From NCBI GenBank assembly GCA_013178415.1, contig JABLXA010000012.1, positions 1-64,000 on the forward strand: 64,000 nucleotides of DNA, in the 5' to 3' direction. Made by a program: the position numbers and the translations under genes. The DNA is from Bacillota bacterium (GTDB lineage Bacteria > Bacillota > SHA-98 > Ch115). Within the stretch, counting starts at the first letter, position 1, and each line of letters begins with the position of its first letter. The notes beneath the pieces are model-generated. The model was not told the origin of the DNA. It was given only the letters and a program-made list of their open reading frames with translations, and ran no database searches. Shown here piece after piece: positions 1-64,000 of the stretch.

Positions 1-2
1 AA

Positions 3-464
3 CTAAAGCGGGAGCTTCGGAAGGTGAAGGGCCGGGATAGCTATCACAAGGGTCACATCCTGGAATACCTCTTAATGCGCTACCTGAGGTTTGAGGAGTA
101 CAGGAAGGAGGGTGCCCGCCTCAGGGATAAGGTGTATAATTACCAGGAGGGCGCCGAATTCACCTCGTACCGGGAGGTTAAGTCCAGCAGGATAAACCTC
201 GAGGGCGGTAGGGAGCACGAGATAGACATATGGGCGAGGAGTCTCGAGGATGGACAGGACCTTCTAATCAATGTGAAGGCTCACGGCAGGAAGGCAGGCC
301 AAAGCGAGGTCGAGGAGTTCCTCAAGGTAAAGGAGACTGCGCGGGAGCTTGGGGTAAAAGGGTACTACATCTTCTACAGCACAAGCGGATTTGATGATAA
401 TGCACTAGAACTCCTCAACCAGCATAAGATCATGTATGCAGATGGGGAGAGCTGGGAGTTATAG
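3..464 (+). CDS. C-terminal part of a protein with a PD-(D/E)XK nuclease-like domain (5' end outside window)
   Basis: The frame is open to the left edge (first whole codon at base 3), so the GTG at 24 is probably internal and only about the last 153 residues are seen. The visible part looks like the core of a PD-(D/E)XK restriction-endonuclease fold: a helix with HILEYLL, then EIDIWAR, then LLINVKAH, which would supply the Glu, the acidic E-x-D strand and the lysine of the active site. Such domains end restriction, repair and ATPase-nuclease fusion proteins; which one this is cannot be told without the missing N-terminus. The downstream genes are on the other strand and unrelated, so context does not help. 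Confidence 0.6.
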   Translation, partial: LKRELRKVKGRDSYHKGHILEYLLMRYLRFEEYRKEGARLRDKVYNYQEGAEFTSYREVKSSRINLEGGREHEIDIWARSLEDGQDLLINVKAHGRKAGQSEVEEFLKVKETARELGVKGYYIFYSTSGFDDNALELLNQHKIMYADGESWEL

Positions 465-500
465 ATCATAGATTATAGATTATAGATAATGATCAGATGA
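462..500. repeat. Degenerate short tandem repeat after the first gene
   Basis: Three to four copies of an AT-rich unit close to ATAGATTAT follow the stop codon directly. No hairpin with a T-run is visible. It is one of several degenerate repeat tracts in the host part of the window. Confidence 0.6.
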
Positions 501-509
501 CCAGCGGCG

Positions 510-1652
510 TCACCGATACCACCCGTATTCCTCAATAGCCTCAAAGAATGCAAGTATATTCTCCCACGGCACCTCGGGCTCGAGGATGTGAGTCGGCGCG
601 AGCAGGAGGCCCCCGCCCTTCCCCACCACCTCCACCCGTTCCTTGACGACCCTGCGCACCTCGTCAGGGGTGCCAAACGGCATGGTTGACTGGGTCCCGA
701 TTGTGCCCCAGAAGGCAAGCCGGTCCCCATATTCCATTTTCACGCGCGCCGGGTCCATACACTCAGGCTGGACAGGGTTGAGGACATCCACGCCGACCTC
801 TATAAGCTCCGGTATTATCACTGTCGGATCGCCATCACAGTGGTAAAACACATGTATTCCAGGATTGACACCTCTCGCCGCCGCGATCACCTTTCCGAGG
901 CGAGGCTTCAGCCACCTTCGCCAGGTTTCGGGGCTCATTACAAGCCCCCTCTGGGAGGCGATGTCGTCCCCGAGCCGCAAGATATCCACCCCAGCCTCTG
1001 CATAGCGGACCGCCTGCCGGCACCGGAGCTCTGTGAGCCTATCCAGGAGCGCAGCTGCAATATCCGGGTTTACCATGAAGTCTACGAGAAGGTTCTCCAT
1101 GCCCCGCAAGAACCAGGCGATCTCGAAAATCGTCTGGTAAAGCTCGCCCATCACGGCATACCCTCGGTCGTGCCACCGTTTGACCTCGGTGTCAAAATGC
1201 TCGTGGCGGTATGGCTCCATGAAATCCGGGAACATGAATTCCTCCACATCCGAAACAGTTTGTGCGCGCCCGAGGGGGTGATGAATGAGCCTGACAAAAT
1301 GATATGATGAACCCTTCCTAAACGCTACGCCCCATTCATCAATAGTTACTTCTCCCTCTCCCTCTCCTTCCCCCTTTCCTCCTCCTGACAGCCCGGCCAC
1401 CTCGGGAGGGACCTGGCGCGTTACCCGGGTTGGCCGAAAGGCTACGGGCCGCACCTCGAAATCAAAGTATTCCGCAGGATCATCAGCCCCCGTCTTCTCG
1501 CGGAATACCTCCATCAGAGCCGGAGTAAACGCACCGTAGCTTATCTCCCTCGGGACCTTATCAGGCTTTCGCCTGCCGAGCGCGGCAAGGACGCGCTCTC
1601 GCGGACTCATGGAACCCAGAGCTCTCGGCCACGCTGCAAGACTTGCCACCAT
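510..1652 (-). CDS. Uroporphyrinogen decarboxylase (URO-D) family protein
   Basis: 380 residues from the chosen ATG. The start MSPRERVLAALGRRKPDKVP, the FYHCDGDPTVIIPELIEVGVD segment and the end with ILAFFEAIEEYGWY are typical of the URO-D superfamily that includes MtaA/CmuA-type methyl transfer proteins and many uncharacterised paralogues beside sugar genes in anaerobes. True haem-pathway HemE is unlikely because no haem genes are near. The ATG at 1652 is preceded by GGGAGGT at 1665-1671; the frame stays open upstream to an ATG at 1745, but that extension is translated simple repeat. The upstream GH106-like gene ends at 1727, so the two genes form a leftward pair. A G-E repeat (residues about 87-100) is a low-complexity insert. 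Substrate unknown. Confidence 0.8.
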   Translation of the reverse strand: MVASLAAWPRALGSMSPRERVLAALGRRKPDKVPREISYGAFTPALMEVFREKTGADDPAEYFDFEVRPVAFRPTRVTRQVPPEVAGLSGGGKGEGEGEGEVTIDEWGVAFRKGSSYHFVRLIHHPLGRAQTVSDVEEFMFPDFMEPYRHEHFDTEVKRWHDRGYAVMGELYQTIFEIAWFLRGMENLLVDFMVNPDIAAALLDRLTELRCRQAVRYAEAGVDILRLGDDIASQRGLVMSPETWRRWLKPRLGKVIAAARGVNPGIHVFYHCDGDPTVIIPELIEVGVDVLNPVQPECMDPARVKMEYGDRLAFWGTIGTQSTMPFGTPDEVRRVVKERVEVVGKGGGLLLAPTHILEPEVPWENILAFFEAIEEYGWYR

Positions 1653-1675
1653 GGTATAATCTACACCTCCCATCC

Positions 1676-1745
1676 CATCTCCTATATCGATGCATCCTGT
1701 ATCAACGCCTTCTATATCTATGCCTTCTATATCGATGCATCCCAT
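1676..1745. repeat. Degenerate tandem repeat spanning the hydrolase/URO-D gene junction
   Basis: On the + strand, copies of a roughly 15-17 base unit close to CTATATCGATGCATC (variants CTGTATCAACGCCTT, CTATATCTATGCCTT) run through the end of the hydrolase gene and the spacer before the URO-D-family gene. If translated in the downstream frame they give repeated C-I-D-I-E-G-I-D-I-E-G. The tract may have grown by slippage and now forms the junction of the two genes. Confidence 0.65.
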
Positions 1746-4700
1746 TTCCTATAAGGAACGACTTTCACCGCGCCAAGGATCCCGGCCGGACGCGGCGTTG
1801 CCAGGAGGTTAGCGATGGTGTTCGTCACCCTTATCTCCACCTCGTTCTCTCCCACCCTGGCTGCCTCGCTGATGTTGACGCGGTAGGGCGGCCAGATGAG
1901 AGGCGGCAGCTTATGGCCGTTCAGGGTCACCTCGGCGGTCGACTTCACGTCCTCGAATTCAAGGAAAAGCTCATATTTTTCATGCTCATCAGACCCACAT
2001 CCTTTTTCACGCCCATCAGATCTACGGCCGCGCCAACGTTCAAACCAGGCTTCCGGCAGCACAAACCTCTGGCGATAGAGCACGGCTCCGACGTAATTTG
2101 GAAGCCCATTCTCCGTCCATGAACCAGATCTCATCGAGCTCGCCGTCTTCACCAGCGTCCTGCCTGTATACAGTCCCACACTCTCACTCGGCCCCGTGCC
2201 TTCATGTGGTTCCGCGCCCTGAGGCCCCGCGTCACCAGGGCCTGCATCCCCATGGCCTACATCCTCGACTCTTACCATGAAATCCCCCAGGAGGACAACA
2301 GGCTCGAGCCCATGCTTATTAGGCCTCTGCGAGGGCCATGCGGGCATTCGTGCGCGGATTTTAACCTCATTGAAGCCCTGCCGCACATATACACCTAGTT
2401 TTATAGCGCGATTGCATCTATCCCAGACAAAGATGGGTTCTGCCTCGCCGGTTATGTTCTGCCCGTTGACCTCAATCCTTACCGGCTCCCCCAAGTCCTC
2501 ATAGACCAGCACCAGGTCCTCACCCGGGTAATCCTCCAGGTTGAACCCGGCGCTTGCTGTATAATAGGCGCCCGGCGGTATCATTGATGCTTCATCCAGT
2601 AAATAGTCCATCTCCCTGTGCCTCTTCCGGTGAGCGCTCTCACCAACCCCGGATTCATCGCCGGTGTGCCATGACTTCGCCAGCTCCTCGAGGGATTCAT
2701 AGCGGCTAACGAGTATCTCGCAGGTCTCAGCACTGCCGTCCTCCTGGCCCTGGCCCCGGCTATCCTCATCATCGCCGCCAACCCGGACCGTCCAGGGCTC
2801 GAGAAGAAGCATATTGGGCTTCTCGAGCCTTATATCCCACTCGTCGCGGAGCACGACGGGCTCGCCGGCCACCCCGGCACCCGCGCCCCGCCCCTCTGCC
2901 GGTGTATGTCCGCTCGCCTCATTTCCCTGCTCCTGTTCTTGTTCCTGGCTCTGGCCTTGCCCGCGACCGGCGGCTCCGGTTCCGGCCCGGTCCAAGACAA
3001 AATAGAACGCCTCATACGGCTCGAAGCTGAAGGGGATAGAGCCATCCCGGCCCGCCGGGACCGCAAATATCTCACCGCTCGACGGGTCCCATACCTCCAC
3101 GTGGCCATTATTATGGCTATGACCAGGGCTAGGGCCGGAGCCATGGCTGCTGCCGCTACCATCCCCTATCATACTACCACCACCGTTCCCTGTCACTAAA
3201 TCCTGGCCACTTGCACCCTTTACGCCCGCCCCGAATCTGAGGGCGACATCCTGTCGACAGTTCTCCAGATTTGCGACGAAATAGAGATCGAGATCCCCTG
3301 CCCTGCGGTGCGAATACATTAGATCCCCATTTAGATCCCTGTTCACGCCAGGCGCGCCGGGCTTTCCTGGTGTAGCGAGGTTTTCAACCACAAGATCAGG
3401 CGGTAGAAAGCGTCCCAGGATGTCCCCCAGGGTTGCCTTGAGCCAGGCACGAAATCCTCCAACATCAGCTGCAACATCAGCGCATCCTTTACCAGCATGA
3501 CCGGCATAATCCCCGCTGCCCTGCGGTAAGACCGGCAATGGAATCCACACTGCCTTCCCGCCGCCTGCGCCCTGCCGGATACGGGGTCCCCGGGAATCGT
3601 GAGCATCCGGATTCGCCGCCCTCATGCTCCCGCCCACGCCCGCGCCTTCGCCCGTCGCCGCCGCGGCCTCGAAACCGAAGATACCCCGCATGGCCTCCAC
3701 CACCTCAGGATCCAGCGCCTGACGTGGCGAATTCACAGGCACAGCGCCGATGGCGATGACGGTGCCCCCAGCGTCATAGAACTCCCTGAGGAGCCTCGCA
3801 GTCTCCCGCGATATCGTCGATGCGGGCGGGATGATCACCGCGTGGAAGGATTCCTTGCCAACCACAAGGGCCGGGCCGGCAACCCCTGTGCCCTTATCAA
3901 CACCTGTGCCAGCCCCCGTGCCAGTGCCGGTGCCACCGCCAGTACCAGTGCCAGCGCCAGCCGGGTCCACCTTCGCACCCGGGTCAACTTTCACGCGTAC
4001 AACGAAATCCCTTGCTACCTGGTCTAACTGCCCTGCCTCAGGGTGACTCGGATCGCCGCCATCCCCGGAAGAAAACGCCTCCAATAGCATCTCGTCAAAA
4101 ATAAAATCATAATCCCTCTGGATCCGCGGCAGGGCATCAGCCAGGTCGATAATGGCGCGCTTCACCTGCCGCATAAAGGGCGCCTTATCGTGCAGGGTAT
4201 GCTCAGCCCAGAGCGTAAATGTGGGGAAAAGCACGGCTATATCGGCCACGTGTTCCGTGTGGGTGTTAATATAGGAGCCACGCGCGATATAGGAGGAAAG
4301 GCGCTCGTAATGCTCCCACCAGGGCTGCTGGACAAAATGGCTTGCCGGGAAGTCCCTCTTACGAAGGCCCTTCAACGATACGTGGACCGCGTGCGGGTTA
4401 AAGAAGTCTATGCCGGTGGCCAGGGCCCAGTTGACCACCTTCTTATACCCCGCCAGGTCAGTCGCCCAGCCGTTCCCGCCGAATATCTCACACAAGATCC
4501 GCTTCTTCCCGAGCTGGTGGGCAAGGCTCGCCAGGAGCTTAGGTGCGAGGTTCTTCGTTTCATAGGCGTTGGATTTATCATACGGTCCGGCATCCCCTAG
4601 ATAGTCGATCCCGGGCATATGCATCTCGCGCCACACAGAAGCGATGCTGCCGTGCGCCACGGGCATCAAGAATAAATCCTCCTCCCAGATGGGATGGCCG

Positions 4701-5797
4701 GTGAGCTCCAGGCCGTGCTCCTCGCACCAGAGCCTTACCTGCCTGTAGAAAGCCTCGATATAGAGCGAGGTGGCGACTTCATGGTAATCGCAGCGAATCC
4801 GGACATAATCCCCGGCAGGAAGGGCGAGCTTGTAGAGGTGCGGCCGCAGGTCGTAGCCTTTCCGTCTCCGGAACTCATCAAGGAACCTCCCCGTCCAGGG
4901 CATGCCCTTGTAATGGCCGGGTTCGTCGGTAAAAACGCCGGGGATGGTCTTTCCAAAGTGCTCGCCGAAGCGCTTCGCGTATTCCTCATGGGTCAGCTCC
5001 AGGAATTTTGATACCGCCTCTGGATTCATAAGGTCGAGGTAGCCCCGCTCGGCCCTGGTCCAGGGCGCATTCGCCGTGCAGAAGAACTGGTCGTCGCTGG
5101 TCCCGGTGAAGAAGACAACAACATCCCACGCGGCCTGCGCCTGCTCCGGTGCGGTTCGCACCCGCCCCGGCGCAGTCCAGGTGAGGGTATTATCCGGCCC
5201 TATGTAACCAGTCAAGTCTATATAACCGGCCAGGTCTACCACGCCAGAAATTACAGTTTGACCCTCACTATGAGGCTTATCCTCATCATGAGGCTCATAT
5301 TGACCCAGGGGCCCCAATTGATCATGAGCTACCCCTGTAGCTGTGACGCGGGCAGGGGGAAAGGCAGAGATGGCGGTGGCTGCAAGGGGGTGAGTTCCCT
5401 CGGGGAGGCTCGCCCTTAACGTCTCGCCGGCCCCCACCCGGTAAACCCGGTAATCGAGAAACACCTCCCGGTATTCGGGGTGTTCGCGCAACAGGCGCCC
5501 GCCGACGGGCCCGCTCGGCCAGTTATACTCATCATACATCCACGCCTTCATGCCGAGGCGCGAAGCCTCTTTTATGGCATGGCGAATCCCCTCCCAGAAG
5601 GCCCCGGAGAGGTACTCGACCTCGAGGCCCGTACGCGGGTGCATGAATACCCCCGCGAAGCCCTTTTCGCGCTGCTCCTGTAGGGACCAGCTCAGGTCGC
5701 CGGGATTCATGTCATTGTTTATGAACCAAAAGGCGGTTGGACCGTATTCATGGGATGGTTTGACAGAAGTGGATCTTAGCTCGTTCGCCAAAGACAT
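1727..5797 (-). CDS. GH106-like glycoside hydrolase (alpha-L-rhamnosidase-like)
   Basis: 1,356 residues from the ATG at 5797, chosen because AGGAGGG lies just upstream. The N-terminus (YGPTAFWFINNDMNPGDL, then GVFMHPRTGLEVEYLS, then MKAWMYDEYNWPSGPVGG) and the later segment VFTDEPGHYKG...RKGYDLRPHL match the (beta/alpha)8 part of GH106 alpha-L-rhamnosidases and related GH2-clan enzymes. The last about 220 residues (AEVTLNGHKLPPLIWPPYRV...GENEVEIRVTNTIANLL) form the C-terminal galactose-binding-like beta domain. No signal peptide is visible, so it probably acts in the cytoplasm on imported oligosaccharides. Long low-complexity linkers occur: G-T repeats at residues about 604-638, G/S/H-rich about 880-898, and Q-E repeats about 945-957. 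Rhamnosidase specificity is inferred from family only. The gene probably shares a transcript with the URO-D-family gene downstream. Confidence 0.8.
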   Translation of the reverse strand: MSLANELRSTSVKPSHEYGPTAFWFINNDMNPGDLSWSLQEQREKGFAGVFMHPRTGLEVEYLSGAFWEGIRHAIKEASRLGMKAWMYDEYNWPSGPVGGRLLREHPEYREVFLDYRVYRVGAGETLRASLPEGTHPLAATAISAFPPARVTATGVAHDQLGPLGQYEPHDEDKPHSEGQTVISGVVDLAGYIDLTGYIGPDNTLTWTAPGRVRTAPEQAQAAWDVVVFFTGTSDDQFFCTANAPWTRAERGYLDLMNPEAVSKFLELTHEEYAKRFGEHFGKTIPGVFTDEPGHYKGMPWTGRFLDEFRRRKGYDLRPHLYKLALPAGDYVRIRCDYHEVATSLYIEAFYRQVRLWCEEHGLELTGHPIWEEDLFLMPVAHGSIASVWREMHMPGIDYLGDAGPYDKSNAYETKNLAPKLLASLAHQLGKKRILCEIFGGNGWATDLAGYKKVVNWALATGIDFFNPHAVHVSLKGLRKRDFPASHFVQQPWWEHYERLSSYIARGSYINTHTEHVADIAVLFPTFTLWAEHTLHDKAPFMRQVKRAIIDLADALPRIQRDYDFIFDEMLLEAFSSGDGGDPSHPEAGQLDQVARDFVVRVKVDPGAKVDPAGAGTGTGGGTGTGTGAGTGVDKGTGVAGPALVVGKESFHAVIIPPASTISRETARLLREFYDAGGTVIAIGAVPVNSPRQALDPEVVEAMRGIFGFEAAAATGEGAGVGGSMRAANPDAHDSRGPRIRQGAGGGKAVWIPLPVLPQGSGDYAGHAGKGCADVAADVGGFRAWLKATLGDILGRFLPPDLVVENLATPGKPGAPGVNRDLNGDLMYSHRRAGDLDLYFVANLENCRQDVALRFGAGVKGASGQDLVTGNGGGSMIGDGSGSSHGSGPSPGHSHNNGHVEVWDPSSGEIFAVPAGRDGSIPFSFEPYEAFYFVLDRAGTGAAGRGQGQSQEQEQEQGNEASGHTPAEGRGAGAGVAGEPVVLRDEWDIRLEKPNMLLLEPWTVRVGGDDEDSRGQGQEDGSAETCEILVSRYESLEELAKSWHTGDESGVGESAHRKRHREMDYLLDEASMIPPGAYYTASAGFNLEDYPGEDLVLVYEDLGEPVRIEVNGQNITGEAEPIFVWDRCNRAIKLGVYVRQGFNEVKIRARMPAWPSQRPNKHGLEPVVLLGDFMVRVEDVGHGDAGPGDAGPQGAEPHEGTGPSESVGLYTGRTLVKTASSMRSGSWTENGLPNYVGAVLYRQRFVLPEAWFERWRGRRSDGREKGCGSDEHEKYELFLEFEDVKSTAEVTLNGHKLPPLIWPPYRVNISEAARVGENEVEIRVTNTIANLLATPRPAGILGAVKVVPYRKWDASI

Positions 5798-5814
5798 GAT
5801 ATACCCTCCTGGTC

Positions 5815-5885
5815 TCAAAATCTGGCAAATTCAAAATCTAGCAAACTCCCAGACATATTCCAAGACATATTACTTGTTCTAGGTC
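5815..5885. repeat. Degenerate direct repeats upstream of the GH106-like gene
   Basis: Two copies of a 16-base unit close to CAAAATCTGGCAAATT are followed by two copies of a unit close to AAGACATATTCC. They occupy the leader or promoter region of the leftward hydrolase gene. No clear promoter was recognised. Confidence 0.6.
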
Positions 5886-5932
5886 CGGGCCTAATTCCCC
5901 TTCTTTCAATCCCTCTCCCCCCTACGTTTCAT

Positions 5933-6526
5933 CTAAGCCTCTCGGGGATACCTTCCATATGCCTTTCCCGTCTCGATCATCGCGATGCAGTTCTCCGTCT
6001 TGCACCCGGGGTGGAGTTCGCTGCTGGATGAGAGTATATAGCCTCCCGAACCAGCCACATCATCGATGGCCTTTCTCACTGCAGCCTCCACTTCAGCCAC
6101 TGTTCCGCGCGGAAGGAGCTCACTGCAGTCGATATTCCCCATCAAAATAAGATCGGGGTAACGCTCACGGACTGTCTTGAGATCCATGCCAGCAAGCGGT
6201 TCGAGCGGGTTCAAGCCATCAACACCTGTGGCCACGAGATCGTCTAGGACGCCCATGAGGTTCCCATCTGAGTGAAAGATGCACTTGACGCCGTGCTCGT
6301 GCCAGGCATCTACAACCCTCTTCATCCTCGGGAAGAATTCCTTGCGGAGGAAAGCCGGGGAAAAGAGCGTCGACGTCTTAAAGGCTATATCGGAATAGAC
6401 AAGCACCACCGGCGAGAGCGAATGGTCCACGAATTCGTGGATCCTCCTTATCTCCTGCCTGCACAGGGCCTCCAGCCACGCGGATACGAGGTCCGGCTGA
6501 CTTGCGTAAAGATATACAAAACTTTT
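5933..6526 (-). pseudogene. N-terminally truncated URO-D-family gene
   Basis: The frame is open from an in-frame TAA at 6527-6529 down to 5933, about 197 codons, while full URO-D-family proteins have about 340. What remains is a clean C-terminal half: SPVVLVYSDIAFKTSTLFSP, then CIFHSDGNLMGVLDDLVA, GVDGLNPLEPLAGMDL, LMGNIDCSELLPRGT and a final AYGRYP. Homologous sequence starts before any good start codon (the GTG at 6430 lies inside the conserved region and has no strong Shine-Dalgarno site), and the upstream DNA is AT-rich with no matching frame. It reads as a deletion remnant of a second copy next to the hydrolase/URO-D pair. Expression of a short product from GTG 6430 is not excluded. Confidence 0.7.
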
Positions 6527-6638
6527 TTAAATCTATCTCAACTCGTGCATTATATATTATGGGAGATTCTATGAGACATCGCAGAATTAAGATATAAGAT
6601 AAAGTCTGGGCCACTCCGCTTGGACCTTATATTAAAAC

Positions 6639-6667
6639 TTGTATTGAACCGGTCCCGCCTGTATAAT
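6639..6667 (+). promoter_or_regulatory. Predicted sigma-70/SigA promoter for the CoA-disulfide reductase gene
   Basis: A TTGTAT -35 (6639-6644), 17 base spacer and perfect TATAAT -10 (6662-6667) lie about 150 bases before the ATG at 6817. No other gene is seen between 6527 and 6816. The rest of that stretch is AT-rich, with no clear riboswitch or terminator. Confidence 0.5.
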
Positions 6668-6816
6668 GTATATAGCTCAGTTAGTTCAGTTCGTCCCCTT
6701 GATTTGACCCCTTAAATAGAGAGACAAGGAGGCTCGAGCCCGCCACAGGAGGCAGGAGGCGTGTTGTGAGACACCCGTAATATGACTGCGATGGGGCGAT
6801 AGGGCGGGGCAGGATT

Positions 6817-8586
6817 ATGGCAAGAAAGGTGCTTATAGTCGGGGGCGTCGCGGGAGGCGCGAGCGCAGCGGCGCGGCTTCGGAGGATCGACGAGGAAGCC
6901 GAGATCATCGTGTTTGAAAAGGGGGGCTACATATCATATGCCAACTGCGGACTCCCCTACTACATCGGCGGGGTTATAAAGGACCGCAAGAAGCTCCTCG
7001 TCCAGACCCCGGAGACGATGAAGGCTCGCTTCAATATCGATATCAGGACCCAAAACGAGGTCACTGGCATTGACCGGGCGCAAAAGCGCGTGCGCGTCAA
7101 GGATCATAAAACGGGAAGGGAATATTATGAAGCCTACGATAAGCTCGTCCTCTCCCCTGGCGCACGGCCCATCAAGCCCGGGTTCCCTGGCATAGACCTG
7201 CCAACTATATTCACGCTCCGCGATATCCCCGATACCGACCGCATCAAAGATTTCATCGATTCCAGGAAGCCCGGGACGGCCGTTGTTGTGGGCGGGGGCT
7301 TCATAGGCCTGGAGGCGGCGGAAAACCTATATAATCAGGGAATCGAAGTTTCCATTGTTGAAATGGCGCCCCAGGTGATGCTCAGCCTGGATCCTGAAAT
7401 GGCTGCCATTGTTCATAATTATCTCAGGGATAAAGATGTAAAACTCTACCTCGGAGACGGGGTCAAGGGGTTTTATATAAAAAATGATGACTATGGAAAC
7501 GGCAGCGGGAACGGGAACGAAGATAGGGAGAAGGATGGGGATGGAGATGGAGATGGCGGCGCCGGGACAAGGGCCGCGGTGAATAACAAGACCATCGTCG
7601 AGCTGTGCAGTGGAAGGCGAATCGAGACGGACATGGTGATCCTGGCGATCGGGGTCAGACCCGACGTAACCCTCGCGAAGGATGCAGGCCTCGAGATCGG
7701 CGAACGCGGGGGGATCGCGGTTAACGAGTACCTCGAGACATCCGACCCTGATATATATGCAATAGGCGACGCTATCGAGGTCACCGATTTCACGACCGGG
7801 CGACGCATACCGATACCCCTGGCCGGCCCCGCGAATAAGCAAGGGCGCATCGTGGCGGATAATATCTGCGGCAGGAAGCAGAAATATGCCGGGACCCAGG
7901 GCACGGCGATCGTCAAGGTCTTCGACCTGGTCGTGGCGACCACGGGGGGCAACGAAAAGACCCTTAGAGAGCTAGGGAGGCCATGCATCAGCTCTATCAT
8001 CCACCCGGCGTCCCATGCAGGATACTATCCCGGCGGCGTCCCGATATCGCTCAAGATCGTCTTCGCCCCCGATGGCCTGCTCCTGGGCGCCCAGGCGGTT
8101 GGGCGCGACGGCGTCGACAAGAGGATCGATGTGCTGGCGACGGCCATCCGATTTGGCAAGAGCGTCTTCGACCTCCAGGAACTCGAGCTTGCATACGCGC
8201 CGCCGTATTCCTCGGCCAAGGACCCCGTCAATATGGCGGGCTATGTGGCGGGCAATATCCTGAATGGAGATGTGGACATCATTCACTGCAATGAAATCGA
8301 AGGCCTGGACAGGGATCGCACATTGCTGCTGGATGTGCGCGAGCCTTTTGAATGCCAGATGGGGGTTATAGAGGGCTCAGTCAACATCCCCCTCGACCAG
8401 CTGCGCGGGCGGCTGCAGGAGCTTCCCAGGGATAAGGACATCGTCGTGTATTGCCAGGTGGGGCTACGGGCATACCTGGCGTGCAGGATTCTGATGCAGC
8501 ACGGATTTAAACATGTCAAAAACCTGAGCGGGGGGTGGCGGACCTACCAGGCTGTGATGCGCGACCGCGAGGCGAAGAAATCCTAA
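6817..8586 (+). CDS. CoA-disulfide reductase with C-terminal rhodanese domain
   Basis: 589 residues. Residues 1-450 form an FAD/NAD(P)-dependent pyridine nucleotide-disulfide oxidoreductase: dinucleotide motif LIVGGVAGGASAA near residue 8, redox cysteine 44 in SYANCGLPYYIGG, second nucleotide fold AVVVGGGFIGLEAAENL, and FAD site DIYAIGDAIEVTD. The single active cysteine 44 is the mark of CoA-disulfide, CoA-polysulfide or NADH oxidase enzymes. Residues about 490-585 are a rhodanese domain with catalytic Cys546 in YCQVGLR, as in the CoADR-RHD fusions linked to sulfur, polysulfide and redox handling in anaerobes. A Gly/Asp-rich insert at residues about 224-250 (DNA 7489-7575, GATGGGGATGGA-type repeat) is unusual for the family. 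GGGGCAGG precedes the ATG. Confidence 0.9.
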   Translation: MARKVLIVGGVAGGASAAARLRRIDEEAEIIVFEKGGYISYANCGLPYYIGGVIKDRKKLLVQTPETMKARFNIDIRTQNEVTGIDRAQKRVRVKDHKTGREYYEAYDKLVLSPGARPIKPGFPGIDLPTIFTLRDIPDTDRIKDFIDSRKPGTAVVVGGGFIGLEAAENLYNQGIEVSIVEMAPQVMLSLDPEMAAIVHNYLRDKDVKLYLGDGVKGFYIKNDDYGNGSGNGNEDREKDGDGDGDGGAGTRAAVNNKTIVELCSGRRIETDMVILAIGVRPDVTLAKDAGLEIGERGGIAVNEYLETSDPDIYAIGDAIEVTDFTTGRRIPIPLAGPANKQGRIVADNICGRKQKYAGTQGTAIVKVFDLVVATTGGNEKTLRELGRPCISSIIHPASHAGYYPGGVPISLKIVFAPDGLLLGAQAVGRDGVDKRIDVLATAIRFGKSVFDLQELELAYAPPYSSAKDPVNMAGYVAGNILNGDVDIIHCNEIEGLDRDRTLLLDVREPFECQMGVIEGSVNIPLDQLRGRLQELPRDKDIVVYCQVGLRAYLACRILMQHGFKHVKNLSGGWRTYQAVMRDREAKKS

Positions 8587-8745
8587 CGCGCCATGTAGTC
8601 TGGCCATGTAGTCTGACGCCGAGCTATATAAACACGAGCTATGTAAACACATACTGTGATACTGCTTACCTATACCCACGCTATTTATACCTACGCTACA
8701 TCTATACCTACGTATACCTACGCTACGTATAGAAGGCCACCGGGA
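8587..8745. repeat. Mosaic of degenerate short direct repeats in a gene-free stretch
   Basis: The stretch 8587-8899 has no convincing gene. It begins with two copies of CATGTAGTCTG, then two of GAGCTATATAAACAC (one base different), then about five degenerate copies of a unit like CTATACCTACG. None of these forms a terminator. From 8746 to 8899 I see nothing beyond the likely leader of the next gene. Confidence 0.65.
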
Positions 8746-8899
8746 GGCCACGCAGGCGGCGGGCACCTATTGCCTTATGCCAGCATAAATGCTATGATGT
8801 GGATGAGTACCAGTCAATATTGTGTGAGATTGTGCGAGATCCGGACGCGTGCCCGTATGCTTAGAATGGCGAGGGCGATCGCACGTCTGGGGGGCTAAG

Positions 8900-9253
8900 T
8901 TGGATGTCAAGCCTTATGTCGAAGGCTTAAGAAGCAGGGCGCAGCTATGGGCCAAACAGTCCGAAAGAGCACGCCAAAGGGCGAGGGAGGATGCAAAAAA
9001 GATGGCCTCCTTCCTGACCGAGGCTGGTGCTAGCAAGGTAGTACTCTTTGGTTCACTGACCAGGAGTGATCGATTTACCCCTCGAAGCGATATCGACTTG
9101 GCAGTGGAAGGCATTGATTGGTCTACATATTGGCGCATCTTATCTAAACTACACCGGATGAGTGTATTTAATGTGGATCTGGTTGTCCTTGAGGATGCCG
9201 ACCCCGAATTTAGACAGCGGATTCTCCAGGAAGGGAAGGATCTCTCACAATGA
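8900..9253 (+). CDS. MNT-type minimal nucleotidyltransferase domain protein
   Basis: 117 residues from TTG 8900, chosen because GGGGGG lies at 8889-8894 and the longer upstream frame is not conserved-looking. The pattern LFGSLTRSDRFTPRSDIDL gives the G-S helix and Asp64/Asp66 of the nucleotidyltransferase fold, and VDLVVL gives the third carboxylate, Asp93. Such proteins are often the antitoxin-like half of HEPN-MNT pairs that AMPylate the HEPN partner, but no HEPN gene lies next to it here. A long basic, Arg/Ala-rich helix (residues 11-40) precedes the domain. Solitary copies also exist with unknown roles. Confidence 0.75.
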   Translation: MDVKPYVEGLRSRAQLWAKQSERARQRAREDAKKMASFLTEAGASKVVLFGSLTRSDRFTPRSDIDLAVEGIDWSTYWRILSKLHRMSVFNVDLVVLEDADPEFRQRILQEGKDLSQ

Positions 9254-9318
9254 TCGGCAACTTGTGATGGGCGAGATTTAATGAGAAGCCGAATGTAGAA
9301 GATGGGTTTCTTCAACAT

Positions 9319-9603
9319 ATGGTAAAGGTTGTGAGACTAGTGACATGCGGCGGCAGAAGCCCGGTATTCCCCCTCTTCCTGATAGTTATCGGTATCGTCC
9401 TCCTGCTCAATAATTATGGCCTGATCACCGTGAACATTTGGGACCTGCTCGCGACATACTGGCCTGTCCTGCTGATCCTTTACGGGCTCTCCCTCCTCTC
9501 CGGCTGCGGCCACCGCGGGGTCGCCTGGTGGATTCTCATACTGGTCCTGATCCTTTTTGCACTCTTTGCATATATGGCACCAATGAGATCATGGCACATA
9601 TAA
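9319..9603 (+). CDS. Small membrane protein, LiaI/LiaF-like (DUF5668-type)
   Basis: 94 residues with three hydrophobic segments: FPLFLIVIGIVLLLNN, YWPVLLILYGLSLLSG and VAWWILILVLILFALFAYMA. The pattern short loop, LLLNNYGL, WPVLLILYGL is that of the LiaI-LiaF-like transmembrane region in Bacillota envelope-stress proteins. Only this region is present; the soluble LiaF C-terminal domain is missing. No two-component system lies near. The start could also be the GTG nine codons downstream. Confidence 0.7.
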   Translation: MVKVVRLVTCGGRSPVFPLFLIVIGIVLLLNNYGLITVNIWDLLATYWPVLLILYGLSLLSGCGHRGVAWWILILVLILFALFAYMAPMRSWHI

Positions 9604-9648
9604 GAGAAATATATCCAGAAAGATAGGCAGAAAAGAGGTCATGTCAAC

Positions 9649-10950
9649 ATGTCAACAGTCAAGCTAACTGAGGGAATATACTGGGTCGGTGCGGTCGACT
9701 GGAATATTCGACACTTCCATGGACCCGCCTATTCTACGCACCATGGCGTAACATATAACTCCTATCTCATTGTCGACGAAAAGACGGCGCTTGTGGACAC
9801 GGTGTTCACCCCATTCACCGACGAATTGATCAGTAATATAAGCGATGTGATAGACCCGGCCAGGATAGATTACGTGATAGCAAATCACGTCGAGGTGGAT
9901 CATTCAGGCGCCCTTCCGAGGCTTATGAGTATCATCCCCAACGCCCAGATTTTCTGTAGCCTGAAGGGTGTCGACGAGTTTAAGAAACACTACGCTCCTG
10001 CGTCCGGCTGGGACTTCCACCCCGTAAAGACTGGACAAGAGCTCAAGCTGGGCAGGCGCACCCTCTCCTTCATCGAGGCGCCGATGCTCCACTGGCCCGA
10101 TAGCATGTTCACTTACGTAAAAGAAGACGGCATCCTCATGCCCAACGACGCGTTTGGGCAGCACATAGCGACGACGGGACGGTTTGACGATGAGGTGGAC
10201 GAGCATGAGCTGATGAGGGAGGCGGCCAAGTATTACGCCAACATCCTCATGCCATTTAGCGTCCTTGTCCTGCGGAAGCTGAAGGAACTCCAGGATATGA
10301 AAATCCCGGTAAATATGATCGCACCTAGCCATGGGATCATATGGCGAAAGGACCCGGGAAGGATTATCAATGCCTATGCAAAGTGGGCAGAGGGGAAGCC
10401 GGTAGGTTCCGCTGCGCCGGAGATGCTCGTGGTCTACGAAACCATGTGGGGCGGCACGGAAAAGATGGCGAAGGCCATCCTCCAAGGTGCGATCGATGAG
10501 GGCGTCGATGCCAGGCTTTACAGGCTTTTTGGAGCCGACGAGAGCGACATCATCACCGAATTGCTTACAGCCAGGGCACTGGTCGTGGGATGTTCGACCA
10601 TAAACAGGGGTGTGCTCCCGACGGTAAGCTCCTTTCTTGATGAGGTGCGCGGCTTGAAACCCGTCAAGAAGATCGGGATGGCCTTCGGCTCATATGGCTG
10701 GAGCGGCGGGGCGGTGGAGGTCATAGAGGAAAGGCTCCGCGCTGCAGGTATAGAGCTTGTGGAGCCTGGATTGGGCGTGAAGTGGGTCCCTTCCCCGGAG
10801 GAGCTCGAGAGCTGCCGCGAACTCGGGCGAAAGGTCGCGAGACAGGCACGAGCGGTACGTATGAACGCCGCAGTAGGCATGGCAACGGGCCAAGCATCAC
10901 AACGGAATAATGGAATAACGGGGCAACAGAATAATGGGATAACAGAATAA
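9649..10950 (+). CDS. fprA: FprA-family A-type flavoprotein (flavodiiron protein)
   Basis: 433 residues. Residues 1-255 are the metallo-beta-lactamase-like di-iron domain with ligands H80, E82, D84 and H85 in NHVEVDHSG, H148 in MLHWPDS, D167 in PNDAFG and a last His in APSHGIIW, at the family's spacing. Residues about 258-400 are a flavodoxin domain (VVYETMWGGTEKMAKA for the FMN phosphate loop, AFGSYGWSGGAV later). These enzymes reduce O2 to water and/or NO to N2O in anaerobes. No rubredoxin gene is visible beside it. The last about 22 residues (SQRNNGITGQQNNGITE) are translated from the tandem repeat that continues past the stop codon, so the C-terminus has probably been altered by repeat growth. 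Confidence 0.93.
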   Translation: MSTVKLTEGIYWVGAVDWNIRHFHGPAYSTHHGVTYNSYLIVDEKTALVDTVFTPFTDELISNISDVIDPARIDYVIANHVEVDHSGALPRLMSIIPNAQIFCSLKGVDEFKKHYAPASGWDFHPVKTGQELKLGRRTLSFIEAPMLHWPDSMFTYVKEDGILMPNDAFGQHIATTGRFDDEVDEHELMREAAKYYANILMPFSVLVLRKLKELQDMKIPVNMIAPSHGIIWRKDPGRIINAYAKWAEGKPVGSAAPEMLVVYETMWGGTEKMAKAILQGAIDEGVDARLYRLFGADESDIITELLTARALVVGCSTINRGVLPTVSSFLDEVRGLKPVKKIGMAFGSYGWSGGAVEVIEERLRAAGIELVEPGLGVKWVPSPEELESCRELGRKVARQARAVRMNAAVGMATGQASQRNNGITGQQNNGITE

Positions 10951-11010
10951 CGGGATAATAGGGTACCGGAATAGCATGGTACCGGGATAGCGGGATAACC
11001 GTAGCAAAAG
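10890..11010. repeat. Degenerate 9-11 base tandem repeat across the fprA stop codon
   Basis: About ten imperfect copies of a unit like GGGATAACG / GGAATAACA run from the last codons of fprA through the spacer to just before the HD-GYP gene. The tract supplies the C-terminal tail of FprA and the stop codon itself (TAA lies within the unit). Confidence 0.7.
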
Positions 11011-11026
11011 GGGGCCTTCTGGTTGT

Positions 11027-12409
11027 ATGGAAGCAACACCGGCAGCACTGGCGGCGGCGGCAGGCGCGAATGAGCCTCTCGAATGCAGCGATGAGTTGTT
11101 TTCCGATATAGTCTCAGCCCTGTCAATGGTCCTCGACGTGGAGGAGGATAGGAAGCTTTATCACGGGTGGAGGGTTGCGGCTATCGCAGCCCTGGCAGCA
11201 GAAAAACTCGGGACCGGGCTCCTGCCGGAGGTGTTTTACGGCGGTCTGCTCCATGATATAGGGGCAATGGGGCTCCCGGATCACGTAGTTCACTATCCTA
11301 CGCTCGAAGCCCAGCTATCCGTGCCCGAGATTCTCCAGCACCCCGCACGCGGTGCCGCCATCGTCCAGGAGGTGCCGGGGCTCGAGGGCGCGGCCAAGAT
11401 GATCCTGGAACATCACGAGTATTGGGATGGCAAGGGCTACCCCGCCGGAAAGCGCGAGCGGGAGATCTCGCAGGAAAGCCAGGTACTGCGCGCCGCCGAC
11501 AGCCTAGATCTGATATTCAGGGCGTATACCGGAATCCACGTCAGCGGAATGCCAGCCACCCCCATCTTCAATCCCTACGGCGTCTCTTCGATCTCCACTC
11601 TCAGGAATCATATAGCTGCGACTTTTGAGCTCGAGGTGGGCTCGGAGTTCTCCAGGCCTATCTACGAGCTCCTCGTGGAATCCACCGGAATTGGCTCCCC
11701 AAACGACCCGAGCTCCTCCTCCAATTCTCTATTTCAACATCTACTGAACGAGGACGGGTTGAAGGAGCTTATGGGCGACATTAGGAGCCGCATCCCGCCT
11801 ATAATCCCAAAGTGCAGGCAAAACCCGGGCCGCCTGGTCCTATCCATCTTCGCCAAGGTCATCGATGCTAAGCATCAATATACCGCCGGCCACTCGGAGC
11901 GGGTGGCCGAATACGCAGTCCACATCGGAAAGGCGATGGGGTTCAAGCCCTCGGAGCTGCGGAAGCTTGAGGCGGCCGGGCTCCTTCATGACACAGGAAA
12001 GGTGTCAGTGCCGCGATCCGTTCTCGATAAGAGCGGGAAGCTGACTGCAGGTGAGCTCGAGATCATCAGGAGACACCCCAAACTTACGCTGGAGATTATC
12101 GGTTCGATAAAGGGCCTTGGAGAAATCGCCCACATTGCAGGCTACCATCACGAACGCTATGATGGCAAAGGCTACCCGGATGGCCTGAAGGGCGATGATA
12201 TACCGCTGGGGGCGCGCATCCTGGCTGTGGCCGATACGCTGGATGCTGTAACCTCTGGGCGGCCGTATCAAAAGGTTATGTCCTGGCGGGAAGCCCTCGA
12301 CCTCCTGCGCCGGAACGCAGGCACGCAGTTCGACCCGCAGGTGGTGGAGGCGGCTGGCGTGGCTTTTGAGCTAAGCCGTGCTAGTGCTAGTGCCACTGCC
12401 GGGCGTTGA
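11027..12409 (+). CDS. Protein with two HD/HD-GYP phosphohydrolase domains
   Basis: 460 residues. The first domain has the metal motif LLHDIGAMG (H76, D77), a downstream HP at about 105, and HHEYWDGKGYP at 129-139. The second has GHSERV (H289), LLHDTGKVSVP (H321, D322), RRHP, and HHERYDGKGYPDGL (about 374-387), the full HD-GYP signature. HD-GYP proteins hydrolyse cyclic di-GMP or other cyclic dinucleotides. Two HD modules in tandem without a receiver, PAS or GAF sensor domain is a less common layout. The first lacks some of the second module's family motifs and may be regulatory. The N-terminus (Ala-rich), a Ser-rich linker near 228-233 and an Ala/Ser tail are low complexity. Shine-Dalgarno match is weak (GGGGG 15 bases upstream). 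Confidence 0.88.
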   Translation: MEATPAALAAAAGANEPLECSDELFSDIVSALSMVLDVEEDRKLYHGWRVAAIAALAAEKLGTGLLPEVFYGGLLHDIGAMGLPDHVVHYPTLEAQLSVPEILQHPARGAAIVQEVPGLEGAAKMILEHHEYWDGKGYPAGKREREISQESQVLRAADSLDLIFRAYTGIHVSGMPATPIFNPYGVSSISTLRNHIAATFELEVGSEFSRPIYELLVESTGIGSPNDPSSSSNSLFQHLLNEDGLKELMGDIRSRIPPIIPKCRQNPGRLVLSIFAKVIDAKHQYTAGHSERVAEYAVHIGKAMGFKPSELRKLEAAGLLHDTGKVSVPRSVLDKSGKLTAGELEIIRRHPKLTLEIIGSIKGLGEIAHIAGYHHERYDGKGYPDGLKGDDIPLGARILAVADTLDAVTSGRPYQKVMSWREALDLLRRNAGTQFDPQVVEAAGVAFELSRASASATAGR

Positions 12410-12537
12410 CTCAGAGACCGCACCAGCCGCCTGATCCACACCAGCGGCCACGGGAGTTTGCCATGGGCGCTCTATCTATGTTTTAGTTATGCTCCAGGTG
12501 TTCTGTCCATTCCATCCCTGACTATTCTAGAATTTAG

Positions 12538-14040
12538 CTACTTTACTGCGACCCGCTCCCACACCGGCGCCAGGCGCTCTCTACCACGAGGGCCCAGAAT
12601 TACCGGCGTAATGCCCGCTATCTCGCACAGGTAGGTCAGAGCCCGCACGCGGTCACCAACCACGCCGAGCACGTGATTACACGGGAAGACATTCAAAAAC
12701 TCCTCAAACGAGGCGTCAAGCCGCGCATGCACGTGCGGCCATGTCGGGTCCGTCTCGGAGTTGAGCTTCTTCCGCACGTCAGCCGGCAGCTCCACGCTCT
12801 CGCCGGACATGATGACCATATAGGGTTTATCGTCCCACACGCCAAGCCTGGCAAAGGTCATCTTCGCCGGAGCTGCATCATATTCCATCGAGGCCCCACC
12901 GGCTTTGAAATAGAACTCAAGGGCCGGATGGAAGGTGATCTTCTTGAAGTTCTCCCTCGGGTCCATGCTCAGCGCCGCATAGTAGCTCGAATGGTTGCCC
13001 GAGTTGCACCAGTCCCATATATCGAGGTCGGGGTGATACAGGCGGACATCCATGAAGAGGGTTGGCAGGCCGCCGCTGATATACTTCATCATTTGCATAG
13101 TCACGGCGGCATACGAATCCGCCTCAGTGGCGCAGACCATCGGCTCCTTGGGGCCGTTCCAGTCATAAGGGTCGTTCATGAGCATCTCGGGTATATCGCC
13201 AAGGCACACATACTCTGTCAGCTCACGCTGGCCCTTGAGCCCGCAGAAATCGAACCCCTTCTCCTCGTTGACCATTCGCATGGCTATATAGAGCCTGATC
13301 TGAGTCTTCAGGGTCTCCGGGGTCAACATCTTGCCGTCATAGCGAATCCTGTCGCCCAGAAGCTCGGTGAACCACCTGAAGCCCTTCTCCACCTCAGTCT
13401 CATCAACCTTCTCCATGGTCTTGACGAGGAGCAACTGGTCGATCTGGCTGACCGTGGCGCCCAGGTGCTTCAGCGTCGGGACTAGATGGAAATACCCCGT
13501 CTCCATGCCCATCGAGTGGCCGCCATAGCAGCCATAAACCTCATTTTGCATGGTGGTCAGCGCCTCGCTGGCTCTGAGCCAGTCGACCACCTTGGCCTGC
13601 GTCTTTGGATCATTCATCTCGCCCACGATCCGGTGGGTGCGCACGCCCGCCTGCCGGAGCGCGCCGTCCGTGGCCAGGAGGCCTACATTGCCCGGGAAGG
13701 CCCCGTTATTGTTGGACAGGCTCAAAATGGGTATATCCCGCCCCACGGAGTTTATAAACGGCCAGACCAGGAAGGGGAAGTTCCAGACATTGTAACACAT
13801 GATTACCTGCTTCACATTGGCTCGCGAGAGCTCCTCGCCCACCTTTTGTGCCACGCGAACGCTGGTAATGGTCTCGGAGCCGACGACGACCTCGGGCGTG
13901 GTGCCGTCCAGATTCTTGAGATTCGCTCGAATGATGTCCGCCCATGCGTGCAAGACCCGCATGTTTTCCGCGCTATTCTGACTGTATACGTGCGGCCGCT
14001 CGTCATTCATCATGACAATTCCAATTGGTGTAGATCTCAT
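12538..14040 (-). CDS. L-fucose/L-arabinose isomerase family protein
   Basis: 500 residues from the ATG at 14040, which is preceded at eight bases by AGGAGGG; the frame extends upstream but that part encodes only basic residues. The overall pattern fits the fucose/arabinose isomerase superfamily: N-terminal Rossmann-like part (VMCYNVWNFPFLVWPF, LSLSNNNGAFPGNVGL), a middle with EVYGCYGGHSMGMETG, and a C-terminal part with GNHSSYYAALS and FHPALEFYFKAGGASMEYD. The family interconverts aldoses and ketoses using a divalent metal. The protein is shorter than FucI (about 590) and nearer AraA length. Substrate unknown; a GH106-like hydrolase within 10 kb would suit deoxy-sugar use, but that is inference. 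Confidence 0.75.
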   Translation of the reverse strand: MRSTPIGIVMMNDERPHVYSQNSAENMRVLHAWADIIRANLKNLDGTTPEVVVGSETITSVRVAQKVGEELSRANVKQVIMCYNVWNFPFLVWPFINSVGRDIPILSLSNNNGAFPGNVGLLATDGALRQAGVRTHRIVGEMNDPKTQAKVVDWLRASEALTTMQNEVYGCYGGHSMGMETGYFHLVPTLKHLGATVSQIDQLLLVKTMEKVDETEVEKGFRWFTELLGDRIRYDGKMLTPETLKTQIRLYIAMRMVNEEKGFDFCGLKGQRELTEYVCLGDIPEMLMNDPYDWNGPKEPMVCATEADSYAAVTMQMMKYISGGLPTLFMDVRLYHPDLDIWDWCNSGNHSSYYAALSMDPRENFKKITFHPALEFYFKAGGASMEYDAAPAKMTFARLGVWDDKPYMVIMSGESVELPADVRKKLNSETDPTWPHVHARLDASFEEFLNVFPCNHVLGVVGDRVRALTYLCEIAGITPVILGPRGRERLAPVWERVAVK

Positions 14041-14179
14041 CTCTCTTACCCTCCTGTTCTTCTTCTTAGGCATTATTTTGAGCATTATAATTTTGAAGCC
14101 TGCCGGCTTCTATGATTCCCCTTAATTCTCCTTCTATAGTCTTTTCATGAAATCCTGCCAGAGAGCCGGAGCGCTAAAA

Positions 14180-14250
14180 ATAAAATTATAACAAATCATG
14201 GCCACTTGCTTCTCAAATCATAGCCAATTCCCTCGCGAATCATAGCCATT
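14180..14250. repeat. Three direct repeats downstream of corA
   Basis: Three copies of AATCATAGCCA-like sequence, about 25 bases apart (AAATCATGGCCA, AAATCATAGCCA, GAATCATAGCCA), lie in the spacer between the isomerase-family gene's start and the corA stop codon; the last copy overlaps the corA end. Confidence 0.6.
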
Positions 14251-15346
14251 TCTTTCGCCTGAAAAACCAGATCATCCCCGCACTCACCAGCGCCATCAGC
14301 CCCAGCGCAGCTGGATAGCCATAGCGGAGACGAAGTTCGGGCATATACTCAAAATTCATGCCGTAGATACCTGCGATAACCGAAAGCGGCATCATGATCG
14401 TGGTTATGATGGTTAAAACCTTCATGATCTCATTCATACGGTTGGAAATGCTCGAAAGGTATGCATCCAGGGCGGCGGAAAGCAGGTCATGATGGTTGTC
14501 AACGAGATCGAAAAGCCTAAGCACGTGGTCGTAGACATCCATGAAATAGGCGCGGTCAACAGGCCGCATGAACGGCTGGTCACGGCGGAGGATAGCGCTC
14601 AGGACTTCGCGCTGCGGGGACAGGGATTTTCTGACCCGCAGGATCCCCCGGCGGAGCACAAACGCCTCCGAAAGTAGCTCCTGACTTGGTGAAAGAAAGA
14701 TCCTGTTTTCAATCGCCTCCAGCCGATCCTCAATCCTATCCAGGAGGGGAAAGTATTCATCTACGAGGCGCCCGAGTATTTGCTGGAGGAGGAACCCTAT
14801 TCCCTTCTCCATGAGCTGCTGCGATGCCCTATACTCTTCATGGAGTTTGGCCACGAACTCGAGCTTGTCCCAGTGGAATGTTACTATGAAATTAGCGCCT
14901 ACGAAGATATCAAACTCGGCAACCCGGAAGAGACGTCCCCCGGCCCCGGGCGCCTGCCGCTCCCGATTCCCTCGTTCCCGCTGATTTCCCCGGTCCTGTT
15001 GCTTTCCATATTCCTGCTGCTTTCCGCGTTCCTGCTGCCGTTGCTGCCCGTGGCCGCGGGCATCCGGGCCGACAGCATGAAGGACCAGGAAAAGGTAACC
15101 GGGATATTCGTCCACCTTTGGCCGCTGGAGGCGATGCAGGCAGTCTTCAATAGCTAGAGGATGGAAATTGAAGACGCTGCTCAGGAGCTCTACTTCATCC
15201 GGGGCCGGCGTTTCAAGGTCCACCCAGAGAAATTCCTGCTTTGCTAAGCTCTCTGCAATTCGAGCCTTTACAGCCCCTGGCTCCAGTCCGCGAAGCGTCT
15301 CTTTCTCTTCCTTCTCTTCCGTGCCGGGTAATAGAATTCGAAGCAC
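14240..15346 (-). CDS. corA: CorA-family magnesium/divalent metal transporter
   Basis: 368 residues from a GTG with AGGTGACTAGGG upstream. The C-terminus has the two CorA transmembrane helices, the signature YGMNFEYMPEL between them and the closing basic FFRRKKWL. The large N-terminal cytoplasmic domain includes LWVDLETPAPDEVELL and FNFHPLAIEDCLH. CorA forms a homopentameric channel for Mg2+ (some relatives Co2+, Ni2+ or Zn2+). A Gln/Arg/Gly-rich insert at residues about 96-140 (DNA about 14930-15060; Q-Q-R-Q-Q-E-R-G-K units) interrupts the cytoplasmic domain and is unusual for the family; it is coded by imperfect tandem repeats. Confidence 0.93.
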   Translation of the reverse strand: MLRILLPGTEEKEEKETLRGLEPGAVKARIAESLAKQEFLWVDLETPAPDEVELLSSVFNFHPLAIEDCLHRLQRPKVDEYPGYLFLVLHAVGPDARGHGQQRQQERGKQQEYGKQQDRGNQRERGNRERQAPGAGGRLFRVAEFDIFVGANFIVTFHWDKLEFVAKLHEEYRASQQLMEKGIGFLLQQILGRLVDEYFPLLDRIEDRLEAIENRIFLSPSQELLSEAFVLRRGILRVRKSLSPQREVLSAILRRDQPFMRPVDRAYFMDVYDHVLRLFDLVDNHHDLLSAALDAYLSSISNRMNEIMKVLTIITTIMMPLSVIAGIYGMNFEYMPELRLRYGYPAALGLMALVSAGMIWFFRRKKWL

Positions 15347-15384
15347 CCCTAGTCACCTCATTACCTTACCACCTTAGTCTGAGT

Positions 15385-15450
15385 CTGGCACGTTATCTCA
15401 TGCTGTCTCCTGGCATGCCATCCCATGCTGTCTCTAAATCTCTAATAAGT
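15385..15450. repeat. Direct repeats in the corA-tRNA spacer
   Basis: Copies of CATGCTGTCTC and shortened forms lie upstream of corA. The gene-free stretch 15347-15671 otherwise holds AT-rich sequence and the predicted tRNA promoter at 15578-15606; no other feature is seen in it. Confidence 0.55.
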
Positions 15451-15577
15451 ATAATCGCACTATCTGTAGAATAACGCAACTGTGACTCGAGGAAATTTCT
15501 TAGCCGGTTTCTCAATATGATTTCAAATTCTATAACGCCCTAACACTCTGTAATTCTATGGAAGTCATCTATGGCCC

Positions 15578-15606
15578 TTGCAAAAGGCCATGAGTTATGC
15601 TATCAT
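15578..15606 (+). promoter_or_regulatory. Predicted promoter of the tRNA cluster
   Basis: TTGCAA (15578-15583), 17 base spacer, TATCAT (15601-15606), 66 bases before the first tRNA. Position and spacing fit a SigA promoter; the sequence is moderately close to consensus. Confidence 0.4.
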
Positions 15607-15671
15607 ATTTTTGTCACCGGCCGCGGGCGGGAATTCCCGAGCCCAAGCTGGTATATTGGCCCTCGAAACGC

Positions 15672-15747
15672 GGGCCATTAGCTCAGTAGGTAGAGCACCG
15701 GACTTTTAATCCGGGTGTCCGGGGTTCGAATCCCCGATGGCTCACCA
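15672..15747 (+). tRNA. tRNA-Lys (anticodon TTT)
   Basis: 76 bases with encoded CCA. The acceptor stem pairs GGGCCAT with ATGGCTC (one G-U), the T arm carries GGTTCGAAT, and the anticodon loop is CTTTTAA, giving TTT for lysine. Confidence 0.95.
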
Positions 15748-15752
15748 AATGC

Positions 15753-15828
15753 GCTCCCATCGTCTAGGGGCCTAGGACACCGCCCTTTCAAGGCGGCGAC
15801 GCGGATTCGAATTCCGCTGGGAGCGCCA
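15753..15828 (+). tRNA. tRNA-Glu (anticodon TTC)
   Basis: 76 bases with encoded CCA. Acceptor stem GCTCCCA pairs with TGGGAGC; T arm GATTCGAAT; anticodon loop CTTTCAA gives TTC for glutamate. Five bases separate it from tRNA-Lys, so they are probably one transcript. Confidence 0.95.
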
Positions 15829-15863
15829 TTTATCTAAATTCCATACAAATTAAATTCCTTTAG

Positions 15864-15938
15864 GCCGACATAGCTCAATGGCAGAGCAGCGCATTCGTAA
15901 TGCGCAGGTTATGGGTTCAAGTCCCATTGTCGGCTCCA
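15864..15938 (+). tRNA. tRNA-Thr (anticodon CGT), likely phage attachment gene
   Basis: 75 bases with encoded CCA. Acceptor stem GCCGACA pairs with TGTCGGC; T arm GGTTCAAGT; anticodon loop TTCGTAA gives CGT for threonine. It is intact, and the phage integrase gene begins 93 bases beyond its 3' end, reading towards it. This is the usual layout when a phage has integrated into a tRNA 3' end and restored it. Confidence 0.93.
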
Positions 15939-15945
15939 AAATTTC
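15900..15945. other. Probable attL region in the 3' half of tRNA-Thr
   Basis: Integrases of this class commonly cross over in the anticodon stem or T arm of a tRNA gene. The host-like repeat-rich DNA ends here and phage genes start. The core cannot be set because the matching right-end copy lies outside the window. Confidence 0.4.
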
Positions 15946-15946
15946 A

Positions 15947-15983
15947 TAGGCACCGCGGGCATTTGCGGTGCCTACTATTTTTT
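15947..15983 (+). terminator. Rho-independent terminator after the tRNA cluster
   Basis: A 10 base-pair stem, TAGGCACCGC (15947-15956) with GCGGTGCCTA (15965-15974), is followed by CTATTTTTTG. It lies nine bases after tRNA-Thr. The short T-run only fits rightward transcription. Confidence 0.8.
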
Positions 15984-16031
15984 GTCTACGAAACATGCGC
16001 AGGTACCCGGTGCCGAACCGGTGCCGTGTTA

Positions 16032-17192
16032 TTATTTACCAGCCTTCTTGCGCTGTTTCTTTCCCTCGATTGCTTCCTGGATTTTCCCGGCTGCCTGCTG
16101 GTCCCGGCCAGGCATCAGATGGCCATAGATCATCATAGTGGTCGAGATGTCCTTATGTCGCATACGCTCCTGTATCATCTTGGGGTGCAAACCCAAGTCT
16201 ATGAGCCAGCTGGCGTGGGCGTGGCGGAGGCCGTGGAAGGTCTCGCCCGTTATACCCCTAGACGCCATCCACTCCGGGAACCAGGAGGTGATCGAGTCCG
16301 GGTGGTGAGGGAGGCCGTCGCCCCGGTCGCATATCAGGTCAAGATCAGCCCACTGGTCCCCTTTCCTGAGCCTTCTCTTGTTCTGCTCTATGCGGTATTG
16401 CTTCAGGGCTTCGACAGTGAGCTTGGGCAAGGTGATCGTCGCCCGGCTTTCCTCGGTTTTTGGCTCTTTGAAATAGAGCCCATCCTCAGGGGTATAACCT
16501 AGCACCTGGTTTACAATCAAGATACCCCGGTCCAGGTCCACATCTTGCCATCGGAGCCCGAATATCTCTCCTCTTCTCAAGCCGCAGGTGACGGCCAACA
16601 GGATAGGAATGTAGTATTGGGTCTTTTGGGCATCTTCTAACAGGGCGTTGATTTCCTTTTGCGTCAAGGGCTTTACCCTTGTTTTGGGAAGCTTGGGCAG
16701 TTCCAGGCCGGATGCCGGATTAGACTGTATGATCTGTAGCTTCACGGCATCCTTGAGGGCCCTATGGAGCACGGCATGATGATAGTGCACTGTCGCCGGC
16801 GCAAGGGGCTCTTCATCACCCGGAGGGTCGCTCAGTTCGGTATAGAACTGCTGTATATGATAGGGACGTAGTTTGTCAATCTGCACCTGGCCGAGCTTTT
16901 GGACGATCCGCTTTATGCAATCGTTATAACGTCTCCGGGTTTTAGGACTAAGAGACCTTTTGCGCGTGTCCAGCCACTGATATAACCATTCGGCCAGGGA
17001 CATATTGGAGGGTTCAACGTAGATGCCTTTCTCTAGTTCATTGATGAGCCGGACCATCTCTTTCTCGGCGTCCCGCTTGTTACCTTTGAAACTGCGCACT
17101 ATCCTCTTACGCTTGCCGGTCGCGGGATCACGCCCGGCCTCGATTATGATAGTCCAGGATGAGTCATAGCGTTTCTCTAGGTGACCGCGCAT
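16032..17192 (-). CDS. int: Tyrosine recombinase phage integrase
   Basis: 386 residues. N-terminal arm-binding part with TIIIEAGRDPATGKRKR (AP2-like integrase DNA-binding pattern), a core-binding SAM-like domain at about 63-155 (MSLAEWLYQWLDTRKRSLSP), and a catalytic domain with R206 in CGLRRGE, K245 in EPKTEES, H320 and R323 in HGLRHAHASW, H346 in MRHKD and nucleophile Y356 in MMIYGHL. All active-site residues are present. It would integrate and, with an excisionase, excise the phage at tRNA-Thr. The gene points to the attachment site. The 249 bases upstream (17193-17441) hold no gene; they are AT-rich. Confidence 0.96.
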   Translation of the reverse strand: MRGHLEKRYDSSWTIIIEAGRDPATGKRKRIVRSFKGNKRDAEKEMVRLINELEKGIYVEPSNMSLAEWLYQWLDTRKRSLSPKTRRRYNDCIKRIVQKLGQVQIDKLRPYHIQQFYTELSDPPGDEEPLAPATVHYHHAVLHRALKDAVKLQIIQSNPASGLELPKLPKTRVKPLTQKEINALLEDAQKTQYYIPILLAVTCGLRRGEIFGLRWQDVDLDRGILIVNQVLGYTPEDGLYFKEPKTEESRATITLPKLTVEALKQYRIEQNKRRLRKGDQWADLDLICDRGDGLPHHPDSITSWFPEWMASRGITGETFHGLRHAHASWLIDLGLHPKMIQERMRHKDISTTMMIYGHLMPGRDQQAAGKIQEAIEGKKQRKKAGK

Positions 17193-17441
17193 AAAGGAAC
17201 TCTCCTTTGGTCAAACTGTTAACGTATTAATTAATTCCTGTTGCCGACAAAAATGGAAAATTATATAACTTTAGTTCAAAAATAAGGGGCGCTCCGTTTT
17301 AGATATACTGGTGAACGATGGCCTCCATAAAATCTGAGTAGCTTTTCTGTTGAAGAGCATATTATAATAGGGCACATTATTAATGACGACCGAGATTATG
17401 ACGATATCTTAATAGGGAATGGTAATACAGGAATTTAAACT

Positions 17442-17870
17442 ATGAAAGAATTCAACAGGGGGTACCGAAATCCTGTGATGAATAAGATAGATAAAGTATG
17501 CTCATCTATCCGCAAACTGAATTTACCTTTATCTCCCGAGGCTGCACAAAGCTTCGTGCTTTATGCATGCACACGATTATGGGATAATGAGAGCATCCGA
17601 TTTCTCAATGAATATACTGAACGCGTATCCATTAGAGATGATGTAGACTTTACAGCAATAGCTAAGGCAGCGCTTGAGTCCATTAAGAATAGCGAAATCC
17701 GACGTAGGCAAATCGCGCAAGAGGTAGCCAAGGTTATGTTCGAGGGTGGAATCAGTCCACCCAATATGTCTTTACATGAGTTAGAGTATATTGCCTCCAA
17801 GACAATGGAAGAACTAGAAGATTCATGTATCACTTCTGACTATGAATCCCTAGCCTTAGAACATGACTGA
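17442..17870 (+). CDS. Hypothetical protein in the AT-rich cargo block
   Basis: 142 residues, acidic, mostly helical, with no signal peptide or membrane segment and no family I recognise. The start ATG has only AGGA upstream; ATG 17478 is an alternative. It ends two bases from the end of the convergent PIN-like gene. It has the low GC content of the two genes to its right, so may have arrived with them, and might be a regulator or third component; that is conjecture. Confidence 0.55.
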   Translation: MKEFNRGYRNPVMNKIDKVCSSIRKLNLPLSPEAAQSFVLYACTRLWDNESIRFLNEYTERVSIRDDVDFTAIAKAALESIKNSEIRRRQIAQEVAKVMFEGGISPPNMSLHELEYIASKTMEELEDSCITSDYESLALEHD

Positions 17871-17871
17871 G

Positions 17872-19902
17872 TCAACGTAGAATAGGCCGCATAAAGAACC
17901 ATAGCATAGGTCCTCCTATAAGGATGAACAAAGCCAGTATGATAAACAAAGACAATCTCAACCTTCTATTTTGATTATTAGATTCCGTAAGTTGAACTTG
18001 AAGTTTAGAATTCTGGCGTCCTAATTCTTCCATGTTTGCCATTATTTCTTGTCGTTCTTGTCGTTCTCTAGAAAGCTCTTCTGAGAAAACCTGTTCCAAT
18101 CTGTCGATTTTCTCCTGCAATATCGTGTCAAGCTCAATGGATATGCGTTGCTTAACCTCTTTTTCCCGAGCTCTTCTTACCTGATCTAGCATCATATTCA
18201 ACTCTTGAAACTGTCCATATTTGTCTTGCTGAGCGCAGGGGTTTATCAAAGATTGGAAAAAGCGAGATTCCACAAATGTCCTAGCTTGATATTCCGCCTT
18301 TTCCTCGCTAGATTCCAGCATCTGAGAGGCCGGGAGTGCTGGATTATTTACGATAGATAGAAGTTCTTCTGAGTTGATCTCTTCATCAAAATCAATTGCG
18401 GCTATCCAGGATTCAACTAAGAGGCCAATATAAGAATGATATTTCTCAATCGGCATTTGAGGGGCCTCATAAGCCATTAACTCCTCAATGAAGTCGTTGA
18501 CTCTAAGGGAACAGGGAAGAGGATAAAGCTTACGATGTAGTACCATTTCGCGTTCCGCGGACGCGAGAGCCATGTCAAGAGTAAGAAACCAGATGCGGGG
18601 TCCCATTGTGTCTCCATCTGTTTCCTGCCGGAGTTCGCTTATTTCTAAGAGACATAGAGCATCATGCTCTATGACGTTAGGATGAGGAGTTTCTTTACTA
18701 CCATACCTTCTAAGTTTGTGTTCGTATAAGATAGACTTTACTTCACTTAACCTATCTTCCTCATAAGGTGGGTTTCCTTCATAAATCATAATATTTCTCT
18801 CTTCCAGCCAATACCTTGGTTCAAAGCCAGCAAAGTATGAATCGAGGAAGGGCATATCGATAGCAGATGGTGGACCCTTAATTTCAAGGAGTTCTTCTAG
18901 GATATGTGCAATACGTTTTGATTTCCGTTGGTCACGAATGGTTTCTTCAAAATTTAGCAGATCCTTCTTTACCCCGTCAATGTAGTGCTTTACTTCTTGG
19001 ATAGTCCATGTGAAAACTCCCAATTTCATGTCTAGTCTTTGCGCATCCTCAAATAGATTTTGAACGACAGTATGTCTAGGATGTTTTCTAAACATCATGG
19101 CAATTATCACGTTGCCATCTAGTATTATAGTTCGCTGTTTTAACAGCTCACTCTGGTACTTCTGAAGAGAAGGATCTATATCGAGAAGATGGGAGTAAAG
19201 GACCTTATGGTGACATATAGTGAGATACTGTTGAACGGTAGGATCCCCTGAAAGAAGGGTTTCTATAATTGCATGGCTAATCCTTGGAACCCGAAGGTCT
19301 TTTCCTCCAAATATGGAATCTAGCCGTTCTAAAAGAAACTTATTCCCTGTTATCTCTTCGTAGTTATCTTTGAAATATCTCTTCCCAGAAGACGAGTCTA
19401 TTAAAAAAGCAAGCCGAATTGCATTTTGCACGAAGATATCTTGGACCATAAGATGCGTAGCTTCAATTATAGCTCTTTCCTGTTCCATGGGAAAAATATT
19501 GTCCTTTACCTCCGCTCTATAAGCCCTCTTCACCAACTCTTCAAACTGTTTTATGGTATCATCAAGTCTACGTTTAGTTATATCAAGCTGCGTCCTGCGT
19601 TGGTCTGATAGAATAAAGAGGTGCATCTCCTCGCGATCTGTTATTGAGTTGATGCGTCCCTTTTCCCGAAGTCTATCACAGGCATCTTTTGTCCATCTTG
19701 CCTTAAACGGATTCTCATCTACGGGTAGTACTTTAGTAAAGATAGAGGTGGCAATATCGTCAGCATCGAGTGGTTTTGTAGCCTGGTAAAGTGCCAATTC
19801 TACTAACCACTCTTGTAATTCCTTTCTGGAGAGCTTTGCCCTCGGGTCCACAAAGAAAAAACATTGAGATAATATGCTTTGAATCTTCCTGGAAGCAGTC
19901 AT
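17872..19902 (-). CDS. PIN-like nuclease-domain protein with coiled coil and C-terminal membrane anchor
   Basis: 676 residues. N-terminal helical part (1-250) of unknown family. Residues about 258-450 look like a PIN domain: TIILDGNVIIAMMF (D262), FTWTIQEVKHYID (E303), HDALCLLEISEL (D414) and IWFLTLDMALASAE (D443) give the ordered acidic residues of PIN ribonucleases. Residues about 560-650 are charged and rich in Q/E/R, probably coiled coil, and 652-672 (LSLFIILALFILIGGPMLWFF) are a membrane helix at the extreme C-terminus. Its ATG overlaps the stop of the upstream membrane gene (ATGA), with GGAGG eight bases before, so the two are translated together. The likely activity is RNA cleavage at the membrane; a phage-exclusion or abortive role is inferred from the position beside the integrase. 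Confidence 0.65.
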   Translation of the reverse strand: MTASRKIQSILSQCFFFVDPRAKLSRKELQEWLVELALYQATKPLDADDIATSIFTKVLPVDENPFKARWTKDACDRLREKGRINSITDREEMHLFILSDQRRTQLDITKRRLDDTIKQFEELVKRAYRAEVKDNIFPMEQERAIIEATHLMVQDIFVQNAIRLAFLIDSSSGKRYFKDNYEEITGNKFLLERLDSIFGGKDLRVPRISHAIIETLLSGDPTVQQYLTICHHKVLYSHLLDIDPSLQKYQSELLKQRTIILDGNVIIAMMFRKHPRHTVVQNLFEDAQRLDMKLGVFTWTIQEVKHYIDGVKKDLLNFEETIRDQRKSKRIAHILEELLEIKGPPSAIDMPFLDSYFAGFEPRYWLEERNIMIYEGNPPYEEDRLSEVKSILYEHKLRRYGSKETPHPNVIEHDALCLLEISELRQETDGDTMGPRIWFLTLDMALASAEREMVLHRKLYPLPCSLRVNDFIEELMAYEAPQMPIEKYHSYIGLLVESWIAAIDFDEEINSEELLSIVNNPALPASQMLESSEEKAEYQARTFVESRFFQSLINPCAQQDKYGQFQELNMMLDQVRRAREKEVKQRISIELDTILQEKIDRLEQVFSEELSRERQERQEIMANMEELGRQNSKLQVQLTESNNQNRRLRLSLFIILALFILIGGPMLWFFMRPILR

Positions 19903-20432
19903 TGCCGCGGCCTCCTTATAGCATCATAAAACTCATCCAGAGCTTTCCTATATTGCTCTAGCATCTCAGTTTTATTCTCTCTAAGAGACTGCAATTCTCC
20001 TTCAATAATGGGTTTTGCCACCCTATCAATATAGTCCATAATCCCTTTTTCAAATCTCTTTTCCATTTCAGAACTCGCCCATATTCTGAGTGCCTTTACT
20101 CCAAAAAATGCCGTAAGAAGTCCAACTATCGCAATAAAAACCTCAATAGCATGTGTTGTTGTTTCAACGCGCTTTACAGACGATTGAAAGAAAGATTCTT
20201 GCATCTTGAGTCGGTTGTCTAGCGAATCTATCTTCTCGTTTAGACGCACCAACTCTAGCGAAAGGTTATTCATATCCAATGATGTACGCGCATTATTCAC
20301 TATGGTTGTTTGTTTCTCCTCAGCAAAGAGAAGGAAAGAGGTAGTAAGAAAAATAATTAGTAGCCCAACAAAGACAAGCAAGGCCAATGATACATTCCGT
20401 GATATTCTTCGATAGAGGCTATAATGGAACAC
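19899..20432 (-). CDS. Two-helix membrane protein, partner of the PIN-like protein
   Basis: 177 residues from GTG 20432, chosen because GGAGG sits eight bases upstream (the in-frame ATG at 20447 contains this site). TM1 is at about 15-36 (SLALLVFVGLLIIFLTTSFLLF), then a heptad-like stretch (SLELVRLNEKIDSLDNRL) and TM2 at about 94-118 (VFIAIVGLLTAFFGVKALRI), then a charged cytoplasmic-type tail (EMEKRFEKGIMDYIDRV...LREN). It could be a membrane sensor that holds or triggers the nuclease. No family recognised. Low GC content, unlike the phage genes either side. Confidence 0.65.
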   Translation of the reverse strand: MFHYSLYRRISRNVSLALLVFVGLLIIFLTTSFLLFAEEKQTTIVNNARTSLDMNNLSLELVRLNEKIDSLDNRLKMQESFFQSSVKRVETTTHAIEVFIAIVGLLTAFFGVKALRIWASSEMEKRFEKGIMDYIDRVAKPIIEGELQSLRENKTEMLEQYRKALDEFYDAIRRPRQ

Positions 20433-20529
20433 AGCACTCTCCTCCATAACAAGTCAAACTTGCCCGCTCTGCAAGAAACATATGGCTCTGATGGCAAGCC
20501 TGATGGTAGATGTTGAATATAGTCGGGTA

Positions 20530-20605
20530 ACCAGATCTCCTCCCCGCCGCGCCGGGAACGACTAACAGAAGGGACGGAGGAGAGCAGGCGCCGCGGCGGC
20601 GAAGG
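20530..20605 (-). ncRNA. GC-rich structured leader or small RNA upstream of the membrane PIN module
   Basis: In an AT-rich surround, 20536-20543 (TCTCCTCC) is complementary to 20576-20583 (GGAGGAGA), and 20544-20551 (CCGCCGCG) to 20592-20599 (CGCGGCGG). The two perfect 8-base pairings interleave, so they form either a pseudoknot-like fold or two mutually exclusive hairpins. The spacer 20448-20651 contains no gene. The structure is about 100 bases upstream of the leftward two-gene module. Confidence 0.4.
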
Positions 20606-20651
20606 GTTATCCGCAATTGTTTTTATCCGAATCTATAATCATTTCTCTTTG

Positions 20652-21143
20652 CTAATCTTGTGAGGTTTCTCTCTCCTGAACCTTTATCCAGAGCTTGCCA
20701 TGCCCGGGGATCTCCAGAACTACTTCCTCAGGAGTAGGCCAATCCACCATATAAAGGACTCGAGTGGTAGTGCCAGGCAAAATGGGTTTATGTGGTCCAA
20801 AAGAATCGGAAGTTAATCCTTCGAAAAATTCGTGGTAATAATTGCCTTGATTTTCACCGGCCTTCCACATATTGCTTAGTTCGCCCGGGGCCAGGACAGT
20901 TATCTCGTTCCTTTTGGAATCAAAACACCAGAAGTGAGCATTACTCAAGTCCAAATCTTGGTCTGAAAAGTTAGTTATCCAAACTTCCAGGACCCATGCC
21001 AAAGGTTTTGCATGGCGTATGCATTCACCAGTTACTTTGCCGTCAGGAGTAGAGCCATATTTAATTTCAGCCCCTTGTATTGCACCTGCGAAAACGATTA
21101 GCAGTATAAACACTGATGTGGCAATTTGACAATGGCGATCCAT
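20652..21143 (-). CDS. Secreted protein with cleavable signal peptide, function unknown
   Basis: 163 residues from ATG 21143, which has GGAGG eight bases upstream. N-terminus MDRHCQIATSVFILLIVFAGAIQGAEI is a signal peptide with a likely cut after IQGA; no lipobox. The mature part (WVLEVWITNFSDQDLDLSNAHFWCFDSK...PGTTTRVLYMVDWPTPEEVVLEIPG) has the alternating pattern of an immunoglobulin-like beta sandwich, as in DUF4352-type exported proteins. It lies between the membrane PIN module and the immunity operon, so may be lysogeny-expressed surface cargo. Confidence 0.6.
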   Translation of the reverse strand: MDRHCQIATSVFILLIVFAGAIQGAEIKYGSTPDGKVTGECIRHAKPLAWVLEVWITNFSDQDLDLSNAHFWCFDSKRNEITVLAPGELSNMWKAGENQGNYYHEFFEGLTSDSFGPHKPILPGTTTRVLYMVDWPTPEEVVLEIPGHGKLWIKVQERETSQD

Positions 21144-21220
21144 ATGCCCATCCTCCATCTAATAATAACTTCATTGGACCTACTCCCAGATTTAATAAAA
21201 AGTCGGCAACCCCAGTTCTT

Positions 21221-21643
21221 TCATCGGATTACCCTATACCGCATCATCTCCACCGGCACCCCCACCCTGCCGGCAAACTGCTCCAGGGTCTCATCAATCT
21301 CGGGTTTTTGATCGCCAGCGAGTAATTCAACCGCGAACCGGTTGGCCTCATATTCTACTTTAGACTCCATAAAGGTGCATTCTGAAATGAAGAAGTACCC
21401 AGCGCCTTGCGGTGACAGTTGACGATGTCCCAGTTCGTGAGCCAAAACCAGCCGCTTATACCAATCTGGAAGGTTTGAATTGAGAACTATAACGGTTCGG
21501 TTGACAAGTTCAATTATGAGGCCTTTGATTCTTTGGAAGGGGAACTCATCCACGTCAATCCCCATAGCTTGAGCGAGACGGTAGGGGTCGCGGGTGTCAT
21601 GCTCTTGAACAATGCATTCCACGGTCTGCCTTATGTAGTCCAT
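21221..21643 (-). CDS. ImmA/IrrE-family metallopeptidase
   Basis: 140 residues from ATG 21643 (AGGTGG upstream). LAHELGHRQLS carries the HExxH zinc site, and VEYEANRFAVELL carries the third ligand region typical of ImmA/IrrE. In ICEBs1 and many Bacillota phages such peptidases cut the CI-like repressor to start induction. It is the last gene of the leftward immunity operon with the XRE repressor, though two toxin-antitoxin pairs separate the two. A role in cutting the repressor encoded at 22745 is inferred. Confidence 0.85.
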   Translation of the reverse strand: MDYIRQTVECIVQEHDTRDPYRLAQAMGIDVDEFPFQRIKGLIIELVNRTVIVLNSNLPDWYKRLVLAHELGHRQLSPQGAGYFFISECTFMESKVEYEANRFAVELLAGDQKPEIDETLEQFAGRVGVPVEMMRYRVIR

Positions 21644-21674
21644 ATAAGCCACCTGCTTGTCCAAAACTAAGGCG

Positions 21675-21902
21675 CTATTTTAATAGTCTAATGAACTCTT
21701 CAGTGGATATCTGGACATCATTGAGGATTTGGCGTAGCAGGCCTACCGGGATTTTGTCATGTATCGGAATAATGGTCCAGGCAAACGGTTCGTCTCTCTG
21801 CATTATCACATGGCTTCCTTTAGTGCGCCGGACGTATAAGCCGGCTCTTTTCAACGCGGCGATAACATCCTCTGGAGGCAAATCTCGGGGAAGTTTGCTC
21901 AT
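21675..21902 (-). CDS. hicA: HicA-family mRNA interferase toxin
   Basis: 75 residues. Pattern MSKLPRDLPPEDVIAALKRAG, then RRTKGSHVIMQR with the catalytic histidine, then TIIPIHDKIPVGLLRQIL is that of HicA toxins, which cut mRNA. Its start overlaps the hicB stop codon (ATGA). Gene order here is hicB then hicA. Confidence 0.92.
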   Translation of the reverse strand: MSKLPRDLPPEDVIAALKRAGLYVRRTKGSHVIMQRDEPFAWTIIPIHDKIPVGLLRQILNDVQISTEEFIRLLK

Positions 21903-22129
21903 GCTGTCTCTATCTTAACATTAAGAGCGTCAACCTCTATATCCGGTGGGAAAGGACGATCGTCTTCTGCTAGGCATTCTAGATAAAGTTGTATAGCCTC
22001 GCGGACTCGCTGCAAGGCTTCTTCGCGTGTCCGTCCGAAAGAATGACATCCTTTAAGTGCGGGCACAGTAGCTATATAGCAACCATTTTCATCCGCTTCA
22101 AGAATGACAGTATATTTCAATTCTTCCAT
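21899..22129 (-). CDS. hicB: HicB-family antitoxin
   Basis: 76 residues. YTVILEADENGCYIATVPALKGCHSFGRTREEALQRVREAIQLYLE is the HicB fold with partial RNase-H-like topology. No C-terminal DNA-binding domain is present, so autoregulation would need another factor. AGAGGT precedes the ATG. It neutralises HicA by direct binding. Confidence 0.92.
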   Translation of the reverse strand: MEELKYTVILEADENGCYIATVPALKGCHSFGRTREEALQRVREAIQLYLECLAEDDRPFPPDIEVDALNVKIETA

Positions 22130-22215
22130 CGGGCAGACCTCTTTTCGCTTGGCTGTGCCCTTATTATATGTATGCTACGGTCGACATCGCAATTAACCCT
22201 CTCTCCCAGGCTTAA

Positions 22216-22491
22216 CTAATAATCAAAGTCTCCTTTGGGACCAAATTCCAGGATTCGTATTTCTCTCTTCTCTATCAAGATGGTAAATTTCAGGCGATAG
22301 CGCCCCACCCTGCGACGGTAGTAGCCGGGTTTCCCTTTGATTGTCTCAATATCGCCTCCGAATGGGTTAGAAGCCATATTTTCCAGGATATTAATGATTT
22401 TTCTTTGCCATCTGGTTTCAAGTCTTTCGAGATACTTGGCTGCCTGCTTATCAAGGATTATATTAAATTTTGAGGGTTCTCTTGAGTTCAT
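22216..22491 (-). CDS. RelE/ParE-superfamily toxin
   Basis: 91 residues. FNIILDKQAAKYLERLETRWQRKIINIL, NPFGGDIETIKGKPGYYRRRVGRYRLKF and a closing EIRILEFGPKGDFDY match the RelE type: the GYYRRRVGRYR strand holds the basic catalytic residues. RelE relatives cut mRNA on the ribosome. The start overlaps the antitoxin gene by 29 bases. Confidence 0.87.
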   Translation of the reverse strand: MNSREPSKFNIILDKQAAKYLERLETRWQRKIINILENMASNPFGGDIETIKGKPGYYRRRVGRYRLKFTILIEKREIRILEFGPKGDFDY

Positions 22492-22714
22492 GCAATGTTA
22501 CCCCCCGGCCGGCATCTATCTCTGCATTCGCCTGCTCGAAAGCCTTTTCTTCTTCCTCTGTGGCCGGAGGGCCTTCGGGGACGAAGTGGAATTTCCCGTC
22601 TAACTCGATCCATTCGCCCGGCGGGGCTATAACAATTCTCTTGAGGAACTCTAATTTATCTCCAGAGGGTAAGGCCGAAAATTCCTTGGCAACCTTTTCG
22701 ATGGGCAACTCCAT
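22463..22714 (-). CDS. Antitoxin of the RelE-type pair
   Basis: 83 residues, acidic. AAGGAGGT sits eight bases before the ATG. The C-terminal part EKAFEQANAEIDAGRGVTLHELKRTL is typical of RelB/Phd-like antitoxin tails that wrap the toxin; the N-terminus (KVAKEFSALPSGDKLEFLKRIV) resembles small plasmid-type antitoxins. It precedes and overlaps the toxin gene as expected. Confidence 0.8.
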   Translation of the reverse strand: MELPIEKVAKEFSALPSGDKLEFLKRIVIAPPGEWIELDGKFHFVPEGPPATEEEEKAFEQANAEIDAGRGVTLHELKRTLKI

Positions 22715-22744
22715 AGGAGTACCTCCTTCCTACTGAAAGGACTG

Positions 22745-23176
22745 TTATTTGGTATTATCATTCTTTTCCCTCTTTCTTCGCTCCCGTTCCCATTTCACCT
22801 TCAAGTAGGTCATAATATCTTCTTTGTCCTCATCTGTGAGGGGCGCTCCATCGAAGTGGACGTTGGCGGTCTTGAGGAACTCCTCCAGCTCGACGTCCGT
22901 AGGTGGGGTGTCGCGATACCACCAGGGGGGAGTGGAGGGGTCGTGCGACGCAGGATCATCTACCCGCCCTACCAAATAGTCAACGGTAACCCCGAAGAAG
23001 TCAGCAAGACGGGCAATTGTCTCTGCGTCCGGCAGTCGTTTCCCCTGCTCCCACATGCCAACTGCGGCATCAGTAACGCCTACAAGGTCACCCACTTCTT
23101 TTTGGGTGACCTCTTTTTTCTCTCGTAATGCGCGGAGCCTTTCGGCAAATGTCCCTCGTTTATTAGATGTGGGCAT
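22745..23176 (-). CDS. CI-like XRE-family repressor
   Basis: 143 residues from ATG 23176. Residues about 8-65 are a helix-turn-helix of the XRE type (LRALREKKEVTQKEVGDLVGVTDAAVGMWEQGKRLPDAETIARLADFFGVTVDYLVGR, with the recognition helix near 35-45). The rest is short, acidic then basic, with no LexA/CI autoprotease domain, which fits control by the ImmA-type peptidase at 21221. The gene reads away from a Cro-like gene across three matching palindromes. It is first in an operon with both toxin-antitoxin pairs. Confidence 0.88.
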   Translation of the reverse strand: MPTSNKRGTFAERLRALREKKEVTQKEVGDLVGVTDAAVGMWEQGKRLPDAETIARLADFFGVTVDYLVGRVDDPASHDPSTPPWWYRDTPPTDVELEEFLKTANVHFDGAPLTDEDKEDIMTYLKVKWERERRKREKNDNTK

Positions 23177-23225
23177 TATCTTCACCACCAACAGTATACC
23201 ACATGGTGTTGGGTATAAAATATCA

Positions 23226-23240
23226 ACAACAAAAAGTTGT
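23226..23240. promoter_or_regulatory. Operator O1
   Basis: ACAAC-AAAAA-GTTGT, a 15-base palindrome with 5-base centre, nearest the repressor gene; likely covers the leftward promoter region. Confidence 0.7.
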
Positions 23241-23248
23241 TTTAGGGG

Positions 23249-23278
23249 TTGACACAACATAAAGTTGTGTTCTATAAT
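23249..23278 (+). promoter_or_regulatory. Rightward early promoter (PR-like)
   Basis: TTGACA (23249-23254), 18 base spacer, TATAAT (23273-23278), both perfect. Operator O2 fills the spacer and O3 lies just downstream, so repressor binding would block RNA polymerase. Confidence 0.85.
23252..23270. promoter_or_regulatory. Operator O2
   Basis: ACACAAC-ATAAA-GTTGTGT, palindrome of 19 bases with the same 15-base core as O1, lying inside the PR-like promoter between -35 and -10. Confidence 0.75.
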
Positions 23279-23286
23279 TCAATTAG

Positions 23287-23307
23287 GACACAACGCAACG
23301 TTGTGTC
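23287..23307. promoter_or_regulatory. Operator O3
   Basis: GACACAAC-GCAAC-GTTGTGTC, the longest arms (8 bases) of the three operators, just after the PR-like -10. Centres of O1, O2 and O3 are 28 and 36 bases apart. Confidence 0.75.
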
Positions 23308-23329
23308 TAACGGAAGGAGCCACCAAATT

Positions 23330-23617
23330 ATGAAGCGACTTCGTTTGATTAAAGCCAGAAAAAGTCGGGGATGGACACAGGCCCAAACAGCCGATAAGCT
23401 TGGTATCACGCCAAGTTTTTATGGCATGATTGAGCAGGGGGCGAGAAATCCAAGATTACCTTTAGCCTTGGCGATGGAAGCGCTGTTTGGCTTGCCAGCC
23501 TCAGAACTATTCCCCGACTTATTTTTTGGCAACAAACCCAACGAAACGTTGCCATCTATGGGACGTAACGCATCCGACGAGCACGCCGCATCCCTGGACA
23601 TGACGGGCACGGACTGA
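23330..23617 (+). CDS. Cro-like XRE-family regulator
   Basis: 95 residues from ATG 23330 with GGAAGGAG ten bases upstream. Residues 5-60 are a helix-turn-helix (IKARKSRGWTQAQTADKLGITPSFYGMIEQGARNPRLPLALAMEALFG). The C-terminal 35 residues are hydrophilic and end DEHAASLDMTGTD; a diverged copy of this end lies at 24206-24244. Its position and direction from the shared operators suit a Cro or antirepressor role. Confidence 0.82.
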   Translation: MKRLRLIKARKSRGWTQAQTADKLGITPSFYGMIEQGARNPRLPLALAMEALFGLPASELFPDLFFGNKPNETLPSMGRNASDEHAASLDMTGTD

Positions 23618-23672
23618 TTCCATCACCTTAAGCGTATCTCAGGCTTAGCCTTAGGAAAGGAAGTGAGCATCA

Positions 23673-23819
23673 ATGCCAATACCATTACTGCTGCAGGTAA
23701 AGGAACTCTTTGAGACGACCGACATCAACGAAGCGAACGAGAGACTAAGGAACGGCTGGAAGCTACTCGACACGTATAGCAGCAAGAATGGTTTCACTTA
23801 TCTTCTGTGTTTGGTTTAG
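23673..23819 (+). CDS. Small protein, truncated paralogue of the convergent gene at 23794
   Basis: 48 residues (start MPIPLLLQVKELFETTDI, end YLLCLV), with AGGAAAGGAAG upstream. It shares the pattern K/R-ELFET...EAN...GW-LLD-Y with the protein encoded on the other strand at 23794-24078, whose 3' end it overlaps by 26 bases. Families with this pattern are common small phage proteins of unknown role. Real but possibly shortened. Confidence 0.6.
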   Translation: MPIPLLLQVKELFETTDINEANERLRNGWKLLDTYSSKNGFTYLLCLV

Positions 23820-24078
23820 TAGGTTCAGGCTCATCGCGTATAACCAAGAAGTCCCATTTAGATTTAGGTGGTTCAGGATGCACCGGTTCATCACTTTTCA
23901 TCCAGGCTAGGACATAGTGCATTGTGATGTCATTCGGCGCAATCTGGTAGTCATAGGTTGTCTTGTATATATCAAGGAGGACCCAGCCCTGCTTTATATA
24001 CCGATTAGCTTCGTCAAGGTGCTCGGTTTCAAAAAGCTCTCTAGTGTCACTTAACCTTGGTCCATGTGAGTCGCACAT
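23794..24078 (-). CDS. Small hypothetical phage protein with ELFET...EAN...GW-LLD-Y motif
   Basis: 94 residues from ATG 24078, chosen for GGAGG eight bases upstream. The motif at about residues 14-35 (RELFETEHLDEANRYIKQGW) is followed by LLDIYKTTYDY and YVLAWMK, then a Pro-rich tail. Function unknown. It reads leftward inside an otherwise rightward early region and meets its own paralogue tail to tail. Confidence 0.65.
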   Translation of the reverse strand: MCDSHGPRLSDTRELFETEHLDEANRYIKQGWVLLDIYKTTYDYQIAPNDITMHYVLAWMKSDEPVHPEPPKSKWDFLVIRDEPEPTKPNTEDK

Positions 24079-24205
24079 AGCAACTACCTCCATTCTACGA
24101 AATTGGTCTGGATTCAGCGTAAGAGATAACTAAGGTTCCGCCACAAAGCGGGCATTTGGAATAAGAGATCATTAAAATGCTCCTTTATAGGTTGATTTCC
24201 CCGCC

Positions 24206-24244
24206 GACCACGCGGCGACCCTAGACATAACGGGAACCGACTGA
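24206..24244 (+). pseudogene. Remnant of a second cro-like gene (C-terminal 12 codons)
   Basis: The sequence reads DHAATLDITGTD and stop, matching EHAASLDMTGTD and stop at the end of the Cro-like gene (23582-23617). No helix-turn-helix precedes it; upstream codons are not similar. It ends just before the Shine-Dalgarno site of the gene at 24257. The spacer 24079-24205 shows nothing else. Confidence 0.6.
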
Positions 24245-24256
24245 GGAGGCACTACC

Positions 24257-24481
24257 ATGACTGAGACCAATTCCGGGCGAATACAAACATTCGAAAGGCT
24301 TAAAGACTCAGCAGCTCGACATATACGCCGTTTGTGCCTAGCTAATGGCGACTACTTCGACAATATCGAGGTCGAAACTGACATAGATGCAGCCGTCCAG
24401 GAAGGCGGCTTCCTCAAGATTCTGGATGGCAAGAAAACTGTGTTTGTAAATACGGAATTTATCGTGTCCTATGAGTTCTAG
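24257..24481 (+). CDS. Hypothetical early phage protein
   Basis: 74 residues with GGAGG seven bases before the ATG. Acidic middle (NIEVETDIDAAVQEGGFLKILDGKKTVFVNTEFIVSYEF) suggests a small beta-rich protein. No family recognised. Confidence 0.6.
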   Translation: MTETNSGRIQTFERLKDSAARHIRRLCLANGDYFDNIEVETDIDAAVQEGGFLKILDGKKTVFVNTEFIVSYEF

Positions 24482-24482
24482 C

Positions 24483-24620
24483 CTATTTGCCTTTACTTTT
24501 CTTGGTTTGTGCGAGGGCGCTTCCGGCGACGGACTTTGAATCATCGCTGAAGCGATCATCCCTCAAGATCTTTGAGGCTTTCTTGGCGACCCTGCGACTG
24601 GTCTGTTTCTTGTTGGCCAT
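24483..24620 (-). CDS. Small basic protein of the MANKK-type family
   Basis: 45 residues: starts MANKKQTSRRVAKKASKILR, ends SVAGSALAQTKKSKGK, with AGGAG 11 bases upstream. Small proteins with this N-terminus and a K-S-V-A-G-S-A-L-x-Q segment occur in many bacteria and phages; function unknown. It ends two bases from the convergent gene at 24257. Confidence 0.7.
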   Translation of the reverse strand: MANKKQTSRRVAKKASKILRDDRFSDDSKSVAGSALAQTKKSKGK

Positions 24621-24643
24621 TTGGTCCACGCTCCTTGAAAACT

Positions 24644-24961
24644 CTACTTAGCAGCCTTAAGGGTCCTGATGAATTCCGTAAGAGCCTTTCGCTGAGCCGG
24701 GGTGAGATCCTTAGCTTCGCGGATAAGTTGGTGCAGATCCTCAGATATCTGATCGGGTTCCTGTCCAACAAATTGGCTCAGCGAAACCCCTAAAGCATCG
24801 CAGATTCGCAAAAGGGTGTCGATGCTCGGGCTCTTTGCCCCTGTTTCGAGATAGCTTAAACCGGACTGGGCGATTCCAGCCCGACGTGCTAATTCGTTTT
24901 GACTTAACCCAGCAGCTTCTCGGAGTTCCTTTATTCGGATGCCGAAATCCAAGTGGAACAC
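24644..24961 (-). CDS. XRE-family regulator (second switch, leftward)
   Basis: 105 residues. Helix-turn-helix FGIRIKELREAAGLSQNELARRAGIAQSGLSYLETGAKSPSIDTLLRICDALGVSLSQFV, then a short tail with LTPAQRKALTEFIRTLK. Start may be GTG 24961 or TTG 24952; neither has a strong Shine-Dalgarno site. Divergent from the XRE gene at 25063 across about 100 bases that hold inverted repeats, so the pair forms a second repressor/antirepressor-like switch. Confidence 0.82.
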   Translation of the reverse strand: MFHLDFGIRIKELREAAGLSQNELARRAGIAQSGLSYLETGAKSPSIDTLLRICDALGVSLSQFVGQEPDQISEDLHQLIREAKDLTPAQRKALTEFIRTLKAAK

Positions 24962-24965
24962 CTGC

Positions 24966-25045
24966 CAGTAATTACTATACTGATTTTACCATGGGGGGAA
25001 TCAAAAAAGTTATTGACTTCTATCAAATTACTGATATAATGTAAT
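24966..25045. promoter_or_regulatory. Operator-like inverted repeats between the two XRE genes
   Basis: CAGTA (24966-24970) pairs with TACTG (24978-24982), and ATTAC (25027-25031) pairs with GTAAT (25041-25045). AATTACT is shared by both sites. They flank and overlap the promoter at 25013-25040. Confidence 0.5.
25013..25040 (+). promoter_or_regulatory. Promoter of the rightward XRE gene at 25063
   Basis: TTGACT (25013-25018), 16 base spacer, TATAAT (25035-25040), 22 bases before the ATG. The second inverted repeat covers the -10. Confidence 0.7.
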
Positions 25046-25062
25046 CGAAAAGGTGATAACTC

Positions 25063-25254
25063 ATGAACAAGATTAAGGCGTTACGAGAACAGCGTAGACT
25101 CTCACAACAAGAGCTTGCAAAAGCCGCAGGTGTGGCTCAGGCTTCAATCCATTACATCGAGACAGGTCAGAAGAGCCCAACAGTACGCACTTTAGACAAG
25201 CTCGCCGCGGCCCTTGGAGTTCCGGTAAGCGAACTCCTAGATGACAAGATTTAG
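25063..25254 (+). CDS. Minimal XRE-family helix-turn-helix protein
   Basis: 63 residues, nothing but one XRE domain (MNKIKALREQRRLSQQELAKAAGVAQASIHYIETGQKSPTVRTLDKLAAALGVPVSELL). AAAGGTG precedes the ATG. Similar in size to Cro-type repressors. It is paired with the divergent gene at 24644. Confidence 0.85.
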   Translation: MNKIKALREQRRLSQQELAKAAGVAQASIHYIETGQKSPTVRTLDKLAAALGVPVSELLDDKI

Positions 25255-25359
25255 TTTTCAAGGTGCAGCACGGAGCGCATGAAACGCGATGGAGCCATAC
25301 CTCAATTACAGTCTAACATCGAAGGCGCAGGCAAGGGAGCCTAACAGGAGGTGAAAAGC

Positions 25360-25899
25360 ATGCAAACCTCGGCGGTTTTGAGAGAAGAGCGGGAGCGGGC
25401 CGGATTAACCCAGGCACAATTAGCGCGGAAGTGCGGGACGAGTGAATCCAGTCTGCGCTGCTACGAGCTCGGGGTGCGTCCAATACCAATCGACATTACA
25501 GCTCGGGCTGCAAAAGTGCTCAAGAGCCCCCGACTCGCCATGACCGCGTGCCAGGAATGCCCGGTCAATATTCTCGTTCCACCTTGGCTGGATAGGGTGG
25601 ATAGGCACCCGGTAAGCGAGCTGGCCGTTATCCTGGCCGAAGCGAGGGAAGCGATTGGAGCGTTGGAAAATCTAAGCCTCGTAAACAAGCTCCGGCCCGG
25701 CGATTTGTCCCCGGATGAACGCCGAACCCTAGAGCGCGCGATGGATCAGGTTGCGGATCTCATTCCAGCGGCTGCGATGGCGCTGGCAGCATGGTGCGAG
25801 GCATATGGCATTGACATGGTTGCAGTTAGGCATCGCCAGCTAGCCAAATTCCGGGCGCGGGGCTATATCACCGAAGAGGACGAGGAGGCATCGGCATGA
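25360..25899 (+). CDS. XRE-family protein with extended C-terminal domain
   Basis: 179 residues from ATG 25360, with AGGAGGTG ideally placed. Residues about 6-60 are helix-turn-helix (REERERAGLTQAQLARKCGTSESSLRCYELGVRPIPIDITARAAKVL). The C-terminal two thirds is helical (ELAVILAEAREAIGALENLSLV...ERAMDQVADLIPAAAMALAAWCEAYGID). Similar two-part proteins in Bacillota phages are of unknown role. Third XRE-type regulator in the early region. Confidence 0.78.
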   Translation: MQTSAVLREERERAGLTQAQLARKCGTSESSLRCYELGVRPIPIDITARAAKVLKSPRLAMTACQECPVNILVPPWLDRVDRHPVSELAVILAEAREAIGALENLSLVNKLRPGDLSPDERRTLERAMDQVADLIPAAAMALAAWCEAYGIDMVAVRHRQLAKFRARGYITEEDEEASA

Positions 25900-25952
25900 G
25901 CAGGAACGATTCGCCCCTCGCTCTCACAGTCGTGGAGGAGATCAGTGCATGA
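25896..25952 (+). other. 18-codon remnant matching the start of the excisionase-like gene
   Basis: Reads MSRNDSPLALTVVEEISA then stop. NDSPLALTV matches KESPLALTV at the start of the helix-turn-helix protein at 26509. Both ends overlap neighbours (ATGA at each junction). It contains the Shine-Dalgarno site (GGAGGAG) of the next gene, which may be why it persists as a coupling peptide. Confidence 0.45.
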
Positions 25953-26215
25953 TAAAGCTCCCCGTTGTGGTGGTGAGATGGCGTGATGCGTGTCGAGCAG
26001 ACAGTTGCGAGTTCCCCAAGCATTTTGAAGATGTCCTGACTCCGCAATATTCATGTGGGTTCTTGCTAAAGAGGACAAAACGATGTATCGCTATCCTTCA
26101 GAATTATGCCCTTGAGCCGGGCGAAAACAAGCATGACTACATAGTAATTCCGGCTGGATGGGTCGAGCGCATTGAAAAAATCGGGGAAGTAGAAATCCCC
26201 GACAGGAAGATTTAA
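25949..26215 (+). CDS. Hypothetical early phage protein
   Basis: 88 residues; four Cys (RDACRADSCEF, YSCGFLL, KRCIAIL). A beta-rich pattern near the end, YIVIPAGWVERIEKIGEVEIP. GGAGGAG precedes the ATG. No family recognised. Confidence 0.6.
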   Translation: MIKLPVVVVRWRDACRADSCEFPKHFEDVLTPQYSCGFLLKRTKRCIAILQNYALEPGENKHDYIVIPAGWVERIEKIGEVEIPDRKI

Positions 26216-26232
26216 GGCACCGGGCCACACGG

Positions 26233-26421
26233 TTAATCCTTCTTCAGCAACTGGGACAGGGATGGAGCATCCTCCTTCTGGAGGATGGTCTTCAGGTGAC
26301 GATCGCTACGGCCGTCAGGGATGCTGCCATCATAAACCTGCTCTAAGGTTTTCTGGTGCGTGTCACTGCGCTTCTTGCGGAAACGACCGTTTTCATTTCG
26401 AGACCTGCTCGGCTTGGACAC
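26233..26421 (-). CDS. Small basic protein with R-S-D-x-x-L...S-L-x-x-L-L pattern
   Basis: 62 residues from GTG 26421 with AGGAGG eight bases upstream. Starts SKPSRSRNENGRFRKKRSDT, later DGRSDRHLKTIL and SLSQLLKK. Small proteins of this pattern (basic N-terminus, then a D-G-R-S-D-x-x-L box and S-L-x-x-L-L end) recur in bacteria and phages; role unknown. Like the gene at 24483 it reads leftward inside the rightward early region. Confidence 0.65.
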   Translation of the reverse strand: MSKPSRSRNENGRFRKKRSDTHQKTLEQVYDGSIPDGRSDRHLKTILQKEDAPSLSQLLKKD

Positions 26422-26508
26422 GATATCAGCCTCCTTGCTGGGGAGCCCGGTGCCTGGAGGACTGATTCGATATTACGCATGAAAATCCTGCCAAAAGAAG
26501 GTGCTGGC

Positions 26509-26739
26509 ATGAAGGGAAAGGAATCGCCGCTCGCCCTCACGGTTAAGGATGTAGCTCACGAGCTCCAGGTGAGCGAGTGGCAAGTATACGAGCTAATCCG
26601 GCAAGGACAGCTACCGCACGTCAAAATCGGGCGGCGGAAAATAGTACCGAGGAAGGCGCTGGAACAATGGCTGGAGAGGAGGTGCAAAAACGGAAGTGAC
26701 GAGAGATCAAATCCTTCGACTTCGGCGGCTGGGTATTAA
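26509..26739 (+). CDS. Excisionase-like helix-turn-helix protein
   Basis: 76 residues from ATG 26509 with AGAAGGTG upstream (ATG 26479 also possible). LTVKDVAHELQVSEWQVYELIRQGQLPHVKIGRRKIVPRKALEQWLER is a MerR-like winged helix of the excisionase/HTH_17 family, with the wing in GRRKIVPRKAL. It may direct excision with the integrase or be a regulator. Confidence 0.8.
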   Translation: MKGKESPLALTVKDVAHELQVSEWQVYELIRQGQLPHVKIGRRKIVPRKALEQWLERRCKNGSDERSNPSTSAAGY

Positions 26740-26899
26740 GACAACTAGGGCACGGCAGTTTTATGACGATCTAAAACAGTTTCGATGGCAGAAGGCTGTC
26801 CGTTATGTCGGCACCGTCCGGGAATTCCAGCGGGTGCTCAGGATGGCGTCCGGCGACACGAGGCCGCTGAGAGTGGTGAGACCCGATGAGGCGGCATAG
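26696..26899 (+). CDS. Small basic hypothetical protein
   Basis: 67 residues from GTG 26696, overlapping the excisionase-like gene by 44 bases. Rich in Arg; RDQILRLRRLGIKTTRARQFYDDLKQFRWQKAVRY suggests two helices that may bind nucleic acid. GGAGGTG lies 14 bases upstream. No family recognised. Confidence 0.5.
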   Translation: MTRDQILRLRRLGIKTTRARQFYDDLKQFRWQKAVRYVGTVREFQRVLRMASGDTRPLRVVRPDEAA

Positions 26900-26904
26900 A
26901 GAAA

Positions 26905-26933
26905 GGGCTGAGGTATTGGCTCTACCTCAGCCC
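26905..26933. other. Strong hairpin between early genes
   Basis: An 11 base-pair perfect stem, GGGCTGAGGTA (26905-26915) with TACCTCAGCCC (26923-26933), 7-base loop. No T-run follows on either strand, so it is not a standard terminator; RNA stability or processing are options. Confidence 0.5.
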
Positions 26934-27003
26934 CGAAAAAGAAAATCCATACACACCTTCAGCATATCACGCCGGTGCTGGGGTGTCAAGGAGGGATGAG
27001 GGC

Positions 27004-27201
27004 GTGGATAAATTGGAACTCGAGTATATCAGGCAGAGGATTATACAGCTAGGGATAGCGGATAAGATGACGGCGCTCGACTTAATAGATTTGCTACTGG
27101 ATCAAAGTTTTCACAGTATCATAGCAAAGATTAAGCACCCATACCCAGCATTGATGGCTGAGGAGGTGGGAGACGATGTTGCAAACGTCGGTATCGCATA
27201 G
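27004..27201 (+). CDS. Hypothetical early phage protein
   Basis: 65 residues from GTG 27004 (GGAGGGATGAGG upstream; GTG 26983 also in frame). Helical, acidic, no family recognised. Overlaps the next gene by 26 bases. Confidence 0.5.
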   Translation: MDKLELEYIRQRIIQLGIADKMTALDLIDLLLDQSFHSIIAKIKHPYPALMAEEVGDDVANVGIA

Positions 27202-27391
27202 CCCGGAATGGTACGAGCCGGAGCCCGAGAAGATTGCCACAACCTGTGCAGTATGTGGCGGCGATATCTACAAAGGCGAAGAGTGCATTCGACTGGGCGA
27301 CGAGTATATCCACGACGATCTAAAGTGCCAAACCGACTATCTCTTCGATGTGCTAGGAGCCGAATACGTGACGGCGGGTGAGGATGAATGA
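27176..27391 (+). CDS. Small protein with CxxC metal-binding motif
   Basis: 71 residues with AGGAGGTGG upstream. TCAVCGGDIYKGEECIRLGDEYIHDDLKC gives Cys-x2-Cys plus a further Cys, His and Cys, as in LIM or treble-clef zinc sites. Likely structural zinc. Overlaps the next gene by ATGA. Confidence 0.65.
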   Translation: MLQTSVSHSPEWYEPEPEKIATTCAVCGGDIYKGEECIRLGDEYIHDDLKCQTDYLFDVLGAEYVTAGEDE

Positions 27392-27633
27392 AATGCATCG
27401 TAACATGTCCGTTTGCTCGTGGTCACCATATTGACAATGAAGATGGAGAGCTGGTTTTCTCTTGTAGGCTAAAGGGACCAAACGACCCAACCCTAATCCT
27501 GGGCAAATATCCCGAGTTCGAAAAAGCGGACTGTTCAGTGCCTGCGGAGGAATTCTGTAGAAGATTGGCTCAACACATCGAATATGCTCAATTTCTCTTG
27601 GATAAACGCAGGGCTGAGCAAAGGGGTGAGTGA
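27388..27633 (+). CDS. Hypothetical early phage protein
   Basis: 81 residues. MKCIVTCPFARGHH and later DCSVPAEEFCRRLAQHI; four Cys. No family recognised. One base before the exonuclease ATG, so co-translated. Confidence 0.55.
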   Translation: MKCIVTCPFARGHHIDNEDGELVFSCRLKGPNDPTLILGKYPEFEKADCSVPAEEFCRRLAQHIEYAQFLLDKRRAEQRGE

Positions 27634-27634
27634 G

Positions 27635-28618
27635 ATGGCCGTGGAAATCGTTGACAAGAAGGAAATGATAATCCGCATCAGTTCTGCTGGGGCCTGTCCC
27701 CGCAGGCTCCAGCTCGAAGCATGGGGAGTGGAAGGCGCGCCGCCAACCGAGTATACTCTTCGGGCGTTTGAAGAGGGCAAGATACACGAGGCTAGCATTT
27801 TGGAGTGGGCGGCGGAACGCTTGCCGGGCGGGCCGTATACGATAGCGGAACAACAACGTGAGGTAACCATTGAGCTTGATTGGGGAAGACTCGTGGGGCA
27901 CATCGACGCTATCGTTATCAATCCTAATAATCTTGAAGAACCAGCAAGTTTACTCGAAGCGAAATGCCTCTCACATAGGGCCTTCCAGGAACTACGTGAG
28001 AAGGGCGTCAAGATGTCGCATCCCCAATATTACACACAGGTTCAGCTATATCTACATGGCATATGCAGAGGATGGACAATACGTCAAGCTTACCTTGTAG
28101 CCCGCGATAAAGAAACTCCCAAGAATCGGCTGTGGGATCATACCTACGAGAAAATTACATATGACCCCTATTTTGTTGAAGTTCAGTTAGCTTGCTTAAA
28201 TGAGTTATGTTACAAGATTCAAGAAAAAATAGAGATTCATCCCCAATTCAATCCCCTAGAAGATTGGCAATGCAGACCCCCATACTGTCCATACACAAAA
28301 CTCTGCTGGCCCGACTACGCGAAGCCCAAAGCGAAGGCTATCGTGGATGATAGCCTCGCAGATGTGGTGGAGCAGTACCAGACTCTAGGCGAAGAAATCA
28401 GCGACCTGGAAAAGGCACGGGAGGAGCTAAAAGCTAGACTCCTTGCCTCCATCAAGGACAGGCCCGTTATGGCAGGCCGGTGGATAGCGCAGAAGGTAGA
28501 GCGCAGGCAGGAGAGATTCGATACCCAGCTAGCGCGGAAAGAGCTGCCTGCCGATGTGCTAGCCAAGCTGGTCAAGGTTGACACCTACGAACAACTAAAG
28601 ATCGAGGAGGTGTGCTGA
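27635..28618 (+). CDS. Phage PD-(D/E)XK exonuclease (Cas4/RecB-like) with probable Fe-S cysteines
   Basis: 327 residues from ATG 27635 (AAAGGGGTGAG upstream). The nuclease core has H51 in KIHEASI, D91 in VGHIDAIV, E108-x-K110 in LLEAKCL, and the QVQLYLHG helix of RecB-family nucleases. C21 near the N-terminus and C213, C218, C224 (CRPPYCPYTKLC) are in the order seen in Cas4 and AddB, where four Cys hold a 4Fe-4S cluster. A C-terminal coiled coil follows. It probably resects dsDNA for phage recombination with the annealing-type protein encoded next. Confidence 0.82.
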   Translation: MAVEIVDKKEMIIRISSAGACPRRLQLEAWGVEGAPPTEYTLRAFEEGKIHEASILEWAAERLPGGPYTIAEQQREVTIELDWGRLVGHIDAIVINPNNLEEPASLLEAKCLSHRAFQELREKGVKMSHPQYYTQVQLYLHGICRGWTIRQAYLVARDKETPKNRLWDHTYEKITYDPYFVEVQLACLNELCYKIQEKIEIHPQFNPLEDWQCRPPYCPYTKLCWPDYAKPKAKAIVDDSLADVVEQYQTLGEEISDLEKAREELKARLLASIKDRPVMAGRWIAQKVERRQERFDTQLARKELPADVLAKLVKVDTYEQLKIEEVC

Positions 28619-28619
28619 A

Positions 28620-29426
28620 ATGGCGATGCCTGAAGAAAAAGCCCTTGCGCGTAAGCCCCAAGGTGTAACTCAATGGGATCCATTTGTTGCGATGGATAGC
28701 TTGGACGACGAGGCTATAATAGCAGAACTTCAGGGCCAGACCGTGAAGGCTTTAGTATATGAATTCAAGCAGGACAGTCAAATAGTCTGCGGCCTATCGA
28801 AAGCCGGAGTTGACGCGGTAGTCCGTGAAATGGCGAAACAAGGCGAAGTATTACGCGAACTAGAACTCAACGTCTTGGAAACTCCTGATGAATTTGTAGC
28901 TCATGTCAAGGCCGGGCGTTTTGCTATCCAGACCAACCAGCAGACAGGCGAGACAAAGGAAACTCTCCTGGATGTAGTCTTTGGGGTAAAACGGCAACCT
29001 AAGCGTCATCCTGGCGGAGCGGTAAATAAGTTTGCGTATGAACAGGCCGTTAGCAAGGCCGCTAGGAACGCGAAGATGAGACTCCTACGCGAGGATTTGA
29101 AGCAGGCGATTATCACCATGGCAAAACAAGAGGGCAGATACACGAAGGTCACGCCCAACATGAATATCCCCGATATACACTCTAGTAAGCCTGCAAATAG
29201 TGAGCGAAAGCCCACAGAAGCACAGCTGAAGAGGTTATACGCGATCTCCAAAGAGGCCCGAGCAGACGCAGACTCAATGAAAAAGCTCATGTATGACATG
29301 TTCGGCAAGGAGAGCAGCAAGGACCTGACCATCGACGAATACAACGAGCTATGCGACATGTTGCTTGAAGCTAAGAAAAACGAGGAAAAGGAAGTCACAG
29401 AAGACCAAACCGTTGCGGCTGAGTAG
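28620..29426 (+). CDS. Probable phage single-strand annealing or recombination partner protein
   Basis: 268 residues, beginning one base after the exonuclease stop, with GAGGAGGTG upstream. The middle (KALVYEFKQDSQIVCGLSKAGVDAVVREMAKQG..., FGVKRQPKRHPGGAVNKFAYEQAVSKAARNAKMRLL) resembles Rad52/RecT-like annealing proteins in layout. The C-terminal domain KPTEAQLKRLYAISKEA...MFGKESSKDLTIDEYNELCDML is a module often ending phage annealing proteins. Function is inferred from the exonuclease-annealing pair arrangement; no catalytic motif can be shown. Confidence 0.65.
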   Translation: MAMPEEKALARKPQGVTQWDPFVAMDSLDDEAIIAELQGQTVKALVYEFKQDSQIVCGLSKAGVDAVVREMAKQGEVLRELELNVLETPDEFVAHVKAGRFAIQTNQQTGETKETLLDVVFGVKRQPKRHPGGAVNKFAYEQAVSKAARNAKMRLLREDLKQAIITMAKQEGRYTKVTPNMNIPDIHSSKPANSERKPTEAQLKRLYAISKEARADADSMKKLMYDMFGKESSKDLTIDEYNELCDMLLEAKKNEEKEVTEDQTVAAE

Positions 29427-29558
29427 CCGCACAGCATAGTAAAACGCAGGGCCGCCCACCAATATATTGTGGCAAAAAACATGAAATGAAAGGGGTGAAA
29501 AGGTCCCCCTTGGCGATCCTGGGAACTTGCGAGGGCGGCCCCGAAAGGGGGGTATGTG

Positions 29559-30164
29559 ATGCGCGGGTACTTTGGAATCGGAATCGAGCACACGAAGGCG
29601 AAACAGAACATCGGCACACTATACAGGAGCGCAATGATTTTCGGCGCCAGTTTCATATTCACCATCGGCAAAAGGTATGAAAGGCAGAAGAGTGATACTG
29701 TTAAGGCTTTCAGACACATACCCCTGTATCATTTCCAGACCCTAGATGATCTATACGAGCACTTGCCTTACGACTGCAAACTGATCGGCATCGAGATAGA
29801 CGATAGAGCGATTATGCTCAGGAATTTCGTTCACCCGGAGCGGGCGTGCTACCTACTGGGAGCGGAGGATGAAGGGCTAAGTGAAGAAGCGCGTGATAGA
29901 TGTCATGCATTGATTCAGTTGCCAGTGAAAGACTTGGAGATATGCGAAGCGCGGGTAAGGGAGCTTGAAGGTTGGATTACCGATGCCAGCGAGAGAATAA
30001 AGGAGCTAGAGGCCCAAGTCGCGGTGCTGCGGAAGGCCGAAGCTGTAGCGGAATTCGCAGCACAGATTCCTATCAACAAGGGTGCCGATCCCTACTATGA
30101 TGCACTAGCCGAGGCTATCGCAAAATGGCGGGAAGCCCAAGAAGGCGGTGAGCAGGATGGATAG
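29559..30164 (+). CDS. SPOUT (SpoU/TrmH-like) methyltransferase fragment fused to a coiled coil
   Basis: 201 residues from ATG 29559. Residues 1-115 resemble a TrmH-family RNA methyltransferase: YFGIGIEHTKAKQNIGTLYRSAMIFGASFIFTIG (motif 1-like NIGTLYRSA) and CYLLGAEDEGLSEEARDRCHALIQLP (motif 2-like). The third motif (usually S/C-LNVAVAASI), which closes the knotted SAM site, is missing; instead residues 117-165 form a coiled coil (ARVRELEGWITDASERIKELEAQVAVL). Either the enzyme part is inactive and used for binding, or the gene is a chimera. The leader has inverted repeats (29448-29541). Confidence 0.65.
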   Translation: MRGYFGIGIEHTKAKQNIGTLYRSAMIFGASFIFTIGKRYERQKSDTVKAFRHIPLYHFQTLDDLYEHLPYDCKLIGIEIDDRAIMLRNFVHPERACYLLGAEDEGLSEEARDRCHALIQLPVKDLEICEARVRELEGWITDASERIKELEAQVAVLRKAEAVAEFAAQIPINKGADPYYDALAEAIAKWREAQEGGEQDG

Positions 30165-30390
30165 CCCTTGGGGAGGAGTCACATTTCAAGGCGCAACATA
30201 TATGATCGGCCCGATACCGGGGATGAAACGAATTCAGCTATATCGCCAAGATGGATCAGCATTTACGGTGATAGCAGGGTTCCCCGACGAGAGGCAGGCT
30301 GCTGAATTCAGCCAATGGCTCATATCTTTAGCCGAGCAATTGAGCCGGCTCGGGCTGACTGAGATACCGGAACAGGAAGGTGGTGGCTAG
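30157..30390 (+). CDS. Hypothetical early phage protein
   Basis: 77 residues from ATG 30157 (GTG 30148 also in frame). Beta pattern at the start (TFQGATYMIGPIPGMKRIQLYRQDGSAFTVIAGF) and a helix with SQWLISLAEQLSRLGLTEIP. No family recognised. Confidence 0.55.
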   Translation: MDSPWGGVTFQGATYMIGPIPGMKRIQLYRQDGSAFTVIAGFPDERQAAEFSQWLISLAEQLSRLGLTEIPEQEGGG

Positions 30391-30392
30391 GC

Positions 30393-31289
30393 ATGACCCA
30401 GCGCGTCGGGCTAATTCAGGTAGACGGAAAGTGGCCGAATTTGGCGCTCATGAAGTTATCAGCTTGGCACAAGGCGCATGGTGACAGCGTCGAATGGTTT
30501 AACGCCCTTGAGGGTAGCCGATATGATGTTATATATGCCTCTAAGGTGTTCACCACCACACCGGACTTTCCGTATCTACCAGCCCACGTTTTCAAGGGTG
30601 GAACTGGTTATAACCTTGACGTGATTCTACCACTGGAGGCCGAACAATCCTTTCCCGATTATTCGCTCTATCCAAAATGTGATTTCGCTATCGGATTCAC
30701 GACGCGGGGCTGTGTACGCCACTGTCCATTCTGCATAGTGCCGCAGAAGGAGGGCCGCCTTCGGGTGGTCGGAGATCTCAAGTCCTTTTGGCATGGTCAG
30801 CGCAAGGTGATCCTTCTTGATAATAATCTGACGGCGGCGCCTTGGGAGCATTTCGAATGTGTGATGAGGCAGTTTATTGAGACAAAAGTGGCCGTCGATT
30901 TCTCGCAGGGCCTCGACGCACGATTAATCAATGACGAGCAGGCCGAGCTTCTCGCGAAGGTACGCCTCTGGAAGAGGATTCATTTCGCGTGGGACAAGAT
31001 GAATGATGAGGCAGCGATCCGGCGGGGGATAGAGGTATTGAAACGCCACATATCGCTGCATGATGTAATGTTCTATGTTCTCATTGGATTCGACACGGTA
31101 TGGGAGGAGGATCTATACAGAGTAGAGACTCTTCGGGGCATGGGGGTGGACCCGTTCGTGATGCCATATAACCGGCGCGACCCCTACCAAAGGGCATTCG
31201 CGCGGTGGGTGAATCATAAAGCGGTGTTCAAGAGCGTGCCCTGGAATAGGTATCGTGATTCTCAATGGGGAAGGAGTGACCCTGCATGA
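30393..31289 (+). CDS. Radical SAM domain protein
   Basis: 298 residues. TTRGCVRHCPFCIVPQ gives C107, C111 and C114, the CxxxCxxC site of the 4Fe-4S cluster, followed by the (beta/alpha) pattern of the radical SAM barrel (VILLDNNLTAAPWEHFECV, VDFSQGLDARLI, VMFYVLIGFDT). The N-terminal 80 residues (VGLIQVDGKWPNLALMKLSAWHKAHGDSVEWF) resemble the Rossmann-like domain of B12-binding or MiaB-type radical SAM proteins. Close relatives occur in Bacillota phages; the substrate is unknown. GGAAGGTGG precedes the ATG. Confidence 0.85.
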   Translation: MTQRVGLIQVDGKWPNLALMKLSAWHKAHGDSVEWFNALEGSRYDVIYASKVFTTTPDFPYLPAHVFKGGTGYNLDVILPLEAEQSFPDYSLYPKCDFAIGFTTRGCVRHCPFCIVPQKEGRLRVVGDLKSFWHGQRKVILLDNNLTAAPWEHFECVMRQFIETKVAVDFSQGLDARLINDEQAELLAKVRLWKRIHFAWDKMNDEAAIRRGIEVLKRHISLHDVMFYVLIGFDTVWEEDLYRVETLRGMGVDPFVMPYNRRDPYQRAFARWVNHKAVFKSVPWNRYRDSQWGRSDPA

Positions 31290-31696
31290 CCCGCCGGCGT
31301 CGCAAAAAATTTTACTCTTTAATTCTGGCAATATTAACCTGCATTGGAATCTACGTTAGCTGTATCCAGCCATATCCACCCCACCCTCCCCCGGGGGCTG
31401 GGGACTCCCCCCTGGCCCTGCGATTACTCGATGTACGGGAGTGGCACTGGCCAACGCAGGAGTACGAGTGTGTCCCATATATCGTTCAATGGGACGATCA
31501 CAGCATATGGACCATCGCGGCAAAGCTATATCCGGGTCAGCATACGGGCCGTATGGTGTGGGCTATTAGGCGGGCGAGCAAATTGGAGGGGCCGGACGGA
31601 CCAGTAATCAGGCCAGGGCAGGTGCTTTGGATACCCGATCCGGCGTTATATGGGGTTGGACGAAAACAGAAGATGCAATTGGCGGTGGGGGAGTAA
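31286..31696 (+). CDS. Membrane-anchored LysM-like protein
   Basis: 136 residues. Basic start then a hydrophobic segment (SLILAILTCIGIYVSCI, residues 11-27), a Pro-rich hinge, and a LysM-like domain at about 65-118 (YIVQWDDHSIWTIAAKLYPGQHTGRMVWAI...GPVIRPGQVLWIPD). LysM binds peptidoglycan; the anchor would place it outside the membrane. Unusual within a replication region; overlaps the radical SAM gene by ATGA. Confidence 0.7.
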   Translation: MTRRRRKKFYSLILAILTCIGIYVSCIQPYPPHPPPGAGDSPLALRLLDVREWHWPTQEYECVPYIVQWDDHSIWTIAAKLYPGQHTGRMVWAIRRASKLEGPDGPVIRPGQVLWIPDPALYGVGRKQKMQLAVGE

Positions 31697-31702
31697 TAAG
31701 TA

Positions 31703-32587
31703 ATGTATACACGAGTGGAAAGCAGGTTTTGGCAAGACGAAAAAATGCGTGCAGTTTCGGACGACGCGCGCTATCTGATGCTTTATTTCTTAACATCTCC
31801 CCATCGTAACATTATAGGTTTCTATTTTCTCCCTTTGCCTTATGCTTGCTTTGACTTGGGATGGGATGAGAAACGGTTCCATAAAGGGTTACAGGAACTG
31901 CTACAAACAGGGCGAGTTAAATATGACGCTGATGCTCATGTAGTGTTCATCCAAAATTACCTCAAGCACAATCCTTTGGAAAACCCAAATCAAGTTAAAA
32001 GCGCTATAGAGAAACTAGAAGAGATTCCGCAAACCCAGCTATTTCAAGATTTTCTAGCTGTTTTAGAACAATGTGAGAAACAGTTTGTGAAACCCTTGGT
32101 TGAACGGTTGCAGCAACGGTTACGTCAACCAGGAACAGGTACAGGAACAGTAACAGGTACAGGAAGTACGTACGCGCCGCCTGGCGGCGCGCCTGAGCAA
32201 CCTCCTAAAGATCCCCTTGAACAAGAGAAGCAACCGGGCGAGCAGCGAAAGCGGGCCAAGACCCCGGCGGATGATAAGCTCTTCGAGCAATTCTGGACAG
32301 CTTATCCAAAGAAACGTTCAAAGGGCCAAGCCGAAAAGGCGTGGGCCAAGCTCCAGCCGGACGAGCAGCTCGTGGAGACTATGTTGGCTGCCATTGAGCG
32401 GGCCAAGACATCCGAGGAGTGGCGCAAGGAGGGTGGGCGATATATCCCTTACCCTGCGACCTGGCTAAACGCCAAGGGGTGGGAGGATGATTATCGGCCA
32501 TTGGAGGTGATAAACGGTGGACGAAGTCAAAAGCATAGGGGATATCCTCAAGGCGAAGACGATTATTCAGACTTTGTCGTACGATGA
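31703..32587 (+). CDS. Phage replication initiator (replisome organiser-like)
   Basis: 294 residues with GGGGGAG upstream. The N-terminal 110 residues (YTRVESRFWQDEKMRAVSDDARYLMLYFLTSP...WDEKRFHKGLQELLQTGRVKYD) are a winged-helix domain seen in DnaD-like or replisome organiser proteins of Gram-positive phages. A Gly/Thr linker (residues about 144-158) is coded by short direct repeats that may be the replication origin. The C-terminal domain (FEQFWTAYPKKRSKGQAEKAWAKLQ...YIPYPATWLNAKGWEDD) is common at the end of such initiators. The DnaC-like loader follows, overlapping by 71 bases. Confidence 0.8.
   Translation: MYTRVESRFWQDEKMRAVSDDARYLMLYFLTSPHRNIIGFYFLPLPYACFDLGWDEKRFHKGLQELLQTGRVKYDADAHVVFIQNYLKHNPLENPNQVKSAIEKLEEIPQTQLFQDFLAVLEQCEKQFVKPLVERLQQRLRQPGTGTGTVTGTGSTYAPPGGAPEQPPKDPLEQEKQPGEQRKRAKTPADDKLFEQFWTAYPKKRSKGQAEKAWAKLQPDEQLVETMLAAIERAKTSEEWRKEGGRYIPYPATWLNAKGWEDDYRPLEVINGGRSQKHRGYPQGEDDYSDFVVR
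32131..32194. repeat. Iteron-like repeats and palindrome inside the initiator gene, candidate replication origin
   Basis: Five imperfect copies of a 6-mer like ACAGGT/GGAACA lie at about 32131-32168. Directly after them is a perfect GC palindrome GCGCCGC-CTG-GCGGCGC. Several Gram-positive phages have the origin within the initiator gene. Confidence 0.45.
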
Positions 32588-33350
32588 TCTGGAAGTCCAT
32601 ATTTGTGAAAAATGCGGGCGGGAAATTAAGCCTGTAAAAGTTATGTTTGAGCAGTTTGGGCATATTGTCTACCCCGCCTGCAAGTGCCGAATTGAGGAGT
32701 TGGAAAGGCTCAAAGAAGAATGCCAACAACGCAATAGGCGTCAACAGATTGAGAGGCTTTTTTCAACGAGCGATCTTGGACCTCGGTTCGGCGAGTGCAC
32801 AATTGATAACTGGATCATGCGACCGGGGACAGAGAAAGCATATGAAATGGTTCGCAAATATATAGAGGCATGGCCTGAACAATTACATACGGGAGAAGGA
32901 CTTGTGCTTTTCGGCCCTCCAGGGAATGGGAAGTCTCACCTAGCGGCAGCTTGCATAAATGCGGTTATAACGCGGGGATATCCCGCAGTCTTTCAGTCGG
33001 TGACTCAGTTGATGTACAGGATCAATGCAACCTATCGGGGAAATGAGAAAGAGAGTGAGTCAGAGATAATCAATAGCCTTATTGAAGCCGATTTGGTGGT
33101 CCTGGACGACATTGGCGCTGAAAAATGGACGGAGAAGGTTGAGGAGCGGTTATATAGCATCATAGATGGCCGTTATTGGTGGAAGAGGCCAATTATCATC
33201 ACTGGAAACTTTAGGACTCCAAAGGAGTTAGAAACTCATATTGGAGAACGAGCATTTGATCGGATTGCTGAGACTAGCATCTTTGTTGCGAATATGGCCG
33301 CGAGCTATCGGAAGGAGCAAGCCCGGGCACGACTGAGGAGGGAAGCATAA
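32517..33350 (+). CDS. DnaC-like replicative helicase loader ATPase
   Basis: 277 residues from GTG 32517 with GGAGGTG upstream. An N-terminal zinc site (C30, C33, C55, C57) precedes the AAA+ domain: Walker A GPPGNGKS (133-140), Walker B LVVLDDIG, sensor region PIIITGNF, and arginine-finger region AFDRIAE. It resembles DnaC/IstB/DnaI loaders that place the replicative helicase at the origin, here recruited by the initiator encoded just upstream. Confidence 0.9.
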   Translation: MDEVKSIGDILKAKTIIQTLSYDDLEVHICEKCGREIKPVKVMFEQFGHIVYPACKCRIEELERLKEECQQRNRRQQIERLFSTSDLGPRFGECTIDNWIMRPGTEKAYEMVRKYIEAWPEQLHTGEGLVLFGPPGNGKSHLAAACINAVITRGYPAVFQSVTQLMYRINATYRGNEKESESEIINSLIEADLVVLDDIGAEKWTEKVEERLYSIIDGRYWWKRPIIITGNFRTPKELETHIGERAFDRIAETSIFVANMAASYRKEQARARLRREA

Positions 33351-33352
33351 TC

Positions 33353-33508
33353 ATGACCAAAAGGGAGCTGCTTGAGCGGATTCGTCAAGGACTGATTGAT
33401 TACAGGGTCTATGAAGATGATCTAGACATGATGGCAGAGTGTATAGTGCGGAGGATACTGAACGGGCACGAGGACGACGAGGAGATCAAGGTCGGGGGGA
33501 CGGATTGA
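33353..33508 (+). CDS. Small acidic hypothetical protein
   Basis: 51 residues (starts MTKRELLERIRQGLIDYRVY, ends IKVGGTD), ATG three bases after the loader's stop, GGAGGGAAG upstream. Its stop and the next start overlap (TGATG) inside a GGGGGGACGGATTGATG junction that recurs at 33729 and 33925. Confidence 0.6.
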   Translation: MTKRELLERIRQGLIDYRVYEDDLDMMAECIVRRILNGHEDDEEIKVGGTD

Positions 33509-33729
33509 TGGTTGAGGTAAGACGGTGTGGTGAATGTAGCTATTTTGATTGGGATGATTATGATGACGATATTGATGGTAACGATGATTTAGGCAATTGC
33601 ATGTGCCCAGAGGTTAAATTCAAAAGCGTTTGTCCGGATTGGTATGCTTGTGATTATTTTATCGAAGCAGATGAAGAAGATTGGCCAGAAGATTGGCTGG
33701 ATGATTATGGGTATGGGGGAACGGATTGA
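33508..33729 (+). CDS. Small acidic protein with cysteine motifs
   Basis: 73 residues. RCGECSYFDWD, then GNCMCPEV, then CPDWYACDYFIEA: a C-x2-C...C-x-C...C...C pattern seen in small phage and bacterial proteins that probably bind zinc or a cluster. Very acidic (D/E about one third). Start overlaps the preceding stop. Confidence 0.6.
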   Translation: MVEVRRCGECSYFDWDDYDDDIDGNDDLGNCMCPEVKFKSVCPDWYACDYFIEADEEDWPEDWLDDYGYGGTD

Positions 33730-33962
33730 TGAAGTGCTATGTTTGCGGCGCGGAGATGGTCAAGCGACTGAGGGATGTTGAATTGACATGGAAAGGCAAG
33801 GACAGATACGTTTTCCCCGACATCGAAGCGTGGGTGTGTCTGAAATGCGGGGAAGAAGTGTACGAGCCTGAAGATGCTCGTTACATGCTGAACGAGGCCA
33901 AAAGAAAGTCGGAGGGACGGACTGATGCGGAAACGTCTAGGTGCCATCGTGAAAAGAAATAG
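33729..33962 (+). CDS. YgiT-type zinc-finger protein (MqsA-like N-domain)
   Basis: 77 residues from ATG 33729. MKCYVCGAEMVKRLRDVELTWKGK and AWVCLKCGEEVYEPEDARYM give paired CxxC as in YgiT/MqsA antitoxin zinc domains. No MqsR-type toxin is adjacent and no helix-turn-helix follows, so it is a domain-only protein. Confidence 0.75.
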   Translation: MKCYVCGAEMVKRLRDVELTWKGKDRYVFPDIEAWVCLKCGEEVYEPEDARYMLNEAKRKSEGRTDAETSRCHREKK

Positions 33963-34185
33963 AGTCCTAGACTATTTGGCGGACGGAGAATGGCATACGC
34001 TACCCAAGGGGCTGGCAGAGGTTGCGGGCCGCATGGCAAGTGAGGGGTTACTAGAGCGGAAGCAGGGTTATATCGCTAAGGGGAAGGGCTGCGGTATGCG
34101 TGTGCTGTTTCGGTTGCCGAAGGCGGGGAATGCAAATGGCAATGTAGGAGGTGCGCGGAATGGGCAGAAGGCTGAGCTGGGATGA
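33925..34185 (+). CDS. Small basic protein with winged-helix-like pattern
   Basis: 86 residues. NRVLDYLADGEWHTLPKGLAEVAGRMASEGLLERKQGYIAKGKGCGMRVLFRLPK reads as helix, short turn, helix, wing, typical of small DNA-binding winged helices. Overlaps the zinc-finger gene by 38 bases. Confidence 0.55.
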   Translation: MRKRLGAIVKRNRVLDYLADGEWHTLPKGLAEVAGRMASEGLLERKQGYIAKGKGCGMRVLFRLPKAGNANGNVGGARNGQKAELG

Positions 34186-34390
34186 GATCAAGGCGGCGGC
34201 GTATCTCGTAGTGGCGTATATCGATCTTCTGGATCGGGGGCTGCCGCAGAGTGACTATCAGGCATGGAGGGCGAGAGGGGAACGGATATTTGCACCCCAT
34301 GAACACCGTGAGCCTTGGCATGTGACGATCGGCGAGATTATGCGGTCCAAAGGCGTGGACCTGGAGCGGATATTGGGGGTGGCGGCGTGA
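34160..34390 (+). CDS. Hypothetical phage protein
   Basis: 76 residues from ATG 34160 with AGGAGGTG upstream. Helical (LSWDEIKAAAYLVVAYIDLLDRGL). No family recognised. Overlaps both neighbours. Confidence 0.5.
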   Translation: MGRRLSWDEIKAAAYLVVAYIDLLDRGLPQSDYQAWRARGERIFAPHEHREPWHVTIGEIMRSKGVDLERILGVAA

Positions 34391-34701
34391 TCCTTTTTAA
34401 GCCTGAGCATGTAGAGCCAATATTGGCAGGTCGAAAGACACAAACGCGGCGAGTGGGAAAGAAACGTTGGAACGTAGGATCAATACATCAGGCGCGGTTG
34501 AATTACTATGCGAAGCCGTTTGCACGCATTAAAATCCTCGCGGTCAGGCAGGAGCGGTTAGGGGATATCAGCGAGGAGGACGCAAGACGCGAGGGGTATG
34601 GGTCGGTAGAGGAGTATCGGAAAGTGTTTGAGCGGATCTATGGGCGATGGGTGCCTGACGAGATGGTCTGGGCGATTGATTTTGAGGTGGTGGGATCGTG
34701 A
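34387..34701 (+). CDS. ASCH domain protein
   Basis: 104 residues from GTG 34387, overlapping the upstream stop. ILFKPEHVEPILAGRKTQTRRVGKKRW is the ASCH start (PUA-like fold, G-R-K-T-Q-T-R-R basic loop), then RIKILAVRQERLGDISEEDARREGY and a closing WAIDFEVV. ASCH proteins bind or process RNA or modified nucleosides; small stand-alone copies are frequent in phages. Confidence 0.85.
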   Translation: MILFKPEHVEPILAGRKTQTRRVGKKRWNVGSIHQARLNYYAKPFARIKILAVRQERLGDISEEDARREGYGSVEEYRKVFERIYGRWVPDEMVWAIDFEVVGS

Positions 34702-35063
34702 AGTTGATGATCTCTTGTCCACATCCTAACTGCAATAAAGTGATACCATTTGAGGGCGATTTCGTATTTGCTCTTGTCGTTAATTGTATATGCGGAGCCT
34801 GCAAATTGGCGCTCAAGAAAGACGATGACGGTTCTGTTTGGGTCGGCCTTGCTCTACCGGGGAATACCCCCATACGGAAAGGTGATTGGGTGATATTACA
34901 GCACACGATATTGAATATACACGGTCCCTCGACGCGGTACTACACAGCTGTTGAGATCGGATTTGGTGGGAAGAAACCAAAGGAAAAGAATGGAAGTCCT
35001 ATATACATGGATCGGGTAATTGCTATAGTGAAGGAATGGAGAAAATTGGAGGTGGCAGCATGA
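34698..35063 (+). CDS. Hypothetical protein with cysteine motifs
   Basis: 121 residues from GTG 34698. CPHPNC and CICGAC in the first 40 residues suggest a zinc ribbon; then a beta-rich region and a basic end. No family recognised. Coupled by overlap to genes both sides. Confidence 0.55.
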   Translation: MKLMISCPHPNCNKVIPFEGDFVFALVVNCICGACKLALKKDDDGSVWVGLALPGNTPIRKGDWVILQHTILNIHGPSTRYYTAVEIGFGGKKPKEKNGSPIYMDRVIAIVKEWRKLEVAA

Positions 35064-35278
35064 AATTTTTCGCGAACGATTATGCAGTCGTTAACCTCGA
35101 GCAATCTCAATGCGGCGATTGTGTGCACATTAAGATTTGCCCTTTTCTACGTGATGTTGACGATCTGCAGGACGTATTTGTGCGGCGCGAAGTGACTATC
35201 CAAAAGTGCGGGGCGTATATGAGTATAAGCCAAATCAAGGAGGCCAAGGATGATGCCAGGGAAGGCGCCACGGCGTAA
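35060..35278 (+). CDS. Hypothetical protein with CxxC
   Basis: 72 residues from ATG 35060 (GGAGGTGG upstream). QCGDCVHIKICPFL and later KCGAYMS give four Cys in C-x2-C...C...C order. No family recognised. Confidence 0.55.
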   Translation: MKFFANDYAVVNLEQSQCGDCVHIKICPFLRDVDDLQDVFVRREVTIQKCGAYMSISQIKEAKDDAREGATA

Positions 35279-35552
35279 GGGATTTGGTGCAGAGCGCGAG
35301 CTCGCCCGGCTCCTTGGGGGCTCGAGAGTACCCCTGTCCGGTGCTGCCGGCGGAGACTATGCCGGGGACGTGGTGGTCCCCGGCCTTGGGACTGGAGAGG
35401 TAAAGCGCCGGCGGGACGGGTTCAAGCAGTTGTATCAGTGGCTAGAGGGGCGGGACTGGCTGGCAATTAGGGCTGATTATAAAGGCTGGCTGATCGTGTT
35501 GCCGATAGAGAAACTCGTCGAGCTGAAAAATCGGGGTAGACTGTCCTCTTAA
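35250..35552 (+). CDS. Holliday junction resolvase-like PD-(D/E)XK protein
   Basis: 100 residues. KGFGAERELARLLGG (first Glu), GGDYAGDVVVPGLGTGEVKRRRDG (Asp, then E-x-K) and QWLEGRDWLAIRADYKGWLIVLP is the compact nuclease pattern of Hjc-like resolvases and phage relatives. It may resolve branched DNA before packaging. AAGGAGGCC precedes the ATG. Confidence 0.75.
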   Translation: MMPGKAPRRKGFGAERELARLLGGSRVPLSGAAGGDYAGDVVVPGLGTGEVKRRRDGFKQLYQWLEGRDWLAIRADYKGWLIVLPIEKLVELKNRGRLSS

Positions 35553-35686
35553 AATGGGTCAAAATTGCACAGAAAGGGGTCTATTTTGAGAGATCGAATA
35601 TGGGGTAGATAGATTTATGTATCGAAAAAAATCTCTTGTTATAGGGCAAGATAAATGCCGCAGAAAAAATATGGCCAGTTTAGATA

Positions 35687-35719
35687 GGGGGTAATATCCC
35701 CCGATACCCTGGGTGGTAT
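35687..35719. promoter_or_regulatory. Palindromes upstream of thymidine kinase
   Basis: GGGGG-TAATAT-CCCCC (35687-35702) and ATACC...GGTAT (about 35704-35719) are two adjacent inverted repeats in the 196-base gene-free stretch 35553-35748. No strong promoter is seen. They may be regulator sites or an RNA hairpin. Confidence 0.4.
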
Positions 35720-35748
35720 AACACATATCAGGATTAGGAGGGTTTATT

Positions 35749-36363
35749 GTGGCCGGCAGGATAGAGCTTATCACGGGGCCGATGTTCGCGGGTAAGACGA
35801 CAGAACTTTGCAGACGGTTGGATTGGCGGGAAAAGGAAGGATATAATGTTCCTTACATCAGAGTGCCTTCAATATTGACGCCTACAATAGTGTTTGAGGG
35901 TGGCAACATAATGGCGAAATCGCATGATGGCGAAAAGAGAATCGTTGTGCCCATCTGTGATCTAGAGGGAGAATTTATTGATTTAAAAGAGATTTATGGC
36001 ACAAGTAAGGTTGCTGTAGGCATTGACGAGGTCCAGTTCTTCCCTCCCGAGGCCGTTCCCATCATCAAACGTGCCGCTCGTGAATGGGGCTGGACGGTGA
36101 TTTGCGCGGGATTGGATTATGATTTCAAGCGATACGAATTTTCTACTACCTGGGAACTCCGGGAAATCGCGGACGTGCGCATTGATATGTTTGCCAGATG
36201 CGCTGTCTGCGGAGGACGGGCAGATGTGACCCAACGTTTACACCTCGATGGGACTCCTGCGCGGTGGGACGAGCCACAGATAGTACTCGACGACGGCAGC
36301 GTGCGATATGAGCCAAGGTGCTGGAGGTGCCATGTGGTGGCGCCTGCGGGAGGAGGTGATTAA
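35749..36363 (+). CDS. tdk: Thymidine kinase (type II)
   Basis: 204 residues from GTG 35749 with AGGAGGG upstream. Walker A GPMFAGKT (10-17), Walker B VAVGIDEVQFF, the lasso loop FARCAVCGGRADVTQR with a CxxC zinc pair completed by RCWRC near the C-terminus: all type II thymidine kinase features. It would phosphorylate thymidine for phage DNA synthesis. Confidence 0.93.
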   Translation: MAGRIELITGPMFAGKTTELCRRLDWREKEGYNVPYIRVPSILTPTIVFEGGNIMAKSHDGEKRIVVPICDLEGEFIDLKEIYGTSKVAVGIDEVQFFPPEAVPIIKRAAREWGWTVICAGLDYDFKRYEFSTTWELREIADVRIDMFARCAVCGGRADVTQRLHLDGTPARWDEPQIVLDDGSVRYEPRCWRCHVVAPAGGGD

Positions 36364-36364
36364 C

Positions 36365-36628
36365 ATGGGAGACTATGTAATTACTATCAAACTTGGTGGC
36401 GTTGGTCATTTGAGAAGGCAAATAGAGGCTATTCGGGACGGCCTAACGCTAATGGTTGAGAAGCTAGAAAAAGTTGAGACGACTTATTGCATGGACTGCG
36501 GGACGGAGCTGGAGTTCAAATCTCAGCTTGCCGATTCAAATGGGCGGATGGAGACAATGAAGTGGTGTCCAAACTGCGATCAAGTATGCAGGTTTAGAGA
36601 TACGCAAAAGGTCGGAGAAAAGGTTTAG
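36365..36628 (+). CDS. Hypothetical zinc-ribbon protein
   Basis: 87 residues from ATG 36365 (GGAGGAGGTG upstream). A helix (HLRRQIEAIRDGLTLMVEKLEKVE) is followed by CMDCGTEL...WCPNCDQVCRF, a double CxxC zinc ribbon. Confidence 0.6.
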   Translation: MGDYVITIKLGGVGHLRRQIEAIRDGLTLMVEKLEKVETTYCMDCGTELEFKSQLADSNGRMETMKWCPNCDQVCRFRDTQKVGEKV

Positions 36629-36670
36629 GTGCTGGAGGTGCTATAAGGTTGATTATGGGGAGGCGAAGGG

Positions 36671-37165
36671 ATGAGCGGATTAACAAAATGTCCGGTGTGC
36701 GGAATTGGAGAGTTTTTTGAAAAATTGCCTAGTGGATCCTATCATTGTGTGCATTGCCACAGATATTTCAGATTCGACGGTGTAGAATTTGGACCCCCAG
36801 CGGCTGATTTAGAAAATCCCGCAGGCCCCGACAGCGTGGCGGCGGATCAGGGCCATGCGGTGAAGGCCCCTGCAACATTCGAGGATGCTTTCGATGCTAT
36901 TATAGCCGAATTGCGGGAACTTATGATCAAGAAGCAACGAGATTACGGACACGAGAATATCACGGCATTCGGGGAGTTCGGCGTGCTAGTCAGGCTCAAT
37001 GACAAGGTGGCGCGGCTAAGGAATCTGCTAAGCAAGGACAAGGAGCCGCAGAATGAGAGTATTGAGGACTCCTGGTGGGACATCGCAAACTATGCGATTA
37101 TAGCGCAAATGCTGCGGCGGGGGATATTCACGTTACCGCTGAGTGAGGATATACAGGCAAGCTAG
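36671..37165 (+). CDS. DUF1599 (Nmad1-type) protein with N-terminal zinc ribbon
   Basis: 164 residues. N-terminal CPVCG...CVHCHRYFRF zinc ribbon (residues 8-30), then DUF1599: ELMIKKQRDYGHENITAFGEFGVLVRLNDKVARLRNLL and NESIEDSWWDIANYAIIA. The family, named nucleotide modification associated domain 1, resembles all-alpha NTP pyrophosphatases of the MazG type. It may hydrolyse a (modified) nucleotide. Confidence 0.85.
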   Translation: MSGLTKCPVCGIGEFFEKLPSGSYHCVHCHRYFRFDGVEFGPPAADLENPAGPDSVAADQGHAVKAPATFEDAFDAIIAELRELMIKKQRDYGHENITAFGEFGVLVRLNDKVARLRNLLSKDKEPQNESIEDSWWDIANYAIIAQMLRRGIFTLPLSEDIQAS

Positions 37166-37260
37166 GGTGGAGGCAGGGCCGGCGCCCGTTACCGTTCGCC
37201 GCGTGGTACGATTAAAAGAACAGGAGAATTCTGGATTTGCGCAGTCTGGGAAATAATGCT

Positions 37261-37452
37261 ATGATTAAGGGGGTGTCCCAGTTGGAGCAAAAACAAAAGG
37301 TCATAGTCGTCGAGGTAACGGAGCGGGAAAAGATTTTGCTTGACTACCTCCGGGAAACGAAATATGGCGACATCACAATAACCATGCGGGACGGACAACC
37401 CCGAAGGATTTTGGAAGTCAGACGAAGTATAGACTTGGAAAAAGCGCAATAA
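37261..37452 (+). CDS. DUF2292 (YezD-like) small protein
   Basis: 63 residues from ATG 37261 (GTG 37273 is an alternative start). VTEREKILLDYLRETKYGDITITMRDGQPRRILEV matches the DUF2292 pattern (helix, then Y-G-x-I-x-I-x-x-x-D-G-x-x). Role unknown. Confidence 0.6.
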   Translation: MIKGVSQLEQKQKVIVVEVTEREKILLDYLRETKYGDITITMRDGQPRRILEVRRSIDLEKAQ

Positions 37453-37483
37453 TGAAATAGCGATATCCCAGAGCGAAGAACGC

Positions 37484-37522
37484 GCGGGAGTTGCTCGAGA
37501 GAGTGGCTCCCGCTTTCGCTTT
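37484..37522 (+). terminator. Possible intrinsic terminator
   Basis: GCGGGAG (37484-37490) pairs with CTCCCGC (37507-37513), followed by TTTCGCTTT. The loop is 16 bases and the T-run is broken, so termination would be partial. Confidence 0.4.
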
Positions 37523-37537
37523 ATCGGGGGTGACAGG

Positions 37538-37843
37538 ATGAAACCGTTAGATTTTGAGTCCCTTACCTTAGCTAGGCGCGAACGAGAGATATTGGGCGAG
37601 GGCCAGGCCGTCATGCTTTATACCTGTCCCCGCTGCGGGTGGCGGACGCTTGTCTGGTCGGGGCAGGTCGAGGGCCGATGGCAATGCGTTAATCGACGAT
37701 GCGGGCTCGACTATGCAAGTCTGGATGACCTGCTGAAACATGAAGAGATAGTCAGTGCAAGGAAAGAGAAAGAAATCAAGGAGCTTATGCGCGCACCCGC
37801 ATATCAGCGCGTCCGGGGCGCGATGAAACAGACGCGATATTAG
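37538..37843 (+). CDS. Zinc-ribbon protein ending in an MRAPAY motif
   Basis: 101 residues. CPRCGWRTLVW...WQCVNRRCGLDY is a zinc ribbon (residues 29-57). The C-terminus LMRAPAYQRVRGAMKQTRY recurs in the next gene. GGGGGTGACAGG precedes the ATG. Confidence 0.6.
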   Translation: MKPLDFESLTLARREREILGEGQAVMLYTCPRCGWRTLVWSGQVEGRWQCVNRRCGLDYASLDDLLKHEEIVSARKEKEIKELMRAPAYQRVRGAMKQTRY

Positions 37844-37853
37844 GAGGCGCGAC

Positions 37854-38075
37854 ATGATCACAATACTTGGATATCTTTGGGACAAGAACCCCTTAGTCAT
37901 AGTAGCTTTGATCCGGTTGAGGCTTTTAGATTGGGCCTGGGGACGCGATTTATTGCTCGCCGATGCGCAGGCTTGGCTTGGATTAGCAGAGCACGAGGAT
38001 TATGCTGCGATGATGCGGGCTCCCGCTTACCGGAGGTCTCGGGGCGGGGCGCTGAGGCAGGTGAGGCGGGGATGA
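37854..38075 (+). CDS. Small protein with hydrophobic N-terminus and MRAPAY tail
   Basis: 73 residues, AGGAGG upstream. N-terminus ITILGYLWDKNPLVIVALIRLRLLDWAWG is hydrophobic (perhaps membrane-associated); the C-terminus MMRAPAYRRSRGGALRQVRR matches the end of the preceding protein. Confidence 0.55.
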   Translation: MITILGYLWDKNPLVIVALIRLRLLDWAWGRDLLLADAQAWLGLAEHEDYAAMMRAPAYRRSRGGALRQVRRG

Positions 38076-38290
38076 GTATCTGCACAGGTCACCGAGTTAT
38101 ACTTCGCGATGGAACTGAGTGGTCAATCTTGGATATCGACTGGAAACATAAGCTCGTCCGGCTAGGAGACAGGCTCAAGAGACCTCGGGAGTTGCGGGCT
38201 GTTGCTTTCAGGGAGATACGTGAGATTGCTGGTTGGGATGCAGGCGATGGCATTATCCCGATAGAAGAGGAGGACGACTCGGAGGAATGA
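38072..38290 (+). CDS. Hypothetical phage protein, beta-rich
   Basis: 72 residues, ATG overlapping the upstream stop. HRVILRDGTEWSILDIDWKHKLVRLGDRLKRPRELRAV resembles a small barrel such as an SH3-like or head-completion-type fold. No family recognised. Confidence 0.5.
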   Translation: MSICTGHRVILRDGTEWSILDIDWKHKLVRLGDRLKRPRELRAVAFREIREIAGWDAGDGIIPIEEEDDSEE

Positions 38291-38595
38291 ACATCACGGT
38301 TGATGAGCTCAGGTCCTGGTGCCCTGAGTGTGCGGCCACGCTTGACGTGATCGTTCCAGGATGGGTTAGATGCCCTCGGTGCGGTTGGGAAGAATTCAAG
38401 CGAGGATTATCTCGACGTGCGGATAGGGCGATCGAACAAAGGGAGAGCATCGAAGCCCGGGAATGCTATGAGGATGACACCTCTCCTTTGAAGATACCTT
38501 ACAAGAGGGGTGGAAGCCGTAAGAGCGGCAGATATCGGGGGCGTAATAAAAAATCGTGGTGGAAGCCGTGGTATATGCGAAGTGTGGGAATTTAG
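38287..38595 (+). CDS. Zinc-ribbon protein with basic tail
   Basis: 102 residues from ATG 38287 (overlaps the upstream stop). WCPECAATLDVIVPGWVRCPRCGWEEF is a clear zinc ribbon; the last 30 residues are Arg/Lys/Gly-rich (KRGGSRKSGRYRGRNKKSWW), suggesting nucleic-acid binding. Last gene before the late promoter region; an activator of late genes is one possibility. Confidence 0.6.
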   Translation: MNITVDELRSWCPECAATLDVIVPGWVRCPRCGWEEFKRGLSRRADRAIEQRESIEARECYEDDTSPLKIPYKRGGSRKSGRYRGRNKKSWWKPWYMRSVGI

Positions 38596-38606
38596 ACGCT
38601 AGGGTA

Positions 38607-38635
38607 TTGACAATTCTTTTTTAAGCTGCTAATCT
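38607..38635 (+). promoter_or_regulatory. Predicted late promoter
   Basis: TTGACA (38607-38612), 17 base spacer, TAATCT (38630-38635). It is followed 54 bases later by an intrinsic terminator and then by the packaging genes. Confidence 0.65.
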
Positions 38636-38688
38636 GATGACAGGTGGTGCGTCTTTTTTTGTCTCAAAATGGGGTATCGTGAGAACGA

Positions 38689-38708
38689 GCGGCGGAGGCC
38701 GCTTTTTT
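38689..38708 (+). terminator. Intrinsic terminator in the late leader
   Basis: GCGGC-GGAG-GCCGC stem-loop followed by TTTTTTG. Located between the predicted late promoter and terminase, so antitermination may be needed for late expression. Confidence 0.75.
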
Positions 38709-38736
38709 GTTTAGCGACAACGGGGCGTATTCAGAC

Positions 38737-38832
38737 CGCCGGGGCGGATTTGCCTCCTTACCTGCTCCGCGGGGCCCCGGCGCCTAATGGGGATTACATG
38801 TTACGTATTACGTAACACGATTTAACGTAACG
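38737..38832. other. Inverted repeats before terminase, candidate packaging or regulatory site
   Basis: CGCCGGGGC (38737-38745) pairs with GCCCCGGCG (38774-38782). Next, GTTACG-TATTA-CGTAAC (38800-38816) is near-palindromic, with further CGTAAC half-sites at about 38825-38832. Terminase recognition sites often lie in or beside the small-terminase gene. Confidence 0.4.
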
Positions 38833-38849
38833 AAACGGGGGTGGTCGCA

Positions 38850-39278
38850 GTGGCCAGGCCAAACAAAATCGATCAGAATGGACTCTCCGAGGTGGTCCTG
38901 GAAATGGCGACCACCATGACCAGCCGGCAGATATCTGAAAAGCTAAAGCGAGAATATGGCGTGGATATTAGCTATGTCGCAGTGGCTCGATACATCAAAG
39001 ATGTCCGACAGGAGCGGGCTGAACAGACCAAAGCCTTGGTGCAAGAAAAGATTAAGGCCACAGTCCCACGAGATCTAGATATTCTGGACGAGCTTATTGC
39101 TCAAGAGTTGGGGTGGTTTAAGGCTGGCGAGATGGAGATTAACGATAAGCTGGTCGTGGCTAAGGAGTTGCGCCAGACTATAGATACCAAGTTGAAATAT
39201 AGCGGCGCGGGGGTCCCGGAAAATGAGTTGACGGTGAAACTTTATGACTTCGACGATGACGCCTACCCGGAAGGTTAA
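38850..39278 (+). CDS. Terminase small subunit-like protein
   Basis: 142 residues from GTG 38850 (GTG 38841 is an alternative; GGGGGTGG upstream). An N-terminal helix-turn-helix-like part (MATTMTSRQISEKLKREYGVDISYVAVARYIKDVR) would bind the packaging site; a helical oligomerisation part follows. Position just before terminase large subunit supports the call; family match is loose. Confidence 0.7.
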   Translation: MARPNKIDQNGLSEVVLEMATTMTSRQISEKLKREYGVDISYVAVARYIKDVRQERAEQTKALVQEKIKATVPRDLDILDELIAQELGWFKAGEMEINDKLVVAKELRQTIDTKLKYSGAGVPENELTVKLYDFDDDAYPEG

Positions 39279-40572
39279 TAGGCTGGAGTGTTTACCGGGC
39301 CAGCGCCGTTTCATGGAGTCTACAGCTCCAGAACTCCTCTACTCGGGAGCCTGGGGTGCGGGGAAGAGTCGGATCCTTTGCGAGAAGGCTCTTTTTTTAT
39401 GCTTGCGATATCCCGGTAACTTTGTGGGGATTTGCCGAAAAACGTTTAACGCCCTAAAACAAACCACAATGCGGACGTTTTTCGAGGAGGTTTGCCCGCC
39501 AGACCATATTCGGAAGTGGAACAAGACCGATCACCTTTTGACACTCAAAAACGGCAGCCAGATTTACTTTTTTGGTCTAGATGATCCTCTCAAAATTCAA
39601 TCCCTTAACCTTGGGGCCTGCGGCGCGGATGAGGTTATCGAATTGACCGAAGAAGATTGGACAATGTTGGGTGGCCGTATTCGATTGGGGACGGTGCCAT
39701 TCCATCAGCTGTTCGCGGCCACGAATCCGGCTCACCAGGGGCATTGGTGTTACCGGAGGTTTTACGAGGATCGACCAAAACTGCAGGATGGGCGACCGAT
39801 CACTGATGTTGTGGAGAGCAATGCGCTAGAAAACCCCTACCTGCCGCCCGACTATGTGGCAAAGATCCAGACCCTTACGGGGCGTTACAGGGACCGGTTC
39901 GTTCTCGGCAAGTGGGTGGACTTCGAGGGCCTGGTTTATGATTGCTTTGACCCGCTAGTTCACGTCGTTGATACCATGCCGGCCGGGTGGCAAGGATGGC
40001 CAAAGGTACGGAGTATTGACTTTGGCTATTCAAACCCGTTCGTGTGCCAGTGGTGGGCTATCAGCCCAGATGATGAGTGGTATCTATACCGGGAGATTTA
40101 CTACAGCCACCGGCTGGTAGAGGACCACGCTCGTGACATCGTAAGGCTGAGCCAAGGGGAGTATTATATTACCACATACGCTGATCACGACGCGGAAGAT
40201 AGGGCCACCTTGGAGGCCCATGGGATTCCCACTGTGGCGGCCATCAAGGACGTAAGCCCTGGGATCCAGGCTGTTTATAAAAGGCTCCAGCTAGACGAGC
40301 GGGGGAAGCCCGGCCTTTACTTTTTCCGGGGCGCCCTAGTGGAGCAGGATCCGGCTCTAGTTGACGCTAAGAAGCCCACCTGCACTCTGGAGGAAATCCA
40401 AGGTTATCAATACCCTAAACAGAAGGGCGATAAAAACGTGAAAGAGGAACCCATCAAACTAAACGACCACGGCATGGACGCTATGAGATATGCAGTTTAT
40501 TCGTTCGGGGTAAGCGGTAGGTTCGACCCTGCGGCTCTTGCGATCTTGCGGGGCCTGAAGGTGCATAGCTAA
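39244..40572 (+). CDS. Terminase large subunit
   Basis: 442 residues (ATG 39256 also possible). ATPase domain: Walker A SGAWGAGKS (34-42), Walker B LGACGADEVIELTEED, coupling motif FAATNPAHQGHW. Nuclease domain: VRSIDFGYSNPF, TYADHDAED and LNDHGMDAMRYAVYSF supply the acidic metal ligands of the RNase-H-like headful or cos nuclease. PBSX/SPP1-like layout. It cuts and pumps DNA into the prohead. Confidence 0.95.
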   Translation: MTSTMTPTRKVNRLECLPGQRRFMESTAPELLYSGAWGAGKSRILCEKALFLCLRYPGNFVGICRKTFNALKQTTMRTFFEEVCPPDHIRKWNKTDHLLTLKNGSQIYFFGLDDPLKIQSLNLGACGADEVIELTEEDWTMLGGRIRLGTVPFHQLFAATNPAHQGHWCYRRFYEDRPKLQDGRPITDVVESNALENPYLPPDYVAKIQTLTGRYRDRFVLGKWVDFEGLVYDCFDPLVHVVDTMPAGWQGWPKVRSIDFGYSNPFVCQWWAISPDDEWYLYREIYYSHRLVEDHARDIVRLSQGEYYITTYADHDAEDRATLEAHGIPTVAAIKDVSPGIQAVYKRLQLDERGKPGLYFFRGALVEQDPALVDAKKPTCTLEEIQGYQYPKQKGDKNVKEEPIKLNDHGMDAMRYAVYSFGVSGRFDPAALAILRGLKVHS

Positions 40573-40582
40573 GGAGGCAACT

Positions 40583-40900
40583 ATGAAAATACCGGATAAG
40601 GTCAAGATCGGGCCCTTTGTTTATATCATTGAACGGCCCGAGATCGTCGACAGATACGAACGAGAGTTGATAGGCCAATGCGATCACCAGGCCGGGATAA
40701 TCAGGATCGAAAGGGCATTGACGGGCAGTAAAGCCGAAGAAACACTACTGCATGAGATTCTTCACGCAGTTACTATGTTTATGTGCCTAGATCTATCAGA
40801 GAAACAAATAAGCCAATTATCCAACGGCCTTTACATGGTTTTGAAGGAGAATAATCTCCTCGCAGGCGGTGATGAGGATGGCGAAGACAAGGCGAAATAG
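40583..40900 (+). CDS. Small HExxH metallopeptidase-like protein
   Basis: 105 residues, GGAGG upstream. AEETLLHEILHAVTMFMCL has the HExxH zinc motif; no clear third ligand beyond. Such compact gluzincin-like or SprT-like proteins are seen in phage packaging regions. Between terminase and portal, a part in head maturation or repressor cutting is possible but unproven. Confidence 0.65.
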   Translation: MKIPDKVKIGPFVYIIERPEIVDRYERELIGQCDHQAGIIRIERALTGSKAEETLLHEILHAVTMFMCLDLSEKQISQLSNGLYMVLKENNLLAGGDEDGEDKAK

Positions 40901-42410
40901 CCCCCGTTGGCTCAAGTGGGCCGTGGGCGAAATCAGCAAACTACGCGATAGCCTAACCAGCTCCCTGGGTTGGCGGATCGTGGGCGCCACTTACGCTAAG
41001 CCCTACCGGCTAGACAGCAGCCGGGTGGATTATGCCAAGGCCAGGGCGCTATATGAGAATGTTGATGATAACTACAAGCTCGGCGCCGGGTTTGCCAAGC
41101 CCGTCATCAACACGACCGTGGGGTTCATGGGTGTACCGCAATTCCGCTCTGAGGATGAGGACGCCCAGGCCGTGCTGGATGACTTCTTCGGCGCCAATAC
41201 CTCCCGGATGCAGCAGACTCATCGAAATACTCTCCGAGATGGGGACTGCTTCGTTTGGGTTACCAGGGAGGAGACCGAAGACAAGGCGTTATACCCAGAG
41301 GCTAAAACGCGCCTCGTTTACAATATCATTCCACCGGAGCAGGTCATTCAGATTATTCGACATCCGCTCACCAGGTCGGTCCAGGAGTATGTGCTCAAAT
41401 CAGAGCATGTATGGCTGGACGAGCGAAACTATCAGCATCGGGCTATCATCACCCAGCGGATAAGTAGGGAGCGCAGGCTGATTCAGGTGGACGGTGACAT
41501 TCCGCCTGGTGTGACGCCGGGGGAGGAGCGCAATCCCTGGGGATTTATCCCTATTGTGCATTTTCGCAATGAGGGCGACGAGACGGAGGAATTCGGGCGG
41601 AGCGACCTGGAGGCCATTGAGCCATTTCTGAAGGCGTACCATGATGTTTTGCTTTCTGGAATCCAGGGAGCGCGTCTTCACAATACCCCGAGACTGAAGC
41701 TTAAACTTAAAGACGTGGCAAGATTCCTGGCAAACAACTTCGGCATCATAGACCCGAAAAAATTCACCGAGGACGGCGGGGCCATTAACCTTGACGGGCA
41801 TGAGCTCCTCATCTTTATGGACGAGGAGGACGCGCAGTTCATAGAGGTCCAAAGCGCTATCGGGTCCACGGAGCCGTTATTGAAGCTCTTATTCTACTGT
41901 ATTGTTGATACCTCGGAGACTCCGGAATTCGCCTTTGGAGTGCATACGCCGTCAAGTCTCAGCTCTGTTAAAGAGCAGATGCCGATCCTGGTGAGGCGTA
42001 TCGCCCGCAAGCGAGAGCACTTTACCGAAGCCTGGCAGAAGCTCGCCCGGATCGTGCTTGCCATGACCGCGCAGGCGGAAGGCAAGCGATTCTCGACTTA
42101 CGCGACCACGCTGCTATGGGATGACATTGATCCTCGGGACGGCAAGGACGTCGCCGAGGAGCTGAACCAGGTGACGCAGGCGCTCAATACGGCGCTTCAG
42201 GGCGGGTTCATTAGCCTGGATGCGGCCGCACAGTTCCTGGCGCAGTACGTTGAGACCATGAACGACTATATCAGCGATGATCCCGAAGTGCCAGGCGAAA
42301 GAGAGCGCATAATCAAGACCCGGATTCTGCAAGCCAGGCTTGAGGACGGAGAATTGGCCGGCACTGAACAACAGCTAATAGATAAGGCCCTTGGGAATGC
42401 GGGTGAGTAA
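40872..42410 (+). CDS. Portal protein
   Basis: 512 residues (ATG 40872; ATG 40878 possible). Conserved portal segments: DNYKLGAGFAKPVINTTVGFMG, DGDCFVWVTREE, PWGFIPIVHFRNEGDETEEFGRSDLEAIEPFLKAYHDV and the C-terminal clip-like part with ETPEFAFGVHTPSSLSS. Forms the dodecameric DNA entry vertex. Starts inside the preceding gene. Confidence 0.92.
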   Translation: MRMAKTRRNSPRWLKWAVGEISKLRDSLTSSLGWRIVGATYAKPYRLDSSRVDYAKARALYENVDDNYKLGAGFAKPVINTTVGFMGVPQFRSEDEDAQAVLDDFFGANTSRMQQTHRNTLRDGDCFVWVTREETEDKALYPEAKTRLVYNIIPPEQVIQIIRHPLTRSVQEYVLKSEHVWLDERNYQHRAIITQRISRERRLIQVDGDIPPGVTPGEERNPWGFIPIVHFRNEGDETEEFGRSDLEAIEPFLKAYHDVLLSGIQGARLHNTPRLKLKLKDVARFLANNFGIIDPKKFTEDGGAINLDGHELLIFMDEEDAQFIEVQSAIGSTEPLLKLLFYCIVDTSETPEFAFGVHTPSSLSSVKEQMPILVRRIARKREHFTEAWQKLARIVLAMTAQAEGKRFSTYATTLLWDDIDPRDGKDVAEELNQVTQALNTALQGGFISLDAAAQFLAQYVETMNDYISDDPEVPGERERIIKTRILQARLEDGELAGTEQQLIDKALGNAGE

Positions 42411-42412
42411 AC

Positions 42413-43306
42413 ATGGCCGAGAAGCGCCTGGAGGATATGCTTTGGAAGAATATCCTCCGAATCAAGAACGAGCATGACGAAGCATTTGCCCGCTACATAC
42501 TAGAGGCTAGAAGTGAATTCCTCCGGTTGAGGCTTCGCCAGGAACCAGCCCTCCGAAAGATATACCTTGATGCCGCGGACCGGGTGGCCGACGAGATCAA
42601 GCATCTCAAGCCGACGATAGGCCCCCTCACGAGGGCGCACCTGGCAGCATTGGAGAAGTCGCTCAGGGCGGAAGCGGATAGGATTAGCCAGGCGATCACC
42701 AGGCAGTTACAACAAGACTTGCCCCAGGCCATTGAGGCGGGGGCACGGCCATTGCAACAGCAGTTATTGAGGGCCCTCCAGGAGGCCGGGGCCGATCTGG
42801 ATTTCTTGAAGCTCCAGCGGGGATTTGGCGATGTCAACAAGGTGGCGACCGAAGCCATCTGGGCCCGGACCCGAAAAGGGCTGAGGCTCTCGGATCGTAT
42901 CTGGCAGGCCGGGGAGAATGTGCGAACCTCAATCCGTGATATAGTCCAGAGTGCGGTTGCCAGAGGTCAGGATGCCGTCAAGACGGCCAGGGAAGTCGAG
43001 CGATATCTCAAGACGGGGACCCCAAGCCGCGATTACGTAAACATGATGCAGCGGATGGGGAAGCGGGTGCCAGGGAATCTTTCGTATGAGGCCCTGCGGC
43101 TTGCACGGACTGAGATGTCCATGGCCTTTATGGAGGGAACGTATGCGGCCGGCCGGGTGAATCCGAGCTATCGGGGTGTGCGCTGGATGCTCTCAGCCAG
43201 CCACCCCATGCAAGATATATGCGACGATCTAGCCTCAGCGGACTTATATAATCTTGGACCAGGAGGTTATCCAGCGGGGGAGGAGCCAATCCTCCCCCAT
43301 CCCTAA
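42413..43306 (+). CDS. MuF-type minor head protein (0-frame product, ends before its HPxCxC motif)
   Basis: 297 residues. Long helical N-terminus, then the Mu gpF-type domain: TEAIWARTRKGLRLSDRIWQ, EALRLARTEMSMAFMEGTY, and SASHPMQDICDDLASADLYNLGPGGYPAGEEPILPHP. In this family the last segment normally goes on as PHP-N/x-C-x-C. Here the frame stops right after PHP (CCC TAA at 43301-43306), and the missing N-C-L-C-F continues in the +1 frame, so the full protein requires a frameshift (see the site at 43298). It sits on the portal and takes part in head assembly. Confidence 0.88.
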   Translation: MAEKRLEDMLWKNILRIKNEHDEAFARYILEARSEFLRLRLRQEPALRKIYLDAADRVADEIKHLKPTIGPLTRAHLAALEKSLRAEADRISQAITRQLQQDLPQAIEAGARPLQQQLLRALQEAGADLDFLKLQRGFGDVNKVATEAIWARTRKGLRLSDRIWQAGENVRTSIRDIVQSAVARGQDAVKTAREVERYLKTGTPSRDYVNMMQRMGKRVPGNLSYEALRLARTEMSMAFMEGTYAAGRVNPSYRGVRWMLSASHPMQDICDDLASADLYNLGPGGYPAGEEPILPHP

Positions 43307-43310
43307 CTGC
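43298..43310 (+). other. Candidate programmed +1 frameshift site (CAT CCC TAA C)
   Basis: A Pro-decoding tRNA on CCC (43301-43303) could slip by one base to CCT (43302-43304) while the stop codon TAA waits in the A site; reading then continues AAC TGC CTT TGT. This restores exactly PHP-NCLC, the family motif. A proline codon next to a stop is a known kind of +1 slippery site in phages. Confidence 0.6.
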
Positions 43311-44267
43311 CTTTGTTTTACAGTCCCGATAACAGAGGATACAAAAGAGTTTGTCGAGAGGCTGAAGCGCTGGCACGATGATCCGGCGCTTGAACCTGAC
43401 CTGGAGAAATGGTACAATGAGACTTACAGAGGATTGTTGCCAAGTCCGATAGTCATCAAGTCGGCGCCCAAGGCGGCAAAGGTCACCTCAAGATGGAAAC
43501 CTGGGAAGTTGCCCAAGAGCGGTTTTCAATCGGTTGATGAAGCCGCAGAGTGGGCGAAGGCGACATATCCGCATATTGAATGGGATTTTGAGGGGGCATC
43601 AATCGAAGCAATCAACCCGACCATAAGTCAGTTTCACAAGCTGGCAAAGGAATACCCGGAGGTGGCAGCGAAGCTCAAATATGTCGGGACACACAGAGGG
43701 GCCAATACTCCGAGGCCGGGATTCCAATGGGACCCAAATACATGGGCGCATGCAGCTCGAGATGGCTCATATATAGGATTAAACCCTACTTATTACAGCG
43801 ACATAGTGAAGTTCCAAAGTGACCTTACAATATGTGAGCAATCATCGTTTCACCCATACAATTGCAACAGTATTGAGTCAGTAGTGACGCACGAGTTCGG
43901 CCACTGTGTCAGGAGTTGGCTATTGGAGAGCAAACAGGCGTTCACGAGATATGTTTCTGCAGACGGTTTTGGCCTGGTTGAGGATACAGTCCGGCTTTGG
44001 GAGACACAATACGGTAAAAGACTATCCAGCATATCTAGATATGCCTGTGAGGATGAACATGAGGCATGGGCTGAAACCTTCAGCGCAATGTATCACAGCG
44101 AAGGGAAATACGCCATTGCAAAGAAGATGAAGACGTTGCTTAAAGTTGTGGCCGATCCCTCGAAATGGCGGGGTGATTTCACTTGGGTTATGAATGCACC
44201 TCAAGATGAGCGCGAAATGATCATAGAGGAGCTTAAGAAGCTTAAGAGAATGCTCGGGATCAAATGA
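43305..44267 (+). CDS. Metallopeptidase-type C-terminal domain of the MuF protein (+1 frame)
   Basis: 320 codons from the frameshift point. No credible start of its own: the in-frame upstream ATG/TTG codons lie in the MuF coding part without a Shine-Dalgarno site and the first residues NCLCFTVP belong to the MuF motif. A linker is followed by SIESVVTHEFGHCVRSW (HExxH at 43890-43904) and, about 50 residues on, CEDEHEAWAETFSAMYH, whose Glu would be the third zinc ligand. Together with the first frame it makes a 617-residue protein. MuF proteins with C-terminal effector or peptidase domains are known from temperate phages of Bacillota. Confidence 0.75.
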   Translation, partial: NCLCFTVPITEDTKEFVERLKRWHDDPALEPDLEKWYNETYRGLLPSPIVIKSAPKAAKVTSRWKPGKLPKSGFQSVDEAAEWAKATYPHIEWDFEGASIEAINPTISQFHKLAKEYPEVAAKLKYVGTHRGANTPRPGFQWDPNTWAHAARDGSYIGLNPTYYSDIVKFQSDLTICEQSSFHPYNCNSIESVVTHEFGHCVRSWLLESKQAFTRYVSADGFGLVEDTVRLWETQYGKRLSSISRYACEDEHEAWAETFSAMYHSEGKYAIAKKMKTLLKVVADPSKWRGDFTWVMNAPQDEREMIIEELKKLKRMLGIK

Positions 44268-44279
44268 GGAGGAACAGCC

Positions 44280-44495
44280 ATGACCATAGGCGGAGCTCCA
44301 ATCTGCATGGTCTGTAAGCACCTAGAGAGGGAAGGACTTAAGTGTAAAGCCTTCCCCGACAAAATCCCGGATGACATTATTTTTGGAAGGTCGTTGCATA
44401 GGGATCCTTATCCAGGAGATCATGGAATCCAATTTGAAGCGAAGAACGAAAAGGATTTCAAGCACTGGCTGGATGCCCGTCAGATCAAACTGTAG
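44280..44495 (+). CDS. Small Cys-containing protein next to the MuF-peptidase
   Basis: 71 residues, GAGGAGG upstream. Pattern ICMVCKHLEREGLKCKAFPDKIPDDIIFGRSLHRDPYPGDHGIQFE, seen in many small bacterial and phage proteins: CxxCKH, C-K-A-F-P, I-P-x-x-I, P-G-D-x-G-I. Function unknown. Its place right after a MuF protein with an effector-like domain is where an immunity or inhibitor gene would be. Confidence 0.65.
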   Translation: MTIGGAPICMVCKHLEREGLKCKAFPDKIPDDIIFGRSLHRDPYPGDHGIQFEAKNEKDFKHWLDARQIKL

Positions 44496-44497
44496 CC

Positions 44498-44881
44498 ATG
44501 GGAGATATTTGTAGTCTTTATTATGATAAGTGGATTCGCGCATCCTATCGGCTCCTCGACTACCTTGTCGAGGCCGCCGAGGTCTGGGACGCTTTGCCCG
44601 ATTACCGCAAGGAGGGTAAGCTGGTCTATTTTGGCCAGCTTGTTTCTTATCTGGCCATTCTGCGCACAGGAGAATCTACAGGGAAGCTGACGAGGGCACA
44701 AATTCGTAAACTGAGGAATCTTGAACGCCTGGCCGAGAAGGCCCAGAAGCTTATTGGTTATCTGGAGGCGAAGGAGAATGAACGAAGAGTCAAGGCTGAA
44801 ACCGGCGCAGCCACCAGTGAGACAGCCGCCTCCGGTGAAGAGGCTGGAGGTAAACCCGGCGAACCAGAAGCTGATAGCTAG
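44498..44881 (+). CDS. Hypothetical head-region protein
   Basis: 127 residues. Helical, WIRASYRLLDYLVEAAEVWDALPDYRKEGKLVYFGQLVSYLAIL; the C-terminal 35 residues are Ala/Glu/Gly-rich. No family recognised. Confidence 0.5.
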   Translation: MGDICSLYYDKWIRASYRLLDYLVEAAEVWDALPDYRKEGKLVYFGQLVSYLAILRTGESTGKLTRAQIRKLRNLERLAEKAQKLIGYLEAKENERRVKAETGAATSETAASGEEAGGKPGEPEADS

Positions 44882-44918
44882 GGACTTGAGAACAGGGCAA
44901 TTCAGTAACAAGAAGTAA
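44778..44918 (+). CDS. Possible small protein overlapping the previous gene
   Basis: 46 residues (starts MNEESRLKPAQPPV, ends ARDLRTGQFSNKK), with AAGGAG upstream, in another frame of the gene at 44498. The Pro-rich start and A-R-D-L-x-T-G-Q-F end look protein-like. It ends exactly at the terminator. Uncertain. Confidence 0.35.
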   Translation: MNEESRLKPAQPPVRQPPPVKRLEVNPANQKLIARDLRTGQFSNKK

Positions 44919-44950
44919 CCGCCAAGGCAAAGGGCTGAGGCGGTTTTCTT
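44918..44950 (+). terminator. Intrinsic terminator between MuF block and protease-scaffold gene
   Basis: ACCGCC (44918-44923) pairs with GGCGGT (44939-44944), then TTTCTT. Long loop (15 bases) and short stem suggest partial termination that would tune the amount of capsid transcript. Confidence 0.5.
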
Positions 44951-44971
44951 ATGCCCAAAGGAGGTGAGACT

Positions 44972-46429
44972 GTGCCAAAAGTATTCAAGATATCTAAGTC
45001 AGTATCGAATGCTGCGTGGGGAGACATAGACAAAAGCCGGATATGGCAGCTGCTCAAACAAGGCATTGAGGAGGGCGCTGAAGGAGTCGCTGAAGCCGTC
45101 CGCGAGGTTTACGCTATTGTGGGCGCCGACATAAACAAGGATCTAACTCAGGCCGATTGCAAGCTCCCCCATCACGAGGTCCGGGAGGATGGAACCGTAA
45201 TCCTCAATCGGGGCGGGCTAATCGCGGCTGCCGCGGCTCTTGCAGGAGCCCGTAGCGAGGTAAGCGCAACGCCAGAGCAAAAAGCTCAGGCGAGACGACA
45301 CCTGCTCAGACATTACCGGGAGCTTGAGATGCCGGCACCGGAGAGCCTGGTCGGCGAGATGTCGGCGGTCATGGCTGTGGTGTCCGGCGAGATGCGGGTC
45401 GAGGATGTACCGCTGGCGCCATGGGCGGACCTGGCTGCACTTAAGGCGGGGGACCCGGAGCCAATGGAAGTGGTCGTCGAGATTCCGGCTGGCCGGAGCA
45501 AGCGAGGCTGGAACTATACTCCCCAGGCCTTGCAAAGGATCGTCGGCGAGGTGATGAATCAGGGATTGCCAGGTTTTCTGGGCCACCAGAAGCCCGAGGA
45601 TGTGGATCATGAGTTTCCGGTCCCGGTGACGCACTGGGTGGGGGCCCTTTGGAAGGACGGCAAGGCATATTTCAGGGGTGTGATCGACAAAGCCGCCTCG
45701 GACCTGAAGCGTTGGATCAAGGCGAAGACAGTTCGGACCGTCAGCATTTTTGGCATCCCCAAACTGGAGCAGACCGCTGGCGAGACGCGAGTGATAGACT
45801 ACCAGCCGCTGAGCATCGACTGGACCCCCTTGGGCCGGGCCGGAATGCAGACGGCGGTCGTCGCGGTCGGCGAAATGGACGAGATCATATCGGGAGGTGG
45901 GCAAAAACCAATGACGTGGAAGGAGCTTGTTGCACAGCTAAAGACCATGCTGGCTAGTAGAGAGGTTACCCTTAGCCAGGTGGTGGGCGAAATGGGATGG
46001 AAGGTGCAGGAGATAGCCGGTGAGATTGCTCCTGACTGGCTGAAAGTGGCAGAGAACTCGATGGAGACTATGGCTAAGGTCAAGCAGGCCCTTGGAGTCA
46101 CCGGCGAGATGGACGTTGTCAAGGTTGCAGAGGAGGCCCGGAAAGCTGTCGAAGCTCAGCGGAGGGCAGAGCATGATAAGCTTGTGGCCGACACCATCAA
46201 AGAGAAGGTCACTGGCGAGATGGCGCAAGGGCTAATCAGCAAGATGCTGCACGTAGCAGACAACGCCACCAAGGAGCAGATCGCCGGGGAGATTGACAAT
46301 CTGCTCAAGGATCAGGCGGTGAAGGATATGCTTTCTAAACTCCACATCGACATTCCGCCTGGGACCGGTGGCTCTGGCGGCGGTGGCAATACTCCCCAGA
46401 ATCTCAAAATCAAGCGGGTAACGCTGTAA
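44972..46429 (+). CDS. Prohead protease-scaffold fusion
   Basis: 485 residues from GTG 44972, chosen because AAAGGAGGTGAG is right upstream; ATG 44951 lies in the terminator's tail. Residues about 160-295 look like an S78/U35-type prohead protease: His205 in GFLGHQKPEDVDHEF and Ser258 in VRTVSIFGIP, with the strand VTHWVGALWKDGKAYFRGVID between. The C-terminal part is helical and scaffold-like and ends in a Gly-rich tail and RV-basic end. Ten G-E dipeptides, mostly within V/I/L-x-G-E-M/I (E at 129, 140, 193, 271, 301, 340, 351, 379, 416, 440), look like self-cleavage sites. It guides capsid assembly and then degrades itself. Confidence 0.8.
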   Translation: MPKVFKISKSVSNAAWGDIDKSRIWQLLKQGIEEGAEGVAEAVREVYAIVGADINKDLTQADCKLPHHEVREDGTVILNRGGLIAAAAALAGARSEVSATPEQKAQARRHLLRHYRELEMPAPESLVGEMSAVMAVVSGEMRVEDVPLAPWADLAALKAGDPEPMEVVVEIPAGRSKRGWNYTPQALQRIVGEVMNQGLPGFLGHQKPEDVDHEFPVPVTHWVGALWKDGKAYFRGVIDKAASDLKRWIKAKTVRTVSIFGIPKLEQTAGETRVIDYQPLSIDWTPLGRAGMQTAVVAVGEMDEIISGGGQKPMTWKELVAQLKTMLASREVTLSQVVGEMGWKVQEIAGEIAPDWLKVAENSMETMAKVKQALGVTGEMDVVKVAEEARKAVEAQRRAEHDKLVADTIKEKVTGEMAQGLISKMLHVADNATKEQIAGEIDNLLKDQAVKDMLSKLHIDIPPGTGGSGGGGNTPQNLKIKRVTL

Positions 46430-46443
46430 GGAGGGATTGACAG

Positions 46444-46872
46444 ATGGCATTTACTGGACAGCCGGTTCCCTCGACCGTTTACAATGCGGCGAGGGCGAAG
46501 ATCAGCGATGGTAAGAGCGTAAAGGTTACGGTTCCACAGAACACCACCATAGAGGCCGGGAAGCTCTATCTCCTTGATGGGTTTTTCGGGTTCGCGATGC
46601 AGTCGGTGACGACCGGGGCCGGAGAGACGGCACAAATTACCCTGAACATCGAGCAGGCCGAGTATGAGACGGATCAGATCACTTTAGCCGATGCATTCAA
46701 TAAGGGCGACAAGATTTACTGGGATGCGGTAAATAAGCTGCTCACCACGGTGCCCAACAATGACGCTAGCGGAAACCCGCAGAACCGGCCAGTCGGGCGG
46801 GTGACGGCGGCGAAGGATGCCAACAACGTGATCTGGTTCATCCTCGGGCCGCAGATTCAGGCTCATGCTTAA
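46444..46872 (+). CDS. Head decoration protein (DUF2190-like)
   Basis: 142 residues, GGAGG upstream. Beta-rich: VKVTVPQNTTIEAGKLYLLDGFFGFAM, GDKIYWDAVNKLLTT, NRPVGRVTAAKDANNVIWFIL, which matches the DUF2190 capsid cement family placed before the major capsid gene in many siphoviruses. Confidence 0.8.
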   Translation: MAFTGQPVPSTVYNAARAKISDGKSVKVTVPQNTTIEAGKLYLLDGFFGFAMQSVTTGAGETAQITLNIEQAEYETDQITLADAFNKGDKIYWDAVNKLLTTVPNNDASGNPQNRPVGRVTAAKDANNVIWFILGPQIQAHA

Positions 46873-46894
46873 TAAATCCGTGGAGGCGATATAA

Positions 46895-47917
46895 GTGAAG
46901 GTATGGTCTATTGACGAATTGAAAGCCGCGCGGCGACAGGGCACCTTTGAAACGAAGGTGCCTTTCGTTTTGAACGGCAAGGTTTACGAAGTCACCAAGA
47001 AGATAGTCAACGGCGAGATGGAAGCCTTCGACCTCGACAAGCCGATCGGCGAGATGCTGATATCGGAGGCCTCGCGTAAGGAACTCGTGCAGAAGGTCGT
47101 TCTGGACGTGGAACTTGGCCGGGAGCAGGTGCCGGTGCTCTATCCTCCTATCTACGAGCGGATGCAGGATGCCAATTTCCCCAAGCTCTTGGAGGCCAAG
47201 TGGGCTCAGTATGGGACTGTCATCTTTACCGAGCACCTTGAGGGTGAGGAAGTTAAGTTCGGTTCCCTTCAGGCCGAACAGGGTCCGACGGTGGCGATTC
47301 TTGGGTATGCGGCTGGGTTCGAATATACCAAGGAGATGGAGATATTCAATCAGGTATTCAACCTGGAGGTGCTCAACCGGGCATTCGGTGAGGCATATAA
47401 CGCCAAGCTGAATGACATGCACCTGGGGCCGATTCTGTCGTTCGTGTATCCTGCGGGCAACAAGACGGCATTTCAGGGCGACGTTGCAGATCCCAGGTGG
47501 CTGCGGATTTACAAGACCTTGGTCAAAGCCCTGGCAGATACCGCTGTGGCAAAGCGGCCGGCGACGGTGCTTCTAGCGTCTGGCGCGGATCGTCCTGACA
47601 TCGAGCAGGCCCTACGGGGCGGTCAGGTGAACGGTACGACCTACCCGCCTGTTTCCGGCATCTCCGACATCATCTACTACGACGGATGGCAGACGCAGGT
47701 AGGGAAGAAGGCCTACACCTACTCGGGTGTAACCGCTGGTAAGTGCTATTTTATCCGGCCGAAGCGCGGCTTCAAGGAGTTGGTCAAGCAGGATCTCCAG
47801 ATCAACGCCACCATGGGCGACATCACCAGGTTGGTGGAGAGCCAAATCGTGGGTGATTTCTGGAGAGGCGTCTTTTGTGCCCCCACTGAGAATATTCAGG
47901 AAGTGGCACTCGCCTAG
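46895..47917 (+). CDS. Major capsid protein
   Basis: 340 residues from GTG 46895 with GGAGG upstream. Pattern of an HK97-fold capsid protein with internal PILSFVYPAGNKTAFQGDVADPRWLRIYKTLVKALADTAVAKRP. The N-terminal 55 residues contain IVNGEMEAF (E41) and PIGEMLI (E53), the same G-E-M motif that recurs in the protease-scaffold protein, so an N-terminal delta-type piece may be cut off during maturation. Position between decoration protein and connectors supports the call. Confidence 0.85.
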   Translation: MKVWSIDELKAARRQGTFETKVPFVLNGKVYEVTKKIVNGEMEAFDLDKPIGEMLISEASRKELVQKVVLDVELGREQVPVLYPPIYERMQDANFPKLLEAKWAQYGTVIFTEHLEGEEVKFGSLQAEQGPTVAILGYAAGFEYTKEMEIFNQVFNLEVLNRAFGEAYNAKLNDMHLGPILSFVYPAGNKTAFQGDVADPRWLRIYKTLVKALADTAVAKRPATVLLASGADRPDIEQALRGGQVNGTTYPPVSGISDIIYYDGWQTQVGKKAYTYSGVTAGKCYFIRPKRGFKELVKQDLQINATMGDITRLVESQIVGDFWRGVFCAPTENIQEVALA

Positions 47918-47935
47918 ATGGGATGGTGATAACAG

Positions 47936-48196
47936 ATGGCACGGTGTATAGACTGCGCCTGGTTCCCATGGGAGCCGGGCGCTAATCTTTCCGGGATAGC
48001 GGTGACGATGGCATGCTACCCGAACTCCCCGAGACGGCGATGGACGAACGAGGGAGCGGCATCTGAGCATACCTGCGAGTACTTCAAGCCGCGGATGGTC
48101 ATGAATCCCGCTCCTGAGGTCGTCCAGGAGATCATTGCGGGTGAGTCGGAGACGGCAGAGCCGGAAAAGCCGAAAGCCAATAAGCGGAAGAGGTGA
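47936..48196 (+). CDS. Small Cys-containing head-region protein
   Basis: 86 residues. CIDCAWFPWEPGANLSGIAVTMACYPNSPRRRW...EHTCEYFKPR: four Cys placed for a zinc site; C-terminal half Glu/Pro/Lys-rich. No family recognised. Confidence 0.55.
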   Translation: MARCIDCAWFPWEPGANLSGIAVTMACYPNSPRRRWTNEGAASEHTCEYFKPRMVMNPAPEVVQEIIAGESETAEPEKPKANKRKR

Positions 48197-48201
48197 GATA
48201 G

Positions 48202-48528
48202 ATGGCGGTTTTGACTGTACAGAAACTTGCAAGCGCTGGGGTGACTCCGACTTACGGGGCCGCTGATGCAGCCGGGGACAAGTTCGCCAACAACGGGCGG
48301 ACGTTCCTGGTCGTGAAGAATGGCTCGGCGTCGGCTGTTACAGTAACAGTGAACAGCCAGAAGCAATGCGACCAGGGTTTTGACCATGACATTACGGTGA
48401 GTGTCGGAGCCTCCGGCGAGAAATGGATTGGGCCGCTTGATCCGAACCGATTTAACAACGCGAGCGGCCAGGTCGAGGTGGCATATTCGGCGGTCGCCTC
48501 GGTAACGGTGGCAGCGGTACAGGTTTAA
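48202..48528 (+). CDS. Beta-rich virion accessory protein
   Basis: 108 residues. FANNGRTFLVVKNGSASAVTVTVNSQKQC...FDHDITVSVGASGEKWIGPLDPNRFNN...VEVAYSAVASVTVAAVQV is an immunoglobulin-like beta sandwich pattern common in small head or tail decoration proteins. Confidence 0.65.
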   Translation: MAVLTVQKLASAGVTPTYGAADAAGDKFANNGRTFLVVKNGSASAVTVTVNSQKQCDQGFDHDITVSVGASGEKWIGPLDPNRFNNASGQVEVAYSAVASVTVAAVQV

Positions 48529-48544
48529 GCGGGGGTGATATAGC

Positions 48545-48898
48545 ATGACCCCAGATGAGAATCTCCGGGCCAGGCTCCGCAAGCTCCTTGATGAGAAAAT
48601 CCCCGCTGGAGGGACAGAAACGGATACCCGATTCACCGACGCCGACCTGGACGAGCTGCTCCTGGAAGCCGATAGCATCTTCGAGGCCGCGTCTGCTGGT
48701 TGGACGATGAAAGCCGGGATGTATCAGGCTGAGATGGGCGACGTGGATCAGATGACCCTCGGACAGGAGACTGAACGCCTCACCTCGCTGAAGGAACGCC
48801 AGGAGTATGCCCTCAAGATGGCCGATAAATACGCAGCTATGGCAGAGGCGCAGGTCGGCAGCGTGATACTTAAGCTCACCCTGCCGGAGGTGCTGTAG
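48545..48898 (+). CDS. Head-tail connector protein
   Basis: 117 residues. DENLRARLRKLLDEKIPAGGTETDTRFTDADLDELLLEADSIFEAASAGWTMKAGMY is the helical adaptor type that binds below the portal (gp15/gp6-like). GGGGGTG upstream. Confidence 0.75.
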   Translation: MTPDENLRARLRKLLDEKIPAGGTETDTRFTDADLDELLLEADSIFEAASAGWTMKAGMYQAEMGDVDQMTLGQETERLTSLKERQEYALKMADKYAAMAEAQVGSVILKLTLPEVL

Positions 48899-49264
48899 AT
48901 GAATCCAGCGATCGCGCGGCGGAACGTGGAGAGACAGATTCAGCGCAACCCCACGGATATCTGGATCAAGCGGATAGTCGAGGCAGACGACGGGGCCGGG
49001 GGCACGATCCGGCAGGAGATAATGCTCCCGGTTCAAACTGTGCGGGTATTCATGGGCACGTATTCGCAGTCAAAGGAGATCGCAACCGAGGCCGTGCAGA
49101 TGCAGATTCAAAGGTGGGGAATGCTCGCCAGGTGGGATGCGGATATTCAGCTAGGCGACGTGTTCACAGCGCAGGGCCGGAGCTTCCGGATTCGAGATAT
49201 CGACCAGGTTGCAACAGGAGGCGATGTAATAGCTCTCCACGTCGACCTTGAAGAGGTGAGCTAA
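48899..49264 (+). CDS. Head closure protein
   Basis: 121 residues. DIWIKRIVEADDGAGGTIRQEIMLPVQTVRVF and WDADIQLGDVFTAQGRSFRIRDIDQV fit the beta-barrel stopper proteins (SPP1 gp16-like). Starts at the connector's stop codon. Confidence 0.75.
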   Translation: MNPAIARRNVERQIQRNPTDIWIKRIVEADDGAGGTIRQEIMLPVQTVRVFMGTYSQSKEIATEAVQMQIQRWGMLARWDADIQLGDVFTAQGRSFRIRDIDQVATGGDVIALHVDLEEVS

Positions 49265-49265
49265 T

Positions 49266-49601
49266 ATGCCGGGAGCAGATAAAGTCATAGCAAACATGCA
49301 GGAGTGGGAACGGCGGACAAAGGCCGCTCTTTTTGCGCTTGGGCAGCACTACGGGGCCAAGATGGAGGGCGAGGCGAAACAAGAGGCCCCCTGGACTGAC
49401 CGGACTGGACATGCACGACAAGGGCTTTTCGGTGAAGCCATGGAGGAAAGCGATGCTCTCCGGGTCCGGATAGCGCACAGCATGGATTATGGGCCTTACC
49501 TTGAACTCGCTCATAGCCAGAAGTATGCGATCCTTGAGCCTGTAGCTAAACACAACGCCCCCGAGTTCATCAGGGATGCTCAAGAGGTGATTCGCAGGTG
49601 A
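49266..49601 (+). CDS. HK97 gp10-like tail completion protein
   Basis: 111 residues. HYGAKMEGEAKQEAPWTDRTGHARQGLFG, SMDYGPYLELAHSQKYAILEPV is the gp10/SPP1 gp17-type pattern (YGxYLExG-like segment). Confidence 0.85.
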   Translation: MPGADKVIANMQEWERRTKAALFALGQHYGAKMEGEAKQEAPWTDRTGHARQGLFGEAMEESDALRVRIAHSMDYGPYLELAHSQKYAILEPVAKHNAPEFIRDAQEVIRR

Positions 49602-49987
49602 GAAAAGCCCTATATCAATACCTCACGGCGAATTGCCAGAGCGTGAAGACATGGAAGCAGCCCTACCAGGCCGATGCCTCAACTCCGAAACCATATGGGG
49701 TAATTCTCTTCGGCGAGAGGCCCCGGAGCCCGTTCAACCGGCGAGGCGTGTTCCAGGATGTGACGATCTGGGTCTACTTTCAGCCGGGGAGCTATCTCCT
49801 GGTGGATGCGGCGGTCGCAGAGATCAAGGCGCTCCTGTCTGGCCCAAACGGCACAGGCAAAGTCCTTACAACTGAAGACGGTCGGGACTTTCTGATCGAG
49901 TGGAACCAGGACGGACGAGACTTCCATGATGACGTATTGCAGGCACTAGCAAAGCGCATTGATTTCACAATTCCGTTAGGAGGTTGA
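49598..49987 (+). CDS. Tail terminator-like protein
   Basis: 129 residues from GTG 49598, overlapping the upstream gene by four bases. KPYGVILFGERPRSPFNRRGVFQDVTIWVYFQPGS...VDAAVAEIKALL resembles the minor tail or terminator proteins encoded before tube proteins. Call rests partly on gene order. Confidence 0.65.
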   Translation: MRKALYQYLTANCQSVKTWKQPYQADASTPKPYGVILFGERPRSPFNRRGVFQDVTIWVYFQPGSYLLVDAAVAEIKALLSGPNGTGKVLTTEDGRDFLIEWNQDGRDFHDDVLQALAKRIDFTIPLGG

Positions 49988-49993
49988 TAGAAG

Positions 49994-50578
49994 ATGGCAA
50001 GTGTTGGGCCGACCTATGGTGTTAGGCTCTTGGTGCTTACGGAGCTTAACCAAGATGGGTCTGATAAAACAGGTGCTAAGGTTGTCCGAGTGACTACTCC
50101 CCAACAGGTTAGCTTCGATCCGCAGATCATCGAGGGCTCCCGGCAGGAGCTCCGAGGCGGAGATGGGCTTGTCGCGACGGTTGAAGACGATGACGTCCTT
50201 GTCGGGATGAACGCCACGTTCCAGGATGCCGTCCTCGATTTTGAGGCCATGGCTATGATCGGTGGCGGAACGCTAGTGGGCACTCCGCCGAACTATACGG
50301 GCTACATCCCCAATACTGTTGCTCAGGAGAAGGCTAATCCGAGGCTGCCATTTAAGGCGGAGATTTACGCGGCGGAGTATGCGGAGGGGTCTCAGGACTC
50401 CTCTGACGTGGTGGGCTACGTCAAGGTAACCCTCTGGAATGCGAAGGGCCGCATCCCGACATTCGCTCAGCAGGATCGCAACTTCGCTGTGCCTAGCTAC
50501 ACCATCAAGTCTCGGGAGAACAAAGCACAAAGTAAACCCGCATTTACGATTGATAAGGTAGCCAACCTGCCCGCGTAA
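49994..50578 (+). CDS. Major tail tube protein
   Basis: 194 residues, AGGAGG upstream. YGVRLLVLTELNQDG, VSFDPQIIEGSRQELRGGDGLVATVEDDDVL and FKAEIYAAEYAEGSQDSSDVVGYVKVTLWNAKG are the beta pattern of siphovirus tube proteins. Position before the chaperone pair supports it. Confidence 0.85.
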   Translation: MASVGPTYGVRLLVLTELNQDGSDKTGAKVVRVTTPQQVSFDPQIIEGSRQELRGGDGLVATVEDDDVLVGMNATFQDAVLDFEAMAMIGGGTLVGTPPNYTGYIPNTVAQEKANPRLPFKAEIYAAEYAEGSQDSSDVVGYVKVTLWNAKGRIPTFAQQDRNFAVPSYTIKSRENKAQSKPAFTIDKVANLPA

Positions 50579-50600
50579 CAGATGAGGGGGATAAAGTGTT

Positions 50601-51053
50601 ATGAGTGATGAACTCAGGGTAATGTCCATAGACGAGATCAGAAACAAAGCCTGCCAGGTCATCCCCCTGCCTGGCTGGGAGCCCGGCGAGGTCTTCAACG
50701 CGAAGGTCCGCCGGGCCTCGCTTTTGGCGCTGGTCCAACAGGGGGTTATCCCGAACGAGCTTTTGCCAATCGTCTACAAGATCATCTCCAAGGGCGGGGA
50801 GTTCAATCCCATGACCGACTCCACGCCGGAGGAATTCAAGCAGTTCATCGAGATGCTGAATGCTATCTGTAAGGCTGTTCTCGTGGAGCCGGCCTATGAT
50901 GAGGTGGCGGAATATCTAACCGACCTTCAACGGACTGCGATATTCCTCTATACACAGCAGGGCTTAAAAGCCCTGGAGCTTTTTCGCGCGCGACAAGAAT
51001 ATCTTATTGCGCCTGGCGGTGACGGCGAAGGAGTTCGGGGCAAGGCCAAGTGA
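50601..51053 (+). CDS. Tail assembly chaperone (G-type)
   Basis: 150 residues. ASLLALVQQGVIPNELLPIVYKII...EEFKQFIEMLNAICKAVLVEPAYDEV is typical of Gram-positive siphovirus tail chaperones. The next frame (+1) holds the G-T-type extension. Confidence 0.82.
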   Translation: MSDELRVMSIDEIRNKACQVIPLPGWEPGEVFNAKVRRASLLALVQQGVIPNELLPIVYKIISKGGEFNPMTDSTPEEFKQFIEMLNAICKAVLVEPAYDEVAEYLTDLQRTAIFLYTQQGLKALELFRARQEYLIAPGGDGEGVRGKAK

Positions 51054-51276
51054 CTACTTGCCAGAACTGGGGACATATGAAGCGTTCTGTCTCGACGAAG
51101 CCTGCGCGCACATGCTGATTCATATGCGCGAGGAGGCGCGGAAGGAGGCAGAGCGCGAGATCAAGGGTAAAGCCGGGACGGGGGATCGGGAGCCGGTGGC
51201 AAAAGGCCCGGTATCACTCGACTGGCTCAAACAACAGCAAGAGCAGTTCAAGCAGAGCGGGAAATACAAGCTGTAG
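51007..51276 (+). CDS. Second tail chaperone frame (GT-type extension)
   Basis: The frame reads RLAVTAKEFGARPSDYLPELGTYEAFCLDEACAHMLIHMREEA, the standard second half of tail chaperones. It overlaps the first frame by 47 bases or more, is offset by +1 (equal to -2), and has no Shine-Dalgarno site at its TTG or GTG codons, so it is probably made only by frameshifting from the upstream gene. Exact fusion point not set. Confidence 0.75.
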   Translation: MRLAVTAKEFGARPSDYLPELGTYEAFCLDEACAHMLIHMREEARKEAEREIKGKAGTGDREPVAKGPVSLDWLKQQQEQFKQSGKYKL

Positions 51277-51282
51277 TAGGTG

Positions 51283-54200
51283 ATGGGCATGCCGTGGGGA
51301 AGTATGGGGACAATTTGGGCTGAGGTTGGCCTCAATTATGCGGGGCTTACGAGAGGGATGCAGGATGCTACCCGGCAGGTCGAGGCTTTTGACCGGAATA
51401 TCAACGCCCGGTTCAAGGCTATCGGGGAATCTTTCTCTCAAGTGGGCCGTTCCCTCTCTCTTGGCGTGACAGCCCCTCTTTCGCTACTTGGCGGGATAGC
51501 GGCTAAGACGAGTATGGACTTTGAGACCTCCATGGCTAATGTCTGGACTATTGTCGATACGGGCAAGGACAGCATAGCCGCGATGAGCAGACAGGTTGAA
51601 GCCCTAAGCCTCGAGCTCCCCCAGACAGCTAAGCAGCTTGCGGACGGACTCTACCAGGTCATCTCCGCTTCTATCCCTGCGGAAAAGGCCATGGGCGTCC
51701 TGGAGGTATCGGCGAAGGCTGCCGCCGCAGGGCTGTCCGATACTTTTACCTCCGTGGATGCGATCACCTCGGTGCTCAACGCCTACGGCATGGCTGCTGA
51801 AAATGCCGGAGCCGTCTCTGATATTATGTTCAAGACGGTGGAACGCGGCAAGACGACGTTCCCTGAGCTGGCTCAGAATATCGGTGACGTGGTGAGCACG
51901 GCTTCGACAGCGGGGGTATCATTCGAGGAGCTATCGGCTGCAATTTCAACCCTTACAAAGGTCGGTGTCAGGACCCCTGAGGCCGTGACCGCTATCAACC
52001 AGGCTATACTGACATTCATAGACCCCAGCGATGAGGCCGTTAAGCTCGCAAAGCAACTGGGGATAGAATTCAGCGCGGCCTCGCTGGCCTCAAAGGGCCT
52101 GTATGAATCGCTCCAGCAGGTCTACAAGGCAACAGGAGGCAATATCGAGGCCCTCTCTGCCCTCTTTCCGAACGTCCGAGCCCTAAAGGGAGTCTTGGGG
52201 TTAGGTCGCCAGGAAATGCAATTGTTCAAGGACGACCTCGATGTCATGCGGACCTCTCTGGGCGCCACTGATAAAGCATTCGAAAAACAGGCCCAGACAA
52301 GCGGGCACGCGGTGCAGATATTCAAGAATGAGCTATCTGCTCTTGCCCGGTCTTTTGGGGCTGAATTGATGCCGATGCTGACGGCAGGGATCGAAGGTAT
52401 CCGGCCTTTTGTGGAGGCTTTTAGTAACCTGCCTGGGCCGGTGAAAGAGGCGGCTATCATGTTTGGGATGTATGCGGCCTCCATTGGCCCCGTCCTTGCT
52501 GGGCTAGGCTCGCTGATAGGGATTCTTACTGGCCCCACTGGGCTAGCCCTCGCTATTGGCGCGGTGGTGGCGGCAATAGCCGCCTGGGTGCGGACAAGTA
52601 GGGATGTTGACGGCGCGATAGAGAGGCAGATTAACTCCGTGCGCCGGGCCGTAGACGAGGCTACGAAACAGGGTGACACCTACGGCAAGCAGGCCGAGGA
52701 GCTAGACCGGCTCATAAAGGAGTATGAGGAACTCCAAGGTAAACCCGATAAATCCCAGCAGGAGCATGAGCGCCTCCGTCAGGTGATAGACAAGATAGTC
52801 CAGCTAGCCCCCCAGGCTGTGACGGGCTATGACAACATGGGGAAGGCCCTTATAGGGAATGCCGATGCCGCGAAACGAGTGAGAGACGAACTCTGGCAAC
52901 TCCGCAAAGAACAACTAGAGATGGCTGCTATGCGGGTGAAGTATGAGCTTCCCGGGCTGGAGGAACAGGTCAAGCTATTAGAACCGCAGTTCAATAAAGT
53001 GAAGGCTCAGCTAGACGAAATTGCCCCGCGCTATTACAAGATGCGGGAGGTTGTCCTGGCGATGAGCCGGGCCACCTCGGACGCGCAACGAGAGCAGATT
53101 CTCCAGGCTGCGATAGCTAAGGGGATATTTGATGCCTTCACTCCGCCCGCGACTCAATTTGCGGTTGCGGAACAGGCATATAACAAGCTGTATGGCACCT
53201 TCTCAGAGCTATCTTCGGCACTCTATAAGGCAAAGACTGGGATTCTGGAACTCAAGAACGCCCAACAACAATTGCAGGACTTTCTCACGACTAAGCCTGG
53301 GGCCAGACCAAGCGAAGCTGTCTCTTTGCCGCCGGTTGCTCCTTCTCCCACGAAGAAGATCAAAGAAGTGACGAAGGAGGAGTTATCCGAATTCGAGGCG
53401 TTTGGCAAGAAGGTGAAGGCCCTCGGCAAGGGTGCTTTCGGGGATCTCCAGAGGGCATGGGCCGACATCGGTGCTGGGTTAAAGTCCGAGGACGTAGCGG
53501 TAAAGTCCTGGGCCGAACAGCGAGCACGGGACTTGCTTAATGTGATCAACGAATCTATCGCCCAATTCGGAGGGGACTGGCTGAAGGCTGCTGCTGCTGC
53601 GAGTGTGGAGGTAAAATCGGGCTATCAGCGCATCAAAGAGAAGGTCGACGAAGGACAAAGCGAACTTGCCAAGGCCATGGCGACTCTCAGATATCGGGTG
53701 TCTGTTGAGGGTCTGGGAATTGAGGAGCAGGTCAAAGAGCTTGAAGCTATTCAACAGACGGATGCCTACCGCCGTGCCAGCATCGAAGAACAAAGGCAGC
53801 TCGAGATGCAATTGGCTGGCCTCCGGGAGGAGCTACGCCAGAAGAAAGTCCGGGATGCATATGACGAATATCAATTCTATGCCCAGCTATATGACTTTGA
53901 TGCACAGAATCATATCGATTACTTAAACCGATTGCTGAAAGATAAGAACCTGAAAGACGAAGAGTATAAGAAACTCGAAGAGGAACTCCGGCTTTGGGAA
54001 AAACGAAAGCAAGAGGAGGACCTTGAGTATCGCAAAAAAGTCGAGGATGCCTGGAATACCTACTATTTGGAGTCCGGTAAGAAAACCAAGGCCGACCTCC
54101 TGCGCGAGGAATTAAAGAAACGCGAGGCCGAGCTTGAGGCTGCCCGCAAGGCCGGGAAAGGTATTGAGCTTGCCGAGGCCGCCGTTGCCCAGGCGAAACT

Positions 54201-57200
54201 TGACCTGAACAAACAAATTCGCCAGGATGAAGAAGATCGATTCCGGTTCCTTGTGCAGATGGGCGCCCTCTCCACCAAGGAGCAGCTTGCCCAGATCCAG
54301 GCATGGCTAGCAACGGAGACCGAGGGCTCCACCGAATGGCGGAGGCTCAAGCTGGAGGAACTGGAGCTTCAGAAGAAAGTCAACCTTGAGGCCGCCCAGG
54401 CGCGGATTAAAGGACTCGGCCCAATTGACGAGGCTGGTCTTGACCAGCTAAAGGCATGGCGGACTGAGTTAGGCCAGGCGTATGATGCTGCTGTCGCCTT
54501 GGGGGTGCAAGGAGAGGATGCGGCGAAGGAATATGCCCGGGCGCTCGAGGAGATCAACGGGCAGATAGATAAGCTCACCAAGCACCAGGAGGAGCTTGGG
54601 ATCACTCAGGCGCGGTGGGAATATGAGCAGGGGCAGAAGTCTGCCGCTGACTACAAGGCATTCTTGGAGGCCCGGCTCGCCGCCGTAGAAAAATATGGCT
54701 CTGAGTGGATCGCCATTCAGCGTGAACTTGCCCAAGTGGAATCGGATATCAATAGGCGCACCGCTGAAGAATTCGTGGCTGGTCTGGGGGACTTAACTGC
54801 CGTTGAGGTAGATTCTGCCCGCGAGAGGTTGCTTGCTGAACAGCTTGCCTATGCCGCTATGGGCGAGAAAGGCAAGGCCGCTGTAGAGGTCATTAAGGCG
54901 GCTCTGGAGGAACTACGCCGGATCGAGCGCAACCGGTATGAGGATCAGGTCGAACGAGGGGAGTTGACGACTCAAGAGCAGATAGATCGGGTGAGGAAAT
55001 GGCTCGCCGCCGAGAAGGAAGGGTCCGACGAGTGGAAACGGCTCCGTTCTGAAGAATTCAGGCTCCTCAAACGCCAGCAGGCCGAGATAGCCGAAGCCAA
55101 GGTGACGGAAGCCATCGGGGTTATGCCGGTTGACCGTGCGGGGCTGGAGGCCGCAAAGCAGGCCCTTGGTGCCCTCTATGACGAGGTCAAAAAGATGGGG
55201 CCTCTCGGAGAGGACGCTGCGACAAAATACACAGCAGCTCTGGAAAAGATCAATCAAGCTCTCGAGAAAGTGAAAACACAGGAGGAGAAAGATGCAGAGG
55301 AAGCCCAGAGGCGCGAAGACGCTAGGCTACAACAAGAATACCAGCGAGGGCAGATCTCTGTCGAGCAATATAAGAAGCACCTGTCTGACCGCATGGCCGC
55401 CCTTGAATCCGCCGGGGATAAATGGTCATCGGCATGGCTTGCTTATGAGCGCGAACTCACAGAGGTCACAAAGGCCGAGAATGAGAAGGCTGCCCAGGCC
55501 GTGATCGATAGCCTCGGTGACCTGGAGACGGTGCATATTGAGTCCGCAAAACGAATACTGGAGGCAGAGCGGGCGAAGTACGCCGGGATGGGCTATCTTG
55601 GGGAAGGGGCAATCAAAAAGATTGACGAGGCCCTCAAGATTTTGTCCAAGCGGGAGCAGGACTGGGCCAAGACAATAGAGCAGATTGATGCTGAAATAGC
55701 GACATCCTATGAGGCCCGGCTGAACAAGATCGTCGAGGATGGCGCGAAGCTCCTTGCAAACGCCAAAACTGAGGCAGAGCGGCAGAAGATCCTAGTGAAG
55801 ATCGCCCAGGATGCCGCCAAGGTCCATGAAGACGCGGCACGGGACCGGGTTGCCCAGGCCCAGGAGGTCGCGAAGACCAATGTCCAGGCGGCAATTGCGA
55901 TGCTGCAAGAGTGGCGTGAGTCTTATGCGAATATAGGCCTTGCGGGCCAGCTTGCGGTGCAGGTAATAGACAAGGCCCTGGCAGACCTTAATCAGAAAGT
56001 GCAGACCACAACTGATGAAATGGCCAGCTATGTAGACTCTCGGACAAAAGATAGTCTCCTTGTCGCATTGGAAAGCCTCGACCAACAGCGGAAAGAGAAG
56101 GAGGCTGCCGTTAAGGATCAGGCCCTCGTCGACGCCTGGTACAATGAGCGGGTCGAGGAGGAAACCGAAAAGGCCCTCAAGACCCGGATCGGCGCCATCG
56201 ACCGGATGAATGAGGAAGAGGTCCAGAAAGCCCAGGAGACTCTTGATGCCATCCGTGCGATTGTAATTGCCAAGGTCGGTGCTGAGAGCGATGCCGCCAA
56301 GGCTATCGAGGCTATCCAAACTGAGCTCAACATGCGGCTTTACCAACTCAGCCAGGAACGGGCCGAGAAGGACAAGGAGCTTGCTGATGCCCGTCTTGAG
56401 CATGAGCGCGAGGTGGCGCAGGAGCTTGCCGAGCTTCGGGGGCAGGATGAAGAAGCGTATATGCTTTCCCTGGAGCAGAAGATCGCGGCCCTCCGCAAGG
56501 CTGGCTGGACCGAGAGTGAAATCATCGCCTGGGCCGTGGCCCATGGCGAGAAGATCCGCCGTGATGCCGCCGAAGCTGAGTATGAATTCCGGAAGAAGCT
56601 CGGCCTGGTTAGCCTCCAGGAGCAAATAGCCCATGAGCAAGAGATCGCCGAGAAGAGCCAGTGGAGCATAGAGAAGCGGGCCACCGCGGCCCAGAACTAC
56701 TACGGCGCCCTCATGGATCTTGTCAAGGAGGCGAAGCTGGACGAACTCAAGGCCATCCGCGAAACCCTCGAGGCTCAGCTGAAGAAGTATGAAGCCATGG
56801 GTGAGGAATGGGAGGTCTACGTCCTGGCCGTCAAAGCGGCGCTTCAGGAGGTAGATAACCTCATCTATGATAAGAGTAAAGGCTGGGCTGCGCGGCTCGG
56901 TGAATCGTTCCTAAATGCCCTCGGTGACTTCGGGAGGATGATCCAGACCTTCCAGAAGGGTTATAAGGAGGGCGGCATCTGGCGTGGGTTGTCAGATGTG
57001 TTCATGGAGCTTATCACTAAGAGCAGAGCCTTTGCCGCGCTTCTGGATGCCTTAAACCCTATTATCCAAGCCGTAGCTGACATGTTTGGGGAGCTCATAG
57101 CCCCTCTGGTGCCCTTAGTTAAGATATTGGCCCAATTTCTGATTCCCATTTTCAAAGCCGTTGGCCAGGTATTCCGTTGGGTGGCGGATATTGTAGTCGG

Positions 57201-57654
57201 GATTTGGAATGCGATAACTTCAGTGATTAATTGGGCTCTGGGTTGGCTCGGGGTGCATATTCCAACCATAAAGCCGACCTGGCGGGAGGAGGAAGGGATA
57301 GAGGAACCGGAAACTCCATCTGAATCTGGAGGGAAGCAGGGCACTCAGATATCAGAAATCACCGGTCCCACCCGGGACCTCCTGGTCGAGCTCCTGAGGC
57401 CGCTTACGGTGCTGGATAGCCTTCCGGTTTATGCGATGGCGATCGAGAAGGCCATCTATGAGATGCGGGACGCATTTCTTGCCTTCGTGGGGATAAATTC
57501 CGCAGTAGAGCGCGGGACAGCAGCTGTAATCAATCAATATAACATCGAGAACATGACCATAAATGCGAGTATCAACAGCAAGGAGGAATTCGACCGGCTC
57601 ATGGCCTCGCTGTCCAGGCGGGCCGAGCTGGCTACACTGGGGAGTGGTGCATAG
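51283..57654 (+). CDS. Tape measure protein
   Basis: 2,123 residues (ATG 51283 or 51289). N-terminal TMP domain: TRQVEAFDRNINARFKAIGE, SMDFETSMANVWTIVDTG, LPQTAKQLADGLYQVISASI, DTFTSVDAITSVLNAYGM and so on (phage_TAC_min_loop / TMP family). Hydrophobic segment at about 387-440. A long coiled-coil middle includes two alternating repeat types (about 54,240-55,645). The C-terminus has a second hydrophobic region (ALNPIIQAVADMFGELIAPLVPLVKILAQFLIPIFKAV). By the usual length rule a tail of roughly 300 nm is implied. Confidence 0.96.
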   Translation: MGMPWGSMGTIWAEVGLNYAGLTRGMQDATRQVEAFDRNINARFKAIGESFSQVGRSLSLGVTAPLSLLGGIAAKTSMDFETSMANVWTIVDTGKDSIAAMSRQVEALSLELPQTAKQLADGLYQVISASIPAEKAMGVLEVSAKAAAAGLSDTFTSVDAITSVLNAYGMAAENAGAVSDIMFKTVERGKTTFPELAQNIGDVVSTASTAGVSFEELSAAISTLTKVGVRTPEAVTAINQAILTFIDPSDEAVKLAKQLGIEFSAASLASKGLYESLQQVYKATGGNIEALSALFPNVRALKGVLGLGRQEMQLFKDDLDVMRTSLGATDKAFEKQAQTSGHAVQIFKNELSALARSFGAELMPMLTAGIEGIRPFVEAFSNLPGPVKEAAIMFGMYAASIGPVLAGLGSLIGILTGPTGLALAIGAVVAAIAAWVRTSRDVDGAIERQINSVRRAVDEATKQGDTYGKQAEELDRLIKEYEELQGKPDKSQQEHERLRQVIDKIVQLAPQAVTGYDNMGKALIGNADAAKRVRDELWQLRKEQLEMAAMRVKYELPGLEEQVKLLEPQFNKVKAQLDEIAPRYYKMREVVLAMSRATSDAQREQILQAAIAKGIFDAFTPPATQFAVAEQAYNKLYGTFSELSSALYKAKTGILELKNAQQQLQDFLTTKPGARPSEAVSLPPVAPSPTKKIKEVTKEELSEFEAFGKKVKALGKGAFGDLQRAWADIGAGLKSEDVAVKSWAEQRARDLLNVINESIAQFGGDWLKAAAAASVEVKSGYQRIKEKVDEGQSELAKAMATLRYRVSVEGLGIEEQVKELEAIQQTDAYRRASIEEQRQLEMQLAGLREELRQKKVRDAYDEYQFYAQLYDFDAQNHIDYLNRLLKDKNLKDEEYKKLEEELRLWEKRKQEEDLEYRKKVEDAWNTYYLESGKKTKADLLREELKKREAELEAARKAGKGIELAEAAVAQAKLDLNKQIRQDEEDRFRFLVQMGALSTKEQLAQIQAWLATETEGSTEWRRLKLEELELQKKVNLEAAQARIKGLGPIDEAGLDQLKAWRTELGQAYDAAVALGVQGEDAAKEYARALEEINGQIDKLTKHQEELGITQARWEYEQGQKSAADYKAFLEARLAAVEKYGSEWIAIQRELAQVESDINRRTAEEFVAGLGDLTAVEVDSARERLLAEQLAYAAMGEKGKAAVEVIKAALEELRRIERNRYEDQVERGELTTQEQIDRVRKWLAAEKEGSDEWKRLRSEEFRLLKRQQAEIAEAKVTEAIGVMPVDRAGLEAAKQALGALYDEVKKMGPLGEDAATKYTAALEKINQALEKVKTQEEKDAEEAQRREDARLQQEYQRGQISVEQYKKHLSDRMAALESAGDKWSSAWLAYERELTEVTKAENEKAAQAVIDSLGDLETVHIESAKRILEAERAKYAGMGYLGEGAIKKIDEALKILSKREQDWAKTIEQIDAEIATSYEARLNKIVEDGAKLLANAKTEAERQKILVKIAQDAAKVHEDAARDRVAQAQEVAKTNVQAAIAMLQEWRESYANIGLAGQLAVQVIDKALADLNQKVQTTTDEMASYVDSRTKDSLLVALESLDQQRKEKEAAVKDQALVDAWYNERVEEETEKALKTRIGAIDRMNEEEVQKAQETLDAIRAIVIAKVGAESDAAKAIEAIQTELNMRLYQLSQERAEKDKELADARLEHEREVAQELAELRGQDEEAYMLSLEQKIAALRKAGWTESEIIAWAVAHGEKIRRDAAEAEYEFRKKLGLVSLQEQIAHEQEIAEKSQWSIEKRATAAQNYYGALMDLVKEAKLDELKAIRETLEAQLKKYEAMGEEWEVYVLAVKAALQEVDNLIYDKSKGWAARLGESFLNALGDFGRMIQTFQKGYKEGGIWRGLSDVFMELITKSRAFAALLDALNPIIQAVADMFGELIAPLVPLVKILAQFLIPIFKAVGQVFRWVADIVVGIWNAITSVINWALGWLGVHIPTIKPTWREEEGIEEPETPSESGGKQGTQISEITGPTRDLLVELLRPLTVLDSLPVYAMAIEKAIYEMRDAFLAFVGINSAVERGTAAVINQYNIENMTINASINSKEEFDRLMASLSRRAELATLGSGA
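54240..55645 (+). repeat. Alternating A-B-A-B repeats inside the tape measure gene
   Basis: Type A (about 54,240-54,590 and 54,930-55,270) shares G-x-L-(S/T)-T-x-E-Q, E-G-S-x-E-W-x-R-L and L-G-E-D-A. Type B (about 54,600-54,920 and 55,320-55,640) shares Q-G-Q-x-S, R-x-A-A-x-E, L-G-D-L-x-x-V and G-x-G-A. Each is about 110 residues. The pairs diverged well beyond DNA identity. Confidence 0.6.
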
Positions 57655-58745
57655 TGCAAGTGAAACTTGTGAATGCGAAGGGTGAAACAATGCTGCTCCC
57701 GGATGAGATGGCGGTCGAGGGCTGGCCCTCGGAAATGGATCTGCCGGGGATCAAGATCCAGGGCCGTCATGGGCGAATCATAGATATGCCGATGGCCTCC
57801 CTCAATTCCCGGACCATCCGGGTAAGCGGGATGATGGCTGGAGTGGACAAAGACGATGCAGACGCAATACGCGAGATGGTGGTGGGGTTCGTCCACAGGG
57901 CGAACCCCCTCAAGTTGTATCGGCATGAGAATGATGACAAATACATGCTGGTTTATGCGAAGAGCGTGGATCACAGCTACAGGGTGGGGTATTTCCTGGG
58001 TCGGGTCTTCACCTTGTCGATTACACTTGAGGCCGGGGATCCGTTTCTCTATGCCGACCAACTCACCCAGCTTGAGATTAACCCAGTGACATTCACACCG
58101 CCGGTGACGATGCTGAACGTCACAAATTCGGGGGGAGCCCAGGCGGAGCCGGTCATCTGGCTGTATGGCAAAACGTCCGGCGCGTTAAATGTGCAGAACC
58201 CGCAACTCACAAATTACACTACAGGGCTAGCGGTGAAATATACTGGGGTGCTTGCGGCAGGCGAAGTGCTAATATTGGACGCCGCCAGGCACAATGCCGT
58301 CAAACTCTCAAACAATATTGAGCACTCGGGCACAGCCCAAGGCGGAGGATCCGACTATATCACATTGGCGGCTACCGCATCGAGCCAGGATGGCTACTAT
58401 GTGGATAAAATCATCAAGATAACGGGTGGTACTGGGGCAGGTCAATACCGGAAGATCATCGGATATAACGGGACAACAAAGGTCGCAACTATGGCGACGG
58501 CCTGGGATACAACCCCGGATGCCACGAGCACATATGAGATATACAAGCTAGGCTTCCTGGCAGGCTATTTTGTCAGCGAGGCTCTTCAAGGAATATTCAG
58601 CGGTGCGGTGCCGGTAATCAATAGCGTCAACGAGGGATATCTGATAAATGGGTTCCCCTTGGCACCGGGCGTAAATCAGATTGAGGTAGAGGATGAAAAT
58701 CAGTTAATGGGCATTTCAATTCTTTTTAGAGCGAGGTGGTATTGA
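57654..58745 (+). CDS. Distal tail (Dit-like) protein with an inserted domain
   Basis: 363 residues from GTG 57654. N-terminal part (VEGWPSEMDLPGIKIQGRHGRII, SRTIRVSGMMAG, PLKLYRHENDDKYMLVYAKSV...YFLGRVFTLSITLEAGDPFLYAD) is the Dit belt domain. Residues about 224-302 (GGSDYITLAATASSQDGYYVDKIIKITGGTGAGQYRKIIGYNG...TYEIYK) look like a module found inserted in other phage tail proteins. It sits at the tail end and anchors the tip. Confidence 0.82.
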   Translation: MQVKLVNAKGETMLLPDEMAVEGWPSEMDLPGIKIQGRHGRIIDMPMASLNSRTIRVSGMMAGVDKDDADAIREMVVGFVHRANPLKLYRHENDDKYMLVYAKSVDHSYRVGYFLGRVFTLSITLEAGDPFLYADQLTQLEINPVTFTPPVTMLNVTNSGGAQAEPVIWLYGKTSGALNVQNPQLTNYTTGLAVKYTGVLAAGEVLILDAARHNAVKLSNNIEHSGTAQGGGSDYITLAATASSQDGYYVDKIIKITGGTGAGQYRKIIGYNGTTKVATMATAWDTTPDATSTYEIYKLGFLAGYFVSEALQGIFSGAVPVINSVNEGYLINGFPLAPGVNQIEVEDENQLMGISILFRARWY

Positions 58746-59938
58746 TGCCTTTCCCTCCGATTTTGCGAGACAGCCAAGGCAACCCCATTCCTCAGGTATA
58801 TGACGGGGCGAACTGGCAGGCTTACCGGGGCAACATGCCCCTGGTGACCACACATCAGAATGCGGCAACTGCCAATGGTAACGGTGTAGCCGCTAACGTC
58901 GATGGCTATGGCTCTGCGGCCATACAGATAAGCGGGACATTCAACGCGAAAGTAAATTTTCAAGGGTCGGTAGACGGCATCAATTACGTTCCTATTGGCG
59001 TGCTAGATTCCAATGGTAACAAGGTTTTCTCTGCCACGGCTCCTGGAATATATCGGGCGGAATTAGGTGGTATACAATTCCTCCGGACGCCTATTTCCGA
59101 TTATGTCTCCGGGGCGGTGACGGTAGTATCCAGGGCCCTCCCTGTAGCCAGGCCCATTGATGGGGGTTCATTTTCGCTAAATGGGAGTTATGCTTCAAGC
59201 TCTCCTTACACAACCACCGACAGCTACGGCGATGCCGCCGTTTATGACTTGGCGGGCAAACAGGGGGCCAAAACGCTCGTTATCCGCAATACGGGCGCGA
59301 ATCCAGCCGTCATAGCTATTCTCGGTTCTGTAGACGGCGGGGCCACGTATCCGCTCACAATTTACCGTGGCATCGAGATTGGAAGCGCTAAGACGTTTTG
59401 GATTGGTCTCAAGATCTTCCTGACACATCTCAAGGTGCAGGCGAAGAGCAAGAACACTGGGGCATCGACAACCGTCACTACTCAGCTCGCTGGAACATCC
59501 GCACCCGGCGAGACGGTGACGTTCGGCAACATCAGCAAGAACAGGTATGGCTCGCTAGCAGCCAACACGGAAGAGACAATCCTCGACATCATGGGACCCT
59601 TCGAGCTTGAGGCGCTGACGGTGGGCACAGATAGCTCCATAGCATCGATCCGCATCAAGACCTACGCACCGGACGGCTCCACAAACTACGAGTACGTCGT
59701 CCCGACGGCTAATGGCACCACTATTCAGGTCGTGACGCCGAACAACCTGGCCGTCTATGCTAACGGAGAAAACGACTTCTTCAAAAACTTCGTGTATGAC
59801 ACCACCAACAACAAATATAGCTTCGGGATGAAGCGCCAACTTCCGTTGCGCGGAGGCGGCGTGGTTAGCATCAAGAACTGGTCAGCCACTGCGCAAAACA
59901 TCGCCTGCTTCATGGAGGTGAGCCTTGGATGCGACTAG
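58745..59938 (+). CDS. Tail or baseplate structural protein
   Basis: 397 residues from ATG 58745 (overlaps the upstream stop; GCGAGGTGG upstream). Beta-rich: DGYGSAAIQISGTFNAKVNFQGSVDGINYVPIGV...GIYRAELGGIQFLRTPISDYVSGAVTV, then a second half with TFGNISKNRYGSLAANTEETILDI. Resembles carbohydrate-module-like proteins of phage tails; role uncertain. Confidence 0.65.
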   Translation: MPFPPILRDSQGNPIPQVYDGANWQAYRGNMPLVTTHQNAATANGNGVAANVDGYGSAAIQISGTFNAKVNFQGSVDGINYVPIGVLDSNGNKVFSATAPGIYRAELGGIQFLRTPISDYVSGAVTVVSRALPVARPIDGGSFSLNGSYASSSPYTTTDSYGDAAVYDLAGKQGAKTLVIRNTGANPAVIAILGSVDGGATYPLTIYRGIEIGSAKTFWIGLKIFLTHLKVQAKSKNTGASTTVTTQLAGTSAPGETVTFGNISKNRYGSLAANTEETILDIMGPFELEALTVGTDSSIASIRIKTYAPDGSTNYEYVVPTANGTTIQVVTPNNLAVYANGENDFFKNFVYDTTNNKYSFGMKRQLPLRGGGVVSIKNWSATAQNIACFMEVSLGCD

Positions 59939-60207
59939 ACGAGTGGGTGCGCGCAACCTTCCGAGTGATACCAGATGGATGGATGCGCCAGGACTTCAGC
60001 AAGGAGGATGCGTTTGAATTCTCATCTAAAACCACCGACGGGGAATCCACATCCGTGATTGCGCCCATCTCCTGGTTCATGGAGCACTTTGGTGGTGCCG
60101 ACGCGCCGCCGACAGCCAGTGCGCTCAAAGCGCAAGACCCAAATGACGAAACTGGCTGGCATCGCCATTTTGATGCTTGGGCGGCGCAGGGGATCATTCA
60201 ACCATAG
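59929..60207 (+). CDS. Hypothetical tail-region protein
   Basis: 92 residues. DEWVRATFRVIPDGWMRQDFSKEDAFEFSSKTTDGESTSV; a Pro/Ala-rich middle and WHRHFDAWAAQGIIQP end. Overlaps the preceding gene by 10 bases. Confidence 0.5.
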   Translation: MRLDEWVRATFRVIPDGWMRQDFSKEDAFEFSSKTTDGESTSVIAPISWFMEHFGGADAPPTASALKAQDPNDETGWHRHFDAWAAQGIIQP

Positions 60208-60227
60208 AGAGATTTAGCGAAACTCAG

Positions 60228-60248
60228 GAGGGGCCATATTGGCCCCTC
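60228..60248. terminator. Hairpin between convergent genes
   Basis: GAGGGGCCA-TAT-TGGCCCCTC, a perfect 9 base-pair stem. It sits between a rightward and a leftward gene end, where a two-way terminator is expected, but no long T-run follows on either side. Confidence 0.45.
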
Positions 60249-60253
60249 TATGC

Positions 60254-60436
60254 CTATTTCTCATGGTGTCTTGATGCTTCAATGAGCGCACGATAGACGG
60301 TTTTATAGAATTGGCTTACTTTATCTTCGGTAACGTATTGGAGGATAAAAGCCGCATTCCCATTCGCGGCATTGCCAAAGCTACTTATCCAAGCGATGGT
60401 AATTTCTGTAGCCAATTCGTCAAAGGTTTTACTCAT
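60254..60436 (-). CDS. Small leftward protein in the tail operon
   Basis: 60 residues from ATG 60436 with AAGGAGGTGG upstream. MSKTFDELATEITIAWISSFGNAANGNAAFILQYVTEDKVSQFYKTVYRALIEA-type helices. The only leftward gene in the late region, so it is expressed separately, maybe in lysogens. Function unknown; similar small helical proteins are frequent. Confidence 0.65.
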   Translation of the reverse strand: MSKTFDELATEITIAWISSFGNAANGNAAFILQYVTEDKVSQFYKTVYRALIEASRHHEK

Positions 60437-60509
60437 AGATGCCACCTCCTTATAGAATAGATGGCATATTATTCTCCAATCGCAGGGAATTTTCCTTTGA
60501 GGTGATCCC

Positions 60510-63500
60510 ATGGCTCGATACACAGTTGAGCTTTTCGATGCCAACGACAATCGCATAGCAATGCTAGAACCCATATCTCCCGAGTACCGCCGGCGAGCCA
60601 ACCAAGCCACCGGCTTTTCTTTTGGGGTCCTTGCTGACGATGAGTCTGTTGGCGACCTCCAGGCGGCGCGGCACTGCATCCTCTACCGGGACGGAGTGGA
60701 GAAGGCGGCCGGTTATATCACGGCCAGGGATTTCACCGCGAACCCCTACCGTATTGAGTGCATTACCAATGAGGCCCTCTTGCGTCGGATCATCGTACCT
60801 CGTGCCTGGAAGCGGTGGAACGGGATGGACCTGGCCGACGCGGTACGGGATCTGCTGCTTGGATTCAAGACCCAGGTGGCGAACACGGCCAGCGACTGGA
60901 ACGCCGCTATCGAGAAGTGGAACGTCGACCTAACGACCTGGCCGGGGAAGGTGGTCCTCGCGAAAGACGCTAATGGGGCTTACTACCCGCATGGCTACAT
61001 TACCGTCCAGTTCGACTTTGGGGCCATTACGCGGTATGATCTCCTTCGCTGGGCCGAAGACGTAGGCGAGGCCGTCCGAATCCGGGCACAATTCCGGACC
61101 TCGCCGGACGGCGTAACCTGGAGCGCATGGAGTCCCGAGCTGGCTTCGGTATTCCCGGCTGAGGATGGCGTGGCCCTAACCGGGAATGACCGGTTCATTC
61201 AGGTAAAATTACACCTTTACACTGATGATACGACGAGCAAAGATCCAAACGGCGTTCCCACAGGCTACACCCCGATTCTGAACGGTGTTGAAGTGATAGC
61301 CCGGGTGCCGGGGCCGGTGAGCGAGGGAAGTATTCCGACCTCGACAGGGGTGACGTTGCAGGGCTATACATTTAATCGCGAGAACGCCCTCCGTATTCTG
61401 CAAACCTGGTGCGAGGAATATGGCTACGAGTTCGCTGTAGACGGGGCTAAGCGGCTGCATTTCGCCCAGACCCTGGGGAGCGTGAAGAACGTGGTGCTCC
61501 GCCGAACCAGCACCATGGACATTCAGCGGCTCCAGGATAATGCTGACGAGCTGGAGAACGTTGTGCTATGCCTGGGTGCGGGGGAGGGCCCTGCGCAGTT
61601 GCAGACGGTCCTCACGGATGCCGATAGTGTAGCCGCATTCGGCGAGCATCCCGGCGTCCTCGAGGACTCGCAGGCCGATACCATGGATAAGCTCATCGCC
61701 GCCGGTAATAAGTATCTTCAGGAGCACGCTTGGCCGAAGGAGGAATTCGTGGCGTCTCGCGTCCCGGTATGGGAGCTGGAGGACTTTGGGATCTATGACA
61801 CGGTAACTGTAGTGGATCCTCTCCGTGGGATAGTCACCACGGCCCGGATTCTCGACGAGGAGCGCAAGTGTGATACGTCGGGCGAGGACGTGACCCTTGG
61901 GTTGAATACAACCCTTGACAACATCATCGAGCGGATCGTCAAGGGCCGAATCCCTAAACCGGGCTCAAGTGGAATCCCGCCGGCAGCTCCTGTGGATGTG
62001 CGGGCCACTGGAGGGTATACCTACATCCTGGTCACTTGGCGTGGGGAGGGTGACTATTTCATCGTCGAACACTCGACGGATGGAGCCACGTGGAATGTAC
62101 TGGACAGGCCGACGAGCACGAGCTACTTGCATTCCCAGTTGGCCGTAGGGACTACACATTACTATCGGGTTTATGCGGTGAAGGGCAGGATGATGAGTGC
62201 TCCGAGCGCGGTGGTGTCAGCGACGGTCTCGAATGTGCCGCCAGGGGATCTTGATCTCCTGCCACCAGCTACACCGACAGGACTTAACCTTGCATCAGAT
62301 ACCGTTATTACCACCGCGAATATCATCATCGTCCGGGTGATCGCCTCCTGGAACGCCAATACCGAGGAAGACTTGAAGGAGTATTACCTGCGGCGCTCGG
62401 AGGATCAGATCAACTGGAGCATTGTCGCTGCTGTCCCAGCAGGCACAACCTCATATGTGGATACCCAGGGCCTCAAAGATCACACGCGCTACTACTATCA
62501 AATAGCCGCTGCCGATAAAACTGGGAATATGAGTCCCTGGTCCGGATCCGTATATGTCGATACTACCCCGGACGCGACGCCGCCCAACATTCCGAGCAAC
62601 CCGCCCACAGTGCTCATTGGGAAGAAGCTCCTAAGCGTGGTGCTGCCAGGATCTGATGACCTGGACCTCGCTGTGTATAAAATTCAGCGTAGGGAGGCGC
62701 CAGCTGAATGGGATGCGGCCAATGGTGTCTGGAAGGTGCCAACTAACCCGGCCTGGGGTGCATGGGCTGATGTTCCTGGTGGTCTGGTCCGGGCCGAGAC
62801 GTGGCAGGACGTGAATGTCGAATATAGTAAGTGCTATAGTTACCGATACTGCGCCATAGATACCAGCATGAATCCAAGCCAGTGGTCCGATCCTAGCCCA
62901 GGGGCCGTCCCCAGTCAGACAGGCGAGCAGGATTTGGCTGTGCGGTCTATCCACGCCCAGATGTATTATGAGATCCGGAATGTTATGCCCTACAATTACC
63001 TGGATTCTCTGGATTCCTCAAAACCCTTTGAGTGTGATTTTTACATACCGTCCGAGACTACGGGGATAGTGAGTATTAAGCTATCTGCTCGTGGATTGAG
63101 ATATAGAGCATATTCCAAGGCCGCTCTTCTTTTTGAGATTTTCGGTTCGCCAACTAGTTCTGTCGGAGACCATTCGCATGGGGTAGATTCATTGATGGGT
63201 ACTACCCTCACTACCTCTGCGGCTGGGGCAGTAAGCGCGCATACTCATAGCTTCGAGGACACCATACCTAGCTCATCGACTGGTAGCGCAGGAAGCCATA
63301 GCCATGGAGTGACATATAATTTTTACGCCTATACGTCTTATGGCGGAGATCCCAGCCACTACCATGGGTATGATCGAGCCAACGGGACCAGTTCAGCTGG
63401 CGACCATTATCATGGCATTTCTACCACGACGACCAGCAAGAGCACCGGTTCAGCTGGTGCTATATCGGCACATTCGCATACTGTCACGGTTGGGATTCAG

Positions 63501-63797
63501 TCCGCAGGTGCACATAACCACACAATTAATCTTAGCCATGGCCATGGGCTGGAGTTTGGGATATACGAGGATACGACGCCAGCTGGCGTTAAGCTTTACT
63601 GCGACAATGGTGCCGGCTATGATGCGGGGCAGAGCCTTGCGGCTGCTCCGGATACTACTACGCCATATACTCTCTGCACCGAACTTGATCTAACGAGTAA
63701 ATTCACCGGGACCGGATGGAAGCGCATAAAATTCACAAGCACGCGGTTGGGGAGAATCGCAGCGGTGCTCATAGTGAAAGTAGATGTATCAGCATAA
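60510..63797 (+). CDS. Tail-tip/fibre protein with fibronectin III domains and His-x-His tail
   Basis: 1,095 residues, GAGGTG upstream. The first about 480 residues resemble the Tal/gp27-like hub of siphoviruses (RYTVELFDANDNRIAMLEPI, NPYRIECITNEALLRRIIVPRAWKRWNGM, LRILQTWCEEYGYEFAVDG, LQDNADELENVVLCLG). Then fibronectin III-like domains: PPAAPVDVRATGGYTYILVTWRGEG... (about 490-570), PPATPTGLNLASDT... (about 588-685), and probably a third (to about 810). The last about 210 residues carry eight His-x-His motifs and form a receptor-binding fibre. It probably binds the cell surface. Confidence 0.85.
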   Translation: MARYTVELFDANDNRIAMLEPISPEYRRRANQATGFSFGVLADDESVGDLQAARHCILYRDGVEKAAGYITARDFTANPYRIECITNEALLRRIIVPRAWKRWNGMDLADAVRDLLLGFKTQVANTASDWNAAIEKWNVDLTTWPGKVVLAKDANGAYYPHGYITVQFDFGAITRYDLLRWAEDVGEAVRIRAQFRTSPDGVTWSAWSPELASVFPAEDGVALTGNDRFIQVKLHLYTDDTTSKDPNGVPTGYTPILNGVEVIARVPGPVSEGSIPTSTGVTLQGYTFNRENALRILQTWCEEYGYEFAVDGAKRLHFAQTLGSVKNVVLRRTSTMDIQRLQDNADELENVVLCLGAGEGPAQLQTVLTDADSVAAFGEHPGVLEDSQADTMDKLIAAGNKYLQEHAWPKEEFVASRVPVWELEDFGIYDTVTVVDPLRGIVTTARILDEERKCDTSGEDVTLGLNTTLDNIIERIVKGRIPKPGSSGIPPAAPVDVRATGGYTYILVTWRGEGDYFIVEHSTDGATWNVLDRPTSTSYLHSQLAVGTTHYYRVYAVKGRMMSAPSAVVSATVSNVPPGDLDLLPPATPTGLNLASDTVITTANIIIVRVIASWNANTEEDLKEYYLRRSEDQINWSIVAAVPAGTTSYVDTQGLKDHTRYYYQIAAADKTGNMSPWSGSVYVDTTPDATPPNIPSNPPTVLIGKKLLSVVLPGSDDLDLAVYKIQRREAPAEWDAANGVWKVPTNPAWGAWADVPGGLVRAETWQDVNVEYSKCYSYRYCAIDTSMNPSQWSDPSPGAVPSQTGEQDLAVRSIHAQMYYEIRNVMPYNYLDSLDSSKPFECDFYIPSETTGIVSIKLSARGLRYRAYSKAALLFEIFGSPTSSVGDHSHGVDSLMGTTLTTSAAGAVSAHTHSFEDTIPSSSTGSAGSHSHGVTYNFYAYTSYGGDPSHYHGYDRANGTSSAGDHYHGISTTTTSKSTGSAGAISAHSHTVTVGIQSAGAHNHTINLSHGHGLEFGIYEDTTPAGVKLYCDNGAGYDAGQSLAAAPDTTTPYTLCTELDLTSKFTGTGWKRIKFTSTRLGRIAAVLIVKVDVSA
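63156..63560 (+). repeat. Eight His-x-His motifs in a Gly/Ser/Thr-rich fibre region
   Basis: In order HSH, HTH, HSH, HYH, HYH, HSH, HNH, HGH (for example GDHSHG, AHTHSF, SHYHGY, AHNHTI) in about 130 residues. The T4 long-tail-fibre tip uses HxH to hold iron ions along a trimer axis. Confidence 0.7.
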
Positions 63798-63810
63798 AGG
63801 GAGGGGCACT

Positions 63811-64000
63811 ATGATGGCAGAAGATAATGTCGGATACATCAGAATCTCGATAGATGGAAAGACGGAAATTCAAGGGCTAACGCTGGATATGGCCCTGGAA
63901 TTGGTCCATCATGAATATCTCTATCTTGAAGAGCTCTATCGACATCAGATCCGGCAAAGGATAGCAGGAGATCAAACAAGAGAGGAGAATAATTCCAAAA
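63811..64000 (+). CDS. Hypothetical phage protein, 3' end outside window
   Basis: At least 63 residues, open to the edge. Starts MMAEDNVGYIRISIDGKTEI, then LTLDMALELVHHEYLYLEELYRHQI. GGGAGGGG upstream of ATG 63811. No family recognised; tail or lysis region. Confidence 0.55.
   Translation, partial: MMAEDNVGYIRISIDGKTEIQGLTLDMALELVHHEYLYLEELYRHQIRQRIAGDQTREENNSK

Follow-up and report, generated by a model that had tools for sequence, protein, structure and literature searches.

The window analyzed here, a 64,000-nucleotide stretch of a Bacillota genome (contig JABLXA010000012.1, positions 1 to 64,000), carries a prophage of approximately 50.8 kb whose right end lies slightly beyond the window. 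The features discussed below are as follows.

15864–15938: tRNA-Thr.
15890–15939, plus strand: 50-bp attachment repeat, at the 3′ end of tRNA-Thr.
16032–17192, minus strand: tyrosine integrase of the prophage (PF00589, E = 6.6e-23).
17442–17870, plus strand: convergent acidic ORF, 142 aa from ATG 17442.
17872–19902, minus strand: predicted membrane-anchored PIN-fold protein, 676 aa. Residues 1–250 form a helical N-terminal region; residues ~255–475, the predicted PIN domain, hold D262, E303, D414, and D443, E303 and D414 being separated by a long helical insert; a helical region, a coiled coil (566–645), and a membrane helix follow.
19899–20432, minus strand: two-helix membrane partner, 177 aa, GTG start.
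20652–21158, minus strand: secreted 168-aa protein, encoded between the pair and M78.
21221–23260: M78/HTH immunity region.
21221–21664, minus strand: M78 (ImmA-like) metalloprotease, matching the CapP model (E = 7.6e-11).
21675–22129, minus strand: HicA/HicB pair, in the same cargo stretch.
22216–22491, minus strand: ParE-like toxin with a small ORF upstream, both within 22216–22714.
66641–66690 of the contig, outside the window: second, identical copy of the attachment repeat.

The element is an integrated phage with attachment sites and structural genes. Its right part encodes a terminase, a portal, and head morphogenesis, tape measure, and distal tail proteins, and the resident prophage is a tailed phage whose tape measure protein has 2124 aa. 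The first-pass annotation had described an AT-rich pair of genes between integrase and immunity genes, in a position where phages carry cargo, and this description fits what we found. GC content is 41–44% over 17–21 kb vs. approximately 51–60% in the host flank, and the pair lies between the integrase and the M78/HTH region, inside a prophage with defined ends. CapP, whose model the neighboring M78 protein matches, is a protease that controls some defense operons. Elsewhere in the prophage, the early phage region (33001–37000) has a strong skew of G over C (0.2–0.37). Scans for terminators and promoters returned no excess over shuffles.

The acidic residues noted in the 676-aa protein are all present at the exact positions given earlier, and the coiled coil and C-terminal membrane helix reported with them were likewise recovered. 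The only strongly hydrophobic stretch of the protein is its C-terminus (approximately 645–675, in windows starting at 645–657), and a long helix is predicted from residue 566 onward. The two relatives share just 32% identity over this terminal helix, yet it is hydrophobic in both, which supports a protein anchored in the membrane by its C-terminal helix.

The partner gene starts at GTG 20432, just downstream of a GGAGG motif. This was the start proposed originally, and it is preferable to a longer ORF from ATG 20447, which we rejected given that the start in the relative coincides with GTG 20432. The earlier description of a two-helix membrane protein joined to the PIN gene also stands: there are two hydrophobic helices (approximately 9–40 and 91–119), and the 4-nt ATGA overlap between the two genes is the same in both genomes. 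From hydropathy and charge only, the short N-terminus is predicted to be inside, a loop of approximately 55 residues with a coiled coil outside, and a charged, helical tail of approximately 60 residues inside. In PADLOC, the partner has only weak matches (“Effector 4TM” and “Csx1/Csm6”), which we set aside as confined to coiled-coil and membrane segments. Residues 69–145 of the partner resemble the T4-like tail-length protein gp29 near a membrane segment (34% over 88 columns, E = 8e-3). Tape-measure mimicry was considered on this account, but the similarity was reproduced neither with the partner of the relative nor with the tape measure protein of the prophage itself, and we treat it as chance.

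Only one relative was found in the collections searched. It lies on contig DUSO01000156.1 (L001; apparently also present as G278), a Bacillota metagenome-assembled genome from another genus of the same family. No further relatives were found in IMG/VR, which was scanned with all three proteins, or in 50,697 phage records, 72,556 plasmids, or 398 genomes of the phylum. The window and relative proteins are 67% (PIN protein), 77% (partner), and 81% (convergent ORF) identical, and the DNA at 16984–20478 is 78% identical in a single alignment. The slot upstream of the pair holds different genes in the two genomes, the secreted 168-aa protein here vs. a 334-aa protein in L001 (835–1839) with cysteine clusters and a terminal membrane helix, while the M78 gene beyond it is again 80% identical and thus stays next to the pair in both. 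Because the 78%-identical DNA runs through partner, PIN gene, and convergent ORF, the next gene is wholly different, and the M78 gene is kept, the three ORFs constitute one conserved block. The swapping of the upstream gene between the two prophages is as expected of cargo. The 78%-identical block also takes in the start of the integrase gene (~70 codons, 16984–17192), and the remainder of that gene is far more diverged from L001; this split suggests recombination inside the integrase gene. L001 also carries a ParE-like gene at 43–321.

The convergent ORF had been left out of the original two-gene description. From the start common to the relative (approximately 17475) it encodes approximately 131 aa. 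The ORF is acidic (pI 4.8), and its stop lies 1 nt from the PIN stop, a gap that is the same in the relative. It has a dN/dS of 0.25, and since all three ORFs are conserved with dN/dS values of 0.20–0.25, they are more than chance reading frames. A UvrD-like match (E = 0.009) was below the cut-off and was set aside; no significant family match for this ORF was found in Pfam, NCBIfam, PHROGs, or PADLOC. Thus, the pair is real, but the count of two probably is not: the module appears to comprise three conserved genes, with the convergent ORF, we infer, as one of them.

None of the module proteins has a significant match in Pfam, NCBIfam, PHROGs, or PADLOC, and PADLOC-DB 2.0.0 in particular returned nothing significant for the PIN protein, in agreement with the earlier statement that the pair matches no known defense system. 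The possibility raised at the outset that homologs might prove to be core metabolic genes outside mobile DNA did not materialize; the sole homolog is found at the equivalent site, next to a phage-type integrase. The module is real, conserved, and outside catalogued defense systems.

Whether the 676-aa protein contains a PIN domain required several lines of evidence. In the Pfam search, the window protein matched no PIN family, and the protein of the relative gave weak matches to PIN_3 (E = 0.08) and PIN (E = 0.13), both below cut-offs. Profile–profile comparison with PIN_3/VapC, represented by 28 sequences from genomes of the same phylum, gave a score of 33.9, compared with 18.3 for the best of 60 column shuffles, 18.2 for the reversed profile, and 11.4 and 8.4 for the protein’s own ends. 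D262 and E303 fall in register with PIN columns (D in 28 of 28 sequences; 16 E and 12 D, respectively). The second half of the domain gave no signal by profile alone, and the D414 column match, no better than chance (40 of 60 shuffles), was rejected as independent evidence. D414 and D443 nonetheless follow in PIN order and are conserved in both relatives. D443 is at a gap position in the alignment, and in the structure model it follows a predicted strand, as does the fourth acid of PIN proteins. The four-residue acid pattern of the PIN superfamily is therefore present, with the qualification that the D414 column match alone is not significant.

A structure model of residues 236–480 reached a pLDDT of 81 and a pTM of 0.79, from an alignment that included PIN rows and is hence partly circular; the helical insert was modeled with good confidence though the PIN rows hardly cover it. 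The best PDB matches in Foldseek were VapC proteins, PAE0151, EST1A-PIN, and PRORP, and the best viral match was a siphovirus “PIN like domain” protein, every one of these with an E-value above 0.001. A full-length model from the two sequences, made without PIN rows, was unusable (pLDDT 38). Structure prediction had been named beforehand as a check, and rather than a non-PIN outcome it yielded a domain with a PIN fold that matches PIN proteins, as had been proposed, albeit in a partly circular model. Since the E-values all exceed 0.001 and the alignment contained PIN proteins, we take profile and model together as support for the PIN alpha/beta fold and not as proof. Independent support comes from selection: dN/dS is 0.06 at residues 251–320 vs. 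0.16–0.28 elsewhere in the protein, and this peak of purifying selection agrees with the PIN reading. Kinship with DUF4935/PIN_8 was considered because there, too, the E and the third D are separated by a long helical insert, but it was rejected, as there is no profile similarity (score of 12.8, below the 60-shuffle maximum of 26.1). PIN-TPR-GreABC had no member among the 119 phylum genomes searched. Overall, the evidence supports assigning the protein to the PIN superfamily and to nothing narrower, as a putative nuclease.

Comparison with known systems shows partial likenesses. The predicted PIN core resembles VapC/PIN_3 (PF13470) and PIN (PF01850), with D262 and E303 in register and VapC structures as the best matches. 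However, the protein is 676 aa long, with a helical N-terminal region, an insert, a coiled coil, and a membrane helix, and in place of VapB there is a membrane protein; a VapC-sized toxin with a VapB-like antitoxin was not found. RexAB, Kiwa, and similar systems are two-gene sets with a membrane protein, and RexAB likewise lies by a prophage immunity region, but those systems are not known to include a PIN nuclease, and none of the PADLOC models of such membrane-plus-effector pairs matched. A PIN domain is essential for anti-phage defense in DS-3 and DS-5, and in DS-5 a second protein, probably not an antitoxin, is required as well (PMC13092281). DS-3 differs from our module in being a single protein with a split PIN domain and DS-5 in having a DUF5830/AcrIF4-like partner (PMC13092281); neither system is known to be membrane-anchored. 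Finally, SNIPE is a membrane-bound GIY-YIG nuclease that defends at injection and spares prophage induction (PMC13190303). It shares with the predicted layout of the PIN protein a single membrane anchor holding a cytoplasmic nuclease, but the nuclease fold is different, the anchor is N-terminal, and SNIPE is a single gene with DUF4041; neither GIY-YIG nor DUF4041 was found in the module by Pfam. We take SNIPE as an analogue in mode of action, and membrane-coupled nuclease defense as the working analogue of the pair.

With these comparisons in mind, we tentatively favor, at somewhat below even odds given a single relative and a sequence-level basis, a pair that acts as an envelope-triggered exclusion or abortive system, carried by the prophage as lysogenic-conversion cargo and consisting of a PIN-fold nuclease and a two-helix membrane partner. 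The PIN core, the membrane helices, the gene overlap, the conservation, and the prophage position come out of the analysis itself, and the remaining steps are proposed. The C-terminal helix and coiled coil would tether the putative nuclease to the cytoplasmic membrane, on its inner side. Translation of the partner would be coupled to that of the nuclease on one shared mRNA; the partner would bind the nuclease in the membrane, keep it off, and relay a signal once another phage engages the envelope or passes through it. The freed nuclease would then cut nucleic acid; RNA is the likeliest target, since this is what VapC and other bacterial PIN proteins cut. The infection would be stopped via exclusion or cell shutdown, and the host would benefit from the exclusion of rival phages. 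The nuclease activity, the interaction of the two proteins, the trigger, and the defense benefit are all inferred. A fuller version, which we consider rather unlikely, is a prophage defense of a new type with three genes, in which the membrane-tethered PIN nuclease and two-helix sensor are joined by the acidic convergent ORF as a regulator and infection is recognized at the envelope.

The same genes could instead be an addiction pair that keeps the prophage in the lineage, with the PIN protein as toxin and either the partner as a membrane antitoxin or the convergent ORF as an antidote. Gene order and the ATGA overlap are typical of antitoxin–toxin operons, HicAB and ParE-like genes lie alongside, and the conserved 131- to 142-aa ORF ends 1 nt from the PIN stop. 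However, the PIN protein is approximately five times the size of VapC and is predicted to be anchored in the membrane, and no DNA-binding or known antitoxin domain was found in the partner. A survey of type II toxin–antitoxin systems also reported none with a membrane component (PMC2701414), which weakens this explanation; we consider it unlikely. Alternatively, the PIN domain may cut phage DNA during injection, with specificity coming from its membrane position and the partner placing it at entry sites. There would be no suicide, and the resident prophage, never being injected, would be spared. SNIPE, a membrane-anchored nuclease, acts in this way and spares prophage induction (PMC13190303), and the resident prophage, with its 2124-aa tape measure protein, is itself a tailed phage. 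Against this stand the lack of the GIY-YIG nuclease and DUF4041 of SNIPE in the Pfam search, the mostly RNA-cutting activity of well-studied bacterial PIN proteins, and the gp29 similarity (E = 8e-3) that was not reproduced, and we regard entry cutting of DNA as quite unlikely. Least probable is a role for the phage itself, in which the membrane-bound protein would cleave host or phage RNA in a regulated way during lysogeny or lysis, with nothing directed against other phages: the block does adjoin the immunity region and is conserved with an M78 protease, and M78/ImmA-type proteases regulate lysogeny, but its low GC content and its restriction to a single bacterial family point to accessory cargo, and neither IMG/VR nor the 50,697 phage records contained a relative.

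It is only very recently that nucleases working from the membrane, at the site where phages enter, were recognized (SNIPE, 2026). If the envelope-triggered reading is true, a version built on a PIN fold, with a membrane partner of its own, would mean that this strategy has multiple origins, and membrane-coupled effectors would then include a PIN nuclease. The module is also an example of cargo, in prophages of a bacterial order with little sampling, that goes unseen by current defense models.
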